Source of the DNA: Candidatus Saccharimonadota bacterium
GTDB lineage: Bacteria > Patescibacteriota > Saccharimonadia > Saccharimonadales > UBA4665
Assembly: GCA_028286245.1 (NCBI GenBank)
Contig: JAQBRY010000002.1
Span: 392,779 to 456,778 of the forward strand
Direction: 5' to 3'
Length of the DNA stretch: 64,000 bases
Shown here: piece by piece, positions 1-64,000 of the stretch
Layout of the letters: the number at the start of each line of letters is the position of its first letter
How positions within the stretch are numbered: position 1 is the stretch's first letter
The notes under the pieces: generated by a model
The model's database searches: none
Seen by the model: the letters and a program-made list of their open reading frames with translations, nothing else
What the model was told of the DNA's origin: nothing
Position numbers and translations under genes: made by a program

Positions 1-2037
1 GTAAACAGCTTCGCCCGTGGTCCGCCCGCTCTCGGGCTTATTTAGAAAGGCATTGTTATCCACGGCCAGCGCAGTATCCTGAACGGGGACAGTAAACTTA
101 TTGGTCTTTTGCAATATCGCTTCAGCAATGAGCTGCTGGCCGTACGAGTTTGGATGGTAGCTCTCCCCCGCCAAGAAATCGGTTTCAAAGGAGAGCTGAC
201 CGATGTTAATATTTACGCCGGCGTCATTACCGTAGGTCATCCCATTTACTGCTAGCGACGAGCTTTCGCAGAGCCGGTGCCCTTTGAGTGCCTGGCTTAT
301 ATCCACGTAGCTTACGCCCGACTCTTGTGCTGCCTGGCTCATTACAGCATTCAAATGAGTAATAATATCAATCGACAGCGCTAGCTCACCGGTACTCAGC
401 AGGACGTTAAGCCCACAGCTACCCGTATCAACGGCAATTTGCGGATAGCCAATCACATAAATCCGGCTCGCCGGCGCCATCTCCTGCATATGTTTTAGTA
501 GCTTTTTGAGCGTATCCTTCTGTTTATCGATAGCCTTACTTAATTCCAAGCGGTCTTCGTAGGTGTCGTAGCAGATGTTCTGACTATTCACGTGGCGCGC
601 CACGTGTGGACTGGCGCAGGCCTCAAGGATTTTGCCAAAGCCAATGTCATTACCCCCTATTGATACAGTGGTGACTGCTGGCTGATATTTGCTTATAAAC
701 TGGCTTTGCGGTAGGTAGCCGGGCAAAAAGGACGACAGTAGCTGCTCTATATTCTGGTCCGACCTCGCCTTATACGCCAAACCATTCTTGGCTTGACCGG
801 AGTATTCATTGGGTGACGCGGGCAAAATATCATTCATTCGGGCCCCGGCGCAGGCAACGCTCTGGTTGCCGGCACTCGAGTAGAGGCGATTGCCCACTAA
901 GCGAGGATAAGCCACGGTAGATTGATGGCAATCATTGCTGGCAGTGTCGGTGCCCTCTCGGTAGGCGTAGGCTCCCTGGCCAGAGGTGTATGAGTCGCCC
1001 AATGCCAGGTAATCCAAGAGCGAACTAATGTTCTCGGCTGGTGCCAGACGGTAATTATTTTCGCCTGCCGCCGTACGTCCCACAAAGCTGACCTGGCCGT
1101 TGTTTATGAACCGTATTTTGGTGGCAAGTGATAGGTCGGGAATGCGATTTTTAATAAAGGGCCAATAATTATACGAGGGGCACTCCTGCTGGCTGCCAGC
1201 AGTAAACGTGCAGCTTTGCAGATCGTATATCCGGAATTTTTCTAGTGTGGTGTTTACCACCGCTACGTACCGCCCGTCATCACTAATAGCCATCTGCGAA
1301 TCGTTTAGGCCCGGTACACCCGTTCCCTCGGCGTAGGCGCTCCTAGCAAAGTAGGCTACGTCAAGCGTCGCCGCATTAACCCGGGCAAAACCCGCACCCG
1401 GCACCTCAATAACTAGCCAAGCGCCGCTTCCCGAAAACGTCAGCACACCGGGATTCACGGTAATTACAGCTCCGTTAGTGTCGCGTACCGAGTAGCCTGG
1501 CTGATCTGTTACCTGCTTGGCAACCAGGGTGCCGAGCGCATTGTACTGACTTTTCAGAAAAGGCAGGATATCACGGTACAGTTGCAAGTAGGCTCCGCCC
1601 GTTGGATTGCTCTCAAGCGACAATACGCTGCTAGAACCTGGCCATGGGAGCAGTATTTGATTAGGCGAAAAGGGCACCAGTTTAAGCTGCCTATCTTCGG
1701 CACCATTAAAACCAATACTATTATTACGAACGTCAACCGAGCCAAAGGCAGTATCCAAAAAGCAGCCATGCAGCACCTGCAAATTACTATTCGTATCTGG
1801 TGCAAGGTAGCTATACAGAGCACAATCCAGATTATCTATGCGGCCCAGGCGTGCCGGATCGTCACTAATATAAGGGCCAGTTTTTTCGACGGTCATCGCC
1901 TTGGGCGCGGTCCAGTCATCCGCCGACAGCGCAGTGGAATGGTGCCCTGCGAGCGCCACCGCCCCTAAGCTAATCAAAGCACTGGTTACAACAAGTAGCA
2001 GCCGGGACCGTGAGGTGAGTGTTTTAGCAAATGTCAT
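1..2037 (-). CDS. Secreted SGNH/GDSL-family hydrolase, partial (C-terminus beyond window)
   Basis: The reading frame is open from an ATG at 2037 to the window edge, giving 679 residues with no stop. Residues 1-30 form a signal peptide: a basic start, then a run of Leu, Val and Ala ending in ALA. Residues 40-335 are a Cys-containing extracellular region I do not recognise. The SGNH domain follows: block I GDSYTSG at 347-353 with nucleophile Ser349, block III GGND at 461-464, and block V ESYHPN at 625-630 with catalytic His628. The usual Asp three residues before that His is Glu625. The family hydrolyses ester bonds in lipids or glycans. In a surface-attached epibiont it could act on host envelope material, which is inference. 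It is divergent from the HIT gene at 2184. Confidence 0.85.
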   Translation of the reverse strand, partial: MTFAKTLTSRSRLLLVVTSALISLGAVALAGHHSTALSADDWTAPKAMTVEKTGPYISDDPARLGRIDNLDCALYSYLAPDTNSNLQVLHGCFLDTAFGSVDVRNNSIGFNGAEDRQLKLVPFSPNQILLPWPGSSSVLSLESNPTGGAYLQLYRDILPFLKSQYNALGTLVAKQVTDQPGYSVRDTNGAVITVNPGVLTFSGSGAWLVIEVPGAGFARVNAATLDVAYFARSAYAEGTGVPGLNDSQMAISDDGRYVAVVNTTLEKFRIYDLQSCTFTAGSQQECPSYNYWPFIKNRIPDLSLATKIRFINNGQVSFVGRTAAGENNYRLAPAENISSLLDYLALGDSYTSGQGAYAYREGTDTASNDCHQSTVAYPRLVGNRLYSSAGNQSVACAGARMNDILPASPNEYSGQAKNGLAYKARSDQNIEQLLSSFLPGYLPQSQFISKYQPAVTTVSIGGNDIGFGKILEACASPHVARHVNSQNICYDTYEDRLELSKAIDKQKDTLKKLLKHMQEMAPASRIYVIGYPQIAVDTGSCGLNVLLSTGELALSIDIITHLNAVMSQAAQESGVSYVDISQALKGHRLCESSSLAVNGMTYGNDAGVNINIGQLSFETDFLAGESYHPNSYGQQLIAEAILQKTNKFTVPVQDTALAVDNNAFLNKPESGRTTGEAVY

Positions 2038-2171
2038 AAAACCCACAGTAGATTCTGTAGACTGCTATGCAAAGCATGAGCATCGACTATTGTGCTCATT
2101 TTAAGAAGTATTTAATAACTTGCTCAACATTCTGTGTGCAAAACGAGCCTAGCCTCCCTTGCTCGTTCAGT

Positions 2172-2177
2172 TATACT
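2172..2177 (+). promoter_or_regulatory. -10 box TATACT for the HIT gene
   Basis: TATACT ends 6 bases before the ATG at 2184, so transcription should begin at or next to the start codon (leaderless). No Shine-Dalgarno site is present and the -35 region is poor. Confidence 0.6.
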
Positions 2178-2183
2178 AATCAC

Positions 2184-2576
2184 ATGGAAGATTCAGTATT
2201 TACACGCATTATCAAAGGCGAGATTCCTTGCCACAAGATTTACGAGGATGCCTACACGCTTGCGTTTTTAGATATCCACCCAATTCAGCCTGGTCATGTG
2301 CTGGTGATTAGCAAAAAGCAGGTTCCCTTTGTATGGGATCTCGACGATGAAACGTATAGCGCTCTCATGCAGGTCTCAAGAAAGCTAGCTCTCCATATGA
2401 GAGAGGTGCTGGGTGTGAGCCGGGTTGGCCAACAAATTGTCGGCGTTGACGTGTCGCATGCCCACGCACATCTCATTCCGTTTAATACTGCTGCAGAATT
2501 CCTTAATAGACCAGATAAAACTGAGGAGCCGGACCAGGCTGCCTTAAGCGCTATGGCGCAAAAACTAGCCTTCTAG
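2184..2576 (+). CDS. HIT family (histidine triad) nucleotide hydrolase
   Basis: The product is 130 residues. The HIT motif HAHAHLIP at residues 92-99 supplies the three histidines (92, 94, 96) that bind and hydrolyse nucleoside phosphoramidates or dinucleotides. The N-terminal pattern FTRIIKGEIPCHKIYED is typical of bacterial Hint/HinT-like proteins, and the length fits the family. I chose ATG 2184 rather than upstream starts because a -10 box ends six bases before it and the sequence upstream does not resemble HIT proteins. It probably acts in the cytosol on adenylated or phosphoramidated nucleotides; the exact substrate cannot be read from sequence. Confidence 0.9.
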   Translation: MEDSVFTRIIKGEIPCHKIYEDAYTLAFLDIHPIQPGHVLVISKKQVPFVWDLDDETYSALMQVSRKLALHMREVLGVSRVGQQIVGVDVSHAHAHLIPFNTAAEFLNRPDKTEEPDQAALSAMAQKLAF

Positions 2577-2582
2577 TACACT
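2577..2582 (+). promoter_or_regulatory. -10 box TACACT for the small membrane protein
   Basis: TACACT directly follows the HIT stop codon and ends 7 bases before ATG 2590, another leaderless arrangement. Confidence 0.5.
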
Positions 2583-2589
2583 AACAGTA

Positions 2590-2772
2590 ATGTCGAACGC
2601 GCTTATCTCTCTATTTTTAGCTGCTGGCGGGGCCGCCTTTACCTATGCAAAGATGGGGCCGCGCCTGGGCTACGGCAACAGTCAAAACGTTTGGATGTTG
2701 GTAGGCATAGTGTTTGCCCTCATCTTCGTAGTGTTTATGGTGCTGCTCAACACGCTCATCAAGCTCAATTAG
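2590..2772 (+). CDS. Small two-helix membrane protein, unknown function
   Basis: This is a 60-residue hydrophobic protein. The first helix is about residues 3-20 and is Ala/Gly rich. The second is about 33-56, dominated by Val, Phe, Ile and Leu. A short basic loop (KMGPRLGYG) lies between them. No catalytic motif is visible. It sits 13 bases after the HIT gene but has its own -10 hexamer. Small proteins of this form are common in reduced CPR genomes and mostly uncharacterised. It is probably a real gene because the hydrophobic pattern is coherent and a promoter box is correctly placed. Confidence 0.65.
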   Translation: MSNALISLFLAAGGAAFTYAKMGPRLGYGNSQNVWMLVGIVFALIFVVFMVLLNTLIKLN

Positions 2773-2817
2773 TAGCCGGGTAATACTAATTTATTAGAGA
2801 ATATGCCCCTCAACTGG

Positions 2818-2823
2818 TATTAT
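2818..2823 (+). promoter_or_regulatory. -10 box TATTAT for the XRE-HAD gene
   Basis: TATTAT ends 6 bases before ATG 2830; no Shine-Dalgarno site. Leaderless start predicted. Confidence 0.55.
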
Positions 2824-2829
2824 TAGGCT

Positions 2830-3684
2830 ATGGACGAGAGGGGTTTGGGCAAACGTATACAAGGAGCGCGGCAAGCCGCCGGCTTTACGCAGCAGTCCCT
2901 CTGTCAAAAAGCCAATCTCAGCTTCTCTACTCTCACAAAAATCGAACGCGGTGCCATTAAATCACCATCAATTTTTACCATTCAGTCTATTGCCGGTGCC
3001 CTTAACCTGAGCCTCGACGCCCTTGTTGGCAGCTCTGCGGTCAGCAGTAACACGCCACAGCGTAACCTCCACCGAAGTAAAAGTGGCGTAAGCTTTGTGT
3101 ATTTTGACGTTAATGGCTGTCTGGTACGGTTCTACGAGCGAGCCTTTGCCCGAATTGCGGCCGATTACGACGTCCCTGCCGATGTAGTGGAAATGGCCTT
3201 TTGGCACTATAACGACGACGCCTGCCGCGGGCTCCTGAGCGTAGCTGATTTTAATAAAGCTATGTCCGAGCGAATCGGCATTCAGGGCCTCGATTGGGCT
3301 CCCTACTATCTCGACGCGGCCGAATCCATCATCGAGATGCACGAGCTCGTGCGCTGGACTGCCGATAACTATAAGGTAGGCTTACTCACAAACATTATGC
3401 CGGGTCTACTGGGGAGCCTCAAGGAGCTTGGTAAGGTACCTGCCCTGCCCTATGACGTTGTCGTTGACTCGTCAACCATCGGACTCATCAAACCCGAGCT
3501 GGCCCTCTACGAGAGCGCCGTCAAGCAGGCCGGGGTACCGGCGGATCAAATACTGTTCGTCGATGATACTAAGTCAAACCTGATTGCCGCCGAATCACTC
3601 GATTGGCACGTTGCTTGGTTTGATTACGCTCGTCCCGCAGAATCGGCTGCCCAGATCAGGCAAATCCTTGAGCCTGTTGCCTAA
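2830..3684 (+). CDS. XRE-type HTH fused to a HAD-family phosphatase
   Basis: The product is 284 residues in two domains. Residues 6-62 are an XRE/Cro helix-turn-helix (KRIQGARQAAGFTQQSLCQK, then SFSTLTKIERG). Residues 88-284 are a HAD hydrolase: motif I FDVNG with Asp93 and Asn95, motif II LLTN with Thr187, motif III Lys221 in IKPEL, and motif IV Asp245-Asp246 in FVDD. The second motif I acid (DxD) is Asn, as in some HAD subfamilies, so strict phosphatase activity is uncertain. The fusion suggests a DNA-binding regulator that senses or processes a phosphorylated metabolite (inference). Its TAA overlaps the valS stop by four bases in convergent orientation. Confidence 0.8.
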   Translation: MDERGLGKRIQGARQAAGFTQQSLCQKANLSFSTLTKIERGAIKSPSIFTIQSIAGALNLSLDALVGSSAVSSNTPQRNLHRSKSGVSFVYFDVNGCLVRFYERAFARIAADYDVPADVVEMAFWHYNDDACRGLLSVADFNKAMSERIGIQGLDWAPYYLDAAESIIEMHELVRWTADNYKVGLLTNIMPGLLGSLKELGKVPALPYDVVVDSSTIGLIKPELALYESAVKQAGVPADQILFVDDTKSNLIAAESLDWHVAWFDYARPAESAAQIRQILEPVA

Positions 3685-6236
3685 GAACTAAAGCGCTCAA
3701 ACTCACGCTGGAGGCTTGTGGCCAGCTCACCGGCCTCTGTTAATTGCTGCTTAGTTTGCTCAACAATTTCACGGGGAGCATTCCGTACGTAGTTTTCGTT
3801 GCTGAGCCTGCTCTCAAGCTGCGCTATGACCGCTTTTTGGCGTTCCTGCTTGGCAGCTATCTCTTTAAGGTAGGACTGCGCAGTGCTCTGGTCAATATCG
3901 AGCCAGCAGCGAACACTTGTGGTGGTTAGATAGAGGCCGGTGCCATCTTCTACCTCTGTTACGGCTTGTAATCGAGCCATACGTTTAATGGTCTCAGCAT
4001 TGTCTTTAATGAGTTGAACGTCGCTGTAATACAGGGTCGAACCAGAAACTTTCAGCGCGTTTAGGATAAACCGGCTTTCAGTCACAATGTTCTGGACTTC
4101 GCCAAAGGCGGCAACTTGCTTAGGGTCGCTGGCCAGTGGTTTAGCGAGCTGCCTGACTGCTAACAGACTATCCCCTTCCCATGCCAAGGTCTGCCAGATA
4201 GTTTCGGTCAGGAACGGCGCAAATGGATGCGCCAGGAGGAGGATTGACTCCAGGAGGTGTGCTAACAGCGGCTTATTGGGCGCAGCCTTACTGGCCTCTA
4301 CGTACCAATCGGCCACATCATCCCACACAAAGTGATAGATAGTGTCATAGGCTTCACTAAAGCGATATTCGTCCAGATTCTGAATAACTTCTTCTTGAGT
4401 TCGTTGTAATTTACTCAATATCCAATGATCGGCCGCCGCCGAGGCTACCGGTTTAGAGCGTTCGGGATTGTCGCCCAGGATATCCTCGATGTAGCGAGCA
4501 ACATTCCATAGCTTGTTGCAAAAGTTACGGGCTTCTTCGACGCGGCGCTGGTCATAACCCCGGTTAACAGCCGGTGCCCGGCCACTAATAATACCCATGC
4601 GTAGCGCATCGGAACCGTACTGATCAATCACCGGTATGGGGTCAACCACGTTGCCAATCGATTTGCTCATCTTGGAGCCATCCTCTGCCATAACGTAGCC
4701 GTGAACGTACACTTCCTTAAACGGAATCTCCCCTGTCACGTACTGGCCGAGCATAATCATCCGGCTCACCCACGGATAGAGGATCTCGCCGCCCGTTTCC
4801 ATGAGGCTTAACGGATAGAACTGCTTAAAGTCATCCGACTCCGGACCACCAAGTGTGGCATAGGGCCAGGAGCCGCTGCTAAACCAGGTATCGAACACGT
4901 CCGGATCGCGCCGATAGTGCTTGTCGCCGATGGTTATAAACTCTTCCCCTACCCTGTCGTCATATATCCAATCATCCGGTTCGTCCACGTTTTGAAAGGC
5001 CGGAATCGGGATTCCCCAGGCAATTTGCCGGCTGATATTCCAATCGTGGAGCCCTTCTAGGTAGCGAATCAGCTGCTCTTTCTTGCTGTCGGGGTAAAAG
5101 TGTATCGATCCTGCGCGCAAAGTGTCGATAGCTTTGGCCGCTAGCGGCTGCATGTTTACGAACCACTGCTCGCGGAGCAGCGGTTGAATAATGGTGCCGC
5201 ACTTATAACAGTGGCCAACGCTGTGCGGCCGGTCCTCGGTTTTTACCAAGTACCCCTGCTCTTCTAGGTCAGCTACAACTTTTTGTCGCCCAGCTTCTAC
5301 GGTTAGTCCCTGATAAGCTTCAGCAACCTCGTGGCTGAGCAGGCCTTCGGTAGTAATAACAGTTATCATCGGTAGGTCGTGGCGCTTACCCACCTCAAAG
5401 TCGTTCGGATCGTGCGCCGGCGTGATTTTGACGGCGCCGGTACCAAACTGCACATCAACAAAATCGTCACCAATGATTGGCAGTTCCCGATTAGTCAGCG
5501 GCAGTTTTACGGTTTTTCCAATCAGTGCGCTGTAGCGCTCATCTTGAGGGTTTACCGCAACAGCCGTATCCCCAAGTAGCGTTTCGGGGCGCGTGGTGGC
5601 CACGGTAATATCACCGCTGCCATCAACCAACGGGTACCGAATATACCATAGTTTGCCGGGCTCGTCCTTAAACGCCACTTCAATATCAGCAAAGCCGGTG
5701 CCGTGAAACGTACAGAAGTTCACGAGTCGCTCACCCCTGTAAACTAAGCTTTCGTCCCACATCTTTTTAAAGGTAGCGTAGGCGCGAGTAACCACTGGAG
5801 CATCAAGTGTATAGGTAAACTTTGACCAGTCGCAGCTAATGCCCATCCGGCGGATCTGTGCCTCAAAATTAACCTTATTTTCGGCCACAAAGTCCCAAAT
5901 ATCCCTGTAAAGCTCTTCACGAGAAAAGTCAAAGCGGCTCTTCCCTTCCTTGGCCAGCCGTTTCTCGTAAACGGATTGCGTTTCGAAACCAGCGTGATCA
6001 GCCCCCGGCAGTAGGAGCACCGAGTCACCCTTTAAGCGGTGATATCGAGCCGAAATATCCTCTAGAACAGCGGTAAGCTCATAGCCAATGTGGAGGTTGG
6101 CATTGGCGTTAGGTGGTGGCATGACAATAGAGTAGGGTGTGCCACTCTTGGCGGGGCGAAAGGCTTCACTACGCTCCCAGAGGGCGTAGATGTCATTTTC
6201 GTAATCACTTGGCTCATAAACTTTTGGTAATTTCAT
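3681..6236 (-). CDS. valS: Valyl-tRNA synthetase
   Basis: This 851-residue class I synthetase charges tRNA-Val. The HIGH-type motif is HIGY at residues 49-52, preceded by the expected proline-rich PPPNANANL. The KMSKS motif is at 522-526. The editing domain lies between them, with the hallmark VATTRPETLLGDTAVAV. An anticodon-binding helical domain and a C-terminal coiled-coil of about 65 residues follow, as is normal for ValRS. The start is supported by TATGAT ending eight bases upstream. The gene converges on the XRE-HAD gene and shares the quartet CTAA at 3681-3684, which gives stops in both directions. Confidence 0.97.
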   Translation of the reverse strand: MKLPKVYEPSDYENDIYALWERSEAFRPAKSGTPYSIVMPPPNANANLHIGYELTAVLEDISARYHRLKGDSVLLLPGADHAGFETQSVYEKRLAKEGKSRFDFSREELYRDIWDFVAENKVNFEAQIRRMGISCDWSKFTYTLDAPVVTRAYATFKKMWDESLVYRGERLVNFCTFHGTGFADIEVAFKDEPGKLWYIRYPLVDGSGDITVATTRPETLLGDTAVAVNPQDERYSALIGKTVKLPLTNRELPIIGDDFVDVQFGTGAVKITPAHDPNDFEVGKRHDLPMITVITTEGLLSHEVAEAYQGLTVEAGRQKVVADLEEQGYLVKTEDRPHSVGHCYKCGTIIQPLLREQWFVNMQPLAAKAIDTLRAGSIHFYPDSKKEQLIRYLEGLHDWNISRQIAWGIPIPAFQNVDEPDDWIYDDRVGEEFITIGDKHYRRDPDVFDTWFSSGSWPYATLGGPESDDFKQFYPLSLMETGGEILYPWVSRMIMLGQYVTGEIPFKEVYVHGYVMAEDGSKMSKSIGNVVDPIPVIDQYGSDALRMGIISGRAPAVNRGYDQRRVEEARNFCNKLWNVARYIEDILGDNPERSKPVASAAADHWILSKLQRTQEEVIQNLDEYRFSEAYDTIYHFVWDDVADWYVEASKAAPNKPLLAHLLESILLLAHPFAPFLTETIWQTLAWEGDSLLAVRQLAKPLASDPKQVAAFGEVQNIVTESRFILNALKVSGSTLYYSDVQLIKDNAETIKRMARLQAVTEVEDGTGLYLTTTSVRCWLDIDQSTAQSYLKEIAAKQERQKAVIAQLESRLSNENYVRNAPREIVEQTKQQLTEAGELATSLQREFERFSS

Positions 6237-6244
6237 ATATAACT

Positions 6245-6250
6245 ATCATA
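6245..6250 (-). promoter_or_regulatory. -10 box TATGAT for valS
   Basis: Read on the minus strand, TATGAT ends 8 bases before the valS ATG (6236). The rest of the 99-base valS/tsaD gap holds only a 10-base palindrome TTCACGTGAA at 6287-6296 of unknown meaning. Confidence 0.55.
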
Positions 6251-6335
6251 CCACCTCTGTAATTAAGGGCGAAATTTAAGATTTGATTCACGTGAAAGAT
6301 TAAAAGATTCTTAACTCACAGAGCGTAGCCGCCCA

Positions 6336-7394
6336 CTACATTGACAGATTAGGCTCGATCGCCAATCGATAGGGATCGGCCACAGGTTGCCCCTTACTAG
6401 CGTGAAAGTACCCTAGAGTAGCCACCATGGCAGCGTTGTCGGTACAAAGCTTTAGGTCAGGGAACTCAATCGGAATCGGAATAACATTTAATAATTGTCG
6501 CCGTAATTCTTGACTGGCTGCTACGCCGCCGGCAATTACCACGCTCTTAGGCCCAAACTCGTCAAACGCCAGCTTAGCTTTATCAACGATAGTTTCAATA
6601 GCGACGTGTTGGAAGCTGGCAGCAATATCCGCCTTCTGAGCTTCATTAAGGCGCTCCGGGAGCTTAATAGAAGGGAACTGGTAAGTTTCCCCAATTTGGG
6701 CCTGGGCCAGCCTTAAAACGGCTGTTTTAAGGCCAGAGAACGAAAAGTCGTACTTCCCAACCTTAGCTTTTGGGAGCGCGTAAGCCAAGGCATCGCCGCG
6801 CTCGGCTGCCTTGGCTATGTTTGGACCGCCAGGGTAGGGGAGCCCAACAATTTTTGCCACCTTATCAAAAGCCTCGCCGATGGCATCGTCTTGCGTTCGC
6901 CCAAGTAGCGTGTAATCAAAATGATCGCGGAATAGTACTAGCTGGCTATGCCCGCCAGATACGATGATCGCCAATGTCGGGAAAACCGGTTGCGCAGTAC
7001 GCATGGTGTAGTCGGGCAGGGGAGTGGCCGTTAAAAAGTTGGCGTACACATGGCCTTCCACATGATTAACCCCGTACAGCGGCTTATTGTGCGTAATGGC
7101 CAGCGTGCGTGCCGTCAGCACCCCAATCAAAAGGCTACCGCCAAGCCCGGCGCCTCTAGTAACAGCAATGGCATCAATATCGTCCCAAGTGCAGTCCGCA
7201 GTAGCCAGTGCCTCTTCAATGACCGGCAAAATTACCTCAATATGACTCCTTGCAGCAATCTCAGGAATCACGCCCCCATATTGGGCATGCAGGTCCATGC
7301 TGCTGGCAATAACATTACTCAGCATGACCTTGCCGTCTTCTACTACAGAGGCGGCTGTTTCATCGCAGCTAGTCTCAATTCCAAGTATCTTCAT
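6336..7394 (-). CDS. tsaD: tRNA N6-adenosine threonylcarbamoyltransferase TsaD
   Basis: The product is 352 residues. TsaD transfers the threonylcarbamoyl group to A37 of ANN-decoding tRNAs (t6A). The N-terminal signature MKILGIETSCDETAAS is diagnostic. The metal-binding histidines are His111 and His115 in HVEGH, followed by GGHSQLV. The C-terminal glycine-rich ATP-binding motif is VVIAGGVAASQELR. I set the start at ATG 7394, not the ATG three codons upstream, because the upstream one overlaps a TATTAT -10 box and the signature begins exactly at 7394. Its partners TsaB, TsaC and TsaE are not in the window. Confidence 0.96.
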   Translation of the reverse strand: MKILGIETSCDETAASVVEDGKVMLSNVIASSMDLHAQYGGVIPEIAARSHIEVILPVIEEALATADCTWDDIDAIAVTRGAGLGGSLLIGVLTARTLAITHNKPLYGVNHVEGHVYANFLTATPLPDYTMRTAQPVFPTLAIIVSGGHSQLVLFRDHFDYTLLGRTQDDAIGEAFDKVAKIVGLPYPGGPNIAKAAERGDALAYALPKAKVGKYDFSFSGLKTAVLRLAQAQIGETYQFPSIKLPERLNEAQKADIAASFQHVAIETIVDKAKLAFDEFGPKSVVIAGGVAASQELRRQLLNVIPIPIEFPDLKLCTDNAAMVATLGYFHASKGQPVADPYRLAIEPNLSM

Positions 7395-7401
7395 CTGTAC
7401 C

Positions 7402-7407
7402 ATAATA
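7402..7407 (-). promoter_or_regulatory. -10 box TATTAT for tsaD
   Basis: On the minus strand TATTAT ends 7 bases before ATG 7394 and overlaps the more upstream ATG, which settles the start choice. Confidence 0.55.
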
Positions 7408-7458
7408 CATCAGCTACTGGCAGGCCGTAACCATAAGTTTTATATATTCGACAGAATA

Positions 7459-7492
7459 TTGACAAAAAGCAATATATTTGCTAGAGTATAGT
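7459..7492 (+). promoter_or_regulatory. Promoter TTGACA-N17-TAGAGT with AGCAA/TTGCT inverted repeat in the spacer
   Basis: TTGACA (7459-7464) is followed after 17 bases by an extended -10, TGC-TAGAGT, with the hexamer at 7482-7487; TATAGT at 7487-7492 is an alternative. An inverted repeat AGCAA-N5-TTGCT fills 7468-7482 between the boxes. Very similar layouts occur at 10973 and 53446. Confidence 0.55.
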
Positions 7493-7539
7493 TATAAACA
7501 AAAAATAAACACGCCCATCAAATTACAAGGAATACCCCC

Positions 7540-9534
7540 ATGCCTCACGAAACACCCCCACAAGCTCCACAGCCTGACGACCCCTGGAACCAGGCACCTA
7601 TTAGCATGCACGAGCACCTGAGCTCAGTGTACGAAACCCAAAATGATATTGATCACTTAGTACTCGAAACCCGCCAGAAGCCTGCCGAAGCCGAAAAAAA
7701 CGGCCACGGCGAAGCCGTCCAGGCCGAGGCACGCCAGGCTGTTGAGCACGCCTATGCTCAGCAGGCCAACACCGACAAACTGGTTAGCCAGGCAGAAGAA
7801 CTCTTTGCTAGTGTTGCTTCCACCAACATCCAGAACGTACGGGACCGCCTACCAGCGTCGACTCGCAAAGGTAACCGCCGTGCCGAGCGTCCAGCCGATG
7901 CAACCGGCCCACAGGCCACCGAGCCCGAGCTAAACTTACCTGTACTCGTGCCTAGCAAGCCAGGTCGCAAAGGGAACCGCCGTGCAACTCGCCCAGCGGA
8001 TGCCTCTAACCTGCTGCCTGTTGTAGCCGAGCCAAACCTTCCCGTTCCACTTCCACCGGCACCAATCGAAGTTCCTGCTCCCCCAACCCCACCCGAACAA
8101 CCACCAGCCCCAGAGCGACCGCAAGAGCCAGCACAGCCCGAGCAGCCAGAACAGCCCGAGCACGACATCACCGCCGAAAACAGCGGCGAACATCTTATCG
8201 ACCGAATTAGCTATACTGTCCTCGAAGCCGAGAATGGCAATAGTCAGCTCGTTATTAACGAAGGCAAACGCATCTATAGCGTCATAAATGGTCATGGCCG
8301 TGGCGATGCCCCTACTGAGTCTGCCACTATTGCCGGCGATGTCCTCGATGCAGTTTTTAAGGGCGATCATCGCTACTTTAGGCCTGACCAATTTAGGCAG
8401 GCCTACGAAATGGCTGCCGCAAAGGTTCAAGATGCAGTCAACATACGCAAAATTAAAGACCACGCCCACGCCGGTATATCTGGTGCTAGCGTCCAGTTTT
8501 ACAACGATGAATACGGGCACCTGCACGCCACCTACGCACAGCTGGGTTCCGGAACGATGTTCCGTGAGCGCACCGTCGTCCGTAGAGGTAAGTCGTATAG
8601 CGAAATAACGATGCTTTCCGATTATAGGTTTGAAAACCGCATTGGTCCTAACTATAGCCCCGGCGCGTGGAGTGCTGCCTTTACCGACGAACTCCTGGAA
8701 GGCGACCGCATTATTATTGCCGACCGTAATCTTTTCCCACGGTTTGTGGACAAAGCCCAGCAAATAAAGGCTCTCACACCATTGGTTGCCACCGAAGATA
8801 TGCACGAACTGCTCTACAATCTTGAGGGCAAAAACCCTGGCGTTGACCAGTCAATCATTGTAATTGATATCGGTAAAAAACCTGATAAAACCGTTAAGGT
8901 CGAGGAAGGCCCTACGCCGCTTAAGCGCCCCGGTAGGATTAAGCGCGTGACAGAACGAATAAGAGCCCGCGATAGAGCCCGCTACAATCTAGATGACGAT
9001 CATTTTGGTGATCCCGAAACTCCCGAAACGCCGGATGATGAGCCAGGGGAAGAAACTGAGGGTCGCCAGAGCCGAGCTGCTCGCCTGGCCGGCAAGATTG
9101 CCCTTCGTGGTCAACGCCGCAGTCGCTACGCTATCGCCGAGGCTGGACGACGCTCCAGCTTTGGTATGTCGCCTAACAACGCCCAGCTTCGCTTCCAGCG
9201 CCTAGCCCAGGCAGACGCCGAAGCTCGCGCTCAAGCCGAGGCCGAGGCTTCTGCTACCGTAGCTCCTGAGGTTATCGAGGAACCTATCGAAGAACCGCAG
9301 ATGCCATTTGTACCATCTGATCAATTCAGGGCGCCATATGACGGACGCTTAGTTGGTGGCTTTGATACAGAAGAAGATCCCGAGCATCCAAAAGGTAAGA
9401 TAGGTGCAGCCAGCAGCCGTTTACGTGCCTCTGGTGCCAAGGCTAGCCGTAGGGCGGCCACCAGCATTAAGCGTGGCGTCCAAAAGCGTGTTCAAGAGCG
9501 GGTAGAAAAATCTCGCGCCGACAGCTCTCGTTAA
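7540..9534 (+). CDS. Proline-rich protein with a degenerate PP2C-like phosphatase domain
   Basis: The product is 664 residues. An N-terminal charged region (1-110) is followed by a duplicated basic motif, RKGNRRAERPADA at 109-121 and RKGNRRATRPADA at 143-155. A Pro/Glu/Gln-rich linker covers 160-208. Residues 215-446 follow the PP2C order: INGHGRG at 249-255 in place of DGHGG, a GASVQF strand at 315-320, GDRIIIADRNLF at 388-399 in place of GDxLLLcSDGL, and DQSIIVIDIG at 436-445. The key metal-binding Asp residues are replaced, so this is probably a pseudophosphatase or highly divergent enzyme. A basic, Ala-rich tail follows. The Shine-Dalgarno AAGGA lies eight bases before ATG 7540. Confidence 0.65.
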   Translation: MPHETPPQAPQPDDPWNQAPISMHEHLSSVYETQNDIDHLVLETRQKPAEAEKNGHGEAVQAEARQAVEHAYAQQANTDKLVSQAEELFASVASTNIQNVRDRLPASTRKGNRRAERPADATGPQATEPELNLPVLVPSKPGRKGNRRATRPADASNLLPVVAEPNLPVPLPPAPIEVPAPPTPPEQPPAPERPQEPAQPEQPEQPEHDITAENSGEHLIDRISYTVLEAENGNSQLVINEGKRIYSVINGHGRGDAPTESATIAGDVLDAVFKGDHRYFRPDQFRQAYEMAAAKVQDAVNIRKIKDHAHAGISGASVQFYNDEYGHLHATYAQLGSGTMFRERTVVRRGKSYSEITMLSDYRFENRIGPNYSPGAWSAAFTDELLEGDRIIIADRNLFPRFVDKAQQIKALTPLVATEDMHELLYNLEGKNPGVDQSIIVIDIGKKPDKTVKVEEGPTPLKRPGRIKRVTERIRARDRARYNLDDDHFGDPETPETPDDEPGEETEGRQSRAARLAGKIALRGQRRSRYAIAEAGRRSSFGMSPNNAQLRFQRLAQADAEARAQAEAEASATVAPEVIEEPIEEPQMPFVPSDQFRAPYDGRLVGGFDTEEDPEHPKGKIGAASSRLRASGAKASRRAATSIKRGVQKRVQERVEKSRADSSR

Positions 9535-9580
9535 GACCATTTAGTAGCGTTTTAACTAGTCTTAAATGAGCAGGGTAACG

Positions 9581-9586
9581 TATACT
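9581..9586 (+). promoter_or_regulatory. -10 box TATACT for the Mur ligase gene
   Basis: TATACT ends 6 bases before ATG 9593 and lies downstream of the alternative in-frame ATG at 9566, which favours the later start. Confidence 0.55.
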
Positions 9587-9592
9587 TGGGGC

Positions 9593-10948
9593 ATGAATCC
9601 GCGCCGCCTTGTTAAAAAGATTGTGCCAAAGGGCTTGTTCCCGGCCATTGAGCCCTACGGCCATCTGGCTGAATCCATAGTGTTTAATACACTGAGCGGT
9701 TTTCCGTCTAGGGGCATGAAGGTAATTGGCGTCACGGGCACTAACGGCAAGACGACTACCAGCTTTCTGATACACCGCATGTTGCACGAGGCTGGCTATA
9801 AAGTTGGCCTTATGAGCACCGTGGCCTACGGCGTGGGCGATGATATTCGGCCGCAGGTGGAGCATATGACCAGCGTGGATGTGCCGACGCTCATGAAACG
9901 TATGAAGTTTATGAAGCAGCAGGGAGTGGAATGGTTGGTACTAGAGACGACCAGTCACGCCTTGGCGCAGCACCGCATGTGGGGTGTGCCCTACAGCGTA
10001 GCTGTGATGACTAACATTACCCATGAGCACCTCGATTATCACAAGACGTTTGAGCGCTATCGCGACGCCAAACGGATGATGTTTAAGCAAGCCAACCGTA
10101 ACCGTAAGGGGCTGCAGATTGGCATTGTGAACGCCGAAGACCCCAGCGCCGAGCTGTTTGCAGGCGACGTCCAGAACCCCGTGCTATACGGCGTTAAAAA
10201 AGGCGACCTAAAAGCCGAAAACGTCCAGTTGACCCCTGATGGGGTAGATTATGATGTGCGCGTCGGCAGCGAGCAGCTGCACATTACCTGCCATTTGCCG
10301 GGGAGCTTTAACGTATATAACTCTCTGGCGGCGGTGGGGGTTGGCCAGGCGCTTGGCCTGACGGGCCAGCAAATAGAGCAGGGAATTGCTGCGCTTGAGG
10401 GCGTAGAGGGCCGAATGACGCGCATTGATGAAGGCCAGGATTTTAGTGTGATTGTGGACTATGCGCACACGCCGGACAGCTTTGAGAAGCTGTTTAAGGA
10501 CCTGCGGCCAGTGGTCAAGGGCAAGCTGATTGTGATGTTTGGCTCGGCCGGTCGCCGTGATGAGACTAAGCGGGCAGTGCAGGGTGCACTGGCCGGTGAA
10601 TACGCCGACGAAGTAATTATTACCGAAGAGGACGACCGCGACATTGATGGCCAGGAAATTATGGAACAGATCGCTGCCGGCGCTGCCAGTAAGGGCAAAA
10701 TCCGCGATCAGGACCTGTTCCTGGTACACGATCGCACCGAAGCGATTAATTTTACGCTTAAGCGAGCGAGCAAGGGTGATACCGTGCTGCTGCTTGGCAA
10801 GGGTCATGAGAAGGATATTTTACGCAACGGCCCCAAGGCCACCGAGCTCCGCCACCTGCAGCAAGACGATCACAATCCGGACAGAGTGGTCGAGTATCCT
10901 TGGGACGAAATCGGCACCGCCCACGCTGCCCTCAAGACACTGGTGTAG
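9593..10948 (+). CDS. Mur ligase family protein, MurE-like, lacking the N-terminal UDP-binding domain
   Basis: The product is 451 residues. The ATP-binding loop GVTGTNGKTTT lies at about 46-56. The MurE-like central block includes LETTSHAL and TNITHEHLDYH, and the C-terminal domain has VDYAHTPDSFEK and LLGKGHE. These fit UDP-MurNAc-tripeptide synthetases, which add the third residue of the peptidoglycan stem. Only about 40 residues precede the P-loop, whereas canonical MurE has about 100 forming the UDP-sugar domain, so domain 1 is missing. The meso-DAP selectivity motif DNPR is also absent; the matching region reads TEEDDRDIDGQE. The substrate is therefore uncertain, and it may act on a different acceptor. 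Confidence 0.8.
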   Translation: MNPRRLVKKIVPKGLFPAIEPYGHLAESIVFNTLSGFPSRGMKVIGVTGTNGKTTTSFLIHRMLHEAGYKVGLMSTVAYGVGDDIRPQVEHMTSVDVPTLMKRMKFMKQQGVEWLVLETTSHALAQHRMWGVPYSVAVMTNITHEHLDYHKTFERYRDAKRMMFKQANRNRKGLQIGIVNAEDPSAELFAGDVQNPVLYGVKKGDLKAENVQLTPDGVDYDVRVGSEQLHITCHLPGSFNVYNSLAAVGVGQALGLTGQQIEQGIAALEGVEGRMTRIDEGQDFSVIVDYAHTPDSFEKLFKDLRPVVKGKLIVMFGSAGRRDETKRAVQGALAGEYADEVIITEEDDRDIDGQEIMEQIAAGAASKGKIRDQDLFLVHDRTEAINFTLKRASKGDTVLLLGKGHEKDILRNGPKATELRHLQQDDHNPDRVVEYPWDEIGTAHAALKTLV

Positions 10949-10972
10949 TATCTCTACAGCCCCACTTTAATA

Positions 10973-11007
10973 TTGACATAAGCACAATAAAGTGCTAAGC
11001 TTATGAT
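10973..11007 (+). promoter_or_regulatory. Promoter TTGACA-N17-TAAGCT with AGCAC/GTGCT inverted repeat
   Basis: TTGACA (10973-10978), a 17-base spacer and an extended -10 TGC-TAAGCT (hexamer 10996-11001). TATGAT at 11002-11007 is an alternative with an overlong spacer. The repeat AGCAC-N6-GTGCT (10981-10996) sits between the boxes, as at 7459 and 53446. Confidence 0.5.
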
Positions 11008-11035
11008 GTAATTTAAAACAAAAAGCTAAAAAGCT

Positions 11036-11836
11036 ATGCCAAACATATCAAACTCGCAGCTTGCGACCGAATTTATCCCACCCATGCCACGCGCTGCCGT
11101 CGAAGAGACGGCCCAATTTGCGGTTAGCCCGGAAAGGGAAGCGCAGCTCAAGCGTTTGCTCGACGGCCCTTACGGCCCGGAGCACAATTACGCCAACTAT
11201 GAGTACGCCTTAGACAGCGGACTGCTCGATGTATTTGATTATGATGCCGAAACCGGCCGGGACGGCATTCAGCATGTGCTTGGCGGCGAGGTCATGAAAG
11301 GCGAAGATGGCGCTCGCATACCGGAAGGTTTCCATCATGAGCCGTCAGCAGCTTTTGGCATAACAGAGCCGAGTAGTACCTATGTTGATCGTGAGCACAT
11401 TAGCTCACTGAACTCCAAAGGTCGAGCCGATTTAAGAGAGACACCATTTGAGCCCTACAAAGCTAAAACAGTCGTTGCCGGCTTAACAAAGATGACAGTG
11501 CAGATTAACCTTGATAGCGGCGAAACAGAGACGGTACGGGCTAAGAACGGTATGTTCCCAAAAGAATATGATGGCCTTGCGGTTTTACAGGCAGTTCGAT
11601 TGGCTCGAGACCGAAGGGATGTCACTAAAGATGTTGTTAACCCAAGTGGCAACCTGGTTGCTGAGAGCACGGTGCCGATGATAGATGGTACTTCTTTGAT
11701 GCGTATTCGTTTGGTCATGGATGCACAGACGCAAAAAGTTCGATCCGCCTTCCCGATTGTAAAGGTGGGAGGAATTATGAAGTTATCGGGCGAGGCTATT
11801 GACGCTACGTTGCAATCGACCCAAAAAGTACGATAA
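11036..11836 (+). CDS. Bacterial EndoU-like nuclease (putative toxin)
   Basis: The product is 266 residues. The order of motifs matches the bacterial EndoU fold found at the C-termini of contact-dependent toxins: QHVLGGE with His80, EGFHHEP with His100/His101, an alkaline strand YKAKTVVAGL at 141-150, the GMFPKEYDGLAVLQAV block at 172-187 (family: TFFP followed by an aromatic and a helix), and a final SAFP at 237-240 (family: TAYP). EndoU enzymes cleave RNA, often tRNA, with two catalytic histidines. There is no signal peptide or large carrier, so export is unexplained. It is followed after 43 bases by a small acidic gene with its own promoter, as expected for an immunity partner (inference). 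No clear Shine-Dalgarno is seen; the 28-base leader is A-rich. Confidence 0.6.
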   Translation: MPNISNSQLATEFIPPMPRAAVEETAQFAVSPEREAQLKRLLDGPYGPEHNYANYEYALDSGLLDVFDYDAETGRDGIQHVLGGEVMKGEDGARIPEGFHHEPSAAFGITEPSSTYVDREHISSLNSKGRADLRETPFEPYKAKTVVAGLTKMTVQINLDSGETETVRAKNGMFPKEYDGLAVLQAVRLARDRRDVTKDVVNPSGNLVAESTVPMIDGTSLMRIRLVMDAQTQKVRSAFPIVKVGGIMKLSGEAIDATLQSTQKVR

Positions 11837-11840
11837 TACC

Positions 11841-11869
11841 TTGCCCATATTGTTGTAAGATGGTATAGT
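11841..11869 (+). promoter_or_regulatory. Promoter TTGCCC-N17-TATAGT for the putative immunity gene
   Basis: TTGCCC (11841-11846), a 17-base spacer and TATAGT (11864-11869). Predicted transcription starts within a few bases of ATG 11880. This promoter is independent of the EndoU gene. Confidence 0.5.
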
Positions 11870-11879
11870 TATTATATCA

Positions 11880-12164
11880 ATGACTGAATCTCTAGATGGG
11901 AACACGCTAGCCGAGATGCTTTTTGCTGCATTATCGAAACGAGTAGGCACTGCCACAGTGCGTGCAATTATTGCTCGTGGAGAGGCGGAACAATTAGCTG
12001 GTCGCCAAGGTATAACTGTGAGCAACCCGGAAGCAGGTTGGAGTATGGCGGTGGCAGAGAGTGGGCTCAGCTTTCAATTTGGCGAGTGGGGCCCGGTTCT
12101 AGTTGAGGTTACTGACGCGGCTACAATCGTCAATAGTATTGACGCTGCCCCAAGTAGTAACTAA
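11880..12164 (+). CDS. Small acidic protein, candidate immunity partner of the EndoU-like nuclease
   Basis: The product is 94 residues with about 11 acidic and 5 basic side chains. It has a helical N-terminal half (LAEMLFAALSKRVGTATVRA) and a beta-rich C-terminal half (WSMAVAESGLSFQFGEWGPV). I do not recognise a family. The immunity proposal rests only on position, 43 bases after the EndoU gene on the same strand, on acidity and on the separate promoter. EndoU immunity proteins are highly diverse, so lack of recognition is not evidence against it. It ends three bases before the convergent arginase stop. Confidence 0.55.
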   Translation: MTESLDGNTLAEMLFAALSKRVGTATVRAIIARGEAEQLAGRQGITVSNPEAGWSMAVAESGLSFQFGEWGPVLVEVTDAATIVNSIDAAPSSN

Positions 12165-12167
12165 TAA

Positions 12168-13118
12168 CTAGGCGCTGGCTTGGTTGTGGGCCATGTAGTT
12201 GCTGTACCAGCTGTAGTCTTTGCCGAGGAACTTAGCAATGAGCTCTATGCCGAGCTCGGCAGTTTTATTTTGTTCGTCCTGTAGAGGGTTGTATTCGACT
12301 ACGTCGATACCGATGACGTTGCAGTGCTCGCCGATGTACTGGGCGAGGGTGGCGATTTCGCGGTAGGTGAGGCCTTTGGCGTTGGGCATGCCGGCACCGG
12401 GAGCGTAGAGGCGGTCAATGCTGTCTAGATCAAGGCTGATCCAAATGTTGGGTACCCGGGCAGCCAGCTCATCAATAAGTTTAATAAGCGGCCCCATACC
12501 GCTGATAAGCAGGTCAAACAGAGTAAAGACCTGCAAGTTTTCACGGGCAATGAGGTCGAGTTCGGCTTGGTCCCAATCGCTGCCGCCGATGTGCAGTAAA
12601 TTTTCTTTGGCCAGCTTGGTTTGCTCGCCGTACACGTTTTTAAGCGCCGGGGTGCCGTAGCCCATGACGCTGGCGAGGTGCATACCGTGAATATTGCCGC
12701 TGAGAGTGGTTTCGTCGGTGTTCATGTCGCCGTGGGCGTCAAAGTAGATGAGGCCGATATCGCCGCCTACGGCGGCGCTGGCACCGGCCATGGCACCGAG
12801 GTTGATTGAATGATCACCACCTAGAACGACGACTTTTTGACCGGCTTGTAGGGCTTGATCGGTTTTGCCAGCTAGAGCTTGGTTGACTCTGACGATTTCG
12901 TCGAGGTAGTGCAGGCGCGGATCCCCAATTTCTAGATCGGTGCGGTCGCCCACGGCGATGTTACCCCCATCGGTCACGGTAAAACCGGCCTGCGCGAGCT
13001 TGTCGGTGATTTTTTGATAACGAAAGGCGTCCGGGCCAATATCGACGCCTAAATTCTTGGCTCCTAGGTCGAGGGGCACGCCGATAATAGTGAGGGGTGT
13101 TGAGCTGGCAGAAGACAT
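12168..13118 (-). CDS. Arginase/ureohydrolase family enzyme
   Basis: The product is 316 residues. The binuclear manganese signature is complete: GGDHS, then DAHGDMN, a conserved NIHGMH, and SLDLDSID followed by APGAGMP. GLTYRE after this favours arginase over agmatinase. Arginases split arginine to ornithine and urea. The C-terminus (about 25 residues past the core) is slightly extended. TATACT ends six bases before ATG 13118, so the mRNA should be leaderless. No other arginine or polyamine gene is nearby, so its pathway cannot be read from context; formiminoglutamase or guanidinobutyrase activity remains possible. Confidence 0.88.
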   Translation of the reverse strand: MSSASSTPLTIIGVPLDLGAKNLGVDIGPDAFRYQKITDKLAQAGFTVTDGGNIAVGDRTDLEIGDPRLHYLDEIVRVNQALAGKTDQALQAGQKVVVLGGDHSINLGAMAGASAAVGGDIGLIYFDAHGDMNTDETTLSGNIHGMHLASVMGYGTPALKNVYGEQTKLAKENLLHIGGSDWDQAELDLIARENLQVFTLFDLLISGMGPLIKLIDELAARVPNIWISLDLDSIDRLYAPGAGMPNAKGLTYREIATLAQYIGEHCNVIGIDVVEYNPLQDEQNKTAELGIELIAKFLGKDYSWYSNYMAHNQASA

Positions 13119-13124
13119 GGGCTT

Positions 13125-13130
13125 AGTATA
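13125..13130 (-). promoter_or_regulatory. -10 box TATACT for the arginase gene
   Basis: Minus-strand TATACT ending 6 bases before ATG 13118; no Shine-Dalgarno site. Confidence 0.55.
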
Positions 13131-13185
13131 CCAAAAATAGTTTTACGCTGTGCCATCCTAATTAAGCACTTTGTCAAATTTTTAA

Positions 13186-13214
13186 TTGAAATATATTTCA
13201 TAATAGTATATAAT
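13186..13214 (+). promoter_or_regulatory. Promoter TTGAAA-N17-TATAAT with a 14-base perfect palindrome
   Basis: TTGAAA (13186-13191), exactly 17 bases, then TATAAT (13209-13214). The perfect palindrome TGAAATATATTTCA (13187-13200) overlaps the -35 box and spacer, an ideal position for a repressor. It drives the small-protein/PRTase-like/NADAR unit. Confidence 0.6.
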
Positions 13215-13226
13215 CAAAATACAATT

Positions 13227-13496
13227 ATGACAATGATACACGAGGGTGGACCCCCAATATCTCCAGAACCGTCAGAGCCTAACCTAGGAGACCTAGGTGG
13301 CTCTGAGGCTTTACGTCTAGCCCTCGAAGAAGGCATAGCACGTATTGCGGTTGAAAAAGAGCTTTTACTTGAGCAAAAGCCCCAGCCGTTAACTTCTGTT
13401 GCCGATCGGCTGAGCTGGCTAGAGAAAGTTCATGCTGCTCATAGTACACTGGGATTTTATTATGAAATGCTCGATGGCCTTGACCAACCCTCCTAA
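13227..13496 (+). CDS. Small protein of unknown function, first gene of the NADAR unit
   Basis: The product is 89 residues: a Pro/Gly-rich acidic start, then two probable helices (SEALRLALEEGIARIAVEKE and ADRLSWLEKVHAAHSTLGF). I recognise no family. ATG 13227 lies 12 bases after the TATAAT box; an in-frame ATG two codons later (13233) is equally possible. The PRTase-like gene begins 51 bases after its stop on the same strand, so they are probably co-transcribed. It may be an adaptor, inhibitor or regulator of the downstream enzymes; that is inference only. Confidence 0.6.
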   Translation: MTMIHEGGPPISPEPSEPNLGDLGGSEALRLALEEGIARIAVEKELLLEQKPQPLTSVADRLSWLEKVHAAHSTLGFYYEMLDGLDQPS

Positions 13497-13547
13497 AAAG
13501 AGTTTAATAAGGAAATCTTTTACTAAATAAAAAGTTGTGACCCCACT

Positions 13548-14894
13548 ATGGCTCAAACCTCACGTGAAGCTGACCTAGAAATCATACACGACGACCTGCG
13601 TGTTATATACGAGGGCCAACCGTCAGAACAGGCGCCCATAGACGCCAGCTTGGCGGCTCATCTGGGCCATGTAAGTTCGCAAGTAGTAGACTTAGTAGCA
13701 TATGAGCAAGACAAAGCTGCCGATGAGCTTGCCAAAGAGCTTGCCGATGCTGAAGTGCTTAGCCGCATTGGCGATAGAAAGTTAGCCGAGATTGACGCGC
13801 TGCATGCCGCAGTTGTAGCTAAACAAACCAAGCAAAGAGAAGCGCGAGCCGGCATTGTGGAAGCTAGCACTCAGGTAGATGGTGTTGAGGTCGTACGTCG
13901 CCTAAAAGCTCATGGAGTTGTTAAAATAGCGCCCACCTTAAAAGAGCAGGTTAAAGATCCGACTCGCCTTGCGACGTTTGCGTACCAGCGAAAATGTCGT
14001 CCGGGTGAAGCGCCAGTGCTGGAGCACATGACCGAAGCCGAGGGCCTAAAAGAACTCCACGGTTTTTTACAGGCTGCCATCGAAAAGGGTATTACTACTC
14101 CTCCATCGGCCGTGCGTGAGTTGGAACGTGTTCGCCAGGCCAGGGGCATGCTGGAGGGGCTGACATTTATTGGTAGTCCGGAGTTCCAGGAAGCCGCCGC
14201 CGGCTTAGCAGCCTACTGGAAAGGATATCTTGGCAGCGACCCGCGTAATGTGCTGTGCCTGACAGCTGATATTGGCAAATTGGATCGATATGCAAAACTC
14301 GGTATCCGTAAAAGCGACGATAAGCTCCGCGATTTTATTCTTAGTAGTTTTAGCGACGAGGAACTGCAACGCTATTCCGGCCGGATTGTAGCCAGCCCTG
14401 ACGATGTGTCGGTTGAGCCGCAATTTGCTAAGGTGGTGATTCTTGATGACTGGTCAATGAGCGGACGGGCTTTGCGGGATACGTATAAGAGGTTGAGGCA
14501 TACGACGTCCTTGCAAGAATTTGTGGACGCGCGTAAGGTGGAGATTAACTTTTTAGTTGCTTCTAGGGAGAGGATTAGAAAAGGTATGGTTGTCCGAAGT
14601 GCCAGGAGTGGCGAGCCGGAAACGCGTCTGCCAGTCAGAGCATACTACCGATCGCACAAGGTATACACTGCATCTGAGGCCCAGGAAGGTCATGTGACGG
14701 GCCGGCATTCAGTGGTCAACATCGACTTTCAGGACCCCGTCGAGCTTATGGCACGTAGCCTCTTGGGCGATAAACGGGCGGTCCCCGCCTTGGCTTCGGT
14801 GGTGGCTGAGAACGCAAGACCCGGGGTGGTAATTGCGCCTGATAGCTTAACAAGAACCTCCTTGCGTAAACAGCGAAGAACCAGGAAGAAGTAG
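13548..14894 (+). CDS. Phosphoribosyltransferase-like protein with coiled-coil N-terminus
   Basis: The product is 448 residues. Residues 50-105 are rich in Ala, Glu, Lys and Asp and look like a coiled coil. The middle (150-230) is helical. Residues 234-345 resemble a type I phosphoribosyltransferase fold, with the PRPP-loop-like motif KVVILDDWSMSGRAL at 295-309, comparable to VVIVDDxxxTGxTL, where the usual Thr-Gly is Ser-Gly. The C-terminus ends in a basic tail (RKQRRTRKK) that could bind nucleic acid. The substrate is unknown. The NADAR gene starts three bases after its stop, which suggests that both act on one nucleotide or ADP-ribose-related substrate. No clear Shine-Dalgarno is seen before ATG 13548. 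Confidence 0.65.
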   Translation: MAQTSREADLEIIHDDLRVIYEGQPSEQAPIDASLAAHLGHVSSQVVDLVAYEQDKAADELAKELADAEVLSRIGDRKLAEIDALHAAVVAKQTKQREARAGIVEASTQVDGVEVVRRLKAHGVVKIAPTLKEQVKDPTRLATFAYQRKCRPGEAPVLEHMTEAEGLKELHGFLQAAIEKGITTPPSAVRELERVRQARGMLEGLTFIGSPEFQEAAAGLAAYWKGYLGSDPRNVLCLTADIGKLDRYAKLGIRKSDDKLRDFILSSFSDEELQRYSGRIVASPDDVSVEPQFAKVVILDDWSMSGRALRDTYKRLRHTTSLQEFVDARKVEINFLVASRERIRKGMVVRSARSGEPETRLPVRAYYRSHKVYTASEAQEGHVTGRHSVVNIDFQDPVELMARSLLGDKRAVPALASVVAENARPGVVIAPDSLTRTSLRKQRRTRKK

Positions 14895-14897
14895 TAC

Positions 14898-15386
14898 GTG
14901 GCAATCGAGACATTCCAGGGTGACACGCGCTTTTTGAGTAGTATGTTTATGGTGCATAACTGGCTTATGTCGCGCGAGGGTATCCTGGTGCCAGCGAGCG
15001 AAAATTTATATCAAGCTGACAAGTTTCTGGACGATGACCACCGTGAGTATGTACTACAGGCGAGGCATGGCTTGGCGAGTAAACGCCGAGCCGGTGAGTT
15101 AGTGGAACGAGGGGTGCCAATGCGCCCTGACTGGGATGAGGTAAAGGTTTCTCATATGGCCCGCTTTACGCTACATAAATTTGTAGCCAATCCTGATATC
15201 GCTGGCCGGCTTATGGGCACCTATGATCAAGAATTGATTGAAGGGAACACCTGGGGCGATAATTTTTGGGGCGTCTGTCCGCCGGGAAGTCGTAATGGCC
15301 AGAACTGGCTGGGACGTATCCTTGTGGATGTTAGAGCGCGGTTAATGGAAGGCAACGTGCCGCCCATTAGTGAGCTTATTATATAA
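14898..15386 (+). CDS. NADAR-domain (YbiA-like) protein
   Basis: The product is 162 residues, starting with GTG at 14898, three bases after the PRTase-like stop. The NADAR pattern is clear: FLSSMF near the N-terminus, ENLYQADKF at 35-43 (family: EhyyQA.K), W79, TLHKF at 91-95, LIEGNTWGDNFWG at 113-125, and NWLGRILVDVR at 136-146. Family members act as N-glycosidases on riboflavin intermediates (YbiA) or remove ADP-ribose from modified guanine in DNA (DarG-type NADAR antitoxins). No DarT-like ADP-ribosyltransferase is visible beside it. The partner here is a PRTase-like protein, an unusual pairing. Confidence 0.88.
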   Translation: MAIETFQGDTRFLSSMFMVHNWLMSREGILVPASENLYQADKFLDDDHREYVLQARHGLASKRRAGELVERGVPMRPDWDEVKVSHMARFTLHKFVANPDIAGRLMGTYDQELIEGNTWGDNFWGVCPPGSRNGQNWLGRILVDVRARLMEGNVPPISELII

Positions 15387-15396
15387 TCCCGGTGCC

Positions 15397-15426
15397 TTGA
15401 CAGTGATTTGTCGGCTCCGCTATGAT
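15397..15426 (+). promoter_or_regulatory. groES promoter TTGACA-N18-TATGAT
   Basis: TTGACA at 15397-15402 and TATGAT at 15421-15426, 18 bases apart, immediately upstream of a CIRCE operator. Confidence 0.8.
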
Positions 15427-15438
15427 GAGAGCTGATAG

Positions 15439-15465
15439 TTAGCACTCTCGACCTTATAGTGCTAA
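15439..15465 (+). promoter_or_regulatory. CIRCE operator (HrcA binding site)
   Basis: TTAGCACTC, nine bases, then TAGTGCTAA: the classic CIRCE inverted repeat with one mismatch (first base of the right arm). It lies just downstream of the predicted transcription start of groES, where HrcA represses heat-shock operons. hrcA itself is not in this window. Confidence 0.92.
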
Positions 15466-15497
15466 CTCCAACTAATCTACACGAGGAGAATTACTAT

Positions 15498-15764
15498 ATG
15501 AGCACCCCATTGCAGCCGCTTGGCGACTATATTGTTGCCCAGGCAGAAGAAGCCGCTACTAAGACAGCCAGCGGTCTATATATTCCGGAGAAATCTGCCG
15601 AAAAACCTAAGACATCAAAAGTTGTGGCTGTTGGTTCTGACGCCAAGCATGTCAAAGTTGGTGATCGAATTATCTATAAAACTTACAGCAACACAGAGGT
15701 AAAAGTAGACGGCGTTGACTATATTCTTGTAAAAGAAGAAGACATTCTAGCGACAATTAAGTAG
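15498..15764 (+). CDS. groS: Co-chaperonin GroES
   Basis: The product is 88 residues. GroES caps the GroEL ring during protein folding. LQPLGDYIVAQAEEA at the start, the mobile loop TASGLYIPE, and the C-terminal VKEEDILATIK are characteristic. The start is ATG 15498, ten bases after Shine-Dalgarno GAGGAG (15483-15488); an upstream in-frame ATG at 15459 lies inside the CIRCE element and is rejected. It is followed by groL after 32 bases in the same operon, under HrcA/CIRCE control. Confidence 0.95.
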   Translation: MSTPLQPLGDYIVAQAEEAATKTASGLYIPEKSAEKPKTSKVVAVGSDAKHVKVGDRIIYKTYSNTEVKVDGVDYILVKEEDILATIK

Positions 15765-15796
15765 AACTACCGATATATCTAAACAAGGAGATCCGA

Positions 15797-17479
15797 ATGG
15801 CTAAAAAAGTATTTTATGATGACGATGCGCGCAGGCGAGTCCTGGCCGGTGCAGAAATTTTGTATAACGCAGTTAAAACGACGATGGGGCCAAAAGGTCG
15901 TAACGTAGTAATTAGCAAGACCTATGGCAATCCGACTGTTACTCATGATGGTGTCACCGTGGCTAAGGGCGTAGAACTGGCTGACGTTGATGATGAAACG
16001 CTTGGACAAAAAGTAGGTGCCGAGCTTATTAAACAAGCTGCCAGCAAGATGAATGACGTTGCCGGTGACGGAACGACTACCGTGACTGTTCTGACCTACC
16101 ACATCCTTAATGAAGCTAATAAGCTGATAGCCGCCGGTCATAATCCAATGTTGCTCCGCAAGGGGCTTGAGGCGGCCGCCCAAAGTGTTATGGTGGAGCT
16201 CTCGACGCTTGCCGAGGACATTGAAGGCAACAAAAAGCGTGTTGCCGAAGTGGCGACCATTAGCGCCGGTGATGCTGAGATCGGTGCACTGATCGCTGAT
16301 GTTATCGAAAAGGTCGGCAAAGAGGGCATCGTTACTGTAGAGGAAGGGCAAGGCCTACTACTCGAGAGCGAAGTTGTAGAGGGCTTTACCTTTGATCGCG
16401 GCTTTGTGAGCCCGTACATGGTGACCGATACAGCCCGTATGGAAGCTGTTTACAATAAGCCGGCTGTCGTTATAACCGATAAGAAAATTTCCAGTATTCA
16501 GGAGTTTTTACCACTGCTCGAAAAACTTGCTCAATCCGGTAAAAAAGATTTGGTGCTCATTGCCGAGGACGTTGAGGGCGAGGCACTCGGTACACTCATC
16601 CTGAACCGCTTAAAGGGTGTATTTAATACAATTGCCATCAAGGCACCATCATTTGGCGACCGGCGCAAGGATATTTTGAATGACATCGCTATTTTAACGG
16701 GCGCACAGGTAATTACTGACGACCGCGGCATGACGTTCGAAAATGTTGACCTTGACGTCGTGGGAACAGCCCGAAAAGTCATCGTTACTAAAGACGCTAC
16801 AACTATTATCGAAGGCGGCGCCAGCGCTACCGAAGTGGCAGCTCGCATTGATCAGATCAATGTCCAGATTGAGCAGTCTGCCAGTTCCTACGACAAGGAC
16901 AGTTTAGTGAAGCGTCGAGCCAGCCTAAAGGGTAAAGTTGCCGTAATTAAGGTAGGTGGCGCAACCGAAACTGAAATTGAAGAAAAGAAATTCCGGGTAG
17001 ATGATGCCGTAGCTGCCGTAAAGGCTGCCCTGGACGAGGGTATTGTGGCCGGCGGCGGTGTAACGCTGGTAAACTTGAGCCGCGGCCTGCTCGACCGGGC
17101 CAATAAGGGTAAGTCCGCGGATGCGCTCAATATTTTGAGTGACAGCGGCGCTATGACGGGTGATCCGGGCACGGACCTACTAGTAAAAGCGCTCAATATG
17201 CCATTCAAAATTTTGATGGAGAACGCCGGCCTAAACGCCAGCGGGTACATCGAAAAGATAACGGCTAAGCCGGGGCTTGGTGTGAACGTTATGGACGGAA
17301 AAGTCGTTGACCTTAAAAAGGCTGGTATTGTTGACCCGGTTCGCGTTACCAAAGAGGCTTTGCAGAATGCGGTGAGCATTGCCGGGACGGCTATGACGAT
17401 GGGCGCACTGGTAGTTGACGTTCCCAAGGCCGAGAGTGCTGCTCCCGATGTGAGCGGTGCCATGGGCGGGATGATGTAA
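15797..17479 (+). CDS. groL: Chaperonin GroEL
   Basis: The product is 560 residues, slightly longer than the usual 540-548. The ATP-binding signature DVAGDGTTTVTVL is present near residue 85, as are the equatorial motif TTMGPKGRNVV, the apical-domain region, AAVEEGIVAGGG-like sequence (ALDEGIVAGGGV) near 413, and the C-terminal Gly-Met tail (GAMGGMM). It folds client proteins with GroES. Shine-Dalgarno AAGGAG lies just upstream of ATG 15797. It ends ten bases before a convergent gene. Confidence 0.97.
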   Translation: MAKKVFYDDDARRRVLAGAEILYNAVKTTMGPKGRNVVISKTYGNPTVTHDGVTVAKGVELADVDDETLGQKVGAELIKQAASKMNDVAGDGTTTVTVLTYHILNEANKLIAAGHNPMLLRKGLEAAAQSVMVELSTLAEDIEGNKKRVAEVATISAGDAEIGALIADVIEKVGKEGIVTVEEGQGLLLESEVVEGFTFDRGFVSPYMVTDTARMEAVYNKPAVVITDKKISSIQEFLPLLEKLAQSGKKDLVLIAEDVEGEALGTLILNRLKGVFNTIAIKAPSFGDRRKDILNDIAILTGAQVITDDRGMTFENVDLDVVGTARKVIVTKDATTIIEGGASATEVAARIDQINVQIEQSASSYDKDSLVKRRASLKGKVAVIKVGGATETEIEEKKFRVDDAVAAVKAALDEGIVAGGGVTLVNLSRGLLDRANKGKSADALNILSDSGAMTGDPGTDLLVKALNMPFKILMENAGLNASGYIEKITAKPGLGVNVMDGKVVDLKKAGIVDPVRVTKEALQNAVSIAGTAMTMGALVVDVPKAESAAPDVSGAMGGMM

Positions 17480-17489
17480 CCGAGGCCTA

Positions 17490-17993
17490 CTAGGCTTGGT
17501 GGTGCTGCGTAAAGTAATTAATTTCGTTCACGATGTCTAGAAGGGCCTGGGCCTTTGACTTTTCGTCGGTGATTGCCTGGGCGGCGGCATAGGCTTCTTT
17601 TACGAGATCCTGATTGTCGCTGGCCTGAATCATCATCATGGTTGTACGAAATTTTTCTTCGGGACTTTGATCAAGGTGGCCAACCAGCGGTGAAAGTTGG
17701 CTGAGCGCCTGTTGCTTAATATCGAGCAGGTCATTGGTGACATTAGAACCGGCTTGATCGCCCTCGCTCTGTAGGGGAGCGGTTGAGGGAACTCCAAAAA
17801 CAGGGCTCGGGCTTGCAGGCGAAGGGGTATCGCTGCTACCAAAATCGGTGCCGGGCGTTGGCAGGGCTGGGTTAAAGTCATCAGCTGGCGGCTGTGCACT
17901 CACGATGCCATCAGTTGACTGACCGAATGGCTGCCCCTGTTGCTGATCATTTTCTTGGTGCCCAAACATTTTACCCCCCGATGGCCATGCCAT
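17490..17993 (-). CDS. Hypothetical protein with disordered N-terminus and helical C-terminus
   Basis: The product is 167 residues from ATG 17993 (159 from ATG 17969). The first 95 residues are low complexity, rich in Gln, Pro, Ser, Asp and Gly, and probably disordered. The last 70 are helical (DLLDIKQQALSQLSPLVGHL onward) and end in NEINYFTQHHQA. I recognise no family. The start is ambiguous: TACGTT ends eight bases before 17993, while a G-run close to ATG 17969 could be a Shine-Dalgarno. It is divergent from the gene at 18086 and convergent with groL. Function unknown. Confidence 0.6.
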   Translation of the reverse strand: MAWPSGGKMFGHQENDQQQGQPFGQSTDGIVSAQPPADDFNPALPTPGTDFGSSDTPSPASPSPVFGVPSTAPLQSEGDQAGSNVTNDLLDIKQQALSQLSPLVGHLDQSPEEKFRTTMMMIQASDNQDLVKEAYAAAQAITDEKSKAQALLDIVNEINYFTQHHQA

Positions 17994-18085
17994 ATTTTTA
18001 TAACGTATTCGATTAGCGATTTTCGCTTTACAATAGGTATGATAGCAAATTTTAAGCGTAAGCGGTAGTTTTAACGGGAGTACTG

Positions 18086-18583
18086 ATGCTAGATGATCTG
18101 AAGTATATCCATGACCACGATCCGCTCGATACACTAGGCGCGGCCGAGAAACGGCTGGGTTATTCACAGTGGTCGCCAACCGTGCCCACGGTTAAAAACC
18201 TAGCTAAACGGCTGGCGCTGGATTGTATCGGTAAGACCATTATTATCTACAGTAGCCTCGAAATAGCTAGTGTCAGCGATGCTTGGGCGACAGACTTTAC
18301 GGCATGCGCGGGTCAACCGGCGGTCAGTGTGCAGTTTCCGGGCCGGCCTGACGATACCGGACACTTAGCGATTCTATTAAAAACCGGCTCAGACTTAGCA
18401 GAGGTCCGCCAGTGGTTTACTGCAATCGATGACCGATTGTCGACAGATCGACCTGGTACTATACCTATTGAAGCCGAAGGCGTAACGCTTACTGAGCAAC
18501 TACGGTGGTTGAGTGCACTCGGTGATTTTGTCACAATATATGCTGCACTTTTAAATGGGCGGAAGCCATTAAGAAAGGATTAA
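18086..18583 (+). CDS. Possible bacterial PGI/PMI C-terminal-like (SIS-type) protein
   Basis: The product is 165 residues. The stretch VKNLAKRLALDCIGKTIIIY resembles the start of the C-terminal half of bifunctional phosphoglucose/phosphomannose isomerases (VAKQLA, K, VIYG), but the following ENAK and HNE motifs are not preserved. It is therefore either a degenerate relative or an unrelated protein. The next gene, three bases downstream, is a mannose-6-phosphate isomerase-like cupin, which supports a sugar-phosphate context. I hold this identification weakly. Confidence 0.4.
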   Translation: MLDDLKYIHDHDPLDTLGAAEKRLGYSQWSPTVPTVKNLAKRLALDCIGKTIIIYSSLEIASVSDAWATDFTACAGQPAVSVQFPGRPDDTGHLAILLKTGSDLAEVRQWFTAIDDRLSTDRPGTIPIEAEGVTLTEQLRWLSALGDFVTIYAALLNGRKPLRKD

Positions 18584-18586
18584 GTT

Positions 18587-19030
18587 ATGAGCGATGACGT
18601 ACAAGTACCAACCTATGACACTAGCAGTTTTAGCACCGATGCTTATGTGAAGCGCATTGAAAAGCCTTGGGGCTACGAACTCCATTGGGTCCCAGCCGAT
18701 GCACCTTATATGGGTAAAATCATGCATATTAACCCCGGCGGTCGGCTCAGTATGCAAGTGCATGACCAAAAACAGGAAAGTTATTTTATGATGACTGGTC
18801 GTGCCAAGTTAATCTGGGAAAACAATAAGGGTGAATTGATTGAGACGGAGATGTTGCCCGGTCAGGGCTATCGAACGGCAGTTGGCCAGAAGCATCGCAT
18901 TGCAGCAATTACTGATTGCGATGTGATCGAGGCTTCTACGCCGGAGATGGGGACGACCTGGCGGCTTGATGACGATTATGCCCGACCGAATGAAACGCCT
19001 GAACAACGAGCGATCGAACGTTCCGAGTAA
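18587..19030 (+). CDS. Cupin of the mannose-6-phosphate isomerase type II family
   Basis: The product is 147 residues. EKPWGYEL near residue 25 is the hallmark of type II phosphomannose isomerase cupins (RPWG). The cupin metal-binding motif follows: GGRLSMQVHDQKQESYFMM and later GQKHRI. Family members convert mannose-6-phosphate and fructose-6-phosphate, or occur as the isolated cupin domain of mannose-1-phosphate guanylyltransferases. The protein is short and single-domain. It starts three bases after the preceding gene with Shine-Dalgarno AAAGGA, so the two are co-translated. Confidence 0.8.
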   Translation: MSDDVQVPTYDTSSFSTDAYVKRIEKPWGYELHWVPADAPYMGKIMHINPGGRLSMQVHDQKQESYFMMTGRAKLIWENNKGELIETEMLPGQGYRTAVGQKHRIAAITDCDVIEASTPEMGTTWRLDDDYARPNETPEQRAIERSE

Positions 19031-19036
19031 ATAACG

Positions 19037-19042
19037 TATAAT
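19037..19042 (+). promoter_or_regulatory. -10 box TATAAT for the DUF1361 gene
   Basis: TATAAT ends 9 bases before ATG 19052, immediately after the cupin stop. Confidence 0.55.
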
Positions 19043-19051
19043 AGACCTATT

Positions 19052-19738
19052 ATGGCTGAGACTCGCGCCGCGAGGACGCAATTTATTGTTGCACTGCTTA
19101 TTTCTTCGCTGGTGAGCATTGGCATGCTCGGGCTGTACGGCCTGAACAAACATCATTTTTCCTATGATTTTATGGTTTGGAACCTGTTTTTAGCCTGGCT
19201 GCCGCTAGTTTTTTCGCTTCGGTTGGTTGGAGTACTGCAGCGAAAGCTATGGTCGAGCTGGGAGGCAATTATTACCAGTTTGCTCTGGTTACTGCTGCTG
19301 CCCAATAGTTTTTACATGATCAGTGACTTTATTCATCTCGGCAGCGCGCCAGACGATGATGTGCTGTATATAGCCGTTATGTTCAGCTGTTTTATTATTA
19401 CGGCAATTGTACTGGGGCTCAGTAGTATGTTTTTGGTACACCGGGAAGTAACAAGTAGATTTAGCGGCCGGATGAGCGCCCTATTTGTATCCGCTACGCT
19501 GCTGCTCTGTAGCACGGCAATTTATGTGGGCCGCGATCTGCGCTGGAATAGCTGGGATGTGTTTTTAAACCCGGGCGGCGTTATTTTTGACGTTTCTGAC
19601 AGATTGCTGCACCCCCAGAATTATCCGCAGATGTTTGTAGTGGTGCTGTCGTTTTTTGCACTACTGAGTAGTCTGTACTTTGTGCTCTGGCGCGGCAGCC
19701 GTTTGCTGCAGCGCGAAGCTGTCCGTGATCTGTTATAA
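19052..19738 (+). CDS. DUF1361 integral membrane protein
   Basis: The product is 228 residues with about six or seven hydrophobic helices. DUF1361 signatures are visible: WNLFLAWLPLVFSL, then LLWLLLLPNSFYMISDFIHL, and YVGRDLRWNSWDV. The family is widespread, membrane-bound and of unknown function. The gene ends only 13 bases before the argS start, and the argS -10 box overlaps its last codon and stop. Confidence 0.85.
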   Translation: MAETRAARTQFIVALLISSLVSIGMLGLYGLNKHHFSYDFMVWNLFLAWLPLVFSLRLVGVLQRKLWSSWEAIITSLLWLLLLPNSFYMISDFIHLGSAPDDDVLYIAVMFSCFIITAIVLGLSSMFLVHREVTSRFSGRMSALFVSATLLLCSTAIYVGRDLRWNSWDVFLNPGGVIFDVSDRLLHPQNYPQMFVVVLSFFALLSSLYFVLWRGSRLLQREAVRDLL

Positions 19739-19739
19739 T
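19734..19739 (+). promoter_or_regulatory. -10 box TATAAT for argS
   Basis: TATAAT overlaps the DUF1361 stop codon and ends 12 bases before ATG 19752, predicting a leader of about five bases. Confidence 0.5.
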
Positions 19740-19751
19740 TACCAAATTGAT

Positions 19752-21431
19752 ATGCAGGAACAACTAGAACAAACTATCGCCGAAACCGGCAAAAATGTAT
19801 TCGGTGAAGAAATTACTGTCGAGCTGACGCGCCCTGATGAGTCGTTTGGCGATTATTCTACGAATATTGCCATGCAGCTTGCCGGCAAGCTCGGCAAGGC
19901 ACCCCGGGAAATCGCCGAGGAGCTGAGCGGAGCACTCCGGGCTGACTTGGCTGAGGTAGTGAGTGAGGTCACGGTGGCAGGTCCCGGGTTTATTAATATC
20001 CGGCTGACCGATGGCGCCATCGTTTCTATGTTGGACTATGACGTAAGCGCCGTTAATAGGGGTAGGAAAGTTTTACTGGAGTATTCCTGCCCGAATGCTT
20101 TCAAACAACTGCACACTGGGCACCTGTACCAGACAATCGCCGGTGACTCTATCGGGCGTCTCCTTGAGGCGACCGGTGTTGAGGTGTTCCGGGCTAACTT
20201 TGGTGGTGACGTCGGGCTCCACGTAGCTAAGTCGCTGTATGGCATCATCACTGCTCTTGGCGAGGCTGGGCACTATGATCAGCTTAATGATGTTGAGCCG
20301 GCGAGGCGCACGCAGTATCTCAGTACGGCATATGTTGCCGGGGCTAAAGCCTATGAAGAAGACGAAGATGCAAAGCAGGCCATAGCCACTATTAATGGTC
20401 AGGTCTATGGCTTTCATGCTAATAACGACCATGAGAGTGACTTAGCTCGTATCTATTGGCAGTGCAGGGAGTGGAGCTACGAATACTTCAAGTCATTCTA
20501 CGAAAGCATCGCTGTTGAACCATTCGATAAGTATTATCCAGAGAGCGAGACGATGGAGCCTGGCATTGCCATGGTTCGCGCAAACACTCCAGGTGTCTTT
20601 GAAGAGAGTGATGGTGCCATCGTCTTTAGAGGCGAAAAAGTTGGCCTGTTCACCAATGTTTTCATTACTTCTAAGGGATTACCTGCCTATGGGGCTAAGG
20701 ATCTAGGCGTCGTCAAACTTGAGGCCGGCGACTTTGACTATGATCAACGCGTCCTAATGACAGGTGTCTCCGATACGGCGTACGTAAAAGTAGTCTTTGC
20801 CGCCCTCCAAAGCATAAATCCGGAATTGGCCGCAAAGCAGGTGCACCACCCTAACGGCACAGTTAAATTTGGTAGTGGCCAGAAAATGAGCTCACGCCTG
20901 GGCAATGTCACTAGTGCGGTCGATGTATTAAAGGTCGTTGGCGATGCTGTCGAGGCCGCCGATGACCAGTCAAAGCAGAATATTACCCTCGGCGCTATTA
21001 AGTACTCCTTCCTCAAGCAACGATTAGGCGGTGATATCGCTTTTGATCTCAATGAATCAGTCCGTCTTGAGGGGAACAGTGGTCCCTACCTGCAGTACGC
21101 GCATGCCCGGGCATGTAGTATTCTCCGCAAGTCGGAAAACCCTGTAGAGACCTCGCTGCAGGATACGATTTTAGAGGCAGGTGAGCGCACCATGGTTCGT
21201 GCCCTCGGTGAATATAGCTTGACCATTACTAAATCGGTTAAAGACCTTATGCCGCACCACTTGTGTACTTACTTGTATGAGTTATCGCAAACTTTTAATC
21301 GTTTTTATGAGAATAATCGGGTCATGGGTGATGAGCGGGAAGGGCTACGATTAACACTAGTCAAGAGATATGCCGACACACTGGCTGAAGGCCTGCAGTT
21401 GCTGGGCATTGTGGCTCCAGAACAGATGTAG
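19752..21431 (+). CDS. argS: Arginyl-tRNA synthetase
   Basis: The product is 559 residues. It charges tRNA-Arg. The N-terminal Add1 domain (VELTRPDESFGDYSTNIAM) precedes the class I HIGH variant HTGH in NAFKQLHTGH. KMSSRLGNV carries the KMSKS-type motif. The C-terminal DALR anticodon-binding domain includes GPYLQYAHAR and SQTFNRFYENNRVMG. I chose ATG 19752 because upstream in-frame sequence (to 19680) belongs to the DUF1361 gene and the N-terminal domain begins here. The stop abuts the convergent hxlR stop with no gap. Confidence 0.97.
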   Translation: MQEQLEQTIAETGKNVFGEEITVELTRPDESFGDYSTNIAMQLAGKLGKAPREIAEELSGALRADLAEVVSEVTVAGPGFINIRLTDGAIVSMLDYDVSAVNRGRKVLLEYSCPNAFKQLHTGHLYQTIAGDSIGRLLEATGVEVFRANFGGDVGLHVAKSLYGIITALGEAGHYDQLNDVEPARRTQYLSTAYVAGAKAYEEDEDAKQAIATINGQVYGFHANNDHESDLARIYWQCREWSYEYFKSFYESIAVEPFDKYYPESETMEPGIAMVRANTPGVFEESDGAIVFRGEKVGLFTNVFITSKGLPAYGAKDLGVVKLEAGDFDYDQRVLMTGVSDTAYVKVVFAALQSINPELAAKQVHHPNGTVKFGSGQKMSSRLGNVTSAVDVLKVVGDAVEAADDQSKQNITLGAIKYSFLKQRLGGDIAFDLNESVRLEGNSGPYLQYAHARACSILRKSENPVETSLQDTILEAGERTMVRALGEYSLTITKSVKDLMPHHLCTYLYELSQTFNRFYENNRVMGDEREGLRLTLVKRYADTLAEGLQLLGIVAPEQM

Positions 21432-21812
21432 CTAGACGCTTTTGGCGTCGTAGTACTTGTTGCCCCAGGTAGCCATTTGCTGCAGGATGGGTAAAAGATC
21501 ACGGCCCTTTTGCGTGAGCGTGTAATCAATACGTGGTGGCACTTCGGCAAAACGTTTGCGGGTAATAATGCCATGTGCTTCGAGATCATCAAGCCGCTGT
21601 GACAGGGTACGGGGGTTGATACTGCCGACTGACTTTTCGAGTTCACAGAATCGTCGGGAGCCTTCAAATAAATCGCGGAGAATGAGTGCCGTCCACTTGT
21701 TGCCAATAATTTCCATGGCACTCGCAATGCAACCGACCTTAGATTCTAGAGGCGACTCTAAGGGCTTGTTGTGAGGTGTTACAGCTGGTGTAGCGGTGGA
21801 AGTAGTTTTCAT
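21432..21812 (-). CDS. HxlR-family winged-helix regulator
   Basis: The product is 126 residues. The HxlR signature runs from CIASAMEIIGNKWTALILRD through FCELEKSVGSINPRTLSQRL to a wing ending IDYTLTQKGRDLLP. Members sense electrophiles or redox state and repress neighbouring reductases or dehydrogenases. The start is set at ATG 21812; a longer start at 21839 would place the operator inside the coding region. The gene is divergent from a flavin reductase, its likely target. A Cys (GCIAS) sits in the position used as redox sensor in some homologues. Confidence 0.9.
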   Translation of the reverse strand: MKTTSTATPAVTPHNKPLESPLESKVGCIASAMEIIGNKWTALILRDLFEGSRRFCELEKSVGSINPRTLSQRLDDLEAHGIITRKRFAEVPPRIDYTLTQKGRDLLPILQQMATWGNKYYDAKSV

Positions 21813-21817
21813 GCTTA

Positions 21818-21873
21818 ATACTTTACAAAGTATAGCCATGCGTTTATACTGACTATTACTATATAAAGTATAT
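21818..21873 (+). promoter_or_regulatory. Operator palindrome between hxlR-type gene and flavin reductase
   Basis: A near-perfect palindrome ATACTTT-AC-AAAGTAT lies at 21818-21833, six bases upstream of the regulator's ATG. A second copy of the right arm (AAAGTAT, near 21865-21871) follows an ATACT about 20 bases upstream of it. Both sit in the divergent promoter region and are the likely HxlR binding sites (inference). Confidence 0.6.
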
Positions 21874-21889
21874 CACCTAAGGAGAAATT

Positions 21890-22483
21890 ATGAAATTACA
21901 GATTATTGTTGGTGCTACACGACCTGGCCGCTCGACTGATCAGCTTGCAAAATGGGTTGCCCTCGAAGCTAAGAACCTGCCCGGTGCAGAAGTAGAAATT
22001 GTTGATCTTGCTGACTACGAAATGCCGATATTTAACGAAGCTATTAGCCCTCGTTTTAATCCGGATCGTGTACCCGAGCCTACTGTGCAGAAGTGGATTG
22101 ATAAGATTGCTGAAGCTGACGCCTACGTCTACGTTACACCTGAGTACAACCACTCAATTCCTGGCGTCCTCAAGAACGCAATCGACTTTTTGACCTACGA
22201 AATGGTCCGCAAGCCAGCTACTGTTGTTTCTCACGGTACTGTCGGTGGCGCCCGTGCGACTATGCACCTCAAAGAGATTTTGAGCGAGTCACGCGCCATT
22301 GTCCTGCCAAGTGCCGTTGCTTTTACGGCCGGTATGATTGTTATGGGCGGTGTCTTTGACGAAGAGGGTAACCTCGCTGACGAAGCGGTACGGAACAATC
22401 CTTACGGCCCGCAGACTGCTCTTAAGACTGCGCTCACTGAACTTCAGTGGGCAAGCGACGCCTTGAGCGCAGCTCGCGGCTAA
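21890..22483 (+). CDS. NADPH-dependent FMN reductase
   Basis: The product is 197 residues. The flavodoxin-like fold opens with LQIIVGATRPGRSTDQLAKW, which binds the FMN phosphate. VTPEYNHSIPGVLKNAIDFL is the diagnostic motif of the family (PF03358). It reduces flavins, quinones or azo compounds with NAD(P)H. Shine-Dalgarno AAGGAG precedes ATG 21890. It is divergent from the HxlR regulator, with palindromic operators between, and is followed by a strong intrinsic terminator at 22520. Confidence 0.93.
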   Translation: MKLQIIVGATRPGRSTDQLAKWVALEAKNLPGAEVEIVDLADYEMPIFNEAISPRFNPDRVPEPTVQKWIDKIAEADAYVYVTPEYNHSIPGVLKNAIDFLTYEMVRKPATVVSHGTVGGARATMHLKEILSESRAIVLPSAVAFTAGMIVMGGVFDEEGNLADEAVRNNPYGPQTALKTALTELQWASDALSAARG

Positions 22484-22519
22484 CAAACCCAACCACACGT
22501 TTGAGAGACGTATGTGTAG

Positions 22520-22547
22520 CCCCAACCGGGCAACTGGTTGGGGTTTT
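22520..22547 (+). terminator. Intrinsic terminator after the FMN reductase gene
   Basis: Stem CCCCAACC (22520-22527), eight-base loop, GGTTGGGG (22536-22543), then TTTT. It insulates the reductase gene from orn. Confidence 0.9.
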
Positions 22548-22602
22548 ATGTAACAAAACAGTAAGTTGGCCGTCTTTTCCTCGCACTGACGGGCTTTTCG
22601 GA

Positions 22603-22608
22603 TATAAT
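22603..22608 (+). promoter_or_regulatory. -10 box TATAAT for orn
   Basis: TATAAT ends 7 bases before ATG 22616; no Shine-Dalgarno. Leaderless start predicted. Confidence 0.6.
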
Positions 22609-22615
22609 AGCTTCA

Positions 22616-23173
22616 ATGATTAATAAACACGCCGTATCGACCAAATTATTATGGGTCGACCTGGAGATGACAGGGCTTGATGCCGAGAACGATGTCATTC
22701 TTGAGGTCGCCGTAGAAATTACTGACTTTAATTTTAAAACTATCGCCAGCTACGAAGCCTGTGTTCGTCAACCAAAAGAAATTGTTGTTGATCGTATGCA
22801 AAAGAACGCTTGGTGGCAGGATTACCCGGAAAATCGCGATCAATTTGTTTTAAAGTTAGAACAGGGTATCCCGAGCGAGCAGGTTGAACAGGATCTTATT
22901 GAACTCGTAACGCAACACTTTGGTACCGAACCAGCGGTACTGGCAGGAAATAGTATTCACAATGACCGTAATTTTATTAAACAGTGGTGGCCGCAGCTTG
23001 ATCTTAAGCTCCACTACCGCATGTTAGACGTAAGCGCCTTTAAAATTGTGATGCAGGGCAAGTATGGCGTACCGTTTGAAAAGCGTGAAGTGCACCGGGC
23101 TTTTGACGATATTCAAGCTTCAATCGCCGAGCTCGAACATTATTTGGAGTGGTTCAAGAACAATGGATCGTAA
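22616..23173 (+). CDS. orn: Oligoribonuclease
   Basis: The product is 185 residues. Orn degrades 2-5 nt RNA and pGpG. It belongs to the DEDDh exonucleases: Exo I WVDLEMTGLD near residue 15, Exo II with NSIHNDRNFI, and Exo III HRAFDDI (His/Asp) near 160. QKNAWWQDY corresponds to the conserved Orn segment before Exo II. The length matches the family. The start is supported by TATAAT seven bases upstream. The last 11 bases overlap the MmcQ gene. Confidence 0.95.
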   Translation: MINKHAVSTKLLWVDLEMTGLDAENDVILEVAVEITDFNFKTIASYEACVRQPKEIVVDRMQKNAWWQDYPENRDQFVLKLEQGIPSEQVEQDLIELVTQHFGTEPAVLAGNSIHNDRNFIKQWWPQLDLKLHYRMLDVSAFKIVMQGKYGVPFEKREVHRAFDDIQASIAELEHYLEWFKNNGS

Positions 23174-23483
23174 AACCGTTGAAGAATATATTTTGAGCAT
23201 GCCGAATGCTCGGCTCGATTATCCTTTTGGGCCTGATGTAGCCGTTTATAAGGCAGGTGACAAAATGTTTGCGCTCATTAGCGAAAATAAAGACCCCTTG
23301 CAGCTCAGCCTAAAGTGCGATCCGCAACTGGCCATAGTGTTGCGTGAAAAGTATGACGAGGTCATGCCCGGCTACCATCTAAATAAAAAACACTGGAATA
23401 CGCTGGTGCTTGCCGGCCAGCTGGAATGGGACGAAGTGAAGGGCTTTATTCAGCATAGTTACCAGTTAGTAACAGAAACGTAA
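23163..23483 (+). CDS. MmcQ/YjbR family protein
   Basis: The product is 106 residues. RKTVEEYILSMPNARLDYPF at the start, DKMFALI in the middle, and HLNKKHWNTLVL match the MmcQ/YjbR family, a small CyaY-like fold sometimes described as DNA-binding. Its function is not settled. It overlaps orn by 11 bases and is translationally coupled to it. Its stop abuts the convergent stop at 23484. Confidence 0.88.
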   Translation: MDRKTVEEYILSMPNARLDYPFGPDVAVYKAGDKMFALISENKDPLQLSLKCDPQLAIVLREKYDEVMPGYHLNKKHWNTLVLAGQLEWDEVKGFIQHSYQLVTET

Positions 23484-24131
23484 TTACTGAATAACGGCAG
23501 CGTAGCTCTGGAGCTGCTTGAGTAATAGACTAGTGTCAGCATACTGCTTCTTGAGTAGGGCTCTGCCGTTTGTGCCGGTGGTTTTTTGGTAGGCACGTTG
23601 CAACTCCTGTTGATAGAGCGTTAATTGCGTCTTCATAACCTGTTGAAGCGTCGTGTCATAGGTAGAGGCGGCGTCGGCTGCTTTGAGCTGCTCGTCGGTG
23701 GCGGCACTCTTTTTTAGGGCCAATTCTTGGGGTTTAAGCTTGGTGCCTTGACTGGCCAGATATTTTTTAAGGTCAGATTCGGCACTAGTGACACTGAGCT
23801 TGGTGGTTATGGCAAAGTTTTTATTATCGGAACTGATGCCAGGCTTATCACTAGCTGCAGAAGTTATTCTGACGATTTCCTGCTGCCGCTGCGCAACTCC
23901 AATCATATTTTTGGTACCGGCATCGCCGCCGCCAAGCAAACCTTTAACAATTACGAACAGAACGAGGAGTACCACAAGACCGCCACTAACCACGAGTAGC
24001 CTCGAAAACATAGAGCCGTTAGCAATCGGATTATTTTTAGGCGGCTTGCTAGGGTTAACAATAAAGTCATAGGGGTTGGTGGTTGGTTGGACCGGTTGTG
24101 GCTGCGGCTGGTAGGGATATTGCGGTTGCAT
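23484..24131 (-). CDS. Membrane-anchored protein with cytoplasmic Pro/Gln-rich N-terminus, unknown
   Basis: The product is 215 residues. The first 40 are rich in Pro, Gln and Tyr (YPYQPQPQPVQP) and probably disordered. One transmembrane helix follows at about 45-66 (LLVVSGGLVVLLVLFVIVKG). The remainder (70-215) is helical and presumably extracytoplasmic, rich in Lys, Gln and Thr. No catalytic motif is seen. It may be an envelope-associated structural or assembly protein; nothing nearer can be said. Confidence 0.65.
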   Translation of the reverse strand: MQPQYPYQPQPQPVQPTTNPYDFIVNPSKPPKNNPIANGSMFSRLLVVSGGLVVLLVLFVIVKGLLGGGDAGTKNMIGVAQRQQEIVRITSAASDKPGISSDNKNFAITTKLSVTSAESDLKKYLASQGTKLKPQELALKKSAATDEQLKAADAASTYDTTLQQVMKTQLTLYQQELQRAYQKTTGTNGRALLKKQYADTSLLLKQLQSYAAVIQ

Positions 24132-24176
24132 AGCCCTTATTTAACCATAAGAGGTACGTACAGCTCAATGAATCCC

Positions 24177-24581
24177 TTAATTCTGGACGGGGATAACGAG
24201 CGTTAGCAGTGTGACTATAACAGCGTAAAGTGCTGTTTGGAGGTTCATTTTGCGAGCACGAGCTTTATCAAAGGCTAGAGCTGCACTATCGGTGATGGCG
24301 CTGGCCTGCTCGCTGCCTTCGGCAGCATTTTGCTGGCCAGCGGCGGCAAAGCCTACACAAAACTTGTTGCGTGCCTGTAAAAACCCGCTGATTGCTAGGG
24401 ATGCCGGAAAAAAGAGCACCAGTCGAATGTAGCGATTTGCCCCGATGGCCAGCAAGAGTGCCAGCAGCACAATAAAGGCGGCCGTTCCAATGTAGCCCAG
24501 CCTGCGGCGCTTGGCGACTTCTTGATGATTAATATTGCAGACCCCGGGAATGTAGGCGTCCGGCTGAGTGGCAGTTGTCAT
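24177..24581 (-). CDS. Small membrane protein with three hydrophobic segments
   Basis: The product is 134 residues. A short N-terminal segment with CNINHQEVAKRRRLG precedes hydrophobic stretches at about 30-47, 52-67 and 115-132. Cys14 and Cys74 are the only cysteines. A TATACT box ending six bases before ATG 24581 fixes the start and removes 18 residues of upstream frame. It is divergent from dnaG. No family recognised. Confidence 0.65.
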   Translation of the reverse strand: MTTATQPDAYIPGVCNINHQEVAKRRRLGYIGTAAFIVLLALLLAIGANRYIRLVLFFPASLAISGFLQARNKFCVGFAAAGQQNAAEGSEQASAITDSAALAFDKARARKMNLQTALYAVIVTLLTLVIPVQN

Positions 24582-24587
24582 ACTAAT

Positions 24588-24593
24588 AGTATA
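24588..24593 (-). promoter_or_regulatory. -10 box TATACT for the small membrane protein gene
   Basis: Minus-strand TATACT ends 6 bases before ATG 24581, predicting a leaderless mRNA. Confidence 0.55.
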
Positions 24594-24682
24594 CTCAGTA
24601 AACAAAGAACTTGCGAGCCAACCGTGGCAGTTCACTGCTAGCGCTTGCTACTTCGTATCTGATAGCCGATACTTATAGCTAT

Positions 24683-26497
24683 ATGGATGCGGTAGAAGAG
24701 GTCAAAAATCGGCTGAGCATTGAGGACGTCGTCGGTGAGTACGTCCAGCTTAAGCGTACCGGCCGCAATTTTAAGGGCCTGAGCCCGTTTGCTAACGAAA
24801 AGACTCCTAGCTTTGTAGTGAGCCCGGAAAAGCAGATATGGCATGACTTTAGCTCGGGGCGGGGTGGCGACATGTTTAGTTTTGTTATGGAAGTTGAGGG
24901 ACTGGACTTTAAGGCGACGCTTGATCTACTGGCCCGCAAAGCCGGCGTTGACCTGGAGCAATTTCGCACCCAAAACTCGGGCACAAAAGGTCCTAACAAA
25001 GACCGGCTGTACGAACTCCTGGAGCTGAGCACAAAGTTTTACCAGGTGCAGTTTAGTAGGAATAAAATTGCCCTGGATTACGCCCTCAATCAGAGAGGAT
25101 TCACCAAAGATACAGCTCTGGAATGGCGGCTGGGCTATAGTCCAAATAACGGCTCTGCTCTAGTAGAGTTTGCAAAAAGTAAGGGTTTTAGCGAATCGGA
25201 GATCAAGCTGGCCGGTCTGAGCAGTCAGCGTTACCGAGGCCTTGGCGATATGTTCCGTGGCCGGCTCATGATCCCTTTGCAGGATGCGCAGGGTAGGGTT
25301 ATTGGCTTTACGGCCCGGCTCCTCATTGATGATAAAGATGCTCCTAAGTATATTAATACGCCGCAGACCCCGCTCTATGACAAGAGTCGTCATATTTATG
25401 GCCTACACCATGCCAAAGAGGCTATCCGTAAAAGCACTTACGCGGTGATTGCCGAAGGTAACCTGGACGTCATTACCAGCCACCAAGCCGGGATTCGCCA
25501 GGTGGTTGCTACGGCTGGAACGGCGCTCACCGAACCGCATCTAAAGGCTCTGAGCCGATTTACCGAAGACATCCGGCTGAGCTTTGACGCCGACAAAGCC
25601 GGCTTGGCGGCCACGGAGCGGGCCATCCCTATTGCCTCAAAAGTTAAGGTTTCGCTGAGCATTATTACTATCCCGAGTGGCAAGGACCCTGATGAGCTGA
25701 TCCGACAGGACCCAGCGGCCTGGCAAAAAGCAATTGATACCCCTAAGTATGCCATTGACTGGCTGATGGAGCGTTATCAAACGCTTTTGAATGTGACTTC
25801 TGCCGAAGGCAAGCGTAAGTTTAGCGACCAGCTCCTGCCCGTAGTCCGGGCACTGACCGATGCGGTGGAACGTGACCATTATTTAAATAAAATTACCGAA
25901 GTTATTGATGTAAGCCGGGGTGCACTTGAGCAAAAGTTTGAGATTACGGCAGCACCCGATCAGCCTGTACGTAAGCAAATCAGGACCACGCCCCAGCAGC
26001 TTGATAAGCAAACTATTGAGCGTGAGCGCGCGCAAGACGCCTTTTTGTCGCTAATGCTGCTGCGGCCAACACTGCGCGAGTTTCTGGATATGATGACGGA
26101 AGATATGTTTAGCCGCGATACGGCCCGGCGGTTACTCACATTTTTAAAAAGTCACCCTGATTTTTACGGCAAGCCAGAAGAACTGTCCGCCCTGTGGCAG
26201 GAGGCAAGCCCTATCGACGATCCAGACGGCCGGACAGTGCAAAGTTTGCAGGATTATGTTAAAATACAAACATTACTCTATGAGGAACTCTACCAGGGCC
26301 TCGAGCTTAACGAACTTCATTATGAAGCGGCTCGATTGCAGGCACGGCTGGTAGAACAATTTGTAAAATCCGAAAAACAAAAATTAGCTGATAAATTTGC
26401 AGATGCCGACGAAAACGCCATCCGCGATTTATTGGTTAAAGTGAAGCATTACGACGAATTACTTAATCAAGCGAAAGGTGGCACTCCCCGTGGCTAA
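24683..26497 (+). CDS. dnaG: DNA primase DnaG lacking zinc-binding ligands
   Basis: The product is 604 residues and makes RNA primers at the fork. The N-terminal domain follows the zinc-ribbon framework exactly ([20 protein letters not shown]), but all four ligands are replaced: Ser34 for Cys, Ala37 for His, Asp55 for Cys and Ser58 for Cys. The TOPRIM core is intact: [16 protein letters not shown] and LSFDADKAG (DxD). A C-terminal helical helicase-interaction domain follows. ATG 24683 is chosen because [17 protein letters not shown] matches canonical DnaG starts; GATACT ends nine bases upstream. It overlaps the start of rpoD, the classic macromolecular-synthesis order dnaG-rpoD. Confidence 0.95.
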
Positions 26498-27668
26498 AAA
26501 AGATATTACACCCAAAGATACCGAGAATAAGAAGGACAAGAAAGACAAGAACGCCAAAAAAGACGATAAAGTCATTGATGTCCAAAAAAATAAGCAAACC
26601 CTATTTGATGATGCCAAAAAGAACGGTACCATCGACCAAAAAGACATTGTAGCCCTGATTCCTGAGTCAGCCGAAAATGCCGAAGTGCTTGATGCACTTT
26701 TTACTGAACTCGCCGAAGCCGGCATCGAAATAACTACTACCGACCCCGACCCTGCTGCCTTTACCGACGAATGGGCCGAAGAAGAGAGCGAAGAAGAGGA
26801 AGTAGCAACTAACACTGCCGTCTACTTAGACGATGATGTCGCTGACGACTCAGTCCGCCTCTACCTCCGTGAAATTGGTAAAATCCCACTGCTAAACGCC
26901 GAAGAAGAGCTAGCTTTGGCGCACAAAGTTGTCGAAGGTGACAAAGATGCCAAAGATAAGATGGCCGAAGCAAACATGCGTCTGGTAGTTTCAATTGCCA
27001 AGCGTTACGTTGGCCGTGGTCTTGACCTGCTGGATCTGATCCAGGAAGGTAACACCGGATTACTGCGAGCAGTCGAAAAGTTTGACCCGGACAAGGGCTT
27101 TAAGTTTAGTACCTACGCCACTTGGTGGATCCGCCAGGCCATTACGCGCGCTATCGCCGACCAGGCCCGTACTATCCGTATTCCGGTGCACATGGTGGAA
27201 ACAATTAACAAGTTGCTTCGTACGCAGCGTCGCCTGACCCAAGAACTCAACCGTGAACCGTCCAACGAAGAAATTGCTAAGGCAATGGAAATAGAAGTCG
27301 ACAAAGTTGAGCACATCATGAAGATTAAGCAGGACATTTCGTCTCTGGACGCATCAATTCGTGACGACGAAGAGGATTCGGTACTGGCGGACTTTATCGA
27401 AGATGAGGACACCGTGTCACCAGAAGAATCGGCTACCGGGCAGCTGCTAAAAGAGCAGGTCAAAGACATGCTTGGTGCTCTCACGGAGCGCGAACAAAAG
27501 ATTCTTAAGCTACGCTTTGGCCTAGAAGATGGCAAGAGCCACACCCTAGAAGAAGTGGGCCAGGAATTTAGTGTTACCCGCGAGCGTATCCGCCAAATTG
27601 AAGCTAAGGCGCTTGCCAAGTTGCGCAAGCACCGTGATGCCAAGAAGCTCCACGACTACATTAAATAA
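26490..27668 (+). CDS. rpoD: Primary RNA polymerase sigma factor (sigma-70)
   Basis: The product is 392 residues from GTG 26490, eight bases after AGGTGG. Residues 1-110 are a charged, Lys- then Glu-rich region. Region 1.2 begins near [16 protein letters not shown]. Region 2 has [18 protein letters not shown] and [17 protein letters not shown] (promoter melting and -10 recognition). Region 4 ends with [20 protein letters not shown], the -35 helix-turn-helix. The start codon lies inside the dnaG 3' end (8-base overlap). A bidirectional terminator follows at 27689. The TTGACA and TATAAT boxes seen throughout the window are what this factor should read. Confidence 0.96.
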
Positions 27669-27688
27669 AAGTAGTACAAGCCAAAAAA

Positions 27689-27713
27689 ATATGCCGCTTC
27701 AGCGGCATATTTT
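27689..27713. terminator. Bidirectional intrinsic terminator between rpoD and kinase gene
   Basis: Stem ATATGCCGC (27689-27697), loop TTCA, GCGGCATAT (27702-27710), flanked by an A-run (27683-27689) upstream and TTT downstream, so it works from both sides. Confidence 0.85.
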
Positions 27714-28278
27714 ATAACTGGATATCAATTTGAGCTAGCAGCGCGTCGAGGCTGGCCATGAGCTCTTCGGCTGAGCCAGTATTCTCTAGGTAGTAGTCGG
27801 CGTTGGCTATCGGGCCACCTTTTTCCAGCTTTTCAATTTCGGCGTAGTCGCGAAGGGAAGCTTCTTGTTCGGTGAGCGGACGAACCGGTCGAGTAGTTAG
27901 GCGCATATGCCGCAAACTGCGCGGCGCAATGACGCCGATAATAATGGCGTTTTCTTCAAAAGACTCTTTAAAGATTTTGTATTCTGTCCAGCTGTATAGG
28001 CCGTCGGCAACGACGTAGTGGTGACCTTGCTCAAATTGCGCCTCAATCTGGGTAATTATGCGGACTGCATAGGCACCCTTGCCTTCTTTGGCCCGAATGT
28101 CTTCGCGAACAAAGCGCTCATTGGCTTCGTTTACCTCCATGCCACGAGCCTTTACCTCGTCGATAGTAATACCGCCAAAGTAGACGGAAGGAATACCTTT
28201 TGACTTTAAATGGTCAACGCAGACGCTCTTACCGGCGCCCGGCATGCCCACGAATATAATAGTTTTGTTTGCATGCAT
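27712..28278 (-). CDS. P-loop nucleotide kinase-like protein (dephospho-CoA/cytidylate kinase-like)
   Basis: The product is 188 residues. Walker A GMPGAGKS sits at residues 11-18. The order that follows (a short strand, an NMP-binding region with EVKARGMEVNEANERF, DGLYSWTEYKIF, RPVRPLT lid-like loop) resembles archaeal-type dephospho-CoA kinase or cytidylate kinase-like ATPases. The substrate cannot be decided. It lies 48 bases downstream of the truncated P-type ATPase gene on the same strand but has its own TACAAT box seven bases before ATG 28278. Confidence 0.75.
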   Translation of the reverse strand: MHANKTIIFVGMPGAGKSVCVDHLKSKGIPSVYFGGITIDEVKARGMEVNEANERFVREDIRAKEGKGAYAVRIITQIEAQFEQGHHYVVADGLYSWTEYKIFKESFEENAIIIGVIAPRSLRHMRLTTRPVRPLTEQEASLRDYAEIEKLEKGGPIANADYYLENTGSAEELMASLDALLAQIDIQL

Positions 28279-28285
28279 GCAGACT

Positions 28286-28291
28286 ATTGTA
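28286..28291 (-). promoter_or_regulatory. -10 box TACAAT for the kinase gene
   Basis: Minus-strand TACAAT ends 7 bases before ATG 28278. Confidence 0.5.
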
Positions 28292-28326
28292 CTAGATTGG
28301 CACCCGAGTGGGCTAATTTGGGTTCA

Positions 28327-29967
28327 TTATTTAATGCCGTAAATATCACGGTGCAGCTGTAGTACGGCCTTACGGCTATGTTTACGGGTGTGCCGGTGGC
28401 TTAAACGTAGCCCAGCGTACAATCCGGCGGCGGCAATAGCCGTGAGCCAATCAGCTGCGCTCAGCGGTTGGGTGGCAAAAAAACTATTGCAGGCGGGCAG
28501 GTATATTATCAAGATAATAATGGCTAGTGCAATTGCTAAACTCGTGAGTAATTTTTTGTTACTTATTAAATAATCTAGCGTTAGCTTTTCGTGGTTATCG
28601 GCCCGCTCAAAGAACAGCGATACATAGAGACACAGCGCCAGCGTCAGATAGGCAACAGTGGCAGCCTGCAAGTAAATAGGGTTTACGGCTTCTATAGAAA
28701 CCGGACTCAGATTACGCCGCACAAAGTACAGTAAGTACGTGCCGTAGCTAAGCAGACCGCTCAAAATACCAAATGCTGCGAGGTGCGCCAAAGCGTTGCG
28801 GCTAATAATGTGCTCGCTGCCGGCGGCTGCTTTTTTATGCAGCACGTTAGCAGCTGGCCGGTCCCAACCGAGCGCAATCATGGGCAGAAACAGTACAACA
28901 TCAATAGCTATGATTTGTACGGTGGGAAGGGCCAGGGGAAAGCGGGATGTCAGTAGCAGTAGCAACCCTATTACGAGTACGGACAGTTTGGCCGCGCTGA
29001 CGGTGATTGCCTGATGGGCAATAATTTTAAGATTGTGATACGCCAGTTCAAGCGAGGGTAGCGTCATATCCTTGCGCGAGGTTTTAATGAGTTCACTCTC
29101 GGCGCTCAGGCCGATCGGCAGCGTAGCTACTAGCGTGGCAAGCCCTATCAGGAAAGCCGTCGTACTGTCGTAGTCACCCCACAGGGCAGCTATTGTTGCC
29201 AGGAGAGCGAGTGGTATTGCGGCTTTGATAGCGTTCGAAGTTAATAACTGCAGTAACAGTTGCAGCGATTGTGGACCGGCCTGCGCGCGGCTGGCTATAA
29301 TGCCGAGCTCTGTTTGCTGCCCGGTAGTGATTACTACACCGTAGGCTGTACCTCCGGTAACGGTAGTGCCCATATATACGTAGTTATGGCGCTTGCTTAG
29401 AACACTGCTGGTCTTTATGGCCTGAGAGAACTTTTTGCTACTTTTATGAACGCCGGTTATAGCCCCATCATCCGTACGCAAGGCTTCTTCGCCCACAACG
29501 CGGATGTCGGCAGGAACCACACTATCTTTTTCCAGGTAGACCACATCACCCGGCACAAGCTCAGCGGTATTTATACGTTGCAGCTTACCGGAGCGTAACA
29601 CGCTGGTGAGCGTCACGAGGGCAGTGCTCGAGTGGTCCACCGGGCCAAGCGCCTGCCGTTTACGCCAGTAGTGGATGGCGGTGGTAACGAGCACAATGCC
29701 GAGTAGTAGAATACTCACCTGTTTGTTGTCTAAAAGCCAAGCGATGATACCGGCAGCCATTAACGTTGCCACTAGCTGGTTGCTCGCCCGCTCAGCAAGC
29801 GTCCGCAGTACGGATGACGGTTGTTCGGTGATGAGCTGATTTCTGCCAAATTGCTGTAAACGCTTGGCGGCCTCTTTGTTCGTTAAGCCGCTCGCCTTGG
29901 TGCGTAACTGCACCAAAACCTCATCAACACTGAGACGATAATAGGGCGTGTCTTTCAATATATCCAT
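28327..29967 (-). CDS. P-type ATPase-like membrane protein without P and N domains
   Basis: The product is 546 residues. The N-terminal cation-ATPase domain (1-60), M1-M2 (62-98), an actuator domain (115-235) and M3-M4 (245-290) are present. M4 keeps the cation-binding shape PIGLSAE at 284-290 (family PEGLP). The sequence then passes directly to M5 (AYHNLKIIAHQAITVSAAKL) and M6 (IIAIDVVLFLPMIALGWDRP, family WINLVTDGLPALALG), and four more helices. The whole phosphorylation and nucleotide-binding portion, including DKTGT, is absent. The actuator TGES loop is TGVH at 171-174. It therefore cannot be a normal ATP-driven pump. ATG 29967 follows a TATAAT by eight bases. Confidence 0.85.
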   Translation of the reverse strand: MDILKDTPYYRLSVDEVLVQLRTKASGLTNKEAAKRLQQFGRNQLITEQPSSVLRTLAERASNQLVATLMAAGIIAWLLDNKQVSILLLGIVLVTTAIHYWRKRQALGPVDHSSTALVTLTSVLRSGKLQRINTAELVPGDVVYLEKDSVVPADIRVVGEEALRTDDGAITGVHKSSKKFSQAIKTSSVLSKRHNYVYMGTTVTGGTAYGVVITTGQQTELGIIASRAQAGPQSLQLLLQLLTSNAIKAAIPLALLATIAALWGDYDSTTAFLIGLATLVATLPIGLSAESELIKTSRKDMTLPSLELAYHNLKIIAHQAITVSAAKLSVLVIGLLLLLTSRFPLALPTVQIIAIDVVLFLPMIALGWDRPAANVLHKKAAAGSEHIISRNALAHLAAFGILSGLLSYGTYLLYFVRRNLSPVSIEAVNPIYLQAATVAYLTLALCLYVSLFFERADNHEKLTLDYLISNKKLLTSLAIALAIIILIIYLPACNSFFATQPLSAADWLTAIAAAGLYAGLRLSHRHTRKHSRKAVLQLHRDIYGIK

Positions 29968-29975
29968 ACACAAGC

Positions 29976-29981
29976 ATTATA
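29976..29981 (-). promoter_or_regulatory. -10 box TATAAT for the P-type ATPase-like gene
   Basis: Minus-strand TATAAT ends 8 bases before ATG 29967; a good promoter suggests the shortened gene is expressed. Confidence 0.55.
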
Positions 29982-30053
29982 CTAACGAAACTGCTTTTGC
30001 TTGCATCTTTCATTTGGGGGCTTCACAATAGATATAAACCGGAGAACGTAGCT

Positions 30054-31709
30054 ATGAATATGCAACCCGCTGGTGCTGAGGCACAGATTTATTTTGACGC
30101 CGAACCAGCTCACCAGTCATCACCATCCACGCCAGAACGCGCCAATTTGGGCGTAGTGCCGACAGCTGTCCATTTGGGCGCTAACGTGGTAGCTGAGACC
30201 GTGGAAGCGATTGTTAAACCTGAGGCTCCGGCGTTCTCGGAGCGGGCTATTAAACAAACTAGGACGCTTGTTCAAAAGGCTGCAGGCATAGAGCTCCCGG
30301 CCGACACTGATGTTGTTCGCCTGCAAGCTTTTGCCGAGCATCTTATAGCAGTACGCGTGGCCATCCAAGATCTGTCGCCACATCCGGGTACCGGCAGAAT
30401 AAAAGAGCTTCTGTCACTGTACGTGGCCGGAGTTCGAAATAAGGATATCGCCGAACAGTTATCGATGAGCGTTAATACTGCCAGCGCCGGCGTGACTAGG
30501 CTTGGAACGGCTCTCGGCCGTTATGGCATTCTCGACACTATGATTGCCCGCGCCTTTACGCAGTATAATGATGACCCAACCACTGATCTTGACGCCCTAT
30601 TGCCAATCCCCAAGCAGGCTGTCACCGCTACCCGCCGCGCAAAGTCAGACGTTCAGGGTCGGCATCTGGGCGGAGTAGATGAACCTACTAGCGCTGACCT
30701 AGCAGAAGAGACGGCTTTCGAAAAAGCAGCTGCTGAGGTTGACCCATACGAAGAGCAAGTGGTCGTCACTGACAGCGTAAAAGCCTACTTGCGGGAAATC
30801 GGCCGGGTACCCCTATTAACGGCCGTAGAAGAAGTTGAGCTGTCAATGAAGATCGAGGCCGGTCTTTGGGCTGCCCAGCTGCTAACGGATCCTACCTATG
30901 CGGCCATGGCTAAAAAGTATGTACCAGCTGATCTCGAAATCATCGCCAAGGAAGGGGAAAAAGCCCGGAAACATCTTATTGAAGCTAACTTACGACTGGG
31001 TGTCAATCTTGCAAAACGATACCAGGGACGAGGCTTACATTTGCTTGACTTATTTCAGGAATCGAACCTTGGCCTTATGCGAGCTGCCGAGAAGTTTGAT
31101 TATGCCAAAGGCTATAAGTTTAGTACCTACGCCACCTGGTGGGTGCGGCAGGCGCTACAGCGAGCCATTGCCGATAAGGGTAAGACTATCCGTACTCCGG
31201 TGCATATGTCAGAAGTTATAACAAAGGTCACCCGCGTTCGAGGAGAGCTTCGGCAAGAGCTCGGTCGTGAGCCGACACATGAAGAGATCGGCAATGAATT
31301 GGATATGGAACCTACGGCGGTCAAGAACGCCATAGACTATGGCCGGCCTACGCTCTCCCTTGAGCAGCCAGTTGGTAGTTCCAACGAACAGTCGGACGCG
31401 GTGCTTGGAGATTTTATTGTCGACGATGATGGCGCAGGTTCAGATCCAGAACAAGCAGCTCAAAGCGTGAACAGGGTGAAGGCACTTAGCGACGCCGTTA
31501 ACTCCCTTGCCAAAGAAGGAGGGTACAACTCCGAAAGAGGTGCAAAAGTTCTTCGTATGCGATTCGGCCTTGATACTGGGGTACCGATGACACTCGATGA
31601 GATCGGCCAAAGCCTGAGGCTAACAAGAGAGCGAGTGCGTCAAATCGAGGGAGATTTTATTAGGTTGCTTAGAAGTCCAAAATACGAGCATCTCAAAGAG
31701 CTTCTTTAA
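30054..31709 (+). CDS. Second sigma-70 factor with N-terminal helix-turn-helix extension
   Basis: The product is 551 residues. Residues 115-151 resemble a LuxR/GerE-type helix-turn-helix (LYVAGVRNKDIAEQLSMS). The sigma core follows: region 1.2 VKAYLREIGRVPLL, region 2 LHLLDLFQESNLGLMRAAEK and [17 protein letters not shown], region 3, and region 4 MTLDEIGQSLRLTRERVRQI. It differs from rpoD by an insert in region 1.2-2 (LLTDPTYAAMAKKYVPADLE) and by the N-terminal domain. ATG 30054 is supported by GGAG nine bases upstream. It lies 2.4 kb from rpoD. It is probably an alternative group 2 sigma factor for a subset of promoters. Confidence 0.92.
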   Translation: MNMQPAGAEAQIYFDAEPAHQSSPSTPERANLGVVPTAVHLGANVVAETVEAIVKPEAPAFSERAIKQTRTLVQKAAGIELPADTDVVRLQAFAEHLIAVRVAIQDLSPHPGTGRIKELLSLYVAGVRNKDIAEQLSMSVNTASAGVTRLGTALGRYGILDTMIARAFTQYNDDPTTDLDALLPIPKQAVTATRRAKSDVQGRHLGGVDEPTSADLAEETAFEKAAAEVDPYEEQVVVTDSVKAYLREIGRVPLLTAVEEVELSMKIEAGLWAAQLLTDPTYAAMAKKYVPADLEIIAKEGEKARKHLIEANLRLGVNLAKRYQGRGLHLLDLFQESNLGLMRAAEKFDYAKGYKFSTYATWWVRQALQRAIADKGKTIRTPVHMSEVITKVTRVRGELRQELGREPTHEEIGNELDMEPTAVKNAIDYGRPTLSLEQPVGSSNEQSDAVLGDFIVDDDGAGSDPEQAAQSVNRVKALSDAVNSLAKEGGYNSERGAKVLRMRFGLDTGVPMTLDEIGQSLRLTRERVRQIEGDFIRLLRSPKYEHLKELL

Positions 31710-31717
31710 GAGTAGGC

Positions 31718-31723
31718 TATACT
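31718..31723 (+). promoter_or_regulatory. -10 box TATACT for polA
   Basis: TATACT ends 7 bases before ATG 31731; no Shine-Dalgarno. Confidence 0.6.
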
Positions 31724-31730
31724 GTTAGCA

Positions 31731-34385
31731 ATGGCGACAACCCCGACTACCCCTAAAAAAAGACTTGTTGTTATTGACGGCAAGAGTGTCTTTTACCGTG
31801 GCTACTATGCTATGTCCAATCTGCGTACGCAGGATGGCACGCCAACGGGCGGTGTCTTTGGCTTTGCGACCATGGCCCTCGAAGTGGTGCGTCGGTTTAA
31901 ACCCGACTATGTTGCGGTAGCCTGGGACAAGCCCAAAACCAATATTCGCCGGCGCCTGGAACTATACCCGGAATATAAGGCTGGGCGTAAGCCAGCACCA
32001 GCCGACTTTAAGGAACAAATTCCTATACTGCAGGAACTACTAGCCGCCTTTGGCTGGCCGCTTTACGAAATGGACGATTACGAAGCCGACGACATTATGG
32101 GTGCCCTGGCCGTCCAGGCCAAAGAAAAAGACATCGAAACGCTGCTTATCACCTCTGATATGGATATGCTGCAGCTCATAAACTCACACGTGCACGTCTA
32201 TGCCCTCAAAACCGGGCTCAGCAATATCGAAATGTATTCACCGGAAAGTTTTCACGAAAAGTACGGCATTGATGTCGATCAATTTTTGGACTTAAAGTCG
32301 CTCAAGGGTGATAGCTCCGACAATATTCCGGGTGTGCCTGGAATCGGCGAAAAGGGGGCCCTGGAACTACTCAAAGAGTATAAAACCCTAGACGCTATTT
32401 ATGAGAATGTTGATCTTACCAAAGAGTCGACCCGTAAAAAGCTGGTAGCCGGCAAAGACCTGGCTTATCTAAGTAAGGAACTGGCCCATATCTGGACCGA
32501 TGCGCCCATCACGCTTAATCTGGAAGAAGTCGACGGCAGTAAGGCCGATGCCGCTAAAATTCAGGAATTATTACAAAAATTAGAGTTCCGGACGCTCGCC
32601 AGGCAGTTACCCACCATCATGCAGGTGCCTGTCAGCAATGTAAAAACCCAAAAGGGGATTTCCCTGGACGTCGGTAAGACAGTAGTTATTGATACCGATG
32701 CCGCTCTCGAAAAGATGGTGCTACCAGCTAAGTCGCCAATCTACCTCCACAGTCGGGCAGCCGGTAAACACGGTAAAAATCCCCAGCTAATAGCCCTCAG
32801 TACCGGCAACAGCGATACCTATGTACTGCAACTTAAAAAGCTCAGCGCTGGTAAGGTAGCAGATATGTTGGCGGCCATCCATGCCGTTATTGGTTATGAT
32901 ATAAAAAACTCGCTAAAACTATTATTGGAACTCAACGTTGCCTTACCTATGGTGGCTCATGATGTTCAAGTCGGTGCTTTTTTGCTGAACAGCCTACGGC
33001 GGGAGCAACAGCTGACGGAGCTGGCTATATCTGAGCTGGACTATGATGGCTCACCCTTCGAAGACCTCGATGAAGAGGAATTTATCACTCGCGCTGCCGA
33101 AGTAACGGCCGTTATGAAGGCCTTACACCAAAAGCAGGCCAAAGAAATGGCGGCCATCCCTAAGATTGCTGCACTCGCCAAAGACATTGAGTGGCCGGTC
33201 ATTATGGTACTCGCCCGAATGGAACACGCCGGTATTCAACTCGATACAAAGTACATGGCTAAATTTTCAGAAGAAATTAATGACTTTGTGTCGGACTATG
33301 AGCAGCAAATTTATGGTTTTGCCGAACAAGAATTTAATATTGGCTCGCCTAGTCAGTTGGCCGAAATCTTATTCCAAAAACTTGCACTGCCCACCCAGGG
33401 AATTAAAAAGGGCAAAACTGGCTATTCTACCGACGCCCAGCAGCTTGATAAGTTACGCGGCTCGCACCCAATTATTGATTTGATCACCCAGTATCGTGAG
33501 GTTGCCAAGCTCAAGAATACCTACGTTGACTCACTACCCAAGCAAGTTGACGAGCATTCACGACTCCATACTACTTTTAATCTCACCATCGCCCAAACCG
33601 GCCGTTTGAGCAGCACCGATCCGAATTTACAGAATATTCCGACCCGTACTGATCTGGGTCGCCGCATTCGAACCGCCTTTGTAGCCGGGCCGGGCAACAA
33701 ACTGGTGAGTGCAGATTATTCACAATTTGAACTACGCCTAGCCGCCGTACTGGCTGGAGACACTGAACTGGTTGATATGTTTAACGCCGGAGCCGACATT
33801 CACACTGCCACTGCAGCCCAAGTATACGGCCGCGAACTAGAAGACGTAACCAAGCAAATGCGCCGTGCCGCCAAGGTGATAAACTTTGGTATTTTGTACG
33901 GAATGAGTCCCCACGGGTTGAGCATTGCCACCGGTATGACGCGCGAGCAGGCCGTGACCTTCATAGAGCGCTATAAGGCGCTTCGTAAGCCTCTTTTCGA
34001 CTATATGGACCGCTTGCTCGTTGCTGCCCGCGAGGATGGCTATGTGGAGACGCTTTTTGGCCGCCGCCGTCCCATGCCGGATATTACTTCTAGTAATTTT
34101 ATGGTTCGCCAGGGTGCCGAGCGGGCTGCAATTAACATGCCTATTCAGGGAACAGAAGCCGACCTCATGAAGCTCGCCATGATTAAAGCCGAAGAACGGT
34201 TGATGGCGGAGCACGGTAATTGCAACATGCTTTTACAAATTCACGACTCCATACTAGTTGAATGCCCGGAAGATGCCGCCGAGAGCGTGGCCAAGATTCT
34301 TAAAGATGTCATGGAGAATGTCTACACACTAGCAGTCAGATTGGATGTAGACGTCACGACTGCCGACAACTGGGGCGAGCTCTAA
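31731..34385 (+). CDS. polA: DNA polymerase I
   Basis: The product is 884 residues. The 5'-3' exonuclease domain (1-290) has its metal and helix-hairpin-helix motifs (YEADDIMGA, LITSDMDMLQ, GDSSDNIPGVPGIGEKGA). The middle domain (about 310-430) folds like a 3'-5' exonuclease but lacks the DxE metal site, so proofreading is probably lost, as in Bacillus and Thermus enzymes. The polymerase domain has TDPNLQNIPTR, motif A SADYSQFELRL, motif B MRRAAKVINFGILYG and motif C QIHDSILVE. It fills gaps and removes primers. Predicted leaderless. Confidence 0.97.
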   Translation: MATTPTTPKKRLVVIDGKSVFYRGYYAMSNLRTQDGTPTGGVFGFATMALEVVRRFKPDYVAVAWDKPKTNIRRRLELYPEYKAGRKPAPADFKEQIPILQELLAAFGWPLYEMDDYEADDIMGALAVQAKEKDIETLLITSDMDMLQLINSHVHVYALKTGLSNIEMYSPESFHEKYGIDVDQFLDLKSLKGDSSDNIPGVPGIGEKGALELLKEYKTLDAIYENVDLTKESTRKKLVAGKDLAYLSKELAHIWTDAPITLNLEEVDGSKADAAKIQELLQKLEFRTLARQLPTIMQVPVSNVKTQKGISLDVGKTVVIDTDAALEKMVLPAKSPIYLHSRAAGKHGKNPQLIALSTGNSDTYVLQLKKLSAGKVADMLAAIHAVIGYDIKNSLKLLLELNVALPMVAHDVQVGAFLLNSLRREQQLTELAISELDYDGSPFEDLDEEEFITRAAEVTAVMKALHQKQAKEMAAIPKIAALAKDIEWPVIMVLARMEHAGIQLDTKYMAKFSEEINDFVSDYEQQIYGFAEQEFNIGSPSQLAEILFQKLALPTQGIKKGKTGYSTDAQQLDKLRGSHPIIDLITQYREVAKLKNTYVDSLPKQVDEHSRLHTTFNLTIAQTGRLSSTDPNLQNIPTRTDLGRRIRTAFVAGPGNKLVSADYSQFELRLAAVLAGDTELVDMFNAGADIHTATAAQVYGRELEDVTKQMRRAAKVINFGILYGMSPHGLSIATGMTREQAVTFIERYKALRKPLFDYMDRLLVAAREDGYVETLFGRRRPMPDITSSNFMVRQGAERAAINMPIQGTEADLMKLAMIKAEERLMAEHGNCNMLLQIHDSILVECPEDAAESVAKILKDVMENVYTLAVRLDVDVTTADNWGEL

Positions 34386-34473
34386 AAACCATAACCACTG
34401 TGGCGATTCTTACAGCCATATATTGCCCTATCTGCGATAATGCTAACTCTAATCACTGGGGTGCAAGGGGGTT

Positions 34474-34737
34474 ATGATGACGGAAATAAGACAATTTAGC
34501 ATTGAAGATTTTCCACCTGGGGAAGAGCAGGATGTGTACATTGCCGCCGTTCTTCACGGCATTATGGAGCGTACGCTGGCTGAACTGCCGGCTAACAATG
34601 CAACAATGTTGCGCAACCAGCAGCGTCATGAGCACCGCTTTGTACCACTCCAAGGTGATCAACTGCCACCAGCGCCTCAACTTGATCACCTCGCCCAAAC
34701 TGCCCTAGGCTCAGAAGTTGGCTTTACTGAGCAATAA
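34474..34737 (+). CDS. Small hypothetical protein
   Basis: The product is 87 residues, hydrophilic and acidic at the start (EIRQFSIEDFPPGEEQDVYI) with a helix near VLHGIMERTLAELPANNATM. No family recognised. A G-rich stretch (AAGGGGG) lies just before ATG 34474 and could be a Shine-Dalgarno. The 88 bases between polA and this gene hold no other clear signal. It is convergent with the membrane gene at 34779. Whether it is translated is uncertain. Confidence 0.45.
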   Translation: MMTEIRQFSIEDFPPGEEQDVYIAAVLHGIMERTLAELPANNATMLRNQQRHEHRFVPLQGDQLPPAPQLDHLAQTALGSEVGFTEQ

Positions 34738-34778
34738 TTATTCGTTAGCACAGACCTGGTATCTGTATTAAACCGGCT

Positions 34779-35231
34779 TTATTCTTTGAGGTGCCGTTGG
34801 ATACTGCGGCGCCTGGCGCGCTCGCTTTTAACAATCCGGCCACCCTTTGATCGGCTAAGCCGGAAGGCCAAAACCATAATCCAAATAGACAAGACTATAT
34901 CCAGCCCGCTTGTAATAGTAGTAAGGGCGTTGCCACCATGCTTAAAATTAATATAGGCAATACCCAACACTAAGAACTCAGCCCCTATGAGCGCATAGGC
35001 TAGTAGTCGACTGCGTTTTTCCTGGGCCGCAAAGCCGAGCACCCAAATAAATCCGAACCAGAGCGCGGTAACCAAAAAGAACGCCACCGATGCCGTACTA
35101 TTGCTAAAGCAGCCGCCTTTGTCTCCGGTGCAAACCTGTACTACCGATATGATATTATTAACCGCACTCAGGAGCGACATGGCAATAAACTGTACGAGTG
35201 TAGCTGAGGCGGTCTGATAGTAAAGTTTCAT
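34779..35231 (-). CDS. Integral membrane protein, four helices, unknown
   Basis: The product is 150 residues. Four hydrophobic segments lie near 10-30, 48-68, 76-95 and 104-124. The loop between the first two has Cys34 and Cys41 (CTGDKGGCF), possibly a disulfide outside the membrane. The C-terminus is strongly basic (RLSRSKGGRIVKSERARRRS) and cytoplasmic. The start is ATG 35231, seven bases after TATAAT. No family recognised. Confidence 0.7.
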   Translation of the reverse strand: MKLYYQTASATLVQFIAMSLLSAVNNIISVVQVCTGDKGGCFSNSTASVAFFLVTALWFGFIWVLGFAAQEKRSRLLAYALIGAEFLVLGIAYINFKHGGNALTTITSGLDIVLSIWIMVLAFRLSRSKGGRIVKSERARRRSIQRHLKE

Positions 35232-35238
35232 CCTCACC

Positions 35239-35244
35239 ATTATA
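35239..35244 (-). promoter_or_regulatory. -10 box TATAAT for the four-helix membrane gene
   Basis: Minus-strand TATAAT ends 7 bases before ATG 35231. Confidence 0.55.
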
Positions 35245-35335
35245 CCCTGAAGCCATTCTGCTTTTGCTATTGCAAAAAAATGTAAAGTATGCTAATATAT
35301 GTTAAATAGCTTGTAATATGTTGGAGAGACAGCAC

Positions 35336-35908
35336 ATGCGTTACATCATCGGTGTTTTTGTCACCATCGGACTCTTATTCTTACTGATTTTTGTATTGGT
35401 AATGGGCGGCGGCAAAGATTCCAACACGGGTAAAGTACCCTCTACTATGAAGGCGTTGCAAACCTACGCTAACACCGATGCAACGGTACGAGTGACCATT
35501 GCTGGTCCAGTTGTCGCTAATCAGGAGTACAAAGAAACTCGAATTTCTGTAAACCGCAACGAAGCAATGCTCGAGAGCATTAATGGTTATGACGGCGTGG
35601 TAACCAACGCTAAGTCGTATACAAATACTCGTGAGGGTTATGTTTCATTCCTACGCTCCATCGATAGGATGGGCTTTACTAAGGGTGACACGTCAAAGAC
35701 TCTTGCTGACGAACGCGGCTACTGTGCGCTCGGTAATCGTTACATTTTTGAGTTAGTAGAAAACGGTAAAACCTTGCAGCGTTTTTGGTCAACCAGTTGT
35801 ACGGGAACCAGAACCTATCTAGGCAACGCCAGCGCTACGCTAGAGCTTTTTGAAGCTCAAATTCCTGACTTTGCCTCACTCATTCAGGCATCCGGCGTCA
35901 ATCTTTAG
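35336..35908 (+). CDS. Membrane-anchored or secreted protein, unknown
   Basis: The product is 190 residues. Residues 2-24 form an N-terminal hydrophobic anchor (YIIGVFVTIGLLFLLIFVLV). The rest is extracytoplasmic with a beta-rich pattern and two cysteines (GYCALG and TSCTG) that may pair. Conserved-looking blocks are VRVTIAGPVVANQEYKETRI and RFWSTSCTGTRTYLG. I do not recognise the family. I chose ATG 35336 because GGAGAG lies nine bases before it. The stop TAG shares bases with the convergent stop (TTAG, 35905-35908). Confidence 0.65.
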   Translation: MRYIIGVFVTIGLLFLLIFVLVMGGGKDSNTGKVPSTMKALQTYANTDATVRVTIAGPVVANQEYKETRISVNRNEAMLESINGYDGVVTNAKSYTNTREGYVSFLRSIDRMGFTKGDTSKTLADERGYCALGNRYIFELVENGKTLQRFWSTSCTGTRTYLGNASATLELFEAQIPDFASLIQASGVNL

Positions 35909-36141
35909 CCGATTCTTAGCAGTATCTTTTTATCTATTTGGCAGCGACGCTTCATTTCGGGTAAACGCATTCGCAGCGTGCTGGCCAAGGCGGCACTGGG
36001 TACCGTAATACTGATATCCTTATCGCGCACTGCCACGCTAACATCGGTTTGATAGTTATCGAATACAAACTTTTTAATACTCGCCACTTCGGGTGGCTCA
36101 TCAAAATTTCGGTTAGCTAGTATGTTGAACAGTGAATCCAT
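35905..36141 (-). CDS. DUF721/DciA-like small protein (tentative)
   Basis: The product is 78 residues. A helical start precedes VSVAVRDKDISITVPSAALA and LRMRLPEMKRRCQIDKKILL. The pattern of a strand with 'VPSAALAxxL' and a final strand ILLRIG resembles the C-terminal KH-like half of DUF721/DciA proteins, which load the replicative helicase. The similarity is short and could be chance. It is divergent from mutM. A nine-base direct repeat lies around its start codon. Confidence 0.45.
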   Translation of the reverse strand: MDSLFNILANRNFDEPPEVASIKKFVFDNYQTDVSVAVRDKDISITVPSAALASTLRMRLPEMKRRCQIDKKILLRIG

Positions 36142-36161
36142 GACCTACTACTATGACCTAC
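36140..36161. repeat. Tandem 9-base direct repeat ATGACCTAC
   Basis: ATGACCTAC occurs at 36140-36148 and 36153-36161, four bases apart, spanning the minus-strand start at 36141 in the divergent interval before mutM. It could be a regulator site or chance. Confidence 0.5.
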
Positions 36162-36188
36162 AAATTATGAAAGGTAAATAACGATTGC

Positions 36189-36194
36189 TACAAT
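36189..36194 (+). promoter_or_regulatory. -10 box TACAAT for mutM
   Basis: TACAAT ends 6 bases before ATG 36201. Confidence 0.55.
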
Positions 36195-36200
36195 AAAGTA

Positions 36201-37118
36201 ATGCCAGAGTTGCCAGAGGTAGAAACAGTTAAAATTGGGCTACAGCGTTTACTGCCAAAGCGGGTAGTTAGTAATGCTGTGCACGATACGGATAAAAGCT
36301 TTCCAAATGCGCCGGCCGATGTGCAGCAATTCTTGATTGGTGCTCGAGTAATTGCGGTTACCCGCCGGGCTAAAGTGTTAATGATTGAGCTTTCCACTAA
36401 TTACTCACTGGTTATACATTTAAAGATGACCGGTCAACTGGTATTTGTAGCCGATCAACCAGCCGCTAAGGCGAGCGGGCTCAATGAGCTACGATTTGGC
36501 GCCGGCCATCCCAACGAATCTTTGGTGGGCCATTTGCCGGACCGGTCAACGCGTGTAACACTCAGCTTTGAGGATGGTAGCCACCTGTATTTTAATGATC
36601 AAAGGAAATTCGGCTGGATGCGTTTAATGCCTACAACAGAAATACCCAATTTGGACTTTTTTAAAAAAGTTGGTCCAGAGCCCCTAAGCGTAGATTTTAA
36701 CTGGCAGCAATTACACGAGCGGTTGCTGCGCCGAAAAAATACAAACATCAAGGCTGCGCTGCTTGACCAGACGGTCGTGGCAGGCATCGGTAATATTTAT
36801 GCTGACGAGAGTTTGTGGGGGGCTAAAATTCATCCTGCCACCATAGTAAAAGACATACCTGAAGATAAGATTAAGGTCCTCTATAAAGCGCTTACAGACG
36901 TGCTAAAACTGTCGATAGAAAAGGGCGGATCGACCAATAAAAATTATGTGAATGCCGAAGGTAAACGGGGCAGCTACATGGACTTTGCTAGGGTGTTTCG
37001 CCGTGAAGGGCTGCCATGTCCGCGCTGCGGTACGACGATTGTTAAGTCGCGGGTTGCTGGCCGGGGCACGCATACCTGCCCATACTGCCAGCCGTTGCCG
37101 GTAGCTGCCACAGCGTAA
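36201..37118 (+). CDS. mutM: Formamidopyrimidine-DNA glycosylase (Fpg/MutM)
   Basis: The product is 305 residues, somewhat above the usual 270. MPELPEVETV gives the catalytic Pro2 and Glu3 after Met removal. HLKMTGQL and the DNA-binding helix-two-turn-helix with GIGNIYADESLW are present. The C-terminal zinc finger is intact (CPRCG then CPYCQ), unlike the lost metal sites in DnaG and the UDG here. It excises 8-oxoguanine and is bifunctional. The extra length lies mainly between residues 85 and 110. Its stop abuts the convergent trehalose gene stop. Confidence 0.96.
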   Translation: MPELPEVETVKIGLQRLLPKRVVSNAVHDTDKSFPNAPADVQQFLIGARVIAVTRRAKVLMIELSTNYSLVIHLKMTGQLVFVADQPAAKASGLNELRFGAGHPNESLVGHLPDRSTRVTLSFEDGSHLYFNDQRKFGWMRLMPTTEIPNLDFFKKVGPEPLSVDFNWQQLHERLLRRKNTNIKAALLDQTVVAGIGNIYADESLWGAKIHPATIVKDIPEDKIKVLYKALTDVLKLSIEKGGSTNKNYVNAEGKRGSYMDFARVFRREGLPCPRCGTTIVKSRVAGRGTHTCPYCQPLPVAATA

Positions 37119-39299
37119 TTATTTAGCAAGTTTTGCGAGTATACGAAGCATTTCTTCGGTGTTTTTAACGCGGTACTGCGCGCTGGTCCTGCCAGAGCCA
37201 ATTTTTATACTTACAGAATCTGCCGGGACCATCATAAACATGTCTTCATCGGTGTAGTCATCGCCGGCTACCATCACAAAGTCATGACTATCCCTAAGCC
37301 AGGTGCGAACAGCCGCGCCCTTATTAATTGAGGGGTTCTTGATTTCGAGAATTTTATTACCCTGAAATACTGCCAGACCATAGGATTTGAGCAGAGGCTT
37401 GAGTATTTTTTTAAGGATAACGATATTCTTTTGAGCGTAGTAGGAGGGCGATTGACGATAGTGCCATACCAGCGAGTGGGGCTTGGCCTCCACGGCTGCC
37501 TTTGGCGTGAGGGCGGCATATTTTTCTAAAACGGGGGCAATCTGCTTTTTCCACTTACTTTCAGCGCGCTCTAGGGTCTTCCACGCTTTGCCGCCGTTCC
37601 GCTTGGTCATGGCACCGTGCTCGGCCACTAAATGTAGGGGCAGGCCCTCAAAAAAACGCTCCAAGTCGGGTGCACTGCGGCCGCTTATCATTACAATTTC
37701 ATTTCGTGGATCATCAGCTAATAGTTGTAGGAGGCCACGTAACTTTTTACCGGGAAACCCGTCGTGATAGTCTGACCCGAAGGGTCTTAGAGTGCCATCG
37801 TAATCCAATAGTAAAAGCCGTTTTTTGGACTGGTCGTAGGCAGCGGTAACAGTTTGAAGCGATGATCCTTTTAAGGTCTGGGTACGCAAAGTATTTCCCA
37901 GGATGGGCTTTTGGAGGTTTTGCATAAAGTTGCCCGCCCATGTATGGACATTATTGGTGGCTAGCTGGCTCTGCATGCGTTTGAGGCGCCCACGAATTTC
38001 ACGCTTACTCATGTGTAGCGCTTGCTCAAGGCCGGCCACAAGCGTCGCCGGTATTTTATGATTAACCAGCACAGCATCTTGGAGCTCTTGGGCGGCACCG
38101 GCAGTATCGCTTAGTACCAGCACACCGCCCTTTCGCTTGCTGGCAATAAATTCTTTGGCAACCAGGTTCATGCCATCACGCAGCGGTGCAATAAAGGCCA
38201 CGTCGGCTACCTGAAACAGGGCTGTTACTTCTTCGAAAGGTAGCCCTTGGTTGTTGTAATCAACCGGTTGCCACTTAGGGGTCCCAAAGCGCGCATTAAT
38301 GGCGGCTACCTGCTTTTCTACCTTGGCGCTGAGCTTTTTGTAAGCATCAATTTCGCCGCGTGAGGGAGCACCAACCAATACAAATACCACTTTGCCATGG
38401 AGCTTAGGGTTTTGGGCCAAAAAATCATTATACGCCGTTAGCCGCTCAACAAATCCTTTGGTAATATCCAAACGGTCCACCCCGGCAATAATGCGCCTGC
38501 CGCGATACTTACGCCTGAACTGTTTGGCGGCTTTTTTAACGGCTGGTAGCTTGTGGGCACCAGTAAACTTTTCGTAGTCGATGCCCATTGGAAAGTCGGT
38601 AACGCGCACCGTCCTGTCGGCCAGGAAAAGTTGGTCGCCATTGGCAATGCCAAGGCCATGTGACTGCACATTGTCTATAAATTGGCTCACGTACTGCTTG
38701 GTGTGTAGGCCAACCAAATCGGCACCCAGCACTCCTTTAATTAAACGGACAGCTTCTGGTAATTTCTTGAGAAGGCGATGTTCGGGGAAGGGTATGTGCA
38801 AAAAGAAACCAATATGATTGTTGGGCCGCTCCACCTTGAGCATTTCTGGTAGCAGCATGAGCTGATAATCGTGGACCCAGATGGTACTGTTGGGCTGTAT
38901 GATGCCAAACACGCTGTCGGCAAAAGCTCTATTTACGGCGCGGTAGGCTTTCCACCATCGCTCGTGGTCGGCCAGCTTGTCGGCCATCTGCAAGTTGTGA
39001 AACAGGGGCCATAGGAGGCTGTTGCTGTAGCCATTGTAAAAGTCATCAATCTGTCGCCGGCTCAAAAACACTGGCACACAGTTATGTTTTGCGAGCTCAA
39101 CGGTAACGGCGTGCTTTTCGGCGTCGCTTAGCTCCTCTGACGGTATGCCTGGCCAACCAATCCACTTATTTTTACGGTTAGTAATATACGATGACAAGCC
39201 GGTGGCCACACCCCCCATACTGGTTTCGTATTTGAGTTTGCCGTTCACTTTTTTGACGGTTACGGGCAATCGGTTAGAGACAATAATAACTTGCGGCAT
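37119..39299 (-). CDS. Bifunctional trehalose-6-phosphate synthase/phosphatase
   Basis: The product is 726 residues. Residues 1-470 are a GT20 glycosyltransferase: [62 protein letters not shown] and the nucleotide-sugar site [12 protein letters not shown]. Residues 490-726 are a HAD trehalose phosphatase: [13 protein letters not shown] with Dx[23 protein letters not shown] and [10 protein letters not shown]. The fusion mirrors the eukaryotic-type TPS-TPP and forms trehalose from UDP-glucose and glucose-6-phosphate. Trehalose could be an osmolyte or be hydrolysed from host sources; the pathway otherwise is not in the window. Confidence 0.93.
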
Positions 39300-39364
39300 A
39301 AATCTGTATGTCTAAGTTGTACCATAAACCCCGCTAACAGATAAACAAAATATCTTACATTCTC

Positions 39365-39391
39365 AAAAAACGGGCTGAACAGAAAAGCCCG
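39365..39391 (-). terminator. Minus-strand intrinsic terminator upstream of holA
   Basis: Read on the minus strand: CGGGCT, a nine-base loop, AGCCCG, then TTTTTT (plus-strand A-run from 39365). No minus-strand gene ends here, so it would stop antisense transcription that has crossed holA from the nucleotidyltransferase gene. Confidence 0.6.
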
Positions 39392-39398
39392 GATTGGC

Positions 39399-39404
39399 TA
39401 TAAT
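39399..39404 (+). promoter_or_regulatory. -10 box TATAAT for holA
   Basis: TATAAT ends 7 bases before ATG 39412 and covers or precedes the alternative upstream starts, favouring 39412. Confidence 0.6.
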
Positions 39405-39411
39405 GGAACCA

Positions 39412-40347
39412 ATGATTACCACGCTTGCCGGAACTAATACCTTTTTACTGCAGTATGAGCTCCGCAAGCTAGTTGATGGCTTTCTGGCTAACAACGATAA
39501 TCTTGCTCTTGAACGTATTGATGGCGAAGAAGCTGACCTGGCGCATATCCAGGAAGCCGTCACCAGCTTGCCATTCCTGTCGGACAAAAAGCTGGTAGTG
39601 CTGCGGGCGCCAAGCGCCAACAAGCAGTTCGTTGAGCAAGCTGAGCAACTTTTAGAGCAAGTCTATGACACTACTGACTTAATTATTGTCGAACCAAAAA
39701 TTGATAAGCGCTCCAGCTATTACAAACTCCTCAAGAAATCGGCTAATTATCATGAATTTACAGAGCTGGACGGCAATGGCCTGGCCGCTTGGCTGGTGCG
39801 TGTTGCTAAAGAAAATGGCGGCATCATTAGCAGCAATGATGCTCGTTACCTCGTTGAGCGGGTTGGTGCAAACCAACAAATGTTATCAGGCGAACTTGAT
39901 AAGTTACTACTTTACGAAAGTCAGTACGAGGGCAGGGTATCGCGGGAGAGCATAGATTTACTCACGGACCGCACCCCCCAAAGCACTATCTTTCAGCTAC
40001 TAGAAACGGCCTTTGCGGGCAACGTCCGCCAAACGTTTGCGCTGTATGAGGAGCAGCGGGCACTCAAGGTAGAGCCCCAGCAAATTGTTGCCATGCTGGC
40101 TTGGCAGCTTCATATTCTGGCACTTATAAAGACAGCCGGCCAACGGAATCCTGCCGACATCGCCAAAGACGCCAAAATAAGCCCTTACGTCGTCCAAAAG
40201 AGCGCCGCCATTGTCCGCAACCTCACGCTGGTCCGGCTCAAAGAGCTCATCGGTGACCTCCTGGCTATTGATAGTAAGAGCAAGCGCAGTAATTTAGACG
40301 TCGACGAAGCCCTCCAAAACTACCTTCTAAAACTCTCCCCGACCTAG
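39412..40347 (+). CDS. holA: DNA polymerase III delta subunit
   Basis: The product is 311 residues. HolA opens the sliding clamp in the clamp-loader complex. The start LAGTNTFLLQYELRKLVDGF, then SLPFLSDKKLVVL, LLKSANYHEF-like middle segment and the C-terminal helical domain (IFQLLETAFAGNVRQTFALY, then IVAMLAWQLHIL) follow the delta pattern. Start chosen at ATG 39412 from the TATAAT position. It converges on the nucleotidyltransferase gene and shares the palindromic quartet CTAG (40344-40347), a stop in both directions. Confidence 0.9.
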   Translation: MITTLAGTNTFLLQYELRKLVDGFLANNDNLALERIDGEEADLAHIQEAVTSLPFLSDKKLVVLRAPSANKQFVEQAEQLLEQVYDTTDLIIVEPKIDKRSSYYKLLKKSANYHEFTELDGNGLAAWLVRVAKENGGIISSNDARYLVERVGANQQMLSGELDKLLLYESQYEGRVSRESIDLLTDRTPQSTIFQLLETAFAGNVRQTFALYEEQRALKVEPQQIVAMLAWQLHILALIKTAGQRNPADIAKDAKISPYVVQKSAAIVRNLTLVRLKELIGDLLAIDSKSKRSNLDVDEALQNYLLKLSPT

Positions 40348-41168
40348 ATTAGGGAGCGAGCATAATCACGGAATGATAAGAGATCTTTCCTATCCCAGGG
40401 TATACCGCCAGTTTTCCGGTCGGCTACACTGACTGGATCTGAAGAATGATAAGTACTGAGTGCTTTTTGAATCAAAGGAGTGAATTGTGGCGGTAGATTG
40501 GCGAGACCCCAAGCAGCGCCTTCATCTTTGCTATGGACGACTTGGTCGTCTTGTCGTAAGAGTTGCAGAACTCGGCAGATATTTAGGATGTTATTTATTG
40601 GCATAGCAAGGATGTTTTCATCTATTAAGAATTTTGTGCAGTCAGCCTTAACTGATGCCATAAAATCACTCCAGCTGATGGCTCCAAAAACAGCTTGTAT
40701 CGGCTTGCCCGAGAGACAGATACCATACTGAACGGTATACATTAGCTGCGCTACCAGATCAACGTCACTTTTCTTTGAATTGTAATCGATTTGGTCATTG
40801 AGGATTTTAGCGTGCCAGCCAATGCTGTAGTGCAGTTCATACGGAAGTGGCAGCGCAGGACTTTTAGCTGTCTCGGCCGTAATGACATTCAGTTCAAAAG
40901 TGCTGGTGGTCGGTCGTTTCTCGGAATGTTTGGCGATTATTATGTTTAAGGCTTTGGCGGTTTCTGGTTTGAGAGGTTCGCGCACGACTATAAACAGGTC
41001 AATGTCACTCTTAGGACGATAGTAACTTCCCATTGTTAGGGAGCCGTGCAGATAAATACCAACGAGGCAATCACCTAAAAAGTTTTCTATTAAGATGACA
41101 AAAGTATTGATAAGCTGCTTGATATCATCGTCGCAATTTTCCCATGACTGACCGGTTGATGTGCTCAT
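40344..41168 (-). CDS. Aminoglycoside nucleotidyltransferase-like protein (AadA/DUF4111 type)
   Basis: The product is 274 residues. The nucleotidyltransferase signature is YLHGSLTMGSYYRPKSDIDL at about 40-59, with metal-binding Asp residues in SDIDLFIVV. The C-terminal domain carries ILNICRVLQLLRQDD then SKDEGAAWGLANLP, closely matching the AadA/ANT(3'')-ANT(9) pattern (L.LCR...SK..AA.WA...LP). Such enzymes adenylylate spectinomycin or streptomycin. Whether this one confers resistance or modifies another alcohol is unknown. TAGTAT ending six bases upstream of ATG 41168 is a plausible -10. Confidence 0.85.
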   Translation of the reverse strand: MSTSTGQSWENCDDDIKQLINTFVILIENFLGDCLVGIYLHGSLTMGSYYRPKSDIDLFIVVREPLKPETAKALNIIIAKHSEKRPTTSTFELNVITAETAKSPALPLPYELHYSIGWHAKILNDQIDYNSKKSDVDLVAQLMYTVQYGICLSGKPIQAVFGAISWSDFMASVKADCTKFLIDENILAMPINNILNICRVLQLLRQDDQVVHSKDEGAAWGLANLPPQFTPLIQKALSTYHSSDPVSVADRKTGGIPWDRKDLLSFRDYARSLI

Positions 41169-41181
41169 TGCTTAATACTAA

Positions 41182-41207
41182 CAAAAAAGACCCCCGAAGG
41201 GGTCTTT
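41182..41207 (-). terminator. Intrinsic terminator of rpsT (minus strand)
   Basis: Minus-strand stem AAAGACCCC, loop TTCG, GGGGTCTTT, then further Ts; plus-strand arms 41186-41194 and 41199-41207. It follows the rpsT stop by about 20 bases. Confidence 0.9.
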
Positions 41208-41225
41208 CGTGGAATAACTATAAGG

Positions 41226-41603
41226 TTATTTTTTCTTGGCAGGAGCCTTTTTGGCGGCTGGCTTCTTAGCGACAGCTTTTTTAGGAGCAGCGGCTTTCTT
41301 GGCGGCTGCTTTAGGAGCGGCCTTTTTAACTGCAGTTGGCTTTACGCCGGCAGCCTTAGCCTTGGCGCTGGCCTGCTTTTTGAGGCGAGCAGCTTTGTTC
41401 TTGTGGATAATGCCTTTTTTAACGGACTTATCGAGTTCACTCTGAACTTTTGACTGCTTAGTACCAGCGTCCTTGCTCTTACCGGTAACGGCAGAGTGGA
41501 AGCTTTTAAGTGCGGTTTTGAGCGTGCGCTTAGACTTGCTATTGCGGATAGCAGCCTTGTTCGCGGTCTTGACGCGCTTTTTTGCTGATTTAATAATTGG
41601 CAT
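41226..41603 (-). CDS. rpsT: 30S ribosomal protein S20 with a histone-H1-like tail
   Basis: The product is 125 residues. Residues 1-86 are a normal S20: IIKSAKKRVKTANKAAIRNS and KGIIHKNKAARLKKQ. An extra tail of about 38 residues consists almost only of Ala, Lys and Pro (repeats such as KKAAAPKKAVAKKP), like histone H1 or Lys-Ala tails on other bacterial proteins. The tail probably binds rRNA. Shine-Dalgarno AAGGAA precedes ATG 41603. The 191 bases between rpsT and the DHH-like gene (41604-41794) hold the rpsT leader but no gene that I can see. Confidence 0.95.
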   Translation of the reverse strand: MPIIKSAKKRVKTANKAAIRNSKSKRTLKTALKSFHSAVTGKSKDAGTKQSKVQSELDKSVKKGIIHKNKAARLKKQASAKAKAAGVKPTAVKKAAPKAAAKKAAAPKKAVAKKPAAKKAPAKKK

Positions 41604-41794
41604 GTTGTTCCTTTTGTGCTTAAGCTTTTATAGACTTCGGAATTAAATATACAGATTGACAACACCTTTGTAAAGAAAGGGAGCGGATACTGCGCATTAT
41701 TTGTGGACAAGGCATGAGCGTTATGGTACGATTCAAGGGAATCCCTAAAACCAAAAAAGTGTAAAATAAAAGTAACGTAATCCAGAGTACTATT

Positions 41795-43726
41795 ATGGAA
41801 AATGCTAAAGACCAGATTGTAGAAAAGCTCCACTCAGCGGCGAATATCCTCGTGACGGTCAGCCGTGACCCTTCGGTGGACCAGTTGGCGGCTTGTATTG
41901 GCTTGACGCTGGCGCTCAACAAAATGGGCAAGCACGCTACGGCGGTATTTAGCGGTGCCATTCCATCAACTCTGGAATTTTTGCAGCCGACAGATACTAT
42001 CGAAAAAAACACCGATAGCCTGCGCGACTTTATTATCGCCCTCGATAAAAGTAAGGCCGACAAGCTCCGTTACAAGGTAGAGGACGAGATGGTCCGCATT
42101 TTTATTACACCGTACCGCACGTCAATTACCTCCGACGATCTGGTATTTAGCCAAGGTGACTTTAACGTCGACGCCGTAGTGGCACTCGGCGTGGCCGAGC
42201 AGAAAGATTTTGACGAAGCCATCATGTCCCATGGCCGAATTTTGCACGATGCAACCGTTATAAGCATCACTACAAGTGATCATTCGGAGCTCGGCAGTAT
42301 TAACTGGGCAGTTCCGCAGGCCAGTAGCTTGTCGGAATTAGTCGCGGACCTCTCTGATACGCTCGACACTTCGTTGCTGGATGGCCAGATCGCTACCGCA
42401 CTCCTAACCGGTATCGTGGCTGAAACAGCTCGCTTTAGTAACGAAAAAACCACACCTCGTACCATGAGCGTCAGTGCCGAGCTGATGGCTGCCGGTGCCA
42501 ATCAGCAGCTAGTAGCCAGCAAGCTCGACGAACCTGTTAGTGAAGCAGCGGCGGCAGACGAGTCAGACAAAGAAGCCGCATCGCAGAACGAGACCAAAAA
42601 AGAGCCAGATAACTCTGAGGCTGCCCAAGCAGACAAGCCCGAGCCGTCCAAGCCTAAAAAAGAGCCTGGTACGCTAGAAATTGAGCATGAATCTAGCGAA
42701 GCAGCGGCTGACAATGAGCAACCTATGTCCGGCATTGAGCAAATTTTGTCTGAACAACCAGAGGCCGATGCCGAAACAGACCAGCTCCCGGCACCAGTCT
42801 GGACCGAACCAGAGGTTACGGCCCTCAACGACCAGAACGCAAAATCGGACGCTACCGATGATGTAGACAAGGCAGAAGATAGCGAGAGTACGCCGGAAGA
42901 TCAGGCGGATAGTCAACCCGGCGAAGAAGTACCTCGAACTTCAAAATTAATTACCGAACCACCAACTATGGGTGGACGGCTGACGGCTAATTCTGAGCCG
43001 GAGGCGCTTGACCCTGCCAACGATCCGCTGGGAGTTAGTAACACCCAACAGTCGCCGCTACTTAATCGATCTACCAGCAGTACTACTCCTCAAGAAGCAC
43101 CGGCAGACAAGTCAGCCCTCCCGCAACCAGCAGTATCCTGGACGCCTCCGACTCCACCGGAAAAACCGTCTGAACCCGAGCCTTTATTAACGGGCTTTAC
43201 GCCACCACCTCCAGCCTGGGTGCCCCCAACCGCGCCCGCAAATGGAGAACAACCGTTTCCTGGGAGCGAGCAGTCAAATGATGCTGCCAGCGAGCCTGAC
43301 AACACAAAAACCTTGACCGAAATCGAAGCTTCCGTTAACAGCATACATTTAGGTACCGAAAACGTTGATGATGCCCGCGATGAAGTACAGCGAGCGCTAA
43401 ATAGTAGTCCACCGGTACCGGAACCCGTAGTAGCTTTGGGCGCGCAGCCACTTGGTGACCCGATCCGTCCACCAGAGGGTTTTGAGCAACCCTCAGCTGG
43501 TTTTGTTGATACGCTTGCACAAGTTATTCCCGCCGAGTCCCCGCTGTCTGTTCCGCCCGCTCCCAATGATGGCATCCCCCAAGAAATAGCGGCTTTGCCG
43601 GGCTTTACTGCGCCGCTACCACCAGCCCCAGCCGTCTTACCCGCCCCTCCGCAGGTACAGGATCCCAATGCACCCCCAGTCGTGCCGCCACCCTTCCAGT
43701 TTAAAACTGCACCCCCACAACAATAA
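41795..43726 (+). CDS. Degenerate DHH-family protein with long Pro/Glu-rich tail
   Basis: The product is 643 residues. Residues 1-245 follow a DHH phosphoesterase framework (NILVTVSRDPSVDQLAACIG, ALNKMGKHATAVFSG, DFNVDAVVALG, TGIVAETARFSNEKT), but the metal-binding motifs are changed: DPSVD at 25-29 instead of HxxPDxD, and TTSDHSELG instead of DHH. Hydrolase activity is therefore unlikely. Residues 246-643 are low complexity (Glu, Pro, Ala, Gln), probably disordered, with proline-rich runs. It may be a scaffold. It heads the region upstream of truB. Confidence 0.75.
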   Translation: MENAKDQIVEKLHSAANILVTVSRDPSVDQLAACIGLTLALNKMGKHATAVFSGAIPSTLEFLQPTDTIEKNTDSLRDFIIALDKSKADKLRYKVEDEMVRIFITPYRTSITSDDLVFSQGDFNVDAVVALGVAEQKDFDEAIMSHGRILHDATVISITTSDHSELGSINWAVPQASSLSELVADLSDTLDTSLLDGQIATALLTGIVAETARFSNEKTTPRTMSVSAELMAAGANQQLVASKLDEPVSEAAAADESDKEAASQNETKKEPDNSEAAQADKPEPSKPKKEPGTLEIEHESSEAAADNEQPMSGIEQILSEQPEADAETDQLPAPVWTEPEVTALNDQNAKSDATDDVDKAEDSESTPEDQADSQPGEEVPRTSKLITEPPTMGGRLTANSEPEALDPANDPLGVSNTQQSPLLNRSTSSTTPQEAPADKSALPQPAVSWTPPTPPEKPSEPEPLLTGFTPPPPAWVPPTAPANGEQPFPGSEQSNDAASEPDNTKTLTEIEASVNSIHLGTENVDDARDEVQRALNSSPPVPEPVVALGAQPLGDPIRPPEGFEQPSAGFVDTLAQVIPAESPLSVPPAPNDGIPQEIAALPGFTAPLPPAPAVLPAPPQVQDPNAPPVVPPPFQFKTAPPQQ

Positions 43727-43776
43727 GTTACTAATGCTTGCTGACGATTCTAATTATCTGCATACTAGCTAGCTGT

Positions 43777-44460
43777 ATGCAGGGAATACTTCTCGTTGAT
43801 AAACCAGCCGGTTGGACATCATTTGATGTTGTTAACTATGTTCGGCGTATTGTTGCCAAGGCAGAGGGTAAAAAGCCCAAGAACTGCAAAGTTGGGCATA
43901 CCGGCACGCTTGATCCATTTGCCACTGGTCTTTTAATTTTACTAGTCGGCAAAGAATACACTCGGCGAGCCGGCGAGTTCAGTAAACTTGATAAAGTCTA
44001 TGAAATGACCATGCAGCTGGGGTCTAAAAGTACGACCGGCGACCCGGAAGGCGAGATTGCTGAGCTTCCGGGCCAACCCCCAAGCCTCGAAGCTCTGCAG
44101 GCGGCCGTCGATCAGTTCAAGGGCGAGATTCAACAGGTGCCACCGATGTATTCGGCCATCAAAATTGATGGCCAGCGGGCCTACAAACTAGCCCGGGAAG
44201 GCAAAGAAGTAATTATTGCAGCCCGCCCGGTCACCGTCCACCGCCTCGAAATCATCGAATACGCCTATCCGGAAGTAAAACTAATTGCCGACGTCTCCTC
44301 GGGCACCTACATCCGCACCCTGGTAGAGGACATCGCGCTCAGCCTAGGCACCGTCGCTTATACTACGCAGCTGCGCCGTACCCGCATTGCCGATTTTAAT
44401 GTCGCCAACGCCGTTTTGGCTCAAGCTGACGACGTCCTCGATCATCTCCATCAGATGTAG
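43777..44460 (+). CDS. truB: tRNA pseudouridine-55 synthase TruB
   Basis: The product is 227 residues, shorter than the E. coli enzyme because the C-terminal PUA domain is absent. The N-terminus GILLVDKPAGWTSFDVVNYV and the catalytic motif GHTGTLDPFATGLL (Asp in TLDP) are diagnostic. QVPPMYSAIKIDGQRAYKLAR and SSGTYIRTLVEDIA follow as expected. It forms the T-loop pseudouridine of tRNAs. ATG 43777 is used because the family signature starts there; the longer frame to 43738 is hydrophobic and unrelated. Confidence 0.95.
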   Translation: MQGILLVDKPAGWTSFDVVNYVRRIVAKAEGKKPKNCKVGHTGTLDPFATGLLILLVGKEYTRRAGEFSKLDKVYEMTMQLGSKSTTGDPEGEIAELPGQPPSLEALQAAVDQFKGEIQQVPPMYSAIKIDGQRAYKLAREGKEVIIAARPVTVHRLEIIEYAYPEVKLIADVSSGTYIRTLVEDIALSLGTVAYTTQLRRTRIADFNVANAVLAQADDVLDHLHQM

Positions 44461-44462
44461 TA

Positions 44463-44491
44463 TTGACAAATTCAAGTAAAAGCGATATAAT
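44463..44491 (+). promoter_or_regulatory. Consensus promoter TTGACA-N17-TATAAT
   Basis: TTGACA 44463-44468, 17 bases, TATAAT 44486-44491, immediately after truB; the ATG at 44502 is 10 bases further. It is the closest match to the sigma-70 consensus in the window. Confidence 0.85.
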
Positions 44492-44501
44492 GTAGTATAG
44501 T

Positions 44502-44972
44502 ATGTCTGAACAATTAAACCCAAATCGCGATCTCAGTGAGTCTCACGCCGTAAAAGCATATCTCCAGTTTGCGACTCAATCACTCGTCGGGGCAGGGGTC
44601 GTGCCCTATATAAAGGCGTATCAAGCATCTGTGCGTTCGATGACCGACGGTGACAGCCAAAAGAGTTGGCGAGTGCGCTCTGCTGATGATTTCGTAGCCG
44701 CTGAATTACCGCTCGCTATTACAGCTTCCAATCTTGTCGAGCCTGATTTGTATATCAGTTGCGACTATTACAACCTAGTGAAGGTCGATGAGCGAAGCAA
44801 TGCTTTTAATGCTAAACAGCTGAGGCTGTTTTCTATAATGGGTGATAAGATCGAAGGACTATGGGCACCCGTATCACCAGAGTTAGCAGAGGTTACGCGT
44901 GAACTTTATGCTACGCAGGTTAGGCTTGGGTGGGAGCCTATTGTCGACTCGGCTGAAGACTTTTGTGATTAG
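44502..44972 (+). CDS. Hypothetical cytosolic protein
   Basis: The product is 156 residues with no signal peptide or membrane helix. Visible segments are a helix (SHAVKAYLQFATQSLVG), WRVRSADDFVAAELPLAI and an aromatic strand DLYISCDYYNLVKV. I recognise no family. It has the window's best promoter, so it is likely abundant or regulated. The rpsO promoter begins just after its stop. Confidence 0.6.
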   Translation: MSEQLNPNRDLSESHAVKAYLQFATQSLVGAGVVPYIKAYQASVRSMTDGDSQKSWRVRSADDFVAAELPLAITASNLVEPDLYISCDYYNLVKVDERSNAFNAKQLRLFSIMGDKIEGLWAPVSPELAEVTRELYATQVRLGWEPIVDSAEDFCD

Positions 44973-44980
44973 GTAGGCTG

Positions 44981-45009
44981 TTGCGCATCTGGCGGTCATC
45001 TGGTAGAAT
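44981..45009 (+). promoter_or_regulatory. rpsO promoter TTGCGC-N17-TAGAAT
   Basis: TTGCGC 44981-44986, 17-base spacer, TAGAAT 45004-45009, ending 8 bases before ATG 45018. Confidence 0.6.
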
Positions 45010-45017
45010 AGCTGAAT

Positions 45018-45284
45018 ATGATTACAAGTGAGAAGAAAACAGCCGCTATCAAAGGCGCACAAGCACACGCTAAGGACACTGGTGGTTCAAGTGCTCAGGT
45101 AGCTATCCTTACCGAACGGATCAAGGAACTTACCGAGCACCTCAAAATTAATAAGCACGATTTCATGGCTCGCCGTGGGCTGCTTCAGATGGTTGGGCGA
45201 CGCCGACGTTTGCTTCGCTACATCGCTGAGCGTGATAGCCAGGGCTACCTAGACTTGATTGCCAAACTAGGCATCCGCCGCTAG
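45018..45284 (+). CDS. rpsO: 30S ribosomal protein S15
   Basis: The product is 88 residues, the normal length. GSSAQVAILTERIKELTEHL and KHDFMARRGLLQMVGRRRRL are the S15 signature. It binds 16S rRNA and is often autoregulated. The order rpsO-pnp is the ancestral bacterial arrangement, but here the two are separated by 398 bases with a long hairpin and an apparent new promoter. Confidence 0.97.
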   Translation: MITSEKKTAAIKGAQAHAKDTGGSSAQVAILTERIKELTEHLKINKHDFMARRGLLQMVGRRRRLLRYIAERDSQGYLDLIAKLGIRR

Positions 45285-45404
45285 GCAATTTCCAGGAGGG
45301 CGTATTTTCCGCCATATTCGTCGAATTGCTTTTCACCGTACTTTTGTACGGCTCATGCGCAACTCTAGAATCTGACGAAAACTACACTCCTCCTGAAAAA
45401 TTGC
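45285..45404. other. Elongated multi-stem hairpin directly after rpsO
   Basis: Nested pairings run through this 120-base stretch: GCAATT (45285-45290) with AATTGC (45399-45404); CAGGAGG (45293-45299) with CCTCCTG (45389-45395); TTCGTC (45317-45322) with GACGAA (45374-45379); TTGC (45326-45329) with GCAA (45359-45362); and a terminal hairpin CCGTAC-TTTT-GTACGG (45336-45351). It begins at the base after the rpsO stop. No U-run follows, so it is not a standard terminator. It could be an RNase III-type processing site, a small RNA or a miniature inverted-repeat element. Confidence 0.7.
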
Positions 45405-45682
45405 AGGTCCGTAAAAGGCAATCGCGGGAGAGGGGGTGAGCAAGTTTTTGGAAGGTTTCGGGAAGTTAAGGAATTGTTAATGAATATGAATAAGTTTTAG
45501 GTATAATGAGGATTGTGAACAGACAGGGGTTTTTCAAACGTTGAAGAACCAAGCTTGTGCACATTAACGTTTGAGGAAACTCTCAGGCAGACTAGCAGAT
45601 ATACACCGCCCTTAACAGCACAGGACCGCGCGTATATTTGGATTTTGCTTAAGAGTGCTTAGACAGAAAGATTGAGGCCTTC
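45405..45682 (+). promoter_or_regulatory. Noncoding interval with promoter and structured pnp leader
   Basis: No gene is visible. TATAAT at 45502-45507 would start a leader of about 168 bases. The leader contains the stem CAAACGTT (45535-45542) with AACGTTTG (45566-45573) and a weaker pairing of ATATAC (near 45600) with GTATAT (near 45633). PNPase commonly controls its own leader after RNase III cleavage; a similar mechanism here is inference. The first 95 bases (45405-45500) are G/A-rich with no evident feature. Confidence 0.5.
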
Positions 45683-47815
45683 ATGGGACAAACAATTAAC
45701 CCGTTAGGTAAAGAAATAATTAAAGTCGAGACAGAGTTGTGCGGACGCACGCTCAGTCTTGAGGTGGGTCGCGTCGGTTTCCGTACGTCAGCATCGGTGA
45801 TTGCGCGTTACGGCGACACCGTTGTACTCGGTACGGCCATGGTTAGCAACAAAAGTTTAGTCGGCTTTGACTACTTTCCGCTAAGCATTGATTACGAAGA
45901 AAAGATGTATGCAGCTGGTAAAATTAGCGGCAGCCGCTTTATTAAGCGAGAAGGCCGCCCCAGTGACGATGCCATTCTGATTGGCCGTTTAATCGATCGC
46001 CCAATCCGGCCCCTATGGCCCAAGGGTTATCGCCACGAGGCCCAAGGCGTGGCCAGCGTACTCAGCATGGATCCATCGTTCCGCCCGGATATGGTGGCTA
46101 TGATTGCCCTCAGCGCCGCCTTTATGCTCACCGGTGCGCCGTTTGACGGCCCAGTTGCCGGTCTTCGAGTTGGTCTGGTTGACGGTAAGTACACTGCCTT
46201 TGCTACCCCTGATCAGCTAAATGACGGCGACCTCGACCTGGTTGTTGCTGGTACTAAAGACGGCGTTATGATGGTAGAGGCTGGTGCCAGCGAAGTCACC
46301 GAAGAGCAGATTGCCGAAGCAATTGCCTATGCCTTCGAAGCCATGCAGCCGGCAATCGCCTTGCAGCAAGAACTCGTCGAGAAGATAGGTGTCACTCCTC
46401 AAGAGTTCACGCTCGAACTGCCTGATACTATTATTCAAACCGAAGTGAACTCCTGGATTGAGGGCCGCCTCGGCGAAGACCTCCGCAAGCCCTACCCGGA
46501 ACGCAATGTTCTGGTGCAAAATCTTCGTGAAGAGATGCAGGCAGCTATGGCCGAAAAGCACGGTGATGACTACACGGCCATCAAGAACGAGTATGACGAG
46601 GCTTTCCAATCTGCCGTCCACAAAGACGTGCGCGAGGGAATTATCAAAGACGGTGTTCGCCCGGACGGTCGTGGACTCACCGAAATCCGCACCCTGAGCA
46701 GCGAAGTAGGACTACTGCCACGAGCCCATGGATCAAGCCTCTTTACCAGAGGTATGACACAGGCTCTCAATATTGTTACCTTGGCCCCATTAAGCTTTAA
46801 CCAGGTTGTAGATACTATGGAAAAAGAGGGCGAACGCCGCTACTTTCACCATTACAACGCACCCGGTTACACCGTTGGTGAAGTCCGTCGCCTTGGTTCA
46901 CCGGGCCGCCGTGAAATCGGCCACGGCTACCTTGCCGAGCGAGCTGTTACCGCAGTATTGCCTAGTGAGTCAGAATTCCCCTACGCCATTCGTTCCGTCA
47001 CCGAAATTATGAGCCAGAACGGCTCTACCAGTATGGCGGCCACCTGTTCAAGTGTCTTAGCGCTCCTCAACGCCGGCGTGCCTCTCAAGGCCATGGTGAG
47101 CGGTATTGCCATGGGGCTGATGGTTGATGGTGAACGCGCCATAGTCCTCAGCGACATCGCCGACGCCGAAGACTTTGCCGGCGACATGGACTTTAAGGTA
47201 ACGGGGACCGAAAAGGGCATCACCGCCTTACAGATGGACATGAAGGTCCACGGTTTGCCTGTTTCTGTGCTCAAACAAGCACTCGACCAAGGTAAGGACG
47301 GCCGCGCACACATTCTTGAGCACATGAAGACCACCATTACCGAGCCAGCCCCAATGAGCCCATACGCACCGCGCGTCGAATCCATCCAGATTAACCCCGA
47401 TAAAATTCGCGAAGTGATCGGTAAGGGCGGGGAAATGATCCAGCGCATTACCGGCGAGACCAACACCCAGATTGATATCAAAGATGATGGAACCGTTATG
47501 ATTGCTAGCCCCGACGGCGAAAGCATCGAAGCCGCTCGCCAGTGGATTCTGAGCATTACCGCCGAGCCGGAAGTCGGCACCATTTACAAGGACAAGCCTG
47601 TTATGACCGTGATGGACTTCGGTGCCTTTGTGCAGATTATGCCCGGCAAAGACGGCCTGGTCCACGTTTCCGAAATGAGCAATGAGCGCGTTGGCCATCC
47701 AAGCGACGTCGTGAAAGAGGGCGACCTCGTTAACGTCAAACTCCTAGGAATCGACGAACGCGGCCGCTTGCAGCTCAGCATGAAGGCAGCTGCCCAGGAG
47801 CTTGAGCAAAAATAA
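45683..47815 (+). CDS. pnp: Polyribonucleotide nucleotidyltransferase (PNPase)
   Basis: The product is 710 residues. Two RNase PH domains are present: the first with GDTVVLGTAMVSNK and the second with FTRGMTQALNIVTL and YTVGEVRRLGSPGRREIGHG, joined by the alpha-helical domain. The KH domain (IREVIGKGGEMIQRITGET) and S1 domain (MDFGAFVQIMPGKDGLVHVS) complete it. It degrades RNA phosphorolytically from the 3' end. The stop overlaps the next start (TAATG), opening a chain of coupled genes. Confidence 0.97.
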   Translation: MGQTINPLGKEIIKVETELCGRTLSLEVGRVGFRTSASVIARYGDTVVLGTAMVSNKSLVGFDYFPLSIDYEEKMYAAGKISGSRFIKREGRPSDDAILIGRLIDRPIRPLWPKGYRHEAQGVASVLSMDPSFRPDMVAMIALSAAFMLTGAPFDGPVAGLRVGLVDGKYTAFATPDQLNDGDLDLVVAGTKDGVMMVEAGASEVTEEQIAEAIAYAFEAMQPAIALQQELVEKIGVTPQEFTLELPDTIIQTEVNSWIEGRLGEDLRKPYPERNVLVQNLREEMQAAMAEKHGDDYTAIKNEYDEAFQSAVHKDVREGIIKDGVRPDGRGLTEIRTLSSEVGLLPRAHGSSLFTRGMTQALNIVTLAPLSFNQVVDTMEKEGERRYFHHYNAPGYTVGEVRRLGSPGRREIGHGYLAERAVTAVLPSESEFPYAIRSVTEIMSQNGSTSMAATCSSVLALLNAGVPLKAMVSGIAMGLMVDGERAIVLSDIADAEDFAGDMDFKVTGTEKGITALQMDMKVHGLPVSVLKQALDQGKDGRAHILEHMKTTITEPAPMSPYAPRVESIQINPDKIREVIGKGGEMIQRITGETNTQIDIKDDGTVMIASPDGESIEAARQWILSITAEPEVGTIYKDKPVMTVMDFGAFVQIMPGKDGLVHVSEMSNERVGHPSDVVKEGDLVNVKLLGIDERGRLQLSMKAAAQELEQK

Positions 47816-48027
47816 TGCACCGCCTCAAGGTACTGTTCGCTAGTGTTAATAACGGCCCAACCTTTACTTATGGGATGGCGTTGGCAGGACTTGTACTGAC
47901 TATTGTGTTCGCACTGACGGCCTGGGGTGAGCCAGGTGTACTCAACGTAATGACGGTTATTGTGCTCAGCTTGCTGACGGCAAGTTACGGGCGCGAAATA
48001 ATTTTGATGCGAAAGAAGCAGCAGTGA
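47815..48027 (+). CDS. Tiny two-helix membrane protein A, coupled to pnp
   Basis: The product is 70 residues with helices at about 18-37 (YGMALAGLVLTIVFALTAWG) and 42-60, and a basic end (REIILMRKKQQ). Its ATG overlaps the pnp stop (TAATG), so it is read by re-initiating ribosomes. No family recognised. The next small gene starts at its stop codon (TGATG). Confidence 0.7.
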   Translation: MHRLKVLFASVNNGPTFTYGMALAGLVLTIVFALTAWGEPGVLNVMTVIVLSLLTASYGREIILMRKKQQ

Positions 48028-48224
48028 TGGACAAGCTTAACGCTTGGCACAAGACGGCACCGGGACTCTTAGTCTTCGGTGTCGTCGAACTGGCGGCCGC
48101 CTATGGCTTCTTTTGCCTATCGGTCGACCGCGGTAACCTTTGGTGGTATGCTGGCACCACCATCTTCCTGATAGGCGGCCTCCGAAATTTCCTCGTGTTA
48201 GTAACTAGGAGAACTGCCAAATGA
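48027..48224 (+). CDS. Tiny two-helix membrane protein B
   Basis: The product is 65 residues, helices at about 12-30 (GLLVFGVVELAAAYGFFCL) and 38-58, ending RRTAK. The ATG at 48027 overlaps the preceding TGA by one base; GTG 48024 is an alternative. It has the same size, topology and coupling as its neighbours but no obvious sequence identity to them. Confidence 0.65.
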   Translation: MDKLNAWHKTAPGLLVFGVVELAAAYGFFCLSVDRGNLWWYAGTTIFLIGGLRNFLVLVTRRTAK

Positions 48225-48517
48225 AGCGCAATGACAATCAAACGCTAATGATTTTCCCATATGTATTCTTAACTGGCACGAACCGAGGATGGGCAGATGC
48301 CGAGAAGACGAGCTCAGCCATATTAGCGATGTGCGTAATCGTTACGTTGCTCATTGCTGGGTTCGTAAGCTACGAACTAGTACTGATTTACAGTCGGGCT
48401 GCCAGCCATAGCATTAAGTTATATTTGGTTTACGCATTCTGCACGCTGTTAATAGTAGGCATGCTAAAGGACTCGTTAAAGGTAATTCTGATGATTCGTG
48501 AGCGTGCCACCTCATGA
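48221..48517 (+). CDS. Small two-helix membrane protein C
   Basis: The product is 98 residues. A hydrophilic start of about 28 residues contains a hydrophobic patch (LMIFPYVFL). Two helices follow at about 32-55 and 67-84. The C-terminus is KVILMIRERATS. It overlaps the previous gene by ATGA and the UDG gene by ATGA. No family recognised. Confidence 0.65.
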   Translation: MKRNDNQTLMIFPYVFLTGTNRGWADAEKTSSAILAMCVIVTLLIAGFVSYELVLIYSRAASHSIKLYLVYAFCTLLIVGMLKDSLKVILMIRERATS

Positions 48518-49113
48518 GTAAACAAGCTCAGCTCGACGCGATAGCCAAAAAGATCGTTGATGACAAAGTCACTCCGGAGTTGGCCGCATCGGCGACGCAA
48601 CTGGTACTTGGCGATGGTAACCCGGATGCCGACGTAGTGTTTATAGGCGAAGCGCCCGGCAAAAATGAGGATCTGCAGGGAAAACCGTTTGTGGGAGTTT
48701 CCGGTAAGTTCCTTAACGAGATGCTTGGTACAATAGGGATGGAACGTAAGGATATTTATATTACCAATATTGTTAAATATCGTCCGCCGGACAATCGGGA
48801 CCCTAAGCCGGACGAAAAAAAGGCCTTCCTGCCATATTTACAGAGCCAGCTAGAAGTAATTCAGCCCAAAGTCGTTGTGACGCTGGGCCGCCACAGTATG
48901 AATTGCTTCTTGCCGGACCTGCAAATCAGTAAAGTCCACGGGGAACCAAAGAGAGTAAAGCTGAGTTTAAAAAATAACTCGCAGGACGTGTTGGAAGTGG
49001 TGATATTGCCACTGTACCATCCGGCTGCCGCTCTCTATAACCCCCTCCAGCGGCAGACATTGATTGATGATTTTGCAGTAATCCCATTAGTAATGAATAA
49101 AATTAAGAAATAG
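48514..49113 (+). CDS. Family 4-type uracil-DNA glycosylase lacking iron-sulfur ligands
   Basis: The product is 199 residues. The catalytic motif GEAPGKNEDLQGKPFVG at 45-61 and the motif LPLYHPAAALYN near 163-175 are those of family 4 UDGs, which remove uracil from DNA. In that family four cysteines hold a 4Fe-4S cluster. Here the N-terminal pair is absent (ATQLVLGDGNPDA), the third site is Tyr89 in IVKYRPPDNRDP (family VKCRPP), and the fourth is Phe105 in KKAFLPYL. The only cysteine left is in MNCFLP. The enzyme has probably lost the cluster but may keep activity. It is coupled to the small membrane genes by ATGA. Confidence 0.88.
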   Translation: MSKQAQLDAIAKKIVDDKVTPELAASATQLVLGDGNPDADVVFIGEAPGKNEDLQGKPFVGVSGKFLNEMLGTIGMERKDIYITNIVKYRPPDNRDPKPDEKKAFLPYLQSQLEVIQPKVVVTLGRHSMNCFLPDLQISKVHGEPKRVKLSLKNNSQDVLEVVILPLYHPAAALYNPLQRQTLIDDFAVIPLVMNKIKK

Positions 49114-49120
49114 TAGAAAG

Positions 49121-49155
49121 TTTCCGTATTTACGGAAATATCGAGTGATTCACTC
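49121..49155 (+). other. Two tandem hairpins in the RNase J leader
   Basis: TTTCCGTA-TT-TACGGAAA (49121-49138) and GAGTG-ATT-CACTC (49143-49155) lie directly upstream of the rnj Shine-Dalgarno. They are not followed by a U-run. They could regulate the mRNA for RNase J. Confidence 0.6.
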
Positions 49156-49169
49156 AGAAAAGGAGAATT

Positions 49170-51356
49170 ATGAATCCAAATAACCCAAACACAGATGCAC
49201 AAGCTGCACCAGCTCCCGGCAATAAGCCAAGCGGAGATGGTAGCCGACCTCCTAGAAATGGTGGCGGCCAGGGCCGCGGCCGCGGCGGTCAGAGCCGTGG
49301 CGGCCAGGGAAGAGGCGGTCAAGGCCGCTCGTCCCAAGGCGGACAGGTCCTTAGTAGCAGCCTTAATACCTCTCGGGGTCAAGCTGTGCGCGCCCAAAAG
49401 CGCTCACAAATGGACGCCCAGCGCATCGCTAACCAATATCAAACAGCTGATGCTGTTAAGCCCTCACGGGCTAACGTCATCGATGACCAGCCACGCCTCA
49501 AACTGATCGGACTTGGCGGCATGGACGGTGGTGGCTCCAAGAATATGATTTTAGTGGAATACATCAACGACGCCGTCATTATAGATTGTGGTAACGACCT
49601 TGGTGTTGATCTACCTGGTATTAACTACGGTATTGCTGACACCGCTTACGTAGAGCAAATCCACCACAAACTCCGTGGTTACATCATTACCCACGGTCAC
49701 CTTGACCATATTGGTGGCTTGCCGCACATCGTGCCTAAATTCCCAGCACCAATTTACGGTAGCAACTTTACTATTGGTCGCGTCGAAGAAATTTTTAATA
49801 ACTTTGGCCTGCCAATGCCTGACGGTTTTGAACTCAAGACGGTTACCATGAACGAAAACACCCACGAACGCCTAAAGCTCGGTGAGTTCTTTGTTGAACT
49901 CGTGCGTGTTACACACTCTATCCCGGGTTCTACGTGCGTCGTACTGGACACACCAGTTGGCCGCTTAATTAACACCGGTGACTTCCGTCTCGACCCAAAT
50001 CCGCTTGATCACGAACGCACCGATATTGACCGTTTGAAAGAACTCGGCAACGAAGGCGTTTTGGCACTACTAAGTGAAAGTACAACCGTTGAGCGTGCTG
50101 GCCGTACCCCTAGCGAAAGCACCATCGAACAAAGCTTTGTGGACATTATTAACCAAGCACCAGGCCGCATCTTTGTAGGGCTATTCTCAACCAACATGAA
50201 CCGCGTCCAAATGATCGTCAACGCCGCCGTGCACAACGGCCGCAAGGTCGCCATGGATGGCCGCAGCATGGTAAGCACGCTCGAAATGGCTGTTCGTCAC
50301 GGTTTTGTCCGCGTGCCAAAAGGTACGTTTGTACCAATTGCCAGCGTGGCAACCATGAAAGACCAGGACGTTGTTGTGGTCTGTACCGGTAGTCAGGGTG
50401 AACCATCAAGTGCGCTCCAGCGCATGGCTAACGGTGAGCACCGCCACGTCAAACTAAAGGAGCAGGACACGGTTGTACTTTCTAGTACGCCAATTCCAGA
50501 AAGTGGCAACGATGCCCTCATTGGCGACATGGTAGATGGCCTTGTTCGCAAGAATGTGCACGTTTTTGAACACCGCCACCACGAACTTGACGGCGTTGGC
50601 CCGTTGCACGTATCCGGTCACGCCAGCCGTGACGAATACGCTGATATGATCCAGTTCACTAAGCCAAAATTCTTTGTGCCAATTTATGGCGCCTTCCGTG
50701 TTAAGCAGCGCCACATCGAATTAGCCGTCGAAAACGGTGTACCTCGTGCCAACACTATTAACGCCGAAAACGGTCAGATAGTCTGCTTTACCCCAGACAA
50801 GATGGAGCTCGGCGGCGAAGTGCCCCACGGTACTGTCTTGGTTGACCAAACCGGTGCCGTTGTCAGTAACGTCGTGGTCAAAGACCGCGTGCTACTGAGC
50901 GAAGAAGGCTTGGTGGCAGTCATCCTGACCATCGATAAAAAGACTGGCAACCTCATGACCAGCCCGGACATTATTAGCCGCGGCTTTATTTACATGCGCG
51001 ACAACGAAGAAATTATGAACGGTCTGCGTGTTGAGCTTAAAAGAGCAGTCCAGCAGCGTTTTAAACGCGTCGATCTCGACCGCTTTAAAGTAGAGCTTAA
51101 GGACCACGTAACCCATTACTTGTTCGAACAAACTCAGCGTAGCCCAATTGTCATCCCGGTCATTAACGTCATTACTGGCGGTGGTGGTAAGGGCGACAAA
51201 AACCAAGGCCAATCAGGCCAACCAGGCCAAACAGGCCAGAATGGCCAGGCTGAGCAGCCTAAGCCAAGAACACCCGAAGAGCAAGCCGCCGACCAGCAGA
51301 AGCGCTTCCAAGAAATGCGTGCCCGTCTCCTAACACAAGACGCACGCACCGACTAA
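49170..51356 (+). CDS. rnj: Ribonuclease J with Gly/Arg-rich N-terminal and Gln/Gly-rich C-terminal tails
   Basis: The product is 728 residues. The beta-lactamase/beta-CASP core starts near residue 110. The metal motif THGHLDHIGG lies near 174-183, with SGHASRDEY and a C-terminal domain with VLLSEEGLVAVILTI. It degrades and matures RNA endo- and 5'-3' exonucleolytically. Residues 22-60 are an RGG-like repeat (GRGRGGQSRGGQGRGGQGR), an RNA-binding low-complexity type. The C-terminus has GQ repeats (QSGQPGQTGQNGQ). Shine-Dalgarno AAAAGGAG precedes ATG 49170. Confidence 0.95.
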   Translation: MNPNNPNTDAQAAPAPGNKPSGDGSRPPRNGGGQGRGRGGQSRGGQGRGGQGRSSQGGQVLSSSLNTSRGQAVRAQKRSQMDAQRIANQYQTADAVKPSRANVIDDQPRLKLIGLGGMDGGGSKNMILVEYINDAVIIDCGNDLGVDLPGINYGIADTAYVEQIHHKLRGYIITHGHLDHIGGLPHIVPKFPAPIYGSNFTIGRVEEIFNNFGLPMPDGFELKTVTMNENTHERLKLGEFFVELVRVTHSIPGSTCVVLDTPVGRLINTGDFRLDPNPLDHERTDIDRLKELGNEGVLALLSESTTVERAGRTPSESTIEQSFVDIINQAPGRIFVGLFSTNMNRVQMIVNAAVHNGRKVAMDGRSMVSTLEMAVRHGFVRVPKGTFVPIASVATMKDQDVVVVCTGSQGEPSSALQRMANGEHRHVKLKEQDTVVLSSTPIPESGNDALIGDMVDGLVRKNVHVFEHRHHELDGVGPLHVSGHASRDEYADMIQFTKPKFFVPIYGAFRVKQRHIELAVENGVPRANTINAENGQIVCFTPDKMELGGEVPHGTVLVDQTGAVVSNVVVKDRVLLSEEGLVAVILTIDKKTGNLMTSPDIISRGFIYMRDNEEIMNGLRVELKRAVQQRFKRVDLDRFKVELKDHVTHYLFEQTQRSPIVIPVINVITGGGGKGDKNQGQSGQPGQTGQNGQAEQPKPRTPEEQAADQQKRFQEMRARLLTQDARTD

Positions 51357-51437
51357 ATAAGCCATACTTGCCGCGGGCGTAGTTTCGTACTATGCTTAAA
51401 CTAAGCTTAAGCATAAATCTAAGAGAACAGGGTGGGT

Positions 51438-52031
51438 ATGAAGTTACGTTCAAATCAAAAAGGCTTCGGTGCCGTCGAACTAATCTTAATTTTGGTTATC
51501 ATAGGCCTAATCGCCGGTGGTGGCTTATACGTCTTGAAGAACAAAGACAAAGATAGTGACAGCTCGGCCAAGACCTCAACGAGTGCCAGCGCAGTTCCGG
51601 CTGCCTCGAGTAGCAGTGACCATGCAGCGGCCGGTTCAACCAGCTCGGCCAATGAACTCGCTATCAAAGAGCTTGGTGTTAAAGTAGTGTTTACTGCTTC
51701 AGTATCTGACCTATACTACCAAGTGCACGACAGTAGCTATGCCAACATCTCCTCGCAAAAACTAAAGCAGACAGACGAAGCCCATTGTGGCGCCGGCGTT
51801 TCTGCAACAGCTCCGCTAGGGGTTGGCTCTTACATCGACCCAAATGCGCCAGATAGCGGCGCGGGCACTAGCACTAATAAGCAAGCGTACGGTGACGGTG
51901 TTGTAGTTAGTGGTACGCACTATTACTTACGAAAAGCACAAGGTGCTTGCAATCAGGACGCAATGAAAGACGGCAGCGAATTCACACGAGTTTTGGGCCT
52001 CTACCAGGGTGCTACACTCGAAAAGCTTTAG
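51438..52031 (+). CDS. Type IV prepilin-like protein
   Basis: The product is 197 residues. A class III signal is evident: KG at 8-9, Phe10 as first mature residue, Glu14 at +5, then a helix of about 22 residues (LILILVIIGLIAGGGLYVL). A Ser/Ala/Thr-rich stalk (40-72) follows, then a globular domain with two cysteines (HCGAG and GACNQD) that may form the pilin D-loop disulfide. It would be cut by a prepilin peptidase and added to a type IV pilus or pseudopilus. It is a lone gene with no assembly genes in the window. Start ATG 51438 has AGGGTGG upstream. Confidence 0.88.
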   Translation: MKLRSNQKGFGAVELILILVIIGLIAGGGLYVLKNKDKDSDSSAKTSTSASAVPAASSSSDHAAAGSTSSANELAIKELGVKVVFTASVSDLYYQVHDSSYANISSQKLKQTDEAHCGAGVSATAPLGVGSYIDPNAPDSGAGTSTNKQAYGDGVVVSGTHYYLRKAQGACNQDAMKDGSEFTRVLGLYQGATLEKL

Positions 52032-52120
52032 TCGCATGAAGCATTAGGCCGACTAATGCAGATAAGTTTTACAATAAAATTGCAGTCGACCTTGTTGCCC
52101 TGTAAACTACCAATTATCTG

Positions 52121-53434
52121 ATGAACGACACTACAAGCCAGCAAAATGCCGAGTATTTACGGCTGGAGTACAAGAGCGTACGACTTAATAGGGCGACTTT
52201 TTTAAGTCCTTCGCGCGTCATTGCCACAATTTTTGGGCTCATAGCTGCCACTCCTGTGCTATTTTTATTCGGTTATGTCGTAGCAGTCTGTCTGCTATTT
52301 TTGGGAGTGCTAGCGCACCTCATCGAACCTAGCGCTTCCAATCAGTTCTTACAGCAATTCTATACCTTTGGCCTGCGGGCCCGGATTATTTGGCTTATTG
52401 CCGTGATTATTTTTGCGTTGCCGGTAGGTGTAATTATAGCTGGGGTACTTTTACTGCTTACCGCTATGGCATTTCTCTATGTAAGGAATGGATTGGCCGA
52501 GCTGTTTACGGGCAAGCAGCAGGTAGTACGCGAAAATGACCAAACAAGTCTCATGCAGCATGCCGATAGTAAGGGTTGGCAATTACCAACGGCTACGCAA
52601 GCAGTAGTCCCGCAGGAGTATGCCTTTGGATATCGCTCTAAGTGTAGGCCATTATTTGTACGGGCATCCAATGGCGTGCCCGCTATATATTACCGATCAG
52701 ACGATGGCACTGTGGACATCATTCGTGTACCTATTAACGAGGCTCGGCCAGTTACTATAATCAACTCGCACCTAGATACTGTTGGAGACTCAATGCTACC
52801 CGAGGCTATACCGGGCACACAACAGATCAAATTGGAAGGTGATTTTGGAAAGTATTTTACCGTGCTGGCCCAAAGTGACCAAGCAATTGATGCGCTCGTT
52901 ATGCTCAACCCAAATGCAATGTGGCACCTCTTAACGGAAATACCGGCTGCAGACATCGAAACAGGTGCAAATGCACTCAATTTTGTGTTTCGCGCTAGCA
53001 ACGACCCTGACCTAGTCGATTATCGATTGCAAGCCGCCGTAAAAGCGGCCACGTACCTGTCGCCTGTCGCATCAAGTACGGATAGCGGACTTCTTAAAAA
53101 AGTGCACCGAGGCAGTTTTAGCAGACAACTATCTCGGAAGCTCACAAGTAGCGGTAAATTATTCGGGCTCTTTACGGGAATTTTCTTTGGCTCACTATTA
53201 TTATTCATGGCTGTAAATGTACTACCAAGGCTGCCAGGGCTCATCATTGGTATTCCAGTCGGTATCGCTATTGTTGCCAGCGCCGTATGCATCTTTTTAT
53301 GGATAGCTTTTGAGGTATATGGTTATCTTCTACTTTCTCTCGTCAAAATGAACCCTGTAGCGATGGCCCGGCGTGCCAAACTCTATCAGTTAAAGCGCGG
53401 CTATAAACAACGCTACGTGGCCACACAGGAGTAG
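52121..53434 (+). CDS. Membrane protein with N- and C-terminal helix pairs and a soluble middle domain
   Basis: The product is 437 residues. Hydrophobic helices occur at about 33-65 and 90-126. A soluble domain covers 130-340, with LEGDFGKYFTVLAQSDQAID and ALVMLNPNAMWHLLTE. Two more helices lie near 350-405. The 'GDFGKYFTV ... D.LVMLNP..M' block looks like DUF3137-type proteins, but I am not certain. TAAACT at 52102 is a possible -10. The 89-base gap before it shows nothing else. Confidence 0.65.
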   Translation: MNDTTSQQNAEYLRLEYKSVRLNRATFLSPSRVIATIFGLIAATPVLFLFGYVVAVCLLFLGVLAHLIEPSASNQFLQQFYTFGLRARIIWLIAVIIFALPVGVIIAGVLLLLTAMAFLYVRNGLAELFTGKQQVVRENDQTSLMQHADSKGWQLPTATQAVVPQEYAFGYRSKCRPLFVRASNGVPAIYYRSDDGTVDIIRVPINEARPVTIINSHLDTVGDSMLPEAIPGTQQIKLEGDFGKYFTVLAQSDQAIDALVMLNPNAMWHLLTEIPAADIETGANALNFVFRASNDPDLVDYRLQAAVKAATYLSPVASSTDSGLLKKVHRGSFSRQLSRKLTSSGKLFGLFTGIFFGSLLLFMAVNVLPRLPGLIIGIPVGIAIVASAVCIFLWIAFEVYGYLLLSLVKMNPVAMARRAKLYQLKRGYKQRYVATQE

Positions 53435-53445
53435 ACGGCGTAAGG

Positions 53446-53474
53446 TTGACAAAAAAGCTACAAAGTGCTAATGT
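53446..53474 (+). promoter_or_regulatory. Promoter TTGACA-N17-TAATGT with AGC/GCT repeat
   Basis: TTGACA 53446-53451; 17 bases; extended -10 TGC-TAATGT (hexamer 53469-53474), which ends 6 bases before ATG 53481. The spacer contains AGC-N8-GCT, resembling the promoters at 7459 and 10973. Confidence 0.6.
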
Positions 53475-53480
53475 TAAAGT

Positions 53481-53705
53481 ATGTCCGAAACACCAAAACC
53501 AGATCAAAAGCCTCCTGTCGGCAGTCTCCTCCGAGATATTGCTGACATGGATGCTGAGAATCAGGCCGTCGCTAGGCCAGCAGGGCTACAGCCCGAAGCA
53601 CCGATTCCCCATGACGTCGCATCTTTACCGGAGCAACCGGCATCGGGTAGGCGAATCACGCCGCTCCATCCAGACTTTGCGGAGCTTTTTAGAAATGAAG
53701 AATAA
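53481..53705 (+). CDS. Small Pro-rich acidic protein, unknown
   Basis: The product is 74 residues, acidic, with three blocks: SLLRDIADMDAEN, a Pro-rich middle, and ITPLHPDFAELFRNEE. No family recognised. Another frame (53446-53724) overlaps it completely. I prefer this one because its start sits six bases after a good extended -10 box and its composition is like neighbouring real proteins. Confidence 0.5.
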   Translation: MSETPKPDQKPPVGSLLRDIADMDAENQAVARPAGLQPEAPIPHDVASLPEQPASGRRITPLHPDFAELFRNEE

Positions 53706-53744
53706 TAAGGGGTACCGACGCTAGACCGTAAGCGGTTAGTAGGG

Positions 53745-53750
53745 TATAAT
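53745..53750 (+). promoter_or_regulatory. -10 box TATAAT for ftsK
   Basis: TATAAT ends 11 bases before ATG 53762, predicting a leader of about four bases. Confidence 0.5.
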
Positions 53751-53761
53751 AATCAAAACGA

Positions 53762-55996
53762 ATGGCCAAAAAGAAAAAATCCACTAAAAGCAAAAAAGCC
53801 GCTGCACCAATTGCAGTCGAGCGTTCACCGTTTTGGGCCTATGCCGGTGCCATACTGCTGATTTTGCTCGGGCTATTCGTAGTACTCGGCGGCTTTAATA
53901 GTGGTGGCAGTTTGCCGACCGGACTATTCGACGGGGCTCACTCTGCCTTTGGCTGGGCGGCCTGGTTGACTCCAGTGGCTCTTATCTTTTGGGGGGTGTA
54001 CAAGTTTACCTCAGAAGACCGCCGGATCCCTCTTGGTAAACTCGCCAGCATGGTTGCCGTTCTGGTATTTTCTGCCAGCTTATTCCACGTTATGTTCGCC
54101 AGCAAAGACCAGGTGGGGACCGTCACCGGCGGCAATGGCGGCGCAGTTGGGCGCATTCTGGGCGGCGCAGTCTTAAGCGCGCTCGATATGGTTCCAGCCA
54201 GCTTATTATTTTTTGTTGCTGCGCTCCTAGCCGGATTTTTTGCCTTTGGCGTTTCACCAAGGGTTTTGCTCGGCCTGTTCGCGGTATTTAAGCGCCCCGA
54301 ACGCGACGAAGACGAGGACGAAACCAATGATCTTGCCAAGCTGAAAGCAAAAGCCGAAAACGGCAGCTTCCAGCTTAACGAAGGTGTGCCAGTGATGCAC
54401 GCTAGCGACAGGGCAGAGCAAAAAGATCCTCCCACCAAGCTGAGTTCCATGCGTAATACCGCCCAAAAGCTCACGGTTAGCGAAAACCACGAAGCTCTTA
54501 CTATTGCCAGCGATCCGAACTGGCAGTTCCCGGACATCACGCTCCTTAATCAAAAACAGGACAAAGCCGATGCCGGCGATGTGAATGGCAATGCCCAGGC
54601 AATTCACGACACCTTTGCAAACTTTAATATCGAAGTTGAGATGGAGGGTGCTAACATTGGCCCGCGCGTAACGCAGTACACCATGAAGCCTCCCACCGGT
54701 GTTAAGCTTACCAAAATAACGGCGCTCGAAAACAACCTGGCTTTGGACCTCGCAGCCCACTCAATTCGTATGGAAGCGCCGATCCCTGGCAAGCGTGCTG
54801 TTGGTATTGAAGTACCAAATGTCAAAGCTGCCACCGTTCGCGTGGCAAGTCTGCTTAACTCCCGTGAATGGAACGAGCTAAGCAATAGTCCGCTGGGCTT
54901 TGTTATCGGTAAAGATATTGCCGGCAAGTCAGTGGTGGCCGACCTGGCTAAAATGCCCCACCTTTTGGTGGCTGGTCAAACCGGCTCAGGTAAGTCGGTT
55001 ATGATCAACACTTTTCTGACCAGTTTGCTCTACCATAACTCACCATCCGATCTTAAGCTCATTCTGGTTGACCCAAAGCAGGTGGAAATGGCGCCGTACA
55101 ATGACATTCCGCACCTCCTGACCCCAGTTATTAACGAGCCGGAGAAGTGTATTAGCGCACTTAAATGGGCAGTCGCAGAAATGGAGCGCCGCCTGCGCAC
55201 CATGGCAGAGGTAGGCAAGCGTAACATCGGTGAATATAATAACCTCAAAAAAGAAGAGGGCATGCCCTATATTGTGATCGTGATTGATGAGCTGGCCGAC
55301 CTGATGATGATGGCGGCTCGTGATGTAGAGGCGTTGATTGTCCGGCTCGCCCAAAAGGCTCGGGCCGCCGGTATTCACCTGGTGCTGGCTACCCAGCGTC
55401 CGTCCGTAGACGTTATTACCGGCCTTATTAAGGCTAATGTGCCAGCTCGTATTGCTTTTACAGTAGCTAGCCAGGTTGACTCTCGAACTATTATCGACCA
55501 AATGGGTGCCGAAAAACTGCTAGGACGGGGCGATATGTTGCTTTTAACCAGTGATATGCCTAAGCCTAAGCGTGTCCAAGCTGCTTTGATTGAAGATGCC
55601 GAAACCGGTAAGGTTACCGACTTTTTGCGTGATCAGAGGCCGCCACAGTACGACGCAGAGATTATCAGCCAGCCCGTACAGCTTAACGGTAAGGGCGGCA
55701 TTGTTGCCGATTACAGCGCCGGGGGCAGCACTGACGAGCCTATGTACCGCGACGCCGTGCGCGTAGTGATAGAGGGCGGCAAAGCTAGCACCAGCCTGTT
55801 GCAGCGACGCTTGGGCATCGGCTACGGCCGTGCCGCCAAGCTGGTTGATACTATGGAAGAACAGGGCATTGTCGGCTCAGCCACGGGTAACAAGCCCCGT
55901 GAAGTGCTGGTGAGCAGCCTAGACGAAGTCTTTGGCGGTACTGCTACCGACAACGACGGCACTGATGAGTTCGGTGCCCCCGATCGCCAGATATAA
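53762..55996 (+). CDS. ftsK: DNA translocase FtsK/SpoIIIE
   Basis: The product is 744 residues. A basic N-terminus precedes four membrane helices (about 22-180), which anchor it at the septum. A charged linker follows. The motor domain has Walker A GQTGSGKS from residue 405 and Walker B VIVIDELADLMM, with the FtsK signature LATQRPSVDVITGLIKANVP. The C-terminal gamma domain (ASTSLLQRRLGIGYGRAAKL) is a winged helix that reads KOPS-type sites and, in other bacteria, activates XerCD. It moves chromosome ends at division. Confidence 0.97.
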   Translation: MAKKKKSTKSKKAAAPIAVERSPFWAYAGAILLILLGLFVVLGGFNSGGSLPTGLFDGAHSAFGWAAWLTPVALIFWGVYKFTSEDRRIPLGKLASMVAVLVFSASLFHVMFASKDQVGTVTGGNGGAVGRILGGAVLSALDMVPASLLFFVAALLAGFFAFGVSPRVLLGLFAVFKRPERDEDEDETNDLAKLKAKAENGSFQLNEGVPVMHASDRAEQKDPPTKLSSMRNTAQKLTVSENHEALTIASDPNWQFPDITLLNQKQDKADAGDVNGNAQAIHDTFANFNIEVEMEGANIGPRVTQYTMKPPTGVKLTKITALENNLALDLAAHSIRMEAPIPGKRAVGIEVPNVKAATVRVASLLNSREWNELSNSPLGFVIGKDIAGKSVVADLAKMPHLLVAGQTGSGKSVMINTFLTSLLYHNSPSDLKLILVDPKQVEMAPYNDIPHLLTPVINEPEKCISALKWAVAEMERRLRTMAEVGKRNIGEYNNLKKEEGMPYIVIVIDELADLMMMAARDVEALIVRLAQKARAAGIHLVLATQRPSVDVITGLIKANVPARIAFTVASQVDSRTIIDQMGAEKLLGRGDMLLLTSDMPKPKRVQAALIEDAETGKVTDFLRDQRPPQYDAEIISQPVQLNGKGGIVADYSAGGSTDEPMYRDAVRVVIEGGKASTSLLQRRLGIGYGRAAKLVDTMEEQGIVGSATGNKPREVLVSSLDEVFGGTATDNDGTDEFGAPDRQI

Positions 55997-56061
55997 CAGA
56001 CTTTTTAGACAAAATTGCAATAGTTAATCTTTACTTAATGTTTTAAGCGCATACTTTAGGG

Positions 56062-56310
56062 GTGACAGATACCGCTAACCCTTACAGAGAACACAGGATG
56101 ATACCTGCAGATACCTTTGAAGGTTATCCTGCCTCAGTTGAGGACGCCGTTAAGGCGCTGGAGCATGCTGTTAAAGATGTTAAACAAGAGCGTCTTAAGG
56201 CAGCCGCTGGTACCGATAATGATCTCGAAACGGCCCGTAAACGCATGATATGGGCCGGCGAAAATGTTATCGAACTTGAGAACACCCCTCCGTCTCCTCT
56301 TTCGGAGTAA
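56062..56310 (+). CDS. Small hypothetical protein (GTG start)
   Basis: The product is 82 residues, largely helical and charged (SVEDAVKALEHAVKDVKQER). No family recognised. GTG 56062 is the likely start; an ATG 12 codons later is possible. TACTTT ends four bases before the GTG. It is followed by a promoter and a larger unknown gene. Confidence 0.5.
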   Translation: MTDTANPYREHRMIPADTFEGYPASVEDAVKALEHAVKDVKQERLKAAAGTDNDLETARKRMIWAGENVIELENTPPSPLSE

Positions 56311-56330
56311 TCTCGTTGTTAATTTGGCAC

Positions 56331-56359
56331 TTGTTAACTTTTCGCTTGCGGGCTACTAT
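56331..56359 (+). promoter_or_regulatory. Promoter TTGTTA-N17-TACTAT
   Basis: TTGTTA 56331-56336, 17-base spacer, TACTAT 56354-56359. It precedes the 330-residue gene with the internal terminator-like hairpin. Confidence 0.6.
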
Positions 56360-56399
56360 AAACGTAAGAACAAAAACCGTTAGATAAGGGAGGTAAGCA

Positions 56400-57392
56400 G
56401 TGTCAGCGGAGCAGATAGTAATTATCGACTCTCGTATGCACGAGCCCGCCTCGCCCACAAGTGTAACTCCTGCCGACAACGGCAGGAGTTTTTCGTTCCC
56501 GGACTTAGAGCAATACCCTTTGGCCCGACTGAGTAGAGACGATCCGGTGCGCGGTGCCGCAATTGATATGTTTGGCACCCTACTCATTGATGAATCTAAA
56601 TTCGATAATCCGTACGACTCGCTCTACGAGTTAGTAGAAGCGCACAAGGGCGGCCTACCACCAAGAGATTTTTGGATTGGTAATCCGTTCAAAGACAAGG
56701 TAAAGCCGGTTTTTGATACCCGCGGGCTGGTCAATGTGGCGGCACTTATAGATGAGGTCAAGGCCACTATTGATCCAGACTATCCGTGGTTTGGACGCCG
56801 GGATGGACATCATGTTTATTGGCCAGCAGAATTTTACATACCAGATGCGCATCTTATTAATCCGGTAGAGTTGCCCATGGGCTTGCGGCAGCATTACCAA
56901 AGCGTCATGCCCGGTGTCCTTACATCGAACCAGACGCTATTAGATAATCCGGCCTTGCCGCATGTGTTCCGCACGCAGGCGTTCAACATTAAATATATGT
57001 CGCGCGTGCTTCACAATTGGACACATAAAGTTTCGTGGGCTCCCGAAATGCCGGATCCGGATGCTATGCGGGCTGCTCTGGCGGCTCAAAAATCCGTTAA
57101 AGACTTTTCCAATGTAACTAAGAAGACGCTGTATTACGCCGGGATATTCGAAAGGGAGCGCGTTAGGCGCGGTGGTTACACCGAAGACGACGAAGCGATG
57201 ATCAAGTCAATTCTGGGCAGAGAAGTGGGCGGCATGCTGTTCCATTTGCAGGCGCTAAGAGAGGTTGATGCTTCGTTCCTGCCATTTGCGCCGGAAACCC
57301 GCATGCCGCTCGGTGCTACGGAAATGGGTAGGCTGTTAGTTGCAGCCGAACTTGACCACTTCTTTGAAACTGATCTGTGGGACGTTGCGTAA
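56400..57392 (+). CDS. Hypothetical protein with a terminator-like hairpin in its 5' coding region
   Basis: The product is 330 residues from GTG 56400; GGGAGG six bases upstream is a strong Shine-Dalgarno. No signal peptide or membrane helix. Notable blocks are RDDPVRGAAIDMFGTLLIDE, FGRRDGHHVYWPAEFYIPDA and VLHNWTHKVSWAPEMPDPDA, rich in His and Trp, but I recognise no family. Codons 22-32 contain an 11-pair GC-rich hairpin followed by five T. If that hairpin ends transcription, the gene could be attenuated, or translation could start downstream at ATG 56568. Confidence 0.65.
   Translation: MSAEQIVIIDSRMHEPASPTSVTPADNGRSFSFPDLEQYPLARLSRDDPVRGAAIDMFGTLLIDESKFDNPYDSLYELVEAHKGGLPPRDFWIGNPFKDKVKPVFDTRGLVNVAALIDEVKATIDPDYPWFGRRDGHHVYWPAEFYIPDAHLINPVELPMGLRQHYQSVMPGVLTSNQTLLDNPALPHVFRTQAFNIKYMSRVLHNWTHKVSWAPEMPDPDAMRAALAAQKSVKDFSNVTKKTLYYAGIFERERVRRGGYTEDDEAMIKSILGREVGGMLFHLQALREVDASFLPFAPETRMPLGATEMGRLLVAAELDHFFETDLWDVA
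56465..56493 (+). terminator. Intrinsic-terminator-like hairpin inside a coding sequence
   Basis: Stem AACTCCTGCCG (56465-56475), loop ACAA, CGGCAGGAGTT (56480-56490), then TTT, giving five consecutive T at 56489-56493. All 11 pairs are perfect. It lies about 100 bases downstream of the predicted transcription start and in frame within the gene above. Confidence 0.75.
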
Positions 57393-57407
57393 AACGTAAA
57401 AATACGG

Positions 57408-57499
57408 TATACTTATGCCACTATTAACTTCAGCTCATGGCCACTCGTGCACATGGGCTGTCCGAATCGAGAGACTCGGTAACCGTATGAAGGAGTCAG
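57408..57499 (+). promoter_or_regulatory. rpsF promoter and structured leader
   Basis: TATACT at 57408-57413 starts a leader of about 80 bases. It contains CAGCTCATG pairing with CATGGGCTG around a 12-base loop (57432-57461) and then CCGAATC-GAGA-GACTCGG (57464-57481, one mismatch). An unpaired CCG beside a stem recalls the S6:S18 autoregulatory motif of rpsF leaders, which mimics the 16S site; this is a candidate, not a proof. Confidence 0.5.
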
Positions 57500-57886
57500 A
57501 TGACGAACGTCTACGAAATTGCTGTATTGTACCACCCCGATTTAGAGGTGGACCTTACTAAGGCAGAAGATCGCGTCAGCAAGATCATTGCTGATAACGG
57601 TGGCAAAATTACTGCTACCGACAACTGGGGTAAGCGCAAGCTGGCCTACGCTATCAAGGGTAATGAGCACGGCGTGTACGTGTTCTATACTGTCGACATT
57701 CCGGGCGAAGGCGTCCAGAAAATTGAAAGCACCCTGAACATCACTGATGAGGTTATTCGTTTCCTCATCACCCGCCCAGACCTTCGGGCAATTGCCAAGG
57801 CAGAAGTCCAGAAGGCCGAAAAAGCCGAACAGGCTGCAAAGCGCGGTGACAGTGGTGACGATAAGGAAGAAGACAGCGAAGCTTAA
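57500..57886 (+). CDS. rpsF: 30S ribosomal protein S6
   Basis: The product is 128 residues. YEIAVLYHPDLEVDLTKAED and NWGKRKLAYAIKGNEHGVYV are S6 signatures, followed by the usual strand. The C-terminus is an acidic Lys/Glu tail of about 30 residues (KKEEDSEA-type ending). It binds 16S rRNA with S18. Shine-Dalgarno AAGGAG precedes ATG 57500. Order rpsF-ssb-(small gene)-rpsR is the classic operon; rplI (L9) is missing. Confidence 0.96.
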   Translation: MTNVYEIAVLYHPDLEVDLTKAEDRVSKIIADNGGKITATDNWGKRKLAYAIKGNEHGVYVFYTVDIPGEGVQKIESTLNITDEVIRFLITRPDLRAIAKAEVQKAEKAEQAAKRGDSGDDKEEDSEA

Positions 57887-57924
57887 ATCTTTCTTAACTA
57901 TTTGAACGTATCGGCACCAAGTGC

Positions 57925-57954
57925 TTGACGGTCAGTAAAATGAGGGAGTAGGGT
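57925..57954 (+). promoter_or_regulatory. Possible internal promoter TTGACG-N18-TAGGGT before ssb
   Basis: TTGACG 57925-57930 and TAGGGT 57949-57954, 18 bases apart, in the 120-base gap between rpsF and ssb. Probably lets ssb be expressed separately. Confidence 0.45.
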
Positions 57955-58006
57955 AAAAGGACAATTAACAGAAAGACATATGTCTTGTAAATCGGAGGAA
58001 TAAATT

Positions 58007-58468
58007 ATGGCACGAAGCTTAAACCAAGTAACACTAATGGGGAACCTTACTCGGGATCCGGAACTACGGCAAACACCCACCGGTCAGAATGTCACCAGCT
58101 TTAGCTTGGCACTCAACCGTAGTTACAAAGATCAGAGCGGTCAGTGGCAAGAAGCTACAGACTATATCGACATCGTCGCCTGGGGACCACTCGCCGAGCG
58201 AGTCAGCCAATACCTGAGTAAGGGGCGCCGTTGCTTAGTACAGGGTCGCTTGCAATCCCGATCATGGGAGCAAGAAGGCCAAAAGCGCAGCAAAGTAGAA
58301 GTACTTGCTAGTGACGTAACATTCCTCGATAGCCGCGGTGAGGGCGGCGAAGACGCTGGCGACAGCAAATCCACACCAACTAACGCTGCAAAAGCAGCTA
58401 AGAAAGACGATGTTGTCATAGAAGACATCGGTGATCAGCCGATCAACCTGGACGACATTCCTTTCTAG
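58007..58468 (+). CDS. ssb: Single-stranded DNA-binding protein
   Basis: The product is 153 residues. OB-fold residues 1-110 include SLNQVTLMGNLTRDPELRQT, FSLALNRSYKDQSGQWQEAT, IVAWGPLAERVSQYLSKG and RSWEQEGQKRSKVEVLASDV. A linker leads to the acidic tip LDDIPF, which recruits partner proteins at the fork. Shine-Dalgarno GGAGG lies before ATG 58007. Confidence 0.97.
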   Translation: MARSLNQVTLMGNLTRDPELRQTPTGQNVTSFSLALNRSYKDQSGQWQEATDYIDIVAWGPLAERVSQYLSKGRRCLVQGRLQSRSWEQEGQKRSKVEVLASDVTFLDSRGEGGEDAGDSKSTPTNAAKAAKKDDVVIEDIGDQPINLDDIPF

Positions 58469-58480
58469 GAGAATAACCCA

Positions 58481-58741
58481 ATGGCAGAAACTTTAACCCT
58501 ACGAGTCACTCAAGATACTGAACCAATTGCATTTTTACCGACAGGGCAACGCGGCGTGGCGGTTAAGCTTGCTAACACCGTTTTAAGCCAAACACCCGTT
58601 GAAACTCTTCTCGGTGAATCCCGTGATCAGCTCGAAAGAGATATCTATAGCGCTCAAGGCGAAGATTATGCAAGCTCGCTAACGATCGCAGTTACTGCTA
58701 CAGCCCTTCGTGCTGCTGCAAGAGAAGCTCTCTGGGCGTAA
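58481..58741 (+). CDS. Small hypothetical protein between ssb and rpsR
   Basis: The product is 86 residues. A beta-like start (TLTLRVTQDTEPIAFLPTGQ) is followed by helices (ETLLGESRDQLERDIYSAQG). No family recognised. Shine-Dalgarno AGGAG lies 12 bases after the ssb stop. It occupies the position between ssb and rpsR, so it is co-expressed with ribosomal genes. Confidence 0.6.
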   Translation: MAETLTLRVTQDTEPIAFLPTGQRGVAVKLANTVLSQTPVETLLGESRDQLERDIYSAQGEDYASSLTIAVTATALRAAAREALWA

Positions 58742-58778
58742 AGAGCACCACAATAACACATAATTTCGAAAGGATTCT

Positions 58779-58982
58779 ATGGCAAAGATTTTTAAACACC
58801 GAACAGATGTAGCCTACTTTGACTACAAAGATTTTAAGACCCTGCAGCGATACGTCAACATGTATGGCCAAATTGAGGCCCGCAAAAAAACCGGCCTGAC
58901 TGAAAGCCAGCAGCGTCGTTTAAGCACCGCTATTAAGCGTGCTCGCCACATCGCATTGTTGCCATTCGTAGCAAACAACTAA
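58779..58982 (+). CDS. rpsR: 30S ribosomal protein S18
   Basis: The product is 67 residues, at the short end of the family. YKDFKTLQRYVNMYGQIEAR and the invariant TESQQRRLSTAIKRARHIAL are diagnostic. The N-terminal Cys-containing extension of some S18 proteins is absent. Shine-Dalgarno AAAGGA precedes ATG 58779. It binds S6 in the small subunit. Confidence 0.97.
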   Translation: MAKIFKHRTDVAYFDYKDFKTLQRYVNMYGQIEARKKTGLTESQQRRLSTAIKRARHIALLPFVANN

Positions 58983-58992
58983 GGAGGTCATA

Positions 58993-59559
58993 ATGGCTTT
59001 AAGTATTACTGACCTAAAAAAGGGTACGCTTTTCCAATGGGAAGGCGAGCCATTCCGCGTTGTTGATTACAACCAAAAGGTAATGGGCCGCGGTGGTTCA
59101 ATTGTAAACGTTCGTATTAAAAGTTTGCTCGATGGCAAGGTCCTCGAAAAAACTTTTAAGGGCAACGAGCAACTCGACCGCGCAGATGTTACTAATCAGT
59201 CCGTGCAGTATTTGTATACTGACGGCACCAGCTTCTTCTTTATGAACGAAGAGACCTTTGACCAGTTTGAATTGCCAGCCGATCTGATTGGCGACGGCTC
59301 AGGCTACCTAAAAGAGGGCGACAAAGTACAGCTGCAGTTCTTTAATGGCATTGCCATTAATGCCGAACTGCCCAAAAACGTCCCCCTCAAGGTCACCTAC
59401 GCCGAAGACGCCGTTAAAGGCGACACTAGCAGCTCAATTACTAAAGATGCCACGCTCGAAACCGGCATTACCATCAAGGTACCAGCCTTCATTAAGCAGG
59501 GCGACGTCATTTCCGTAGATACCGCCACCGGCGCCTACCGCGAACGCGTCAAAGAGTAA
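58993..59559 (+). CDS. efp: Translation elongation factor P
   Basis: The product is 188 residues, standard length. Domain I has GTLFQWEGEPFRVVDYNQKV with the loop GRGGSIVNV; the modified tip in E. coli is Lys34, here the tip context is GRGGS. Domains II-III follow with the C-terminal signature GITIKVPAFIKQGDVISVDT ATG-type end. EF-P relieves stalling at polyproline, consistent with several Pro-rich proteins here. Shine-Dalgarno AAGGAGG is very strong. Confidence 0.95.
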   Translation: MALSITDLKKGTLFQWEGEPFRVVDYNQKVMGRGGSIVNVRIKSLLDGKVLEKTFKGNEQLDRADVTNQSVQYLYTDGTSFFFMNEETFDQFELPADLIGDGSGYLKEGDKVQLQFFNGIAINAELPKNVPLKVTYAEDAVKGDTSSSITKDATLETGITIKVPAFIKQGDVISVDTATGAYRERVKE

Positions 59560-59561
59560 TT

Positions 59562-60242
59562 ATGGCAGAACGGCTCTCACCTGAGGCAGTAGAGCAGGTA
59601 ACGCATGCCTTTGGCCAACGTGAAGGTGCATTGATCCTGAGCTCATTATTGAGTGGTATTGAGGATGCCGAAACGCTATTGGGTATCGCCGACCCCCTTC
59701 TAGATGTAGTAGTCGAGGTATTCGATAAAGTTGAATGGGCTAGAGGTATTCAGGCGCGCGGTGGTCGATACGGCATACATGTTAGACTTGGTGCCCAAGC
59801 GTCTTCGCAGTTTCTTTATGATAGAGTGTATCCCGTCGGTGCGCATGAGGCTGGCCACGCCTTTAGGGCTATGACTCTCGGAGACGACGACGACCAGTTA
59901 AACGCCTTTCATAGAACTGTCCATGAGGGATTTGCAGAACATGTTAAATACACAGTGCTATGGGGCGATAATTATGCCCCGGAGGGCGCCCTTAATTTAA
60001 CGGAAGCCCAGAGAAAGCCCTACGATGAGGCTTTAGTAGAGCTAATCTGCGGCGATCCAATATTACCGGACACTCACGAAGCGTATCTAGACTTTCATAG
60101 GGGCGAAACTAAATATGGTAACCCTTACCGTGTAGGGCGATATCTTTTTGCTGCCTATGCTACGTATACGGGTTTAAGCGTGCCTGAGCTAGCGAGCGTT
60201 GGATATGCCGAGCTTGAGAATTTTGCAGGAACGATGTTATGA
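59562..60242 (+). CDS. HEXXH-motif protein, putative gluzincin-like metallopeptidase
   Basis: The product is 226 residues with no signal peptide. HEAGH at residues 95-99 supplies two zinc ligands and the catalytic Glu. HEGFAEHV at 121-128 lies 22 residues on and offers Glu126 as the third ligand, as in gluzincins (E.xAE). I recognise no exact family. It starts two bases after efp and overlaps tlyA by four bases (ATGA), so the three are translated together. Substrate unknown. Confidence 0.7.
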   Translation: MAERLSPEAVEQVTHAFGQREGALILSSLLSGIEDAETLLGIADPLLDVVVEVFDKVEWARGIQARGGRYGIHVRLGAQASSQFLYDRVYPVGAHEAGHAFRAMTLGDDDDQLNAFHRTVHEGFAEHVKYTVLWGDNYAPEGALNLTEAQRKPYDEALVELICGDPILPDTHEAYLDFHRGETKYGNPYRVGRYLFAAYATYTGLSVPELASVGYAELENFAGTML

Positions 60243-60955
60243 AATATCGTTTAGACCAGCAATTAATGCAGTTGGGTCTCGTTCCGACGCGCTCTCAAGC
60301 CGAGAGCTACATTAAACTTGGCAAAGTTACGGTCGATGGCAAGGTGGCCACTAAGCCGGGCACCGCTGTTACCGAAGAGAATATTATTAAACTAACTGCC
60401 ACCGAGCAGTATGTAAGCCGGGCAGGGCTAAAGCTGGCATCGATTGCCAAGATACTGTATTTGGATTTTGCGAACAAGACAGTCCTGGACGTTGGCAGTA
60501 GTACCGGTGGTTTTACGGATTATGCGCTGCAGCATGGCGCTAGAAAAGTGTTTGCCGTTGAGCTTGGTACTAGCCAGTTGCACCCGAGCTTGCACGGCCA
60601 CGAAAAAATCGAACTGCACGAGAAAACCGATATACGGAATTTCCGGACCACCGAAAAAATCGATATTGTGGTGGCTGACGTGTCTTTTATAAGCCTGCGC
60701 GAGCTGCTACCGAGTATTGCAAAACTCTGCACAACAGATACGAAAATTGCCGTTATGGTCAAACCGCAGTTTGAGGCCCGCGAAAGCTCGCTGCGCCATA
60801 AGGGCGTTATAAAAAATGACAAAATTCGGCGTACAATATTAAAAGACTTTGAAGACTGGGCGCTTAAAAGTTTCCGAATTATTAACAAAGCCGATTCCGA
60901 GGTGGCGGGTGCCAAAGGCAACCGGGAACGATTTTACTTACTTAAAATACTGTAG
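60239..60955 (+). CDS. tlyA: TlyA-family rRNA 2'-O-methyltransferase
   Basis: The product is 238 residues. Residues 1-60 are an S4 RNA-binding domain (RLDQQLMQLGLVPTRSQAES). The FtsJ-like methyltransferase follows: SRAGLKL, then LDVGSSTGGFTDYALQHGA (SAM-binding), VADVSFISLRELLP and MVKPQFE. TlyA methylates C1409 and/or C1920 of rRNA in other bacteria; it has also been called hemolysin. Overlap with the HEXXH gene by ATGA indicates coupling. Confidence 0.94.
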   Translation: MKYRLDQQLMQLGLVPTRSQAESYIKLGKVTVDGKVATKPGTAVTEENIIKLTATEQYVSRAGLKLASIAKILYLDFANKTVLDVGSSTGGFTDYALQHGARKVFAVELGTSQLHPSLHGHEKIELHEKTDIRNFRTTEKIDIVVADVSFISLRELLPSIAKLCTTDTKIAVMVKPQFEARESSLRHKGVIKNDKIRRTILKDFEDWALKSFRIINKADSEVAGAKGNRERFYLLKIL

Positions 60956-60967
60956 GAGCGAGAGAGA

Positions 60968-61468
60968 ATGCCTAATTTAATCGGTGAACGGCCACTGGAT
61001 CAGCAACGTATTGTGCTAAGGGCGCCGTATCAAGCAATCGGCCACGAACAACTGGTAGCTATGGCTAAAATTGCTATGCCCAGGCCACGGACTTCCGATG
61101 ATGTCGTGGTCGACGAGCCCGTAAAGCTTACGTTGCTTAGAACTGCGCCCAAAGACGAGCTGCCGCGACTATATCTGGCCGATGAATGGGCACTATGGGC
61201 GCTTGAATCGGGAGCTAGCCTCGAGGAAGCAGAGCAGTCATCATCAATCGGGTTGCCATACCGAACCGTCGTAAATGAGCCATATTTACTGCACACAACC
61301 GGCCCATACAGGCATCTTTTTGATCCGCAAGACGTAGTTCCGGAGCATGCGGCTAAAGACATTATGCACGCCAGTGCCGGTATTGATCGGCATGGCAGAG
61401 TGGCTGTCCAGGGATTTTCCGACCAAGGGGTGTCGGTGTACGCCAACTGGATAGCCGCTAATATGTAA
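60968..61468 (+). CDS. Hypothetical protein
   Basis: The product is 166 residues, cytosolic by appearance. Blocks are RIVLRAPYQAIGHEQLVAMA, LPRLYLADEWALWALESGAS and a C-terminal GRVAVQGFSDQGVSVYANWI. No family recognised. It starts 12 bases after tlyA with GAGCGAGAGAG upstream (a weak Shine-Dalgarno), so it probably belongs to the efp-tlyA unit. Confidence 0.6.
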   Translation: MPNLIGERPLDQQRIVLRAPYQAIGHEQLVAMAKIAMPRPRTSDDVVVDEPVKLTLLRTAPKDELPRLYLADEWALWALESGASLEEAEQSSSIGLPYRTVVNEPYLLHTTGPYRHLFDPQDVVPEHAAKDIMHASAGIDRHGRVAVQGFSDQGVSVYANWIAANM

Positions 61469-61497
61469 TTTGTGTATTAGAAGCATAAGTACAATGC

Positions 61498-61503
61498 TAC
61501 ACT
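61498..61503 (+). promoter_or_regulatory. -10 box TACACT for the PRTase-like gene
   Basis: TACACT ends 6 bases before ATG 61510; leaderless start predicted. Confidence 0.55.
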
Positions 61504-61509
61504 GGGAGC

Positions 61510-62166
61510 ATGTATTTCGCCTCTCGTATGCAGGCGGGCAGAATGCTCGCATCTCAGTTAGCGCCCAAGTATCGCTATGAAAACTGTGCCGTCGTGGCCA
61601 TCGGTGATGGCGGTGTGGTGGTGGGCGCCCAAATTGCCATGCAGTTGCACTGCATACTCACCATGCTCATGATCGAAGAAATCAAGCTCCCCATGGAGGA
61701 TCAGACCGTGGCTGGCATGCTGTCCGACGGCACGTTTAGTTACAGCCATGAGCTGTCAGGCGGCCAGATGGAAGAGATTAACAGTGAGTTCAGGGGCTAC
61801 ATGGAGCAGGAAAAGCTCACCAAATTCCATAATATGAACACACTGGTAGGCGGCTCAGGCACTATTGATAAATCTTTTCTGCGTGGCCACAACATTATTA
61901 TTGTATCGGATGGTTTTTCGAACAGCTTTAGCCTAGATATGGCGCTCGATTTCCTAAAACTGGTAGCCGTGGAGCGCATTATCGTCGCCACGCCGCTGGC
62001 GAGTGTTCCAGCCATTGATCGCATGCACATTGGTGCCGATGAAATCTGTTGTTTGAGCGTAATAGAAAACTATATCGATACCGATCACTACTATGATCAG
62101 CGCGACGTACCTGACCACAAAAAAGTTATTGAGACTATCGAAAAAATAATTCTCAACTGGAAGTAA
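61510..62166 (+). CDS. Phosphoribosyltransferase-like protein (COG1926 type), altered PRPP loop
   Basis: The product is 218 residues. The start FASRMQAGRMLASQLAPKYR and VVAIGDGGVVVGAQIAMQL match the COG1926 PRTase pattern (F..R..AG..LA, then GGVPVA). The PRPP loop expected as VDDGIATGAT is here IIVSDGFSNSFSLDMAL: the first Asp and the Thr-Gly are lost. Catalysis is therefore doubtful. The stop abuts the convergent Crp-type regulator stop. It is unrelated by sequence to the PRTase-like gene at 13548. Confidence 0.7.
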   Translation: MYFASRMQAGRMLASQLAPKYRYENCAVVAIGDGGVVVGAQIAMQLHCILTMLMIEEIKLPMEDQTVAGMLSDGTFSYSHELSGGQMEEINSEFRGYMEQEKLTKFHNMNTLVGGSGTIDKSFLRGHNIIIVSDGFSNSFSLDMALDFLKLVAVERIIVATPLASVPAIDRMHIGADEICCLSVIENYIDTDHYYDQRDVPDHKKVIETIEKIILNWK

Positions 62167-62904
62167 TTAGTTTAGGTATTTGTGCAGGGCGTCGAGGTCT
62201 TTGAGGATAATCATAGACTGGCGATTGGTGAGCAGCCCCTTGCGCTCGAGTGCTGACAGCTCACGGCTGGTCGTTTCTCGGGTGGCATTAACCGAGCTAG
62301 CAATATCTTGATGCCTGAGTGGGGCTTCTATCAGTAAGCCCTCGGGAGTTTCTTTGCCAAAGCGTTGCGACATAGTGAGCAGGAACGAAATAATGCGCTC
62401 CCGAACGGTGCGATACTCTAAATTCATAATGCGTTCGCTGTGCAGACGGTACATCTCAATGGTCATATCAAGCAGGGGAGCCACGGCATCCGGATTCTTT
62501 TCGATGTATTCTAAAAAGACATCGCGGCTAATACAAAGAGTAGTGGTGGGTGCCAGCGCCTGGTAAATCACCTGTCGTTCTTGACCGGTTAGGGCCCAGA
62601 TAAGCGGAAAGATCTCATCGGACTTACGGATGATCAAGAGGTTTTCCTCGTTGTATTTGGTGATGTCGTAGGCCTTAACTAGGCCGTCGTACACATAGAA
62701 AACACCGTGCGGGACATCGCCCGGTCTAATAATAAAGTCACCTTTTCGGTACGTTTGCCGTACACCCGATTTTCGGAAAATATCCACCAGCTCAGCCATT
62801 TGCTTGAGGGTAGCCAACATATTTATAGTATGGGGTGCTGGGGCATAAATGTCCATAGCGTGGTTTCTGTGTAGTTTTGATTGGACTTGTGATAAATATG
62901 GCAT
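62167..62904 (-). CDS. Crp/Fnr-family transcription regulator
   Basis: The product is 245 residues from ATG 62904; ATG 62856 is a possible alternative. Residues 45-160 are a cyclic-nucleotide-binding fold (YRKGDFIIRPGDVPHGVFYV), without the Fnr cysteines, so it is not an oxygen-sensing Fe-S type. The C-terminal Crp helix-turn-helix is IEAPLRHQDIASSVNATRET with TTSRELSALERKGLL. The ligand is unknown. A GTGA-N6-TCAC site just upstream suggests that it regulates itself or the divergent gene. Confidence 0.92.
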   Translation of the reverse strand: MPYLSQVQSKLHRNHAMDIYAPAPHTINMLATLKQMAELVDIFRKSGVRQTYRKGDFIIRPGDVPHGVFYVYDGLVKAYDITKYNEENLLIIRKSDEIFPLIWALTGQERQVIYQALAPTTTLCISRDVFLEYIEKNPDAVAPLLDMTIEMYRLHSERIMNLEYRTVRERIISFLLTMSQRFGKETPEGLLIEAPLRHQDIASSVNATRETTSRELSALERKGLLTNRQSMIILKDLDALHKYLN

Positions 62905-62911
62905 TTATTTA

Positions 62912-62925
62912 GTGACTATTTTCAC
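62912..62925. promoter_or_regulatory. Crp-type operator GTGA-N6-TCAC
   Basis: GTGA (62912-62915), CTATTT, TCAC (62922-62925): perfect core half-sites with the six-base spacing of Crp sites. It lies eight bases upstream of the regulator's ATG, where binding would block its promoter, and 23 bases from the TATACT of the divergent gene. Confidence 0.6.
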
Positions 62926-62947
62926 CCTATTTACAGCCTAGAAGGGC

Positions 62948-62953
62948 TATACT
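62948..62953 (+). promoter_or_regulatory. -10 box TATACT for the PH-like domain gene
   Basis: TATACT ends 26 bases before ATG 62980; GGGAGG (62966-62971) provides a strong Shine-Dalgarno, so this mRNA has a normal short leader. Confidence 0.55.
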
Positions 62954-62979
62954 GAAAGTACAAACGGGAGGTCCAAGCA

Positions 62980-64000
62980 ATGGTTAGCCAAAAATCCGTA
63001 GACAAACAGTTAAAAAACATTCACTTTAACACGCAATTATGGGGTCGAGCAGAAATTAGCGAACTGCCCAACATCCTAATGGAAGACGAGGAAATATTTG
63101 AATGTGTTAACGGTATGTACGAAGGAGGTTTTGCACTATTATGCGCCACCAACCTTCGTCTCTTACTAATTGATAAAAAACCGCTTAAGTACCTAACAGT
63201 AGAAGATTTGCGGTTTGATATGATCAACCAGATAGATTACAGCCACCGTATAATGGGTGCACGTATTAACGTTAGTACCGGTTCCAAAAACCTGAAGTTT
63301 ACCAGCTACAACCAACAGCGTCTGCGTAAGCTGATTGGCCACATTCAGCACCGAATGGCCGAAATAAAAACCGACCAGACCAGTGCCGCCGAAACTCAGC
63401 AACAGCACCTCGAAAAAATTAATCAGCAGCTCCAAGCTTACCTATTGGCGCAACACCAGCAGCAAGAAGAGCTTCGCAAGCAACTCGACCAACGAGTCAA
63501 GGATGCCGGCGGTGTCAGCGCAAGCACATCGTCCGACACGCAAAATTCGGATGAGCCACAAGCTGATGATACCGTTAAGCCGAGCCCCGAGCTGGCAGAT
63601 TTTCTGTTTGCCCAGAGCCTGCTCAAGCAGTACCAGGATAATGAGCAGCGACTCCAGTCTCAGATTGATGCCTCACCAATAAAGCAAACTGCAGAGGAGC
63701 CAGTCCCAATATTGCCGCCACCAGCCCGGGCTGCCACCATGCAGGAAAATGACACCGAGGAAATACTTGCCGCCGCCCGAGCAGAAGTTTTTGGAAAGAC
63801 TAAGCTGCATCTGCCAAGCGCTCCTGCACAATCTGCATCAGCATCTGCCGCAACCGTACCGGCAAAACCGCTCTTTTTAGCCGGAATAGAAATTAACCCA
63901 TTACGAATAGCCTACGCCAAGTTGCCAATGGCCCTGCGTAACCGGCGCTTTGGCAGGCCGTCATTCCACGCTTATACCCAGGCGCCGTTGCCCGGTATGC
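62980..64000 (+). CDS. Bacterial PH-like domain protein with long disordered region, partial
   Basis: The frame is open to the window end (340 codons). Residues 25-125 resemble a bacterial PH-like domain: EDEEIFECVNGMYEGGFALL, a strand NLRLLLIDKK, and IMGARINVSTGSKNLKFTSY. A Gln-rich coiled-coil (135-170, LEKINQQLQAYLLAQHQQQEE) and disordered Pro/Ala/Glu stretches follow. Such domains are often membrane-proximal or self-associating. Function unknown. It is divergent from the Crp-family regulator. Confidence 0.7.
   Translation, partial: MVSQKSVDKQLKNIHFNTQLWGRAEISELPNILMEDEEIFECVNGMYEGGFALLCATNLRLLLIDKKPLKYLTVEDLRFDMINQIDYSHRIMGARINVSTGSKNLKFTSYNQQRLRKLIGHIQHRMAEIKTDQTSAAETQQQHLEKINQQLQAYLLAQHQQQEELRKQLDQRVKDAGGVSASTSSDTQNSDEPQADDTVKPSPELADFLFAQSLLKQYQDNEQRLQSQIDASPIKQTAEEPVPILPPPARAATMQENDTEEILAAARAEVFGKTKLHLPSAPAQSASASAATVPAKPLFLAGIEINPLRIAYAKLPMALRNRRFGRPSFHAYTQAPLPGM

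Follow-up and report, generated by a model that had tools for sequence, protein, structure and literature searches.

A divergent PRTase-like and NADAR gene pair with DS-32-like architecture in a Saccharibacterial genome

Closest described systems

NADAR proteins form a family of enzymes that cut N-glycosidic bonds, acting on ribosylamine phosphates and on ADP-ribosyl-guanine. Within this family, RibX/YbiA (TIGR02464; PDB 2B3W) breaks riboflavin intermediates of the phosphoribosylamine type. Other NADAR proteins take part in genetic conflict. For example, DarT1-NADAR is a two-gene conflict operon in which an ADP-ribosyltransferase is followed by a NADAR antitoxin, and in the DarT1-linked NADAR of E. 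coli C7 residues E88 and K95 are catalytic, whereas K115 is required against DarT but dispensable for catalysis (PMC11543638). Phosphoribosyltransferases (PRTases) have likewise been placed in conflict systems, and those of the Ter system and of polyvalent proteins have been proposed to make nucleotide-like metabolites (PMC5512222).

The closest named counterpart of the locus described here is DS-32, an anti-phage system curated at NCBIfam as a 'phosphoribosyltransferase-like anti-phage protein' (DS32_1; NF053875) and a 'NADAR family anti-phage protein' (DS32_2; NF053876). The DS naming is read here as that of DefensePredictor (Science 2026, PMC13092281), the main text of which leaves DS-32 unnamed, although its legend of validated systems lists PRTase and NADAR domains are mentioned. 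We found no published mechanism for DS-32. A K. pneumoniae gene pair recovered from a NADAR match passes the cut-offs of both families, the first of its two proteins having a complete PRTase-CE domain (PF24390, 155 bits). A NADAR gene also follows a PRTase-CE gene, at a distance of 2-5 bp, near the replication genes of an E. coli lambdoid prophage, on a Methylobacterium plasmid and on a Vibrio plasmid; over all four DS-32-type loci the gap between the two genes is 1-5 bp. The pairing of a PRTase with a NADAR protein is thus itself known from K. pneumoniae, E. coli, Methylobacterium and Vibrio, and the statement in a preliminary description of the present locus that this exact pairing was undescribed is wrong; the novelty is a very divergent form of the pair in another phylum.

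The locus and its borders

The pair lies in a 64,000-nucleotide stretch of DNA (hereafter, the window) from a Candidatus Saccharimonadota bacterium, with the following features:

12168-13118, minus strand: arginase (PF00491, 3.6e-58), the left flank
13119 to about 15396: PRTase-NADAR cassette, an accessory insert between arginase and groES
13186..13214, plus strand: promoter-like site TTGAAA-N17-TATAAT, agreeing with the consensus at 11 of 12 positions
13187-13200, no strand: perfect 14-bp palindrome TGAAATATATTTCA, overlapping the -35 hexamer
13227..13496, plus strand: 89-aa orphan ORF with coding-like codon usage
13548..14894, plus strand: 448-aa PRTase-like protein with a helical N-terminal region, a PRTase-like core (about residues 205-369) and a basic tail
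14310..14318, plus strand: codons 255-257 (KSD), with K and S the same in every family member
14445..14465, plus strand: codons 300-306 (DDWSMSG), the PRPP/ribose-5-phosphate binding motif, with DDW unchanged in every aligned member
14691..14711, plus strand: codons 382-388 (HVTGRHS), within the family-specific C-terminal motif [IV]TGxHSSVDYxFE
14850..14891, plus strand: basic C-terminal tail TRTSLRKQRRTRKK (LRKQRRTRKK)
14898..15386, plus strand: 162-aa NADAR N-glycosidase (PF08719), GTG start
15397..15466, plus strand: groES promoter TTGACA-N18-TATGAT with a CIRCE-like element GTTAGCACTC-N9-TAGTGCTAAC, the right-hand border of the cassette
Right flank of the cassette: groES/groEL

The three ORFs, the promoter-like site and the palindrome all lie where the preliminary description had placed them. 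The 89-aa and 448-aa ORFs start with ATG, and the GTG of the NADAR gene falls three bases downstream of the stop of the 448-aa gene. The promoter and CIRCE-like element on the right belong to groES and are outside the cassette. About 100 bp separate the arginase start from the groES promoter/CIRCE in G004, a genome of the same genus, and in G021, as against about 2.2 kb in the window, which marks 13119 to about 15396 as an accessory cassette; in G004 the arginase-groES junction is empty. The wider murE-groES interval carries different cargo in most of 20 relatives inspected, and the immediate neighbours of the cassette are metabolic and chaperone genes, with no recognised defence genes among them. 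The genome itself is small (1.13 Mb) and of the Saccharibacteria type.

The PRTase-like protein

The PRPP motif of type I PRTases consists of four hydrophobic residues, DD, three residues and [ST]G, and VVILDDWSMSG of the 448-aa protein matches this pattern. K255-S256 and D300-D301-W302 are invariant in the family and S305-G306 nearly so. The N-terminal regions of its members are long and variable. Relatives are about 19-31% identical to the window protein. Within the order, 20 of the 393 genomes (about 5%) contain relatives, and a sample of 380 genomes from across the phylum added a single remote one outside the order; none was found in viral contigs, plasmids or phage records. The family is patchy, with members roughly 30% identical and located at variable chromosomal sites.

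Pfam PRTase-CE (PF24390) is matched at E<=1 by 20 of 21 family members, four of which pass its cut-off of 27 bits (L032, 31.1; L029, 30.0; L026, 29.7; L025, 28.1 bits). The window protein itself falls below this gathering cut-off, with 14.1 of 27 bits (0.044). The match spans the loop and the PRPP motif, leaving the C-terminal part of the profile unmatched. The 448-aa protein appears to represent a divergent PRTase-CE subfamily of Saccharibacteria. The Ter-system and polyvalent-protein enzymes are likewise PRTase domains of conflict systems, as is predicted for the window protein, but the gene context differs and only one family member has a weak match to PRTase_2 (0.0042).

The whole protein and its core were each modelled from two-row alignments; both models are of low confidence (mean pLDDT of 46 and 50, respectively), with the best core stretches reaching 75-83. 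In the whole-protein model, residues 33-101 are predicted, again with low confidence, to form a long helix, and residues 205-369 of this weak model match HGPRT/PyrR with a Z of 7.7, the fit to HPRT having an rmsd of 3.5 over 120 residues. All 50 structural matches listed for the whole-protein model are HGPRT, PyrR or other PRTases, and those listed for the low-confidence model of the core alone are again all PRTases. Since Z lies below 8, these matches are support, short of proof. Foldseek with the whole-protein model gave no match at E<=0.001, and a PDB sequence search with the family profile gave none. Taken as a whole, the models weakly suggest a PRTase-like core. The earlier proposal of such a core with a PRPP motif is thus favoured by the motifs, by the PRTase-CE matches across the family and by a fold search that points to the PRTase fold, albeit from a low-confidence model.

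The NADAR protein

The 162-aa protein had been called a NADAR protein, and this identity is borne out by a PF08719 match of 70.1 bits (3.4e-19; gathering cut-off 35.1 bits) and by the presence of E35, K42, K62, K94, E115, D121, W124-G125, N136 and R146, of which K94, E115, W124, N136 and R146 are invariant across 37 NADARs. By spacing and alignment, E35 and K42 correspond to the catalytic E88 and K95 of the C7 NADAR, and K62 has the spacing of K115, so that the catalytic Glu/Lys pair and the conserved core, as mapped in this way, are present. The protein is intact, and its active site is complete on this mapping. An equivalent of K62 is found in all six PRTase-paired NADARs (the window, locus L035 described below and the four DS-32-type loci) versus seven of 31 others; most Saccharibacterial NADARs have Tyr or Phe at this position.

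Among solved structures, the nearest in sequence is that of E. coli YbiA (3.7e-13). The window protein is of the same NADAR family as RibX/YbiA, but YbiA has Ala in place of Lys62, and the window protein stays below the cut-off of the riboflavin-intermediate N-glycosidase family TIGR02464 (56.1 versus 73.7 bits) and shares an operon with a PRTase. PADLOC returned a single weak NADAR match, PDC-M42C (0.0059). The window pair and DarT1-NADAR are both two-gene operons with a NADAR in which the residues at E35, K42 and K62 are conserved by spacing. The first protein, however, is an ADP-ribosyltransferase in DarT1-NADAR and PRTase-like in the window; it had no DarT or ADP-ribosyltransferase match in Pfam, NCBIfam or PADLOC, and identity of the pair with a DarT-NADAR toxin-antitoxin system was rejected for these reasons.

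Recurrence of the pair and exchange of partners

A second PRTase-NADAR pair, with the genes ordered alike, is present in another genus (locus L035 of genome G265), with a gap of 13 bp versus 3 bp in the window. This pair, too, occupies the interval between murE and groES, where it is inverted relative to groES. Adjacency and order are thus kept in two genera at about 30-35% identity, and the pairing is real. In the poorly resolved tree of the PRTase family, the window and L035 proteins do not group together. The NADARs of the window, of L035 and of G209 (L092) fall into one clade (98/91, or 95/86 when the long branch L048 is left out), and G209 also has the PRTase, about 56 kb from its NADAR. 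All three genomes of this NADAR clade therefore carry the PRTase, compared with 20 of the 393 in the order as the base rate (p about 1e-4 in a post hoc test). Taken over all genomes, the two families occur together in four, which is non-significant (p 0.11).

Linkage is by no means the rule. An adjacent NADAR is found at only two of 22 PRTase family loci, most Saccharibacterial NADARs have no PRTase partner, and no PRTase-CE-like or PRPP-motif-bearing gene lies beside the other Saccharibacterial NADARs. The linkage that had been put forward as a check on the proposal thus stands in that the pair recurs, and fails in that several other loci have a different partner. At five of these loci a BtpA-like TIM barrel follows the PRTase (in L031 it precedes it), with a helical protein between the two at most such loci. 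These barrels are 43-49% identical to the first member, match PF03437 at E 7e-5 and 3e-4, and weakly resemble hexulose-phosphate synthase and phosphoribosyl-anthranilate isomerase. With an N-glycosidase as the partner at some loci and a barrel of sugar-phosphate type at others, both kinds of partner may act on a phosphoribosyl compound or mark, and the swap points to a shared phosphoribosyl chemistry.

Comparison with DS-32

In the window, as in DS-32, a NADAR gene starts a few bases beyond the gene of a PRTase-CE-type protein, and both units are accessory and patchy. The pair is DS-32-like in architecture, with the PRTase-like gene first and the two genes nearly touching. In both families an S-rich loop, [K/Q]S[D/E], leads into a helix upstream of an LDDxxxSG motif, and loop and motif each align; in DS-32 the loop takes the form (G)xSQSE. 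DS-32 NADARs have Lys at the position of K62, as in the window. A joint clade of the paired NADARs (window, L035 and L092) with those of DS-32 was neither supported nor rejected (p-AU 0.31).

The differences are considerable. DS32_1 relatives are about 335-345 aa long with a C-terminal motif of their own (FRNCPNNTPL...WYPL), whereas the window protein has 448 aa and a C-terminal half, with ITGxHSSVDYxFE and the basic tail, that is unlike DS-32; the window NADAR is without the C-terminal extension, about 40 aa long, of its DS-32 counterparts. Against NF053875 (cut-off 250 bits), the window protein had no match up to E 1 and a scan of the whole genome gave none at the 448-aa gene; one family member matched weakly (0.016). 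Against NF053876 (cut-off 240 bits), the window NADAR reached 50.5 bits (1.3e-13) and that of L035 67.6 bits. Because these curated cut-offs are missed, the window pair is DS-32-like, not DS-32. Profile-profile comparison of the PRTase family with the four DS-32 PRTases was weak (probability 1.3%, P 0.041), with the KS and DD..SG motifs aligned in register, and comparison with a single DS-32 protein gave no match. The window pair probably belongs to the same broad PRTase-CE superfamily as DS-32.

Proposed function and alternatives

A distant pair in another phylum has kept the gene order and both active sites, and the PRTase-like protein and the NADAR therefore probably work together. Given the recurrent pair, the motifs, the patchy family at variable sites and the DS-32 order, the pair looks like a distant variant of a phage-defence system, and the defence-type role raised in the preliminary description is plausible because the same two-gene order is that of a named anti-phage system. 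That the genes at 13548-14894 and 14898-15386 form a DS-32-like conflict module, of anti-phage or toxin-antitoxin type, is in our judgement somewhat favoured. Infection or a disturbance of the nucleotide pool would be the trigger. The PRTase-like protein would move phosphoribosyl from PRPP onto the amino group of a base, most likely guanine, either free or within nucleic acid, and the NADAR would take the group off again, holding the module harmless when unprovoked. By analogy, such a scheme would parallel DarT1-NADAR, except that a PRTase fold would replace the ADP-ribosyltransferase and PRPP would be the donor. Belief in this explanation as a whole, namely a module built like DS-32 with a phosphoribosylating PRTase and a NADAR that reverses it, is evenly balanced, and the specific on/off phosphoribosyl chemistry is put forward tentatively, as rather doubtful in its particulars. 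We infer the catalysis by the PRTase, its target, which partner is toxic and the role in defence in this organism.

Several observations weigh against a DS-32-like module. The window proteins score far under the DS-32 cut-offs, the PRTase-CE match (14.1 of 27 bits), the models (pLDDT 46 and 50) and the profile-profile comparison (1.3%, P 0.041) are weak, a NADAR is adjacent at only two of 22 loci, the two families do not co-occur significantly overall (p 0.11), the two paired PRTases stay ungrouped in their poorly resolved tree, and the cassette sits among metabolic and chaperone genes. The scarcity of linked loci, on both the PRTase and the NADAR side, would fit chance neighbours in a cargo hotspot, with the NADAR as a stand-alone shield against ADP-ribosylating toxins. 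Such an absence of any functional link is quite improbable, as order and adjacency are kept in two genera with gaps of 3 and 13 bp at about 30-35% identity, DS-32 has the same order, and G209 shows the clade-specific co-occurrence.

The roles could also be reversed. PyrR binds nucleotides and PRPP, and a PRTase-like protein acting as a PyrR-like sensor or regulator might license the NADAR as an effector that destroys the nucleotide pool or releases bases. PyrR is indeed among the best structural matches listed for the low-confidence models, long and variable N-terminal regions are often a sensor trait, and the NADAR active site appears complete from its residues; yet the NADAR is the antitoxin in the known DarT1-NADAR operon (PMC11543638), and the PRTase cannot be solely a regulator of NADAR since most family members have no adjacent NADAR, which leaves this arrangement unlikely. 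Quite unlikely is a role in metabolite repair or salvage, in which the NADAR would break a damaged or surplus phosphoribosylamine and the PRTase would rejoin the freed base to PRPP. The TIGR02464 match of 56.1 bits and the weak resemblance of the alternative BtpA-like partner to sugar-phosphate and phosphoribosyl-anthranilate enzymes are in its favour, but the TIGR02464 cut-off of 73.7 is missed, the closest named gene pair is anti-phage, and a fast-evolving family at variable sites in 5% of the order's genomes is unlike core salvage.

It is tempting to suggest, as little more than a speculation, that PRTase-fold enzymes of the PRTase-CE superfamily, from E. coli prophages to Saccharibacteria, are toxins that phosphoribosylate nucleic acids or nucleotides, with the NADAR or, at sister loci, the phosphate-binding BtpA-like barrel as a swappable remover or processor of the mark; such modules would use PRPP where DarT-NADAR uses NAD. 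The comparison with DS-32 narrows what is conserved in the pair to a PRPP motif, a KS loop and the Glu/Lys/Lys of the NADAR, and the locus supplies a defence-type candidate, together with two apparent integration hotspots, for ultrasmall, host-dependent bacteria.

The upstream region and the 89-aa ORF

The palindrome over the -35 hexamer had been taken as a sign of regulation, which is not borne out. In shuffles of this stretch of 25% GC, 4.5% of trials yield a palindrome that long, ten palindromes of at least 14 bp occur in the window, and none of at least 10 bp lies upstream of the homologous L035 pair. The palindrome may be an operator but is within reach of chance in such an AT-rich stretch, and it was rejected as evidence of one on the basis of this chance-level frequency and its lack of conservation at L035.

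The small protein encoded by the 89-aa ORF had likewise been counted as a third component of the unit. It has no relatives among 93 genomes of the family and is absent from the L035 pair, and a conserved component was accordingly rejected; its membership of the unit is doubtful, and neither it nor the palindrome carries much weight in the reading given above. The ORF nevertheless has coding-like codon usage, with a neighbour-like 0.05 bits/codon in frame versus -0.1 to -1.0 in the other frames, and its stop lies 51 bp before the start of the PRTase gene. Finally, the promoter-like site consists of TTGAAA at 13186, a 17-nt spacer and TATAAT at 13209-13214, and its score of 11/12 is the best in the region, equalled by the groES promoter. 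It ends 12 bp before the ATG of the 89-aa ORF, so that the message would be nearly leaderless.

Accessory-gene intervals and the groES start

Two intervals, murE-groES (10948-15497 in the window; loci L094-L113 in 20 relatives) and rpmE-rpsB (loci L028, L030, L036, L037 and L039), have core-gene flanks and an accessory content that differs among genomes, and they are apparent integration hotspots in Saccharibacteria. In the window, the stretch at 15397-15498 carries a groES promoter (TTGACA/TATGAT), a CIRCE-like inverted repeat, and an AGGAG ahead of an ATG at about 15498. ORF prediction places the groES start at a GTG at 15459, inside the CIRCE-like repeat; this GTG is probably not the true start.

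Alternative partners of the PRTase family

Saccharibacterial homologues of the window's 448-aa PRTase-like protein also occur with a BtpA-like TIM barrel as an alternative partner, as seen at five loci in other genomes. A helical protein of ~240 aa mostly lies between or beside the PRTase and the barrel in these sets.

Alternative partner sets (BtpA-like)
L024, 4116-7024
L025, 5204-8318
L029, 2622-5433
L031, 7306-10009
L026, 8229-10134

At L031 (1873-8595, minus strand), a 2240-aa open frame begins with a PRTase-family domain, the BtpA-like gene lying upstream of it; the frame could be either a fusion or a frame read-through. At locus L044, the stretch at 5549-6910 (minus strand) adjoins a PRTase-family gene and has a weak match to the Fic domain (0.00049).

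Relatives of the NADAR gene

The window's NADAR protein (14898-15386) matches phrog_1017, a phage protein family, at 102.9 bits, above its 70.1 bits to Pfam NADAR. It falls in one clade with a NADAR protein encoded within an rRNA operon of another Saccharibacterial genome (locus L092, G209:C1:845000-853000, about 3978-4466, plus strand), where the gene order is 16S rRNA, three tRNAs, NADAR and 23S rRNA. A PRTase-NADAR pair of the type named DS-32 is also carried by a lambdoid prophage of E. coli (NZ_AP022482.1; locus L151, 2441-4074, plus strand), with replication gene P on one side and the nin region on the other; among 5426 E. coli genomes, 62 carry a NADAR related to this one.

Follow-up and report, generated by a model that had tools for sequence, protein, structure and literature searches.

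The 398-nt spacer between rpsO and pnp in this Saccharimonadales genome is most plausibly composed of two elements, a post-stop intercistronic hairpin (45285-45404) and a bistable cis-regulatory leader RNA of pnp (45515-45664); the probability of this combined reading was put at roughly 60 %. The existence of both elements, the P1 and P3 helices of the leader and its tie to pnp are well supported. Switching of the leader RNA, its regulation of pnp and the trigger involved are what we infer from these data.

Layout of the rpsO-pnp spacer

Positions are those of the window, i.e. the whole 64,000-nt stretch of DNA analysed, whose host genome consists of four contigs (1.13 Mb). The last base of rpsO is 45284 and the first of pnp 45683 (Table 1); of the 31 open reading frames with 60 aa or more that were listed for 42000-50000, none is located between the two genes. 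Coordinates and reading frames are in agreement with the initial annotation, made from the sequence of the window, in which a 398-base noncoding stretch was said to part the two genes. The same annotation took the stretch for one element; in most relatives the leader is present without the hairpin, so two separate things are involved.

The spacer is the longest among the 81 rpsO-pnp spacers measured (83 pnp loci of the family were fetched; the pnp starts of the relatives were taken from tblastn and the lengths are thus approximate). When the spacers of the relatives were compared side by side, the gap appeared to be assembled from parts. Similarity at the DNA level was confined to the second half of the spacer and to 9 of 60 genomes including the window genome; in the eight matching relatives it begins at spacer position 211 (45495) or later. 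When the whole spacer was folded, the result was only slightly better than expected by chance (z -1.74; 7 of 100 shuffles did equally well).

The search for tRNAs in the window gave none, and Rfam 15 at gathering thresholds gave no match there. Relaxed thresholds yielded in the spacer region three below-threshold matches only, to a lncRNA (E 0.014, minus strand), a microRNA (E 7.7) and a CRISPR repeat (E 8.3), which were read as chance, and the loci of 20 relatives were without an Rfam match at E up to 0.5. Eight phage records, including unannotated human-faecal phages and Listeria phage records, carry an S15-like reading frame corresponding to 45018-45284 and less than 60 % identical to the window rpsO.

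Table 1. Features of the rpsO-pnp region in the window
Feature	Position	Strand	Basis or remark
rpsO, ribosomal protein S15	45018..45284	+	NCBIfam TIGR00952 equivalog, 114.5 bits
Post-stop hairpin, 120 nt, multi-tier, imperfect	45285..45404	+	starts at first base past rpsO stop; dispersed family
Hairpin tip, TCACCGTAC-loop-GTACGGCTC	45333..45354	+	tip-pattern match at C2:438111-438132
Filler, hairpin to TATAAT	45405..45501	+	no function assigned; almost without DNA match in relatives
TATAAT, candidate -10	45502..45507	+	seven bases before first base of the RNA
pnp leader RNA, conserved core	45515..45657	+	R1 match, 101.1 bits; covariation
P0, 5' strand, GUGAACAG (GUGCnYAR in relatives)	45515..45522	+	pairs with 45555-45562, one mismatch
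Hairpin P1	45528..45550 (45528-45537/45541-45550)	+	two-sided changes in all 8 modelled pairs; 80.4 % of cells paired
Invariant strand CUUGUGCAC, common to P0 and pseudoknot	45554..45562	+	sequence conservation
Long helix P3, carrying P4	45569..45664 (45569-45575/45658-45664 and 45580-45591/45644-45655)	+	covariation and fold
Helix P4, CAGAUAUA/UAUAUUUG	45596..45640	+	12 modelled pairs: 7 invariant, 4 with two-sided changes
Pseudoknot partner GCACAGG (GCACAAG in most relatives)	45618..45624	+	pairs with 45554-45560
GAGG, candidate Shine-Dalgarno of pnp	45674..45677	+	putative, from sequence; unpaired in the fold, outside the helices
pnp, polynucleotide phosphorylase	45683..47815	+	NCBIfam TIGR03591 equivalog, 874.8 bits

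Structure and distribution of the leader RNA

The full set of leader motifs was present in 59 of the 83 loci. Of these leaders 56 were aligned (alignment A1), with L040, L051 (a duplicate of L045) and L091 left out, and L033 was dropped too in A2. The architecture comprises hairpin P1, the long helix P3, helix P4 and a pseudoknot, with a strongly conserved and unpaired ACAUUAA. In the alignment of 56 sequences 87.4 % of the cells were paired in comparison to a shuffle mean of 75.4 %, and 308 cells carried two-sided changes in comparison to a mean of 127.0. The covariation score was 0.355, against 0.150 for shuffled alignments and 0.066-0.163 when the partners were slid, a shift that lowered the pairing to 30-50 %. 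Conservation of pairing in relatives, proposed as a check in the initial annotation, was thus borne out for the leader. The pairs with at least one two-sided change numbered 24 of 39, little above the shuffle mean of 21.1; the covariation is carried by P1 and P3 (20 of 20 pairs), with 4 of 12 pairs contributing in P4 and none in the pseudoknot. All 12 modelled pairs of P3 showed two-sided changes, with 85.4 % of the cells paired, and the outer seven P3 pairs were taken from the fold of the window sequence alone. The computed fold of the window leader contained P0, P1, P3 and P4 (z -2.87, 1 of 200 shuffles as good; the folding program cannot draw pseudoknots). An 8-pair stem singled out by the initial annotation exists as an inverted repeat (45525-45542/45566-45583), but it competes with P1, the stem conserved in relatives.

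The strand CUUGUGCAC is nearly invariant (its first seven letters in 56 of 56 rows, its last two in at least 90 %) and has two predicted partners that exclude each other, GUGCnYAR at the 5' end of the RNA (P0) and GCACAAG downstream (the pseudoknot). In each of the 56 rows all 7 pairs of the pseudoknot CUUGUGC/GCACAAG can form, three times with a G-U in place of the usual pair, and within the family neither this pairing nor P0 displays a two-sided change. Outside the family, L179 and L180 have, by eye, a 9-pair version of the pseudoknot written in other letters. P0 contains three variable positions at which 47 cells, not independent events, depart from the commonest pair; all of them still pair, so that each position is paired in 56 of 56 rows. 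At the four outer P0 pairs, 13 cells of A1 do not pair. In A3, an alignment of 85 sequences, 83 rows cover the three P0 positions and show there no letter that would break the pairing; all four letters occur at the position between the P0 halves, and a letter other than G stands at the outermost position in 28 of the 83 rows having it. The shuffle control for P0 (96.6 % observed, 96.6 % shuffled) cannot discriminate because the partner strand hardly varies. Because CUUGUGCAC and GCACAAG vary so little, the support for P0 and the pseudoknot comes from wobble-preserving changes, which is weaker evidence than that for P1 and P3, and the two pairings are accordingly predicted ones. In the window genome P0 would form with one mismatch and the pseudoknot with one G-U.

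The covariance model R1 was built from 55 sequences, that of the window (L011) included. It found the leader in 85 of the 88 rpsO-pnp loci submitted, 21 of 109 such loci having been left out. Across the order, where up to 10 candidates per genome were scored, 89 of 294 genomes gave a match, once each. Of these 89, 26 are from outside the family, and in every one of the 26 the hit is placed between rpsO and pnp. The other 205 genomes were without a match under strict filters, so pnp can do without the leader RNA or uses a diverged form of it. In the phylum 4 of 379 genomes matched, namely the window genome, two family members and one weak match (L182, E 0.009) that was dropped as chance, neither rpsO nor pnp being present in its 3.1-kb locus.

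A pattern scan of named genomes returned 68 stretches, largely the same genomes under names and hence not independent of the R1 hits. In 66 of them the leader lies between rpsO and pnp, one has rpsO upstream and ends before pnp, and one, labelled Microcoleus, has neither gene. By hand count the labels were Saccharibacteria, Saccharimonadales or Saccharimonas (47), Patescibacteria (2), 'bacterium' (17), Gammaproteobacteria (1) and Microcoleus (1). The Gammaproteobacteria-labelled contig (L187) carries an rpsO-leader-pnp block with an rpsO 72 % identical and is probably mis-binned.

Some genomes contain a simplified or degenerate leader. The simplified form, found in L060, L062, L071, L073 and L075 among others, is devoid of CUUGUGC and consists of a TCTAGAAT-ATTCTAGA-like hairpin, ATTAA and then one arm whose internal loop resembles the one in the full leader. 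A variant in L044, L078, L083, L085 and L090 has, by eye, a CGTTAGTA/TACCAACG-type pairing in place of P0; among the four of these loci run against R1, L083, L085 and L090 gave no match and L044 a weak one.

Proposed action of the leader on pnp

The mechanism that we consider starts from the choice of CUUGUGCAC between the first bases of the RNA itself (P0) and GCACAAG in the loop of the P3/P4 arm (pseudoknot). The fold chosen would set either the processing of the leader arm or the translation of pnp, and in this way the PNPase level. The likeliest output would be cutting of the long P3 arm by RNase III followed by PNPase attack, a feedback as in E. coli. Such a route is possible since RNase III is encoded in 39 of the 40 genomes searched (in the window genome at G000:C4:322523-323173, 226.5 bits). 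A direct on/off output is not visible because the putative Shine-Dalgarno sequence of pnp falls outside every helix. The PNPase autoregulation element suggested by the initial annotation is supported in part for the second half of the spacer, which did prove to hold a conserved, covarying RNA tied to pnp and a candidate for autoregulation.

Two known pnp leaders invite comparison. The Actino-pnp motif lies upstream of pnp, as the leader RNA does here. It is given as a structured, cis-regulatory RNA of Actinomycetales (RF01688) that is marked as not being a switch (Weinberg 2010, PMC2864571). It is the nearest named motif, yet its covariance model found no match in the window, in the spacer (E up to 10) or in 20 of the 83 family loci (E up to 0.5). 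The rpsO-pnp leader of E. coli is reportedly under RNase III/PNPase autocontrol. The leader presented here resembles it in lying between rpsO and pnp, in its long double-stranded arm and in the presence of an encoded RNase III; it differs by the predicted, conserved pseudoknot and the competing P0. PMC3997798 states that E. coli pnp regulates itself through the decay of its own mRNA. A limited search of the openly licensed literature gave no report of the leader RNA itself among the papers listed, and little on the control of genes at the RNA level in Saccharibacteria or other Patescibacteria; the riboswitch passage of PMC11665869 concerns tools.

The position of the RNA bears on what the trigger might be. 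Its start follows the rpsO stop codon at a median distance of 1 nt: 73 of 83 loci have at most 12 nt, 5 have 14-43 nt and 5 have 123-234 nt, and outside the family the RNA starts 0-2 nt past the stop in 25 of 26 cases. A terminating rpsO ribosome could therefore cover GUGCnYAR, which at a median of 1 nt would be inside the footprint given the size of the latter, block P0 and favour the pseudoknot, so that S15 translation would set PNPase synthesis. This proposal is a rather doubtful one, as close spacing is common anyway in compact genomes and the RNA is still conserved at the five loci 123-234 nt away, the window genome included, and at the five with 14-43 nt. The far loci imply that the ribosome cannot be the sole trigger. 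An extension of the idea, held to be equally doubtful, is that a pseudoknot leader with a 5' switching strand at the rpsO stop constitutes a new class of RNA switch, in which ribosomes finishing S15 would hold the pseudoknot and set the PNPase level, and lineages in which rpsO has moved away, the window genome among them, would use in place of the ribosome a promoter at the same base.

The five far loci are the window genome with its congeners L012 and L039 (144-234 nt in these three), L050 and L063. The gap in L050 holds a post-stop hairpin according to the model and that in L063 a hairpin-like insert by eye (its genome is without a model match), and for L012 and L039 no hairpin at rpsO was among the R2 matches listed. 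L012 and L039 share with the window genome a TATAAT placed 6-7 nt ahead of the first base of the RNA. In the window genome, where hairpin and filler part the RNA from rpsO, this promoter-like TATAAT could start transcription at the first base of the RNA. The motif had been pointed out by the initial annotation and is present, but a promoter scan of 44900-45800 found no sigma-70-type hexamer pair.

The candidate -10 in the window genome and two congeners would also suit a free-standing small RNA merely placed between rpsO and pnp, a form that the initial annotation had considered. The single kept position and the single match per genome, with all 26 loci outside the family lying between the two genes, make this highly improbable; moreover, with the RNA starting at the rpsO stop in most relatives, a promoter of its own would fall inside rpsO.

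Competition of two partners for one strand, the conserved unpaired ACAUUAA and the invariant P4 pairs are what a small-molecule riboswitch could display, P4 and the ACAUUAA strand forming a ligand pocket and binding stabilising the pseudoknot. We regard such a riboswitch as unlikely, since the hits with examined neighbours serve pnp alone, known metabolite riboswitches usually serving several genes, and no expression platform (terminator, masked Shine-Dalgarno) is visible. The bistable cis-regulatory leader, with P3 processing as its likeliest output, is kept as the preferred reading of the second half of the spacer.

The post-stop hairpin and its family

The first half of the spacer conforms to the tiered hairpin that the initial annotation placed from the first base after rpsO: 45285-45404 has a folding energy of -40.1 kcal/mol (z -5.51), matched by none of 200 shuffles. 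The covariance model R2 matched it at 45283-45410 with 73.3 bits, the copy itself being among the 30 source sequences of R2. The tip does not vary among the 30 aligned copies, though these had been selected by that very pattern. By DNA similarity the rpsO hairpin is unique in its genome, and a search for plasmid DNA similar to the hairpin copy of L108 gave none.

The tip pattern occurs at 3 sites in the window genome and at 35 sites in 18 of the 92 family genomes, and the reversed control pattern had no match in these 92. R2, built from 30 copies and run with at most 37 candidates scored per genome, gave 9 matches in the window genome and matches in 32 of the 92 family genomes. Copies elsewhere, named in the initial annotation as a sign of a mobile miniature repeat, were thus found for the first half (at least 9 in the genome), which does not imply mobility. 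The idea that the whole spacer is a mobile repeat draws on these 9 matches, and it is contradicted by the second half, with its one match per genome and its covariation, to the point that it can practically be dismissed.

In the alignment of 30 hairpins 82.9 % of the cells were paired (shuffle mean 58.9 %) and 214 cells carried two-sided changes in comparison to 85.7 in shuffles. In the number of pairs with two-sided changes (20 of 25) the alignment did no better than shuffles, which averaged 18.8 and attained it in 119 of 500 cases. Most copies have an outer stem of their own: the arm that paired best among all 30 3' arms was the copy's own in 24 of 30, and the 5' arms of different copies scored 8.9 against each other, barely above the 8.2 of shuffled arms, the cores reaching 35.5. 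The same-site hairpins of L038 and L055, from one genus, differ by eye in the outer stems on both arms with the pairing kept.

A sense reading frame of at least 80 codons ends within 25 nt of the hairpin start in 39 of 54 copies, in comparison to 6 of 54 in antisense and 196 of 2000 random positions; the 54 copies are not a random sample, since they comprise pattern copies and model matches in stretches chosen partly for clustering. Two repeats were removed from 56 to give 54, and L122, located within an ORF and judged not hairpin-like, was left out. The other eight copies in the window genome follow genes for a C-terminal processing peptidase, CTP synthase, S21, a glutaredoxin-like protein, a DEAD-box helicase, a peptidoglycan hydrolase-like protein, EF-Tu and IF-1; for three of these (glutaredoxin, helicase, hydrolase) the match falls under the NCBI cut-offs. 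The distance from stop codon to hairpin is at most 13 nt for seven of the eight and 37 nt for EF-Tu. Beyond the family, the tip pattern was found in 12 of 379 phylum genomes including the window genome, with 0 control matches, and the sense bias is thinner there (8 of 19 examined copies versus 1 of 19).

In a genome of another family (G436:C3, L317:1937-6816) R2 matches lie between L5 and S14, S8 and L6, L6 and L18, L18 and S5, and after SecY, with E from 3.7e-8 to 0.0075, those at S8-L6 and L18-S5 being weak. The ribosomal protein operon punctuated in this way reads L5, S14, S8, L6, L18, S5, L15, SecY. In G424 (L301, L311, L314) the same tip with an identical loop occurs at ten places on both strands; these look like another long repeat that has spread recently.

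Other known elements were considered. A reading as integron attC sites with gene cassettes was rejected, as the examined neighbours are core genes (pyrG, rpsU, infA, tuf and ribosomal protein genes); it is also opposed by the outer stems, mostly private here, the ends of attC sites being conserved. Insertion into the loop of a pre-existing terminator found no support at rpsO, where the leader within a few nt of the stop in most relatives leaves no room for a terminator hairpin.

The post-stop hairpins resemble the REP/BIME elements in being dispersed intergenic palindromes; they differ in their length of about 120 nt, the mostly private outer stem and the sense placement mostly directly at the stop. 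In the RepRanger article 446 of 4,072 E. coli REPs are within 15 nt of a stop codon, and the roles discussed are 3'-end protection, processing and slowing of terminating ribosomes (PMC12306157); its main text is without the words Patescibacteria and Saccharibacteria. No palindromes in Saccharibacteria were named among the titles listed from the openly licensed literature. The Y1 transposase domain (Y1_Tnp), that of the RAYT-type transposases associated with REPs, had no match in the window genome. It was found in 12 of 32 hairpin-bearing and 7 of 60 other genomes by the R2 split (Fisher p 0.006), but the association weakened when one genus was removed (6 of 26 versus 6 of 59, p 0.17), and the tip-pattern split gave 6 of 18 versus 13 of 74 (p 0.19).

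By analogy with REPs, the hairpin family may have a role at the RNA level, such as 3'-end protection, processing or slowing of terminating ribosomes. Its presence between core genes and inside one ribosomal protein operon suggests the marking of gene ends in reduced genomes. The leader at the other end of the spacer, a conserved and apparently two-state RNA before the gene of a main RNA-degrading enzyme, would make a compact, testable system.
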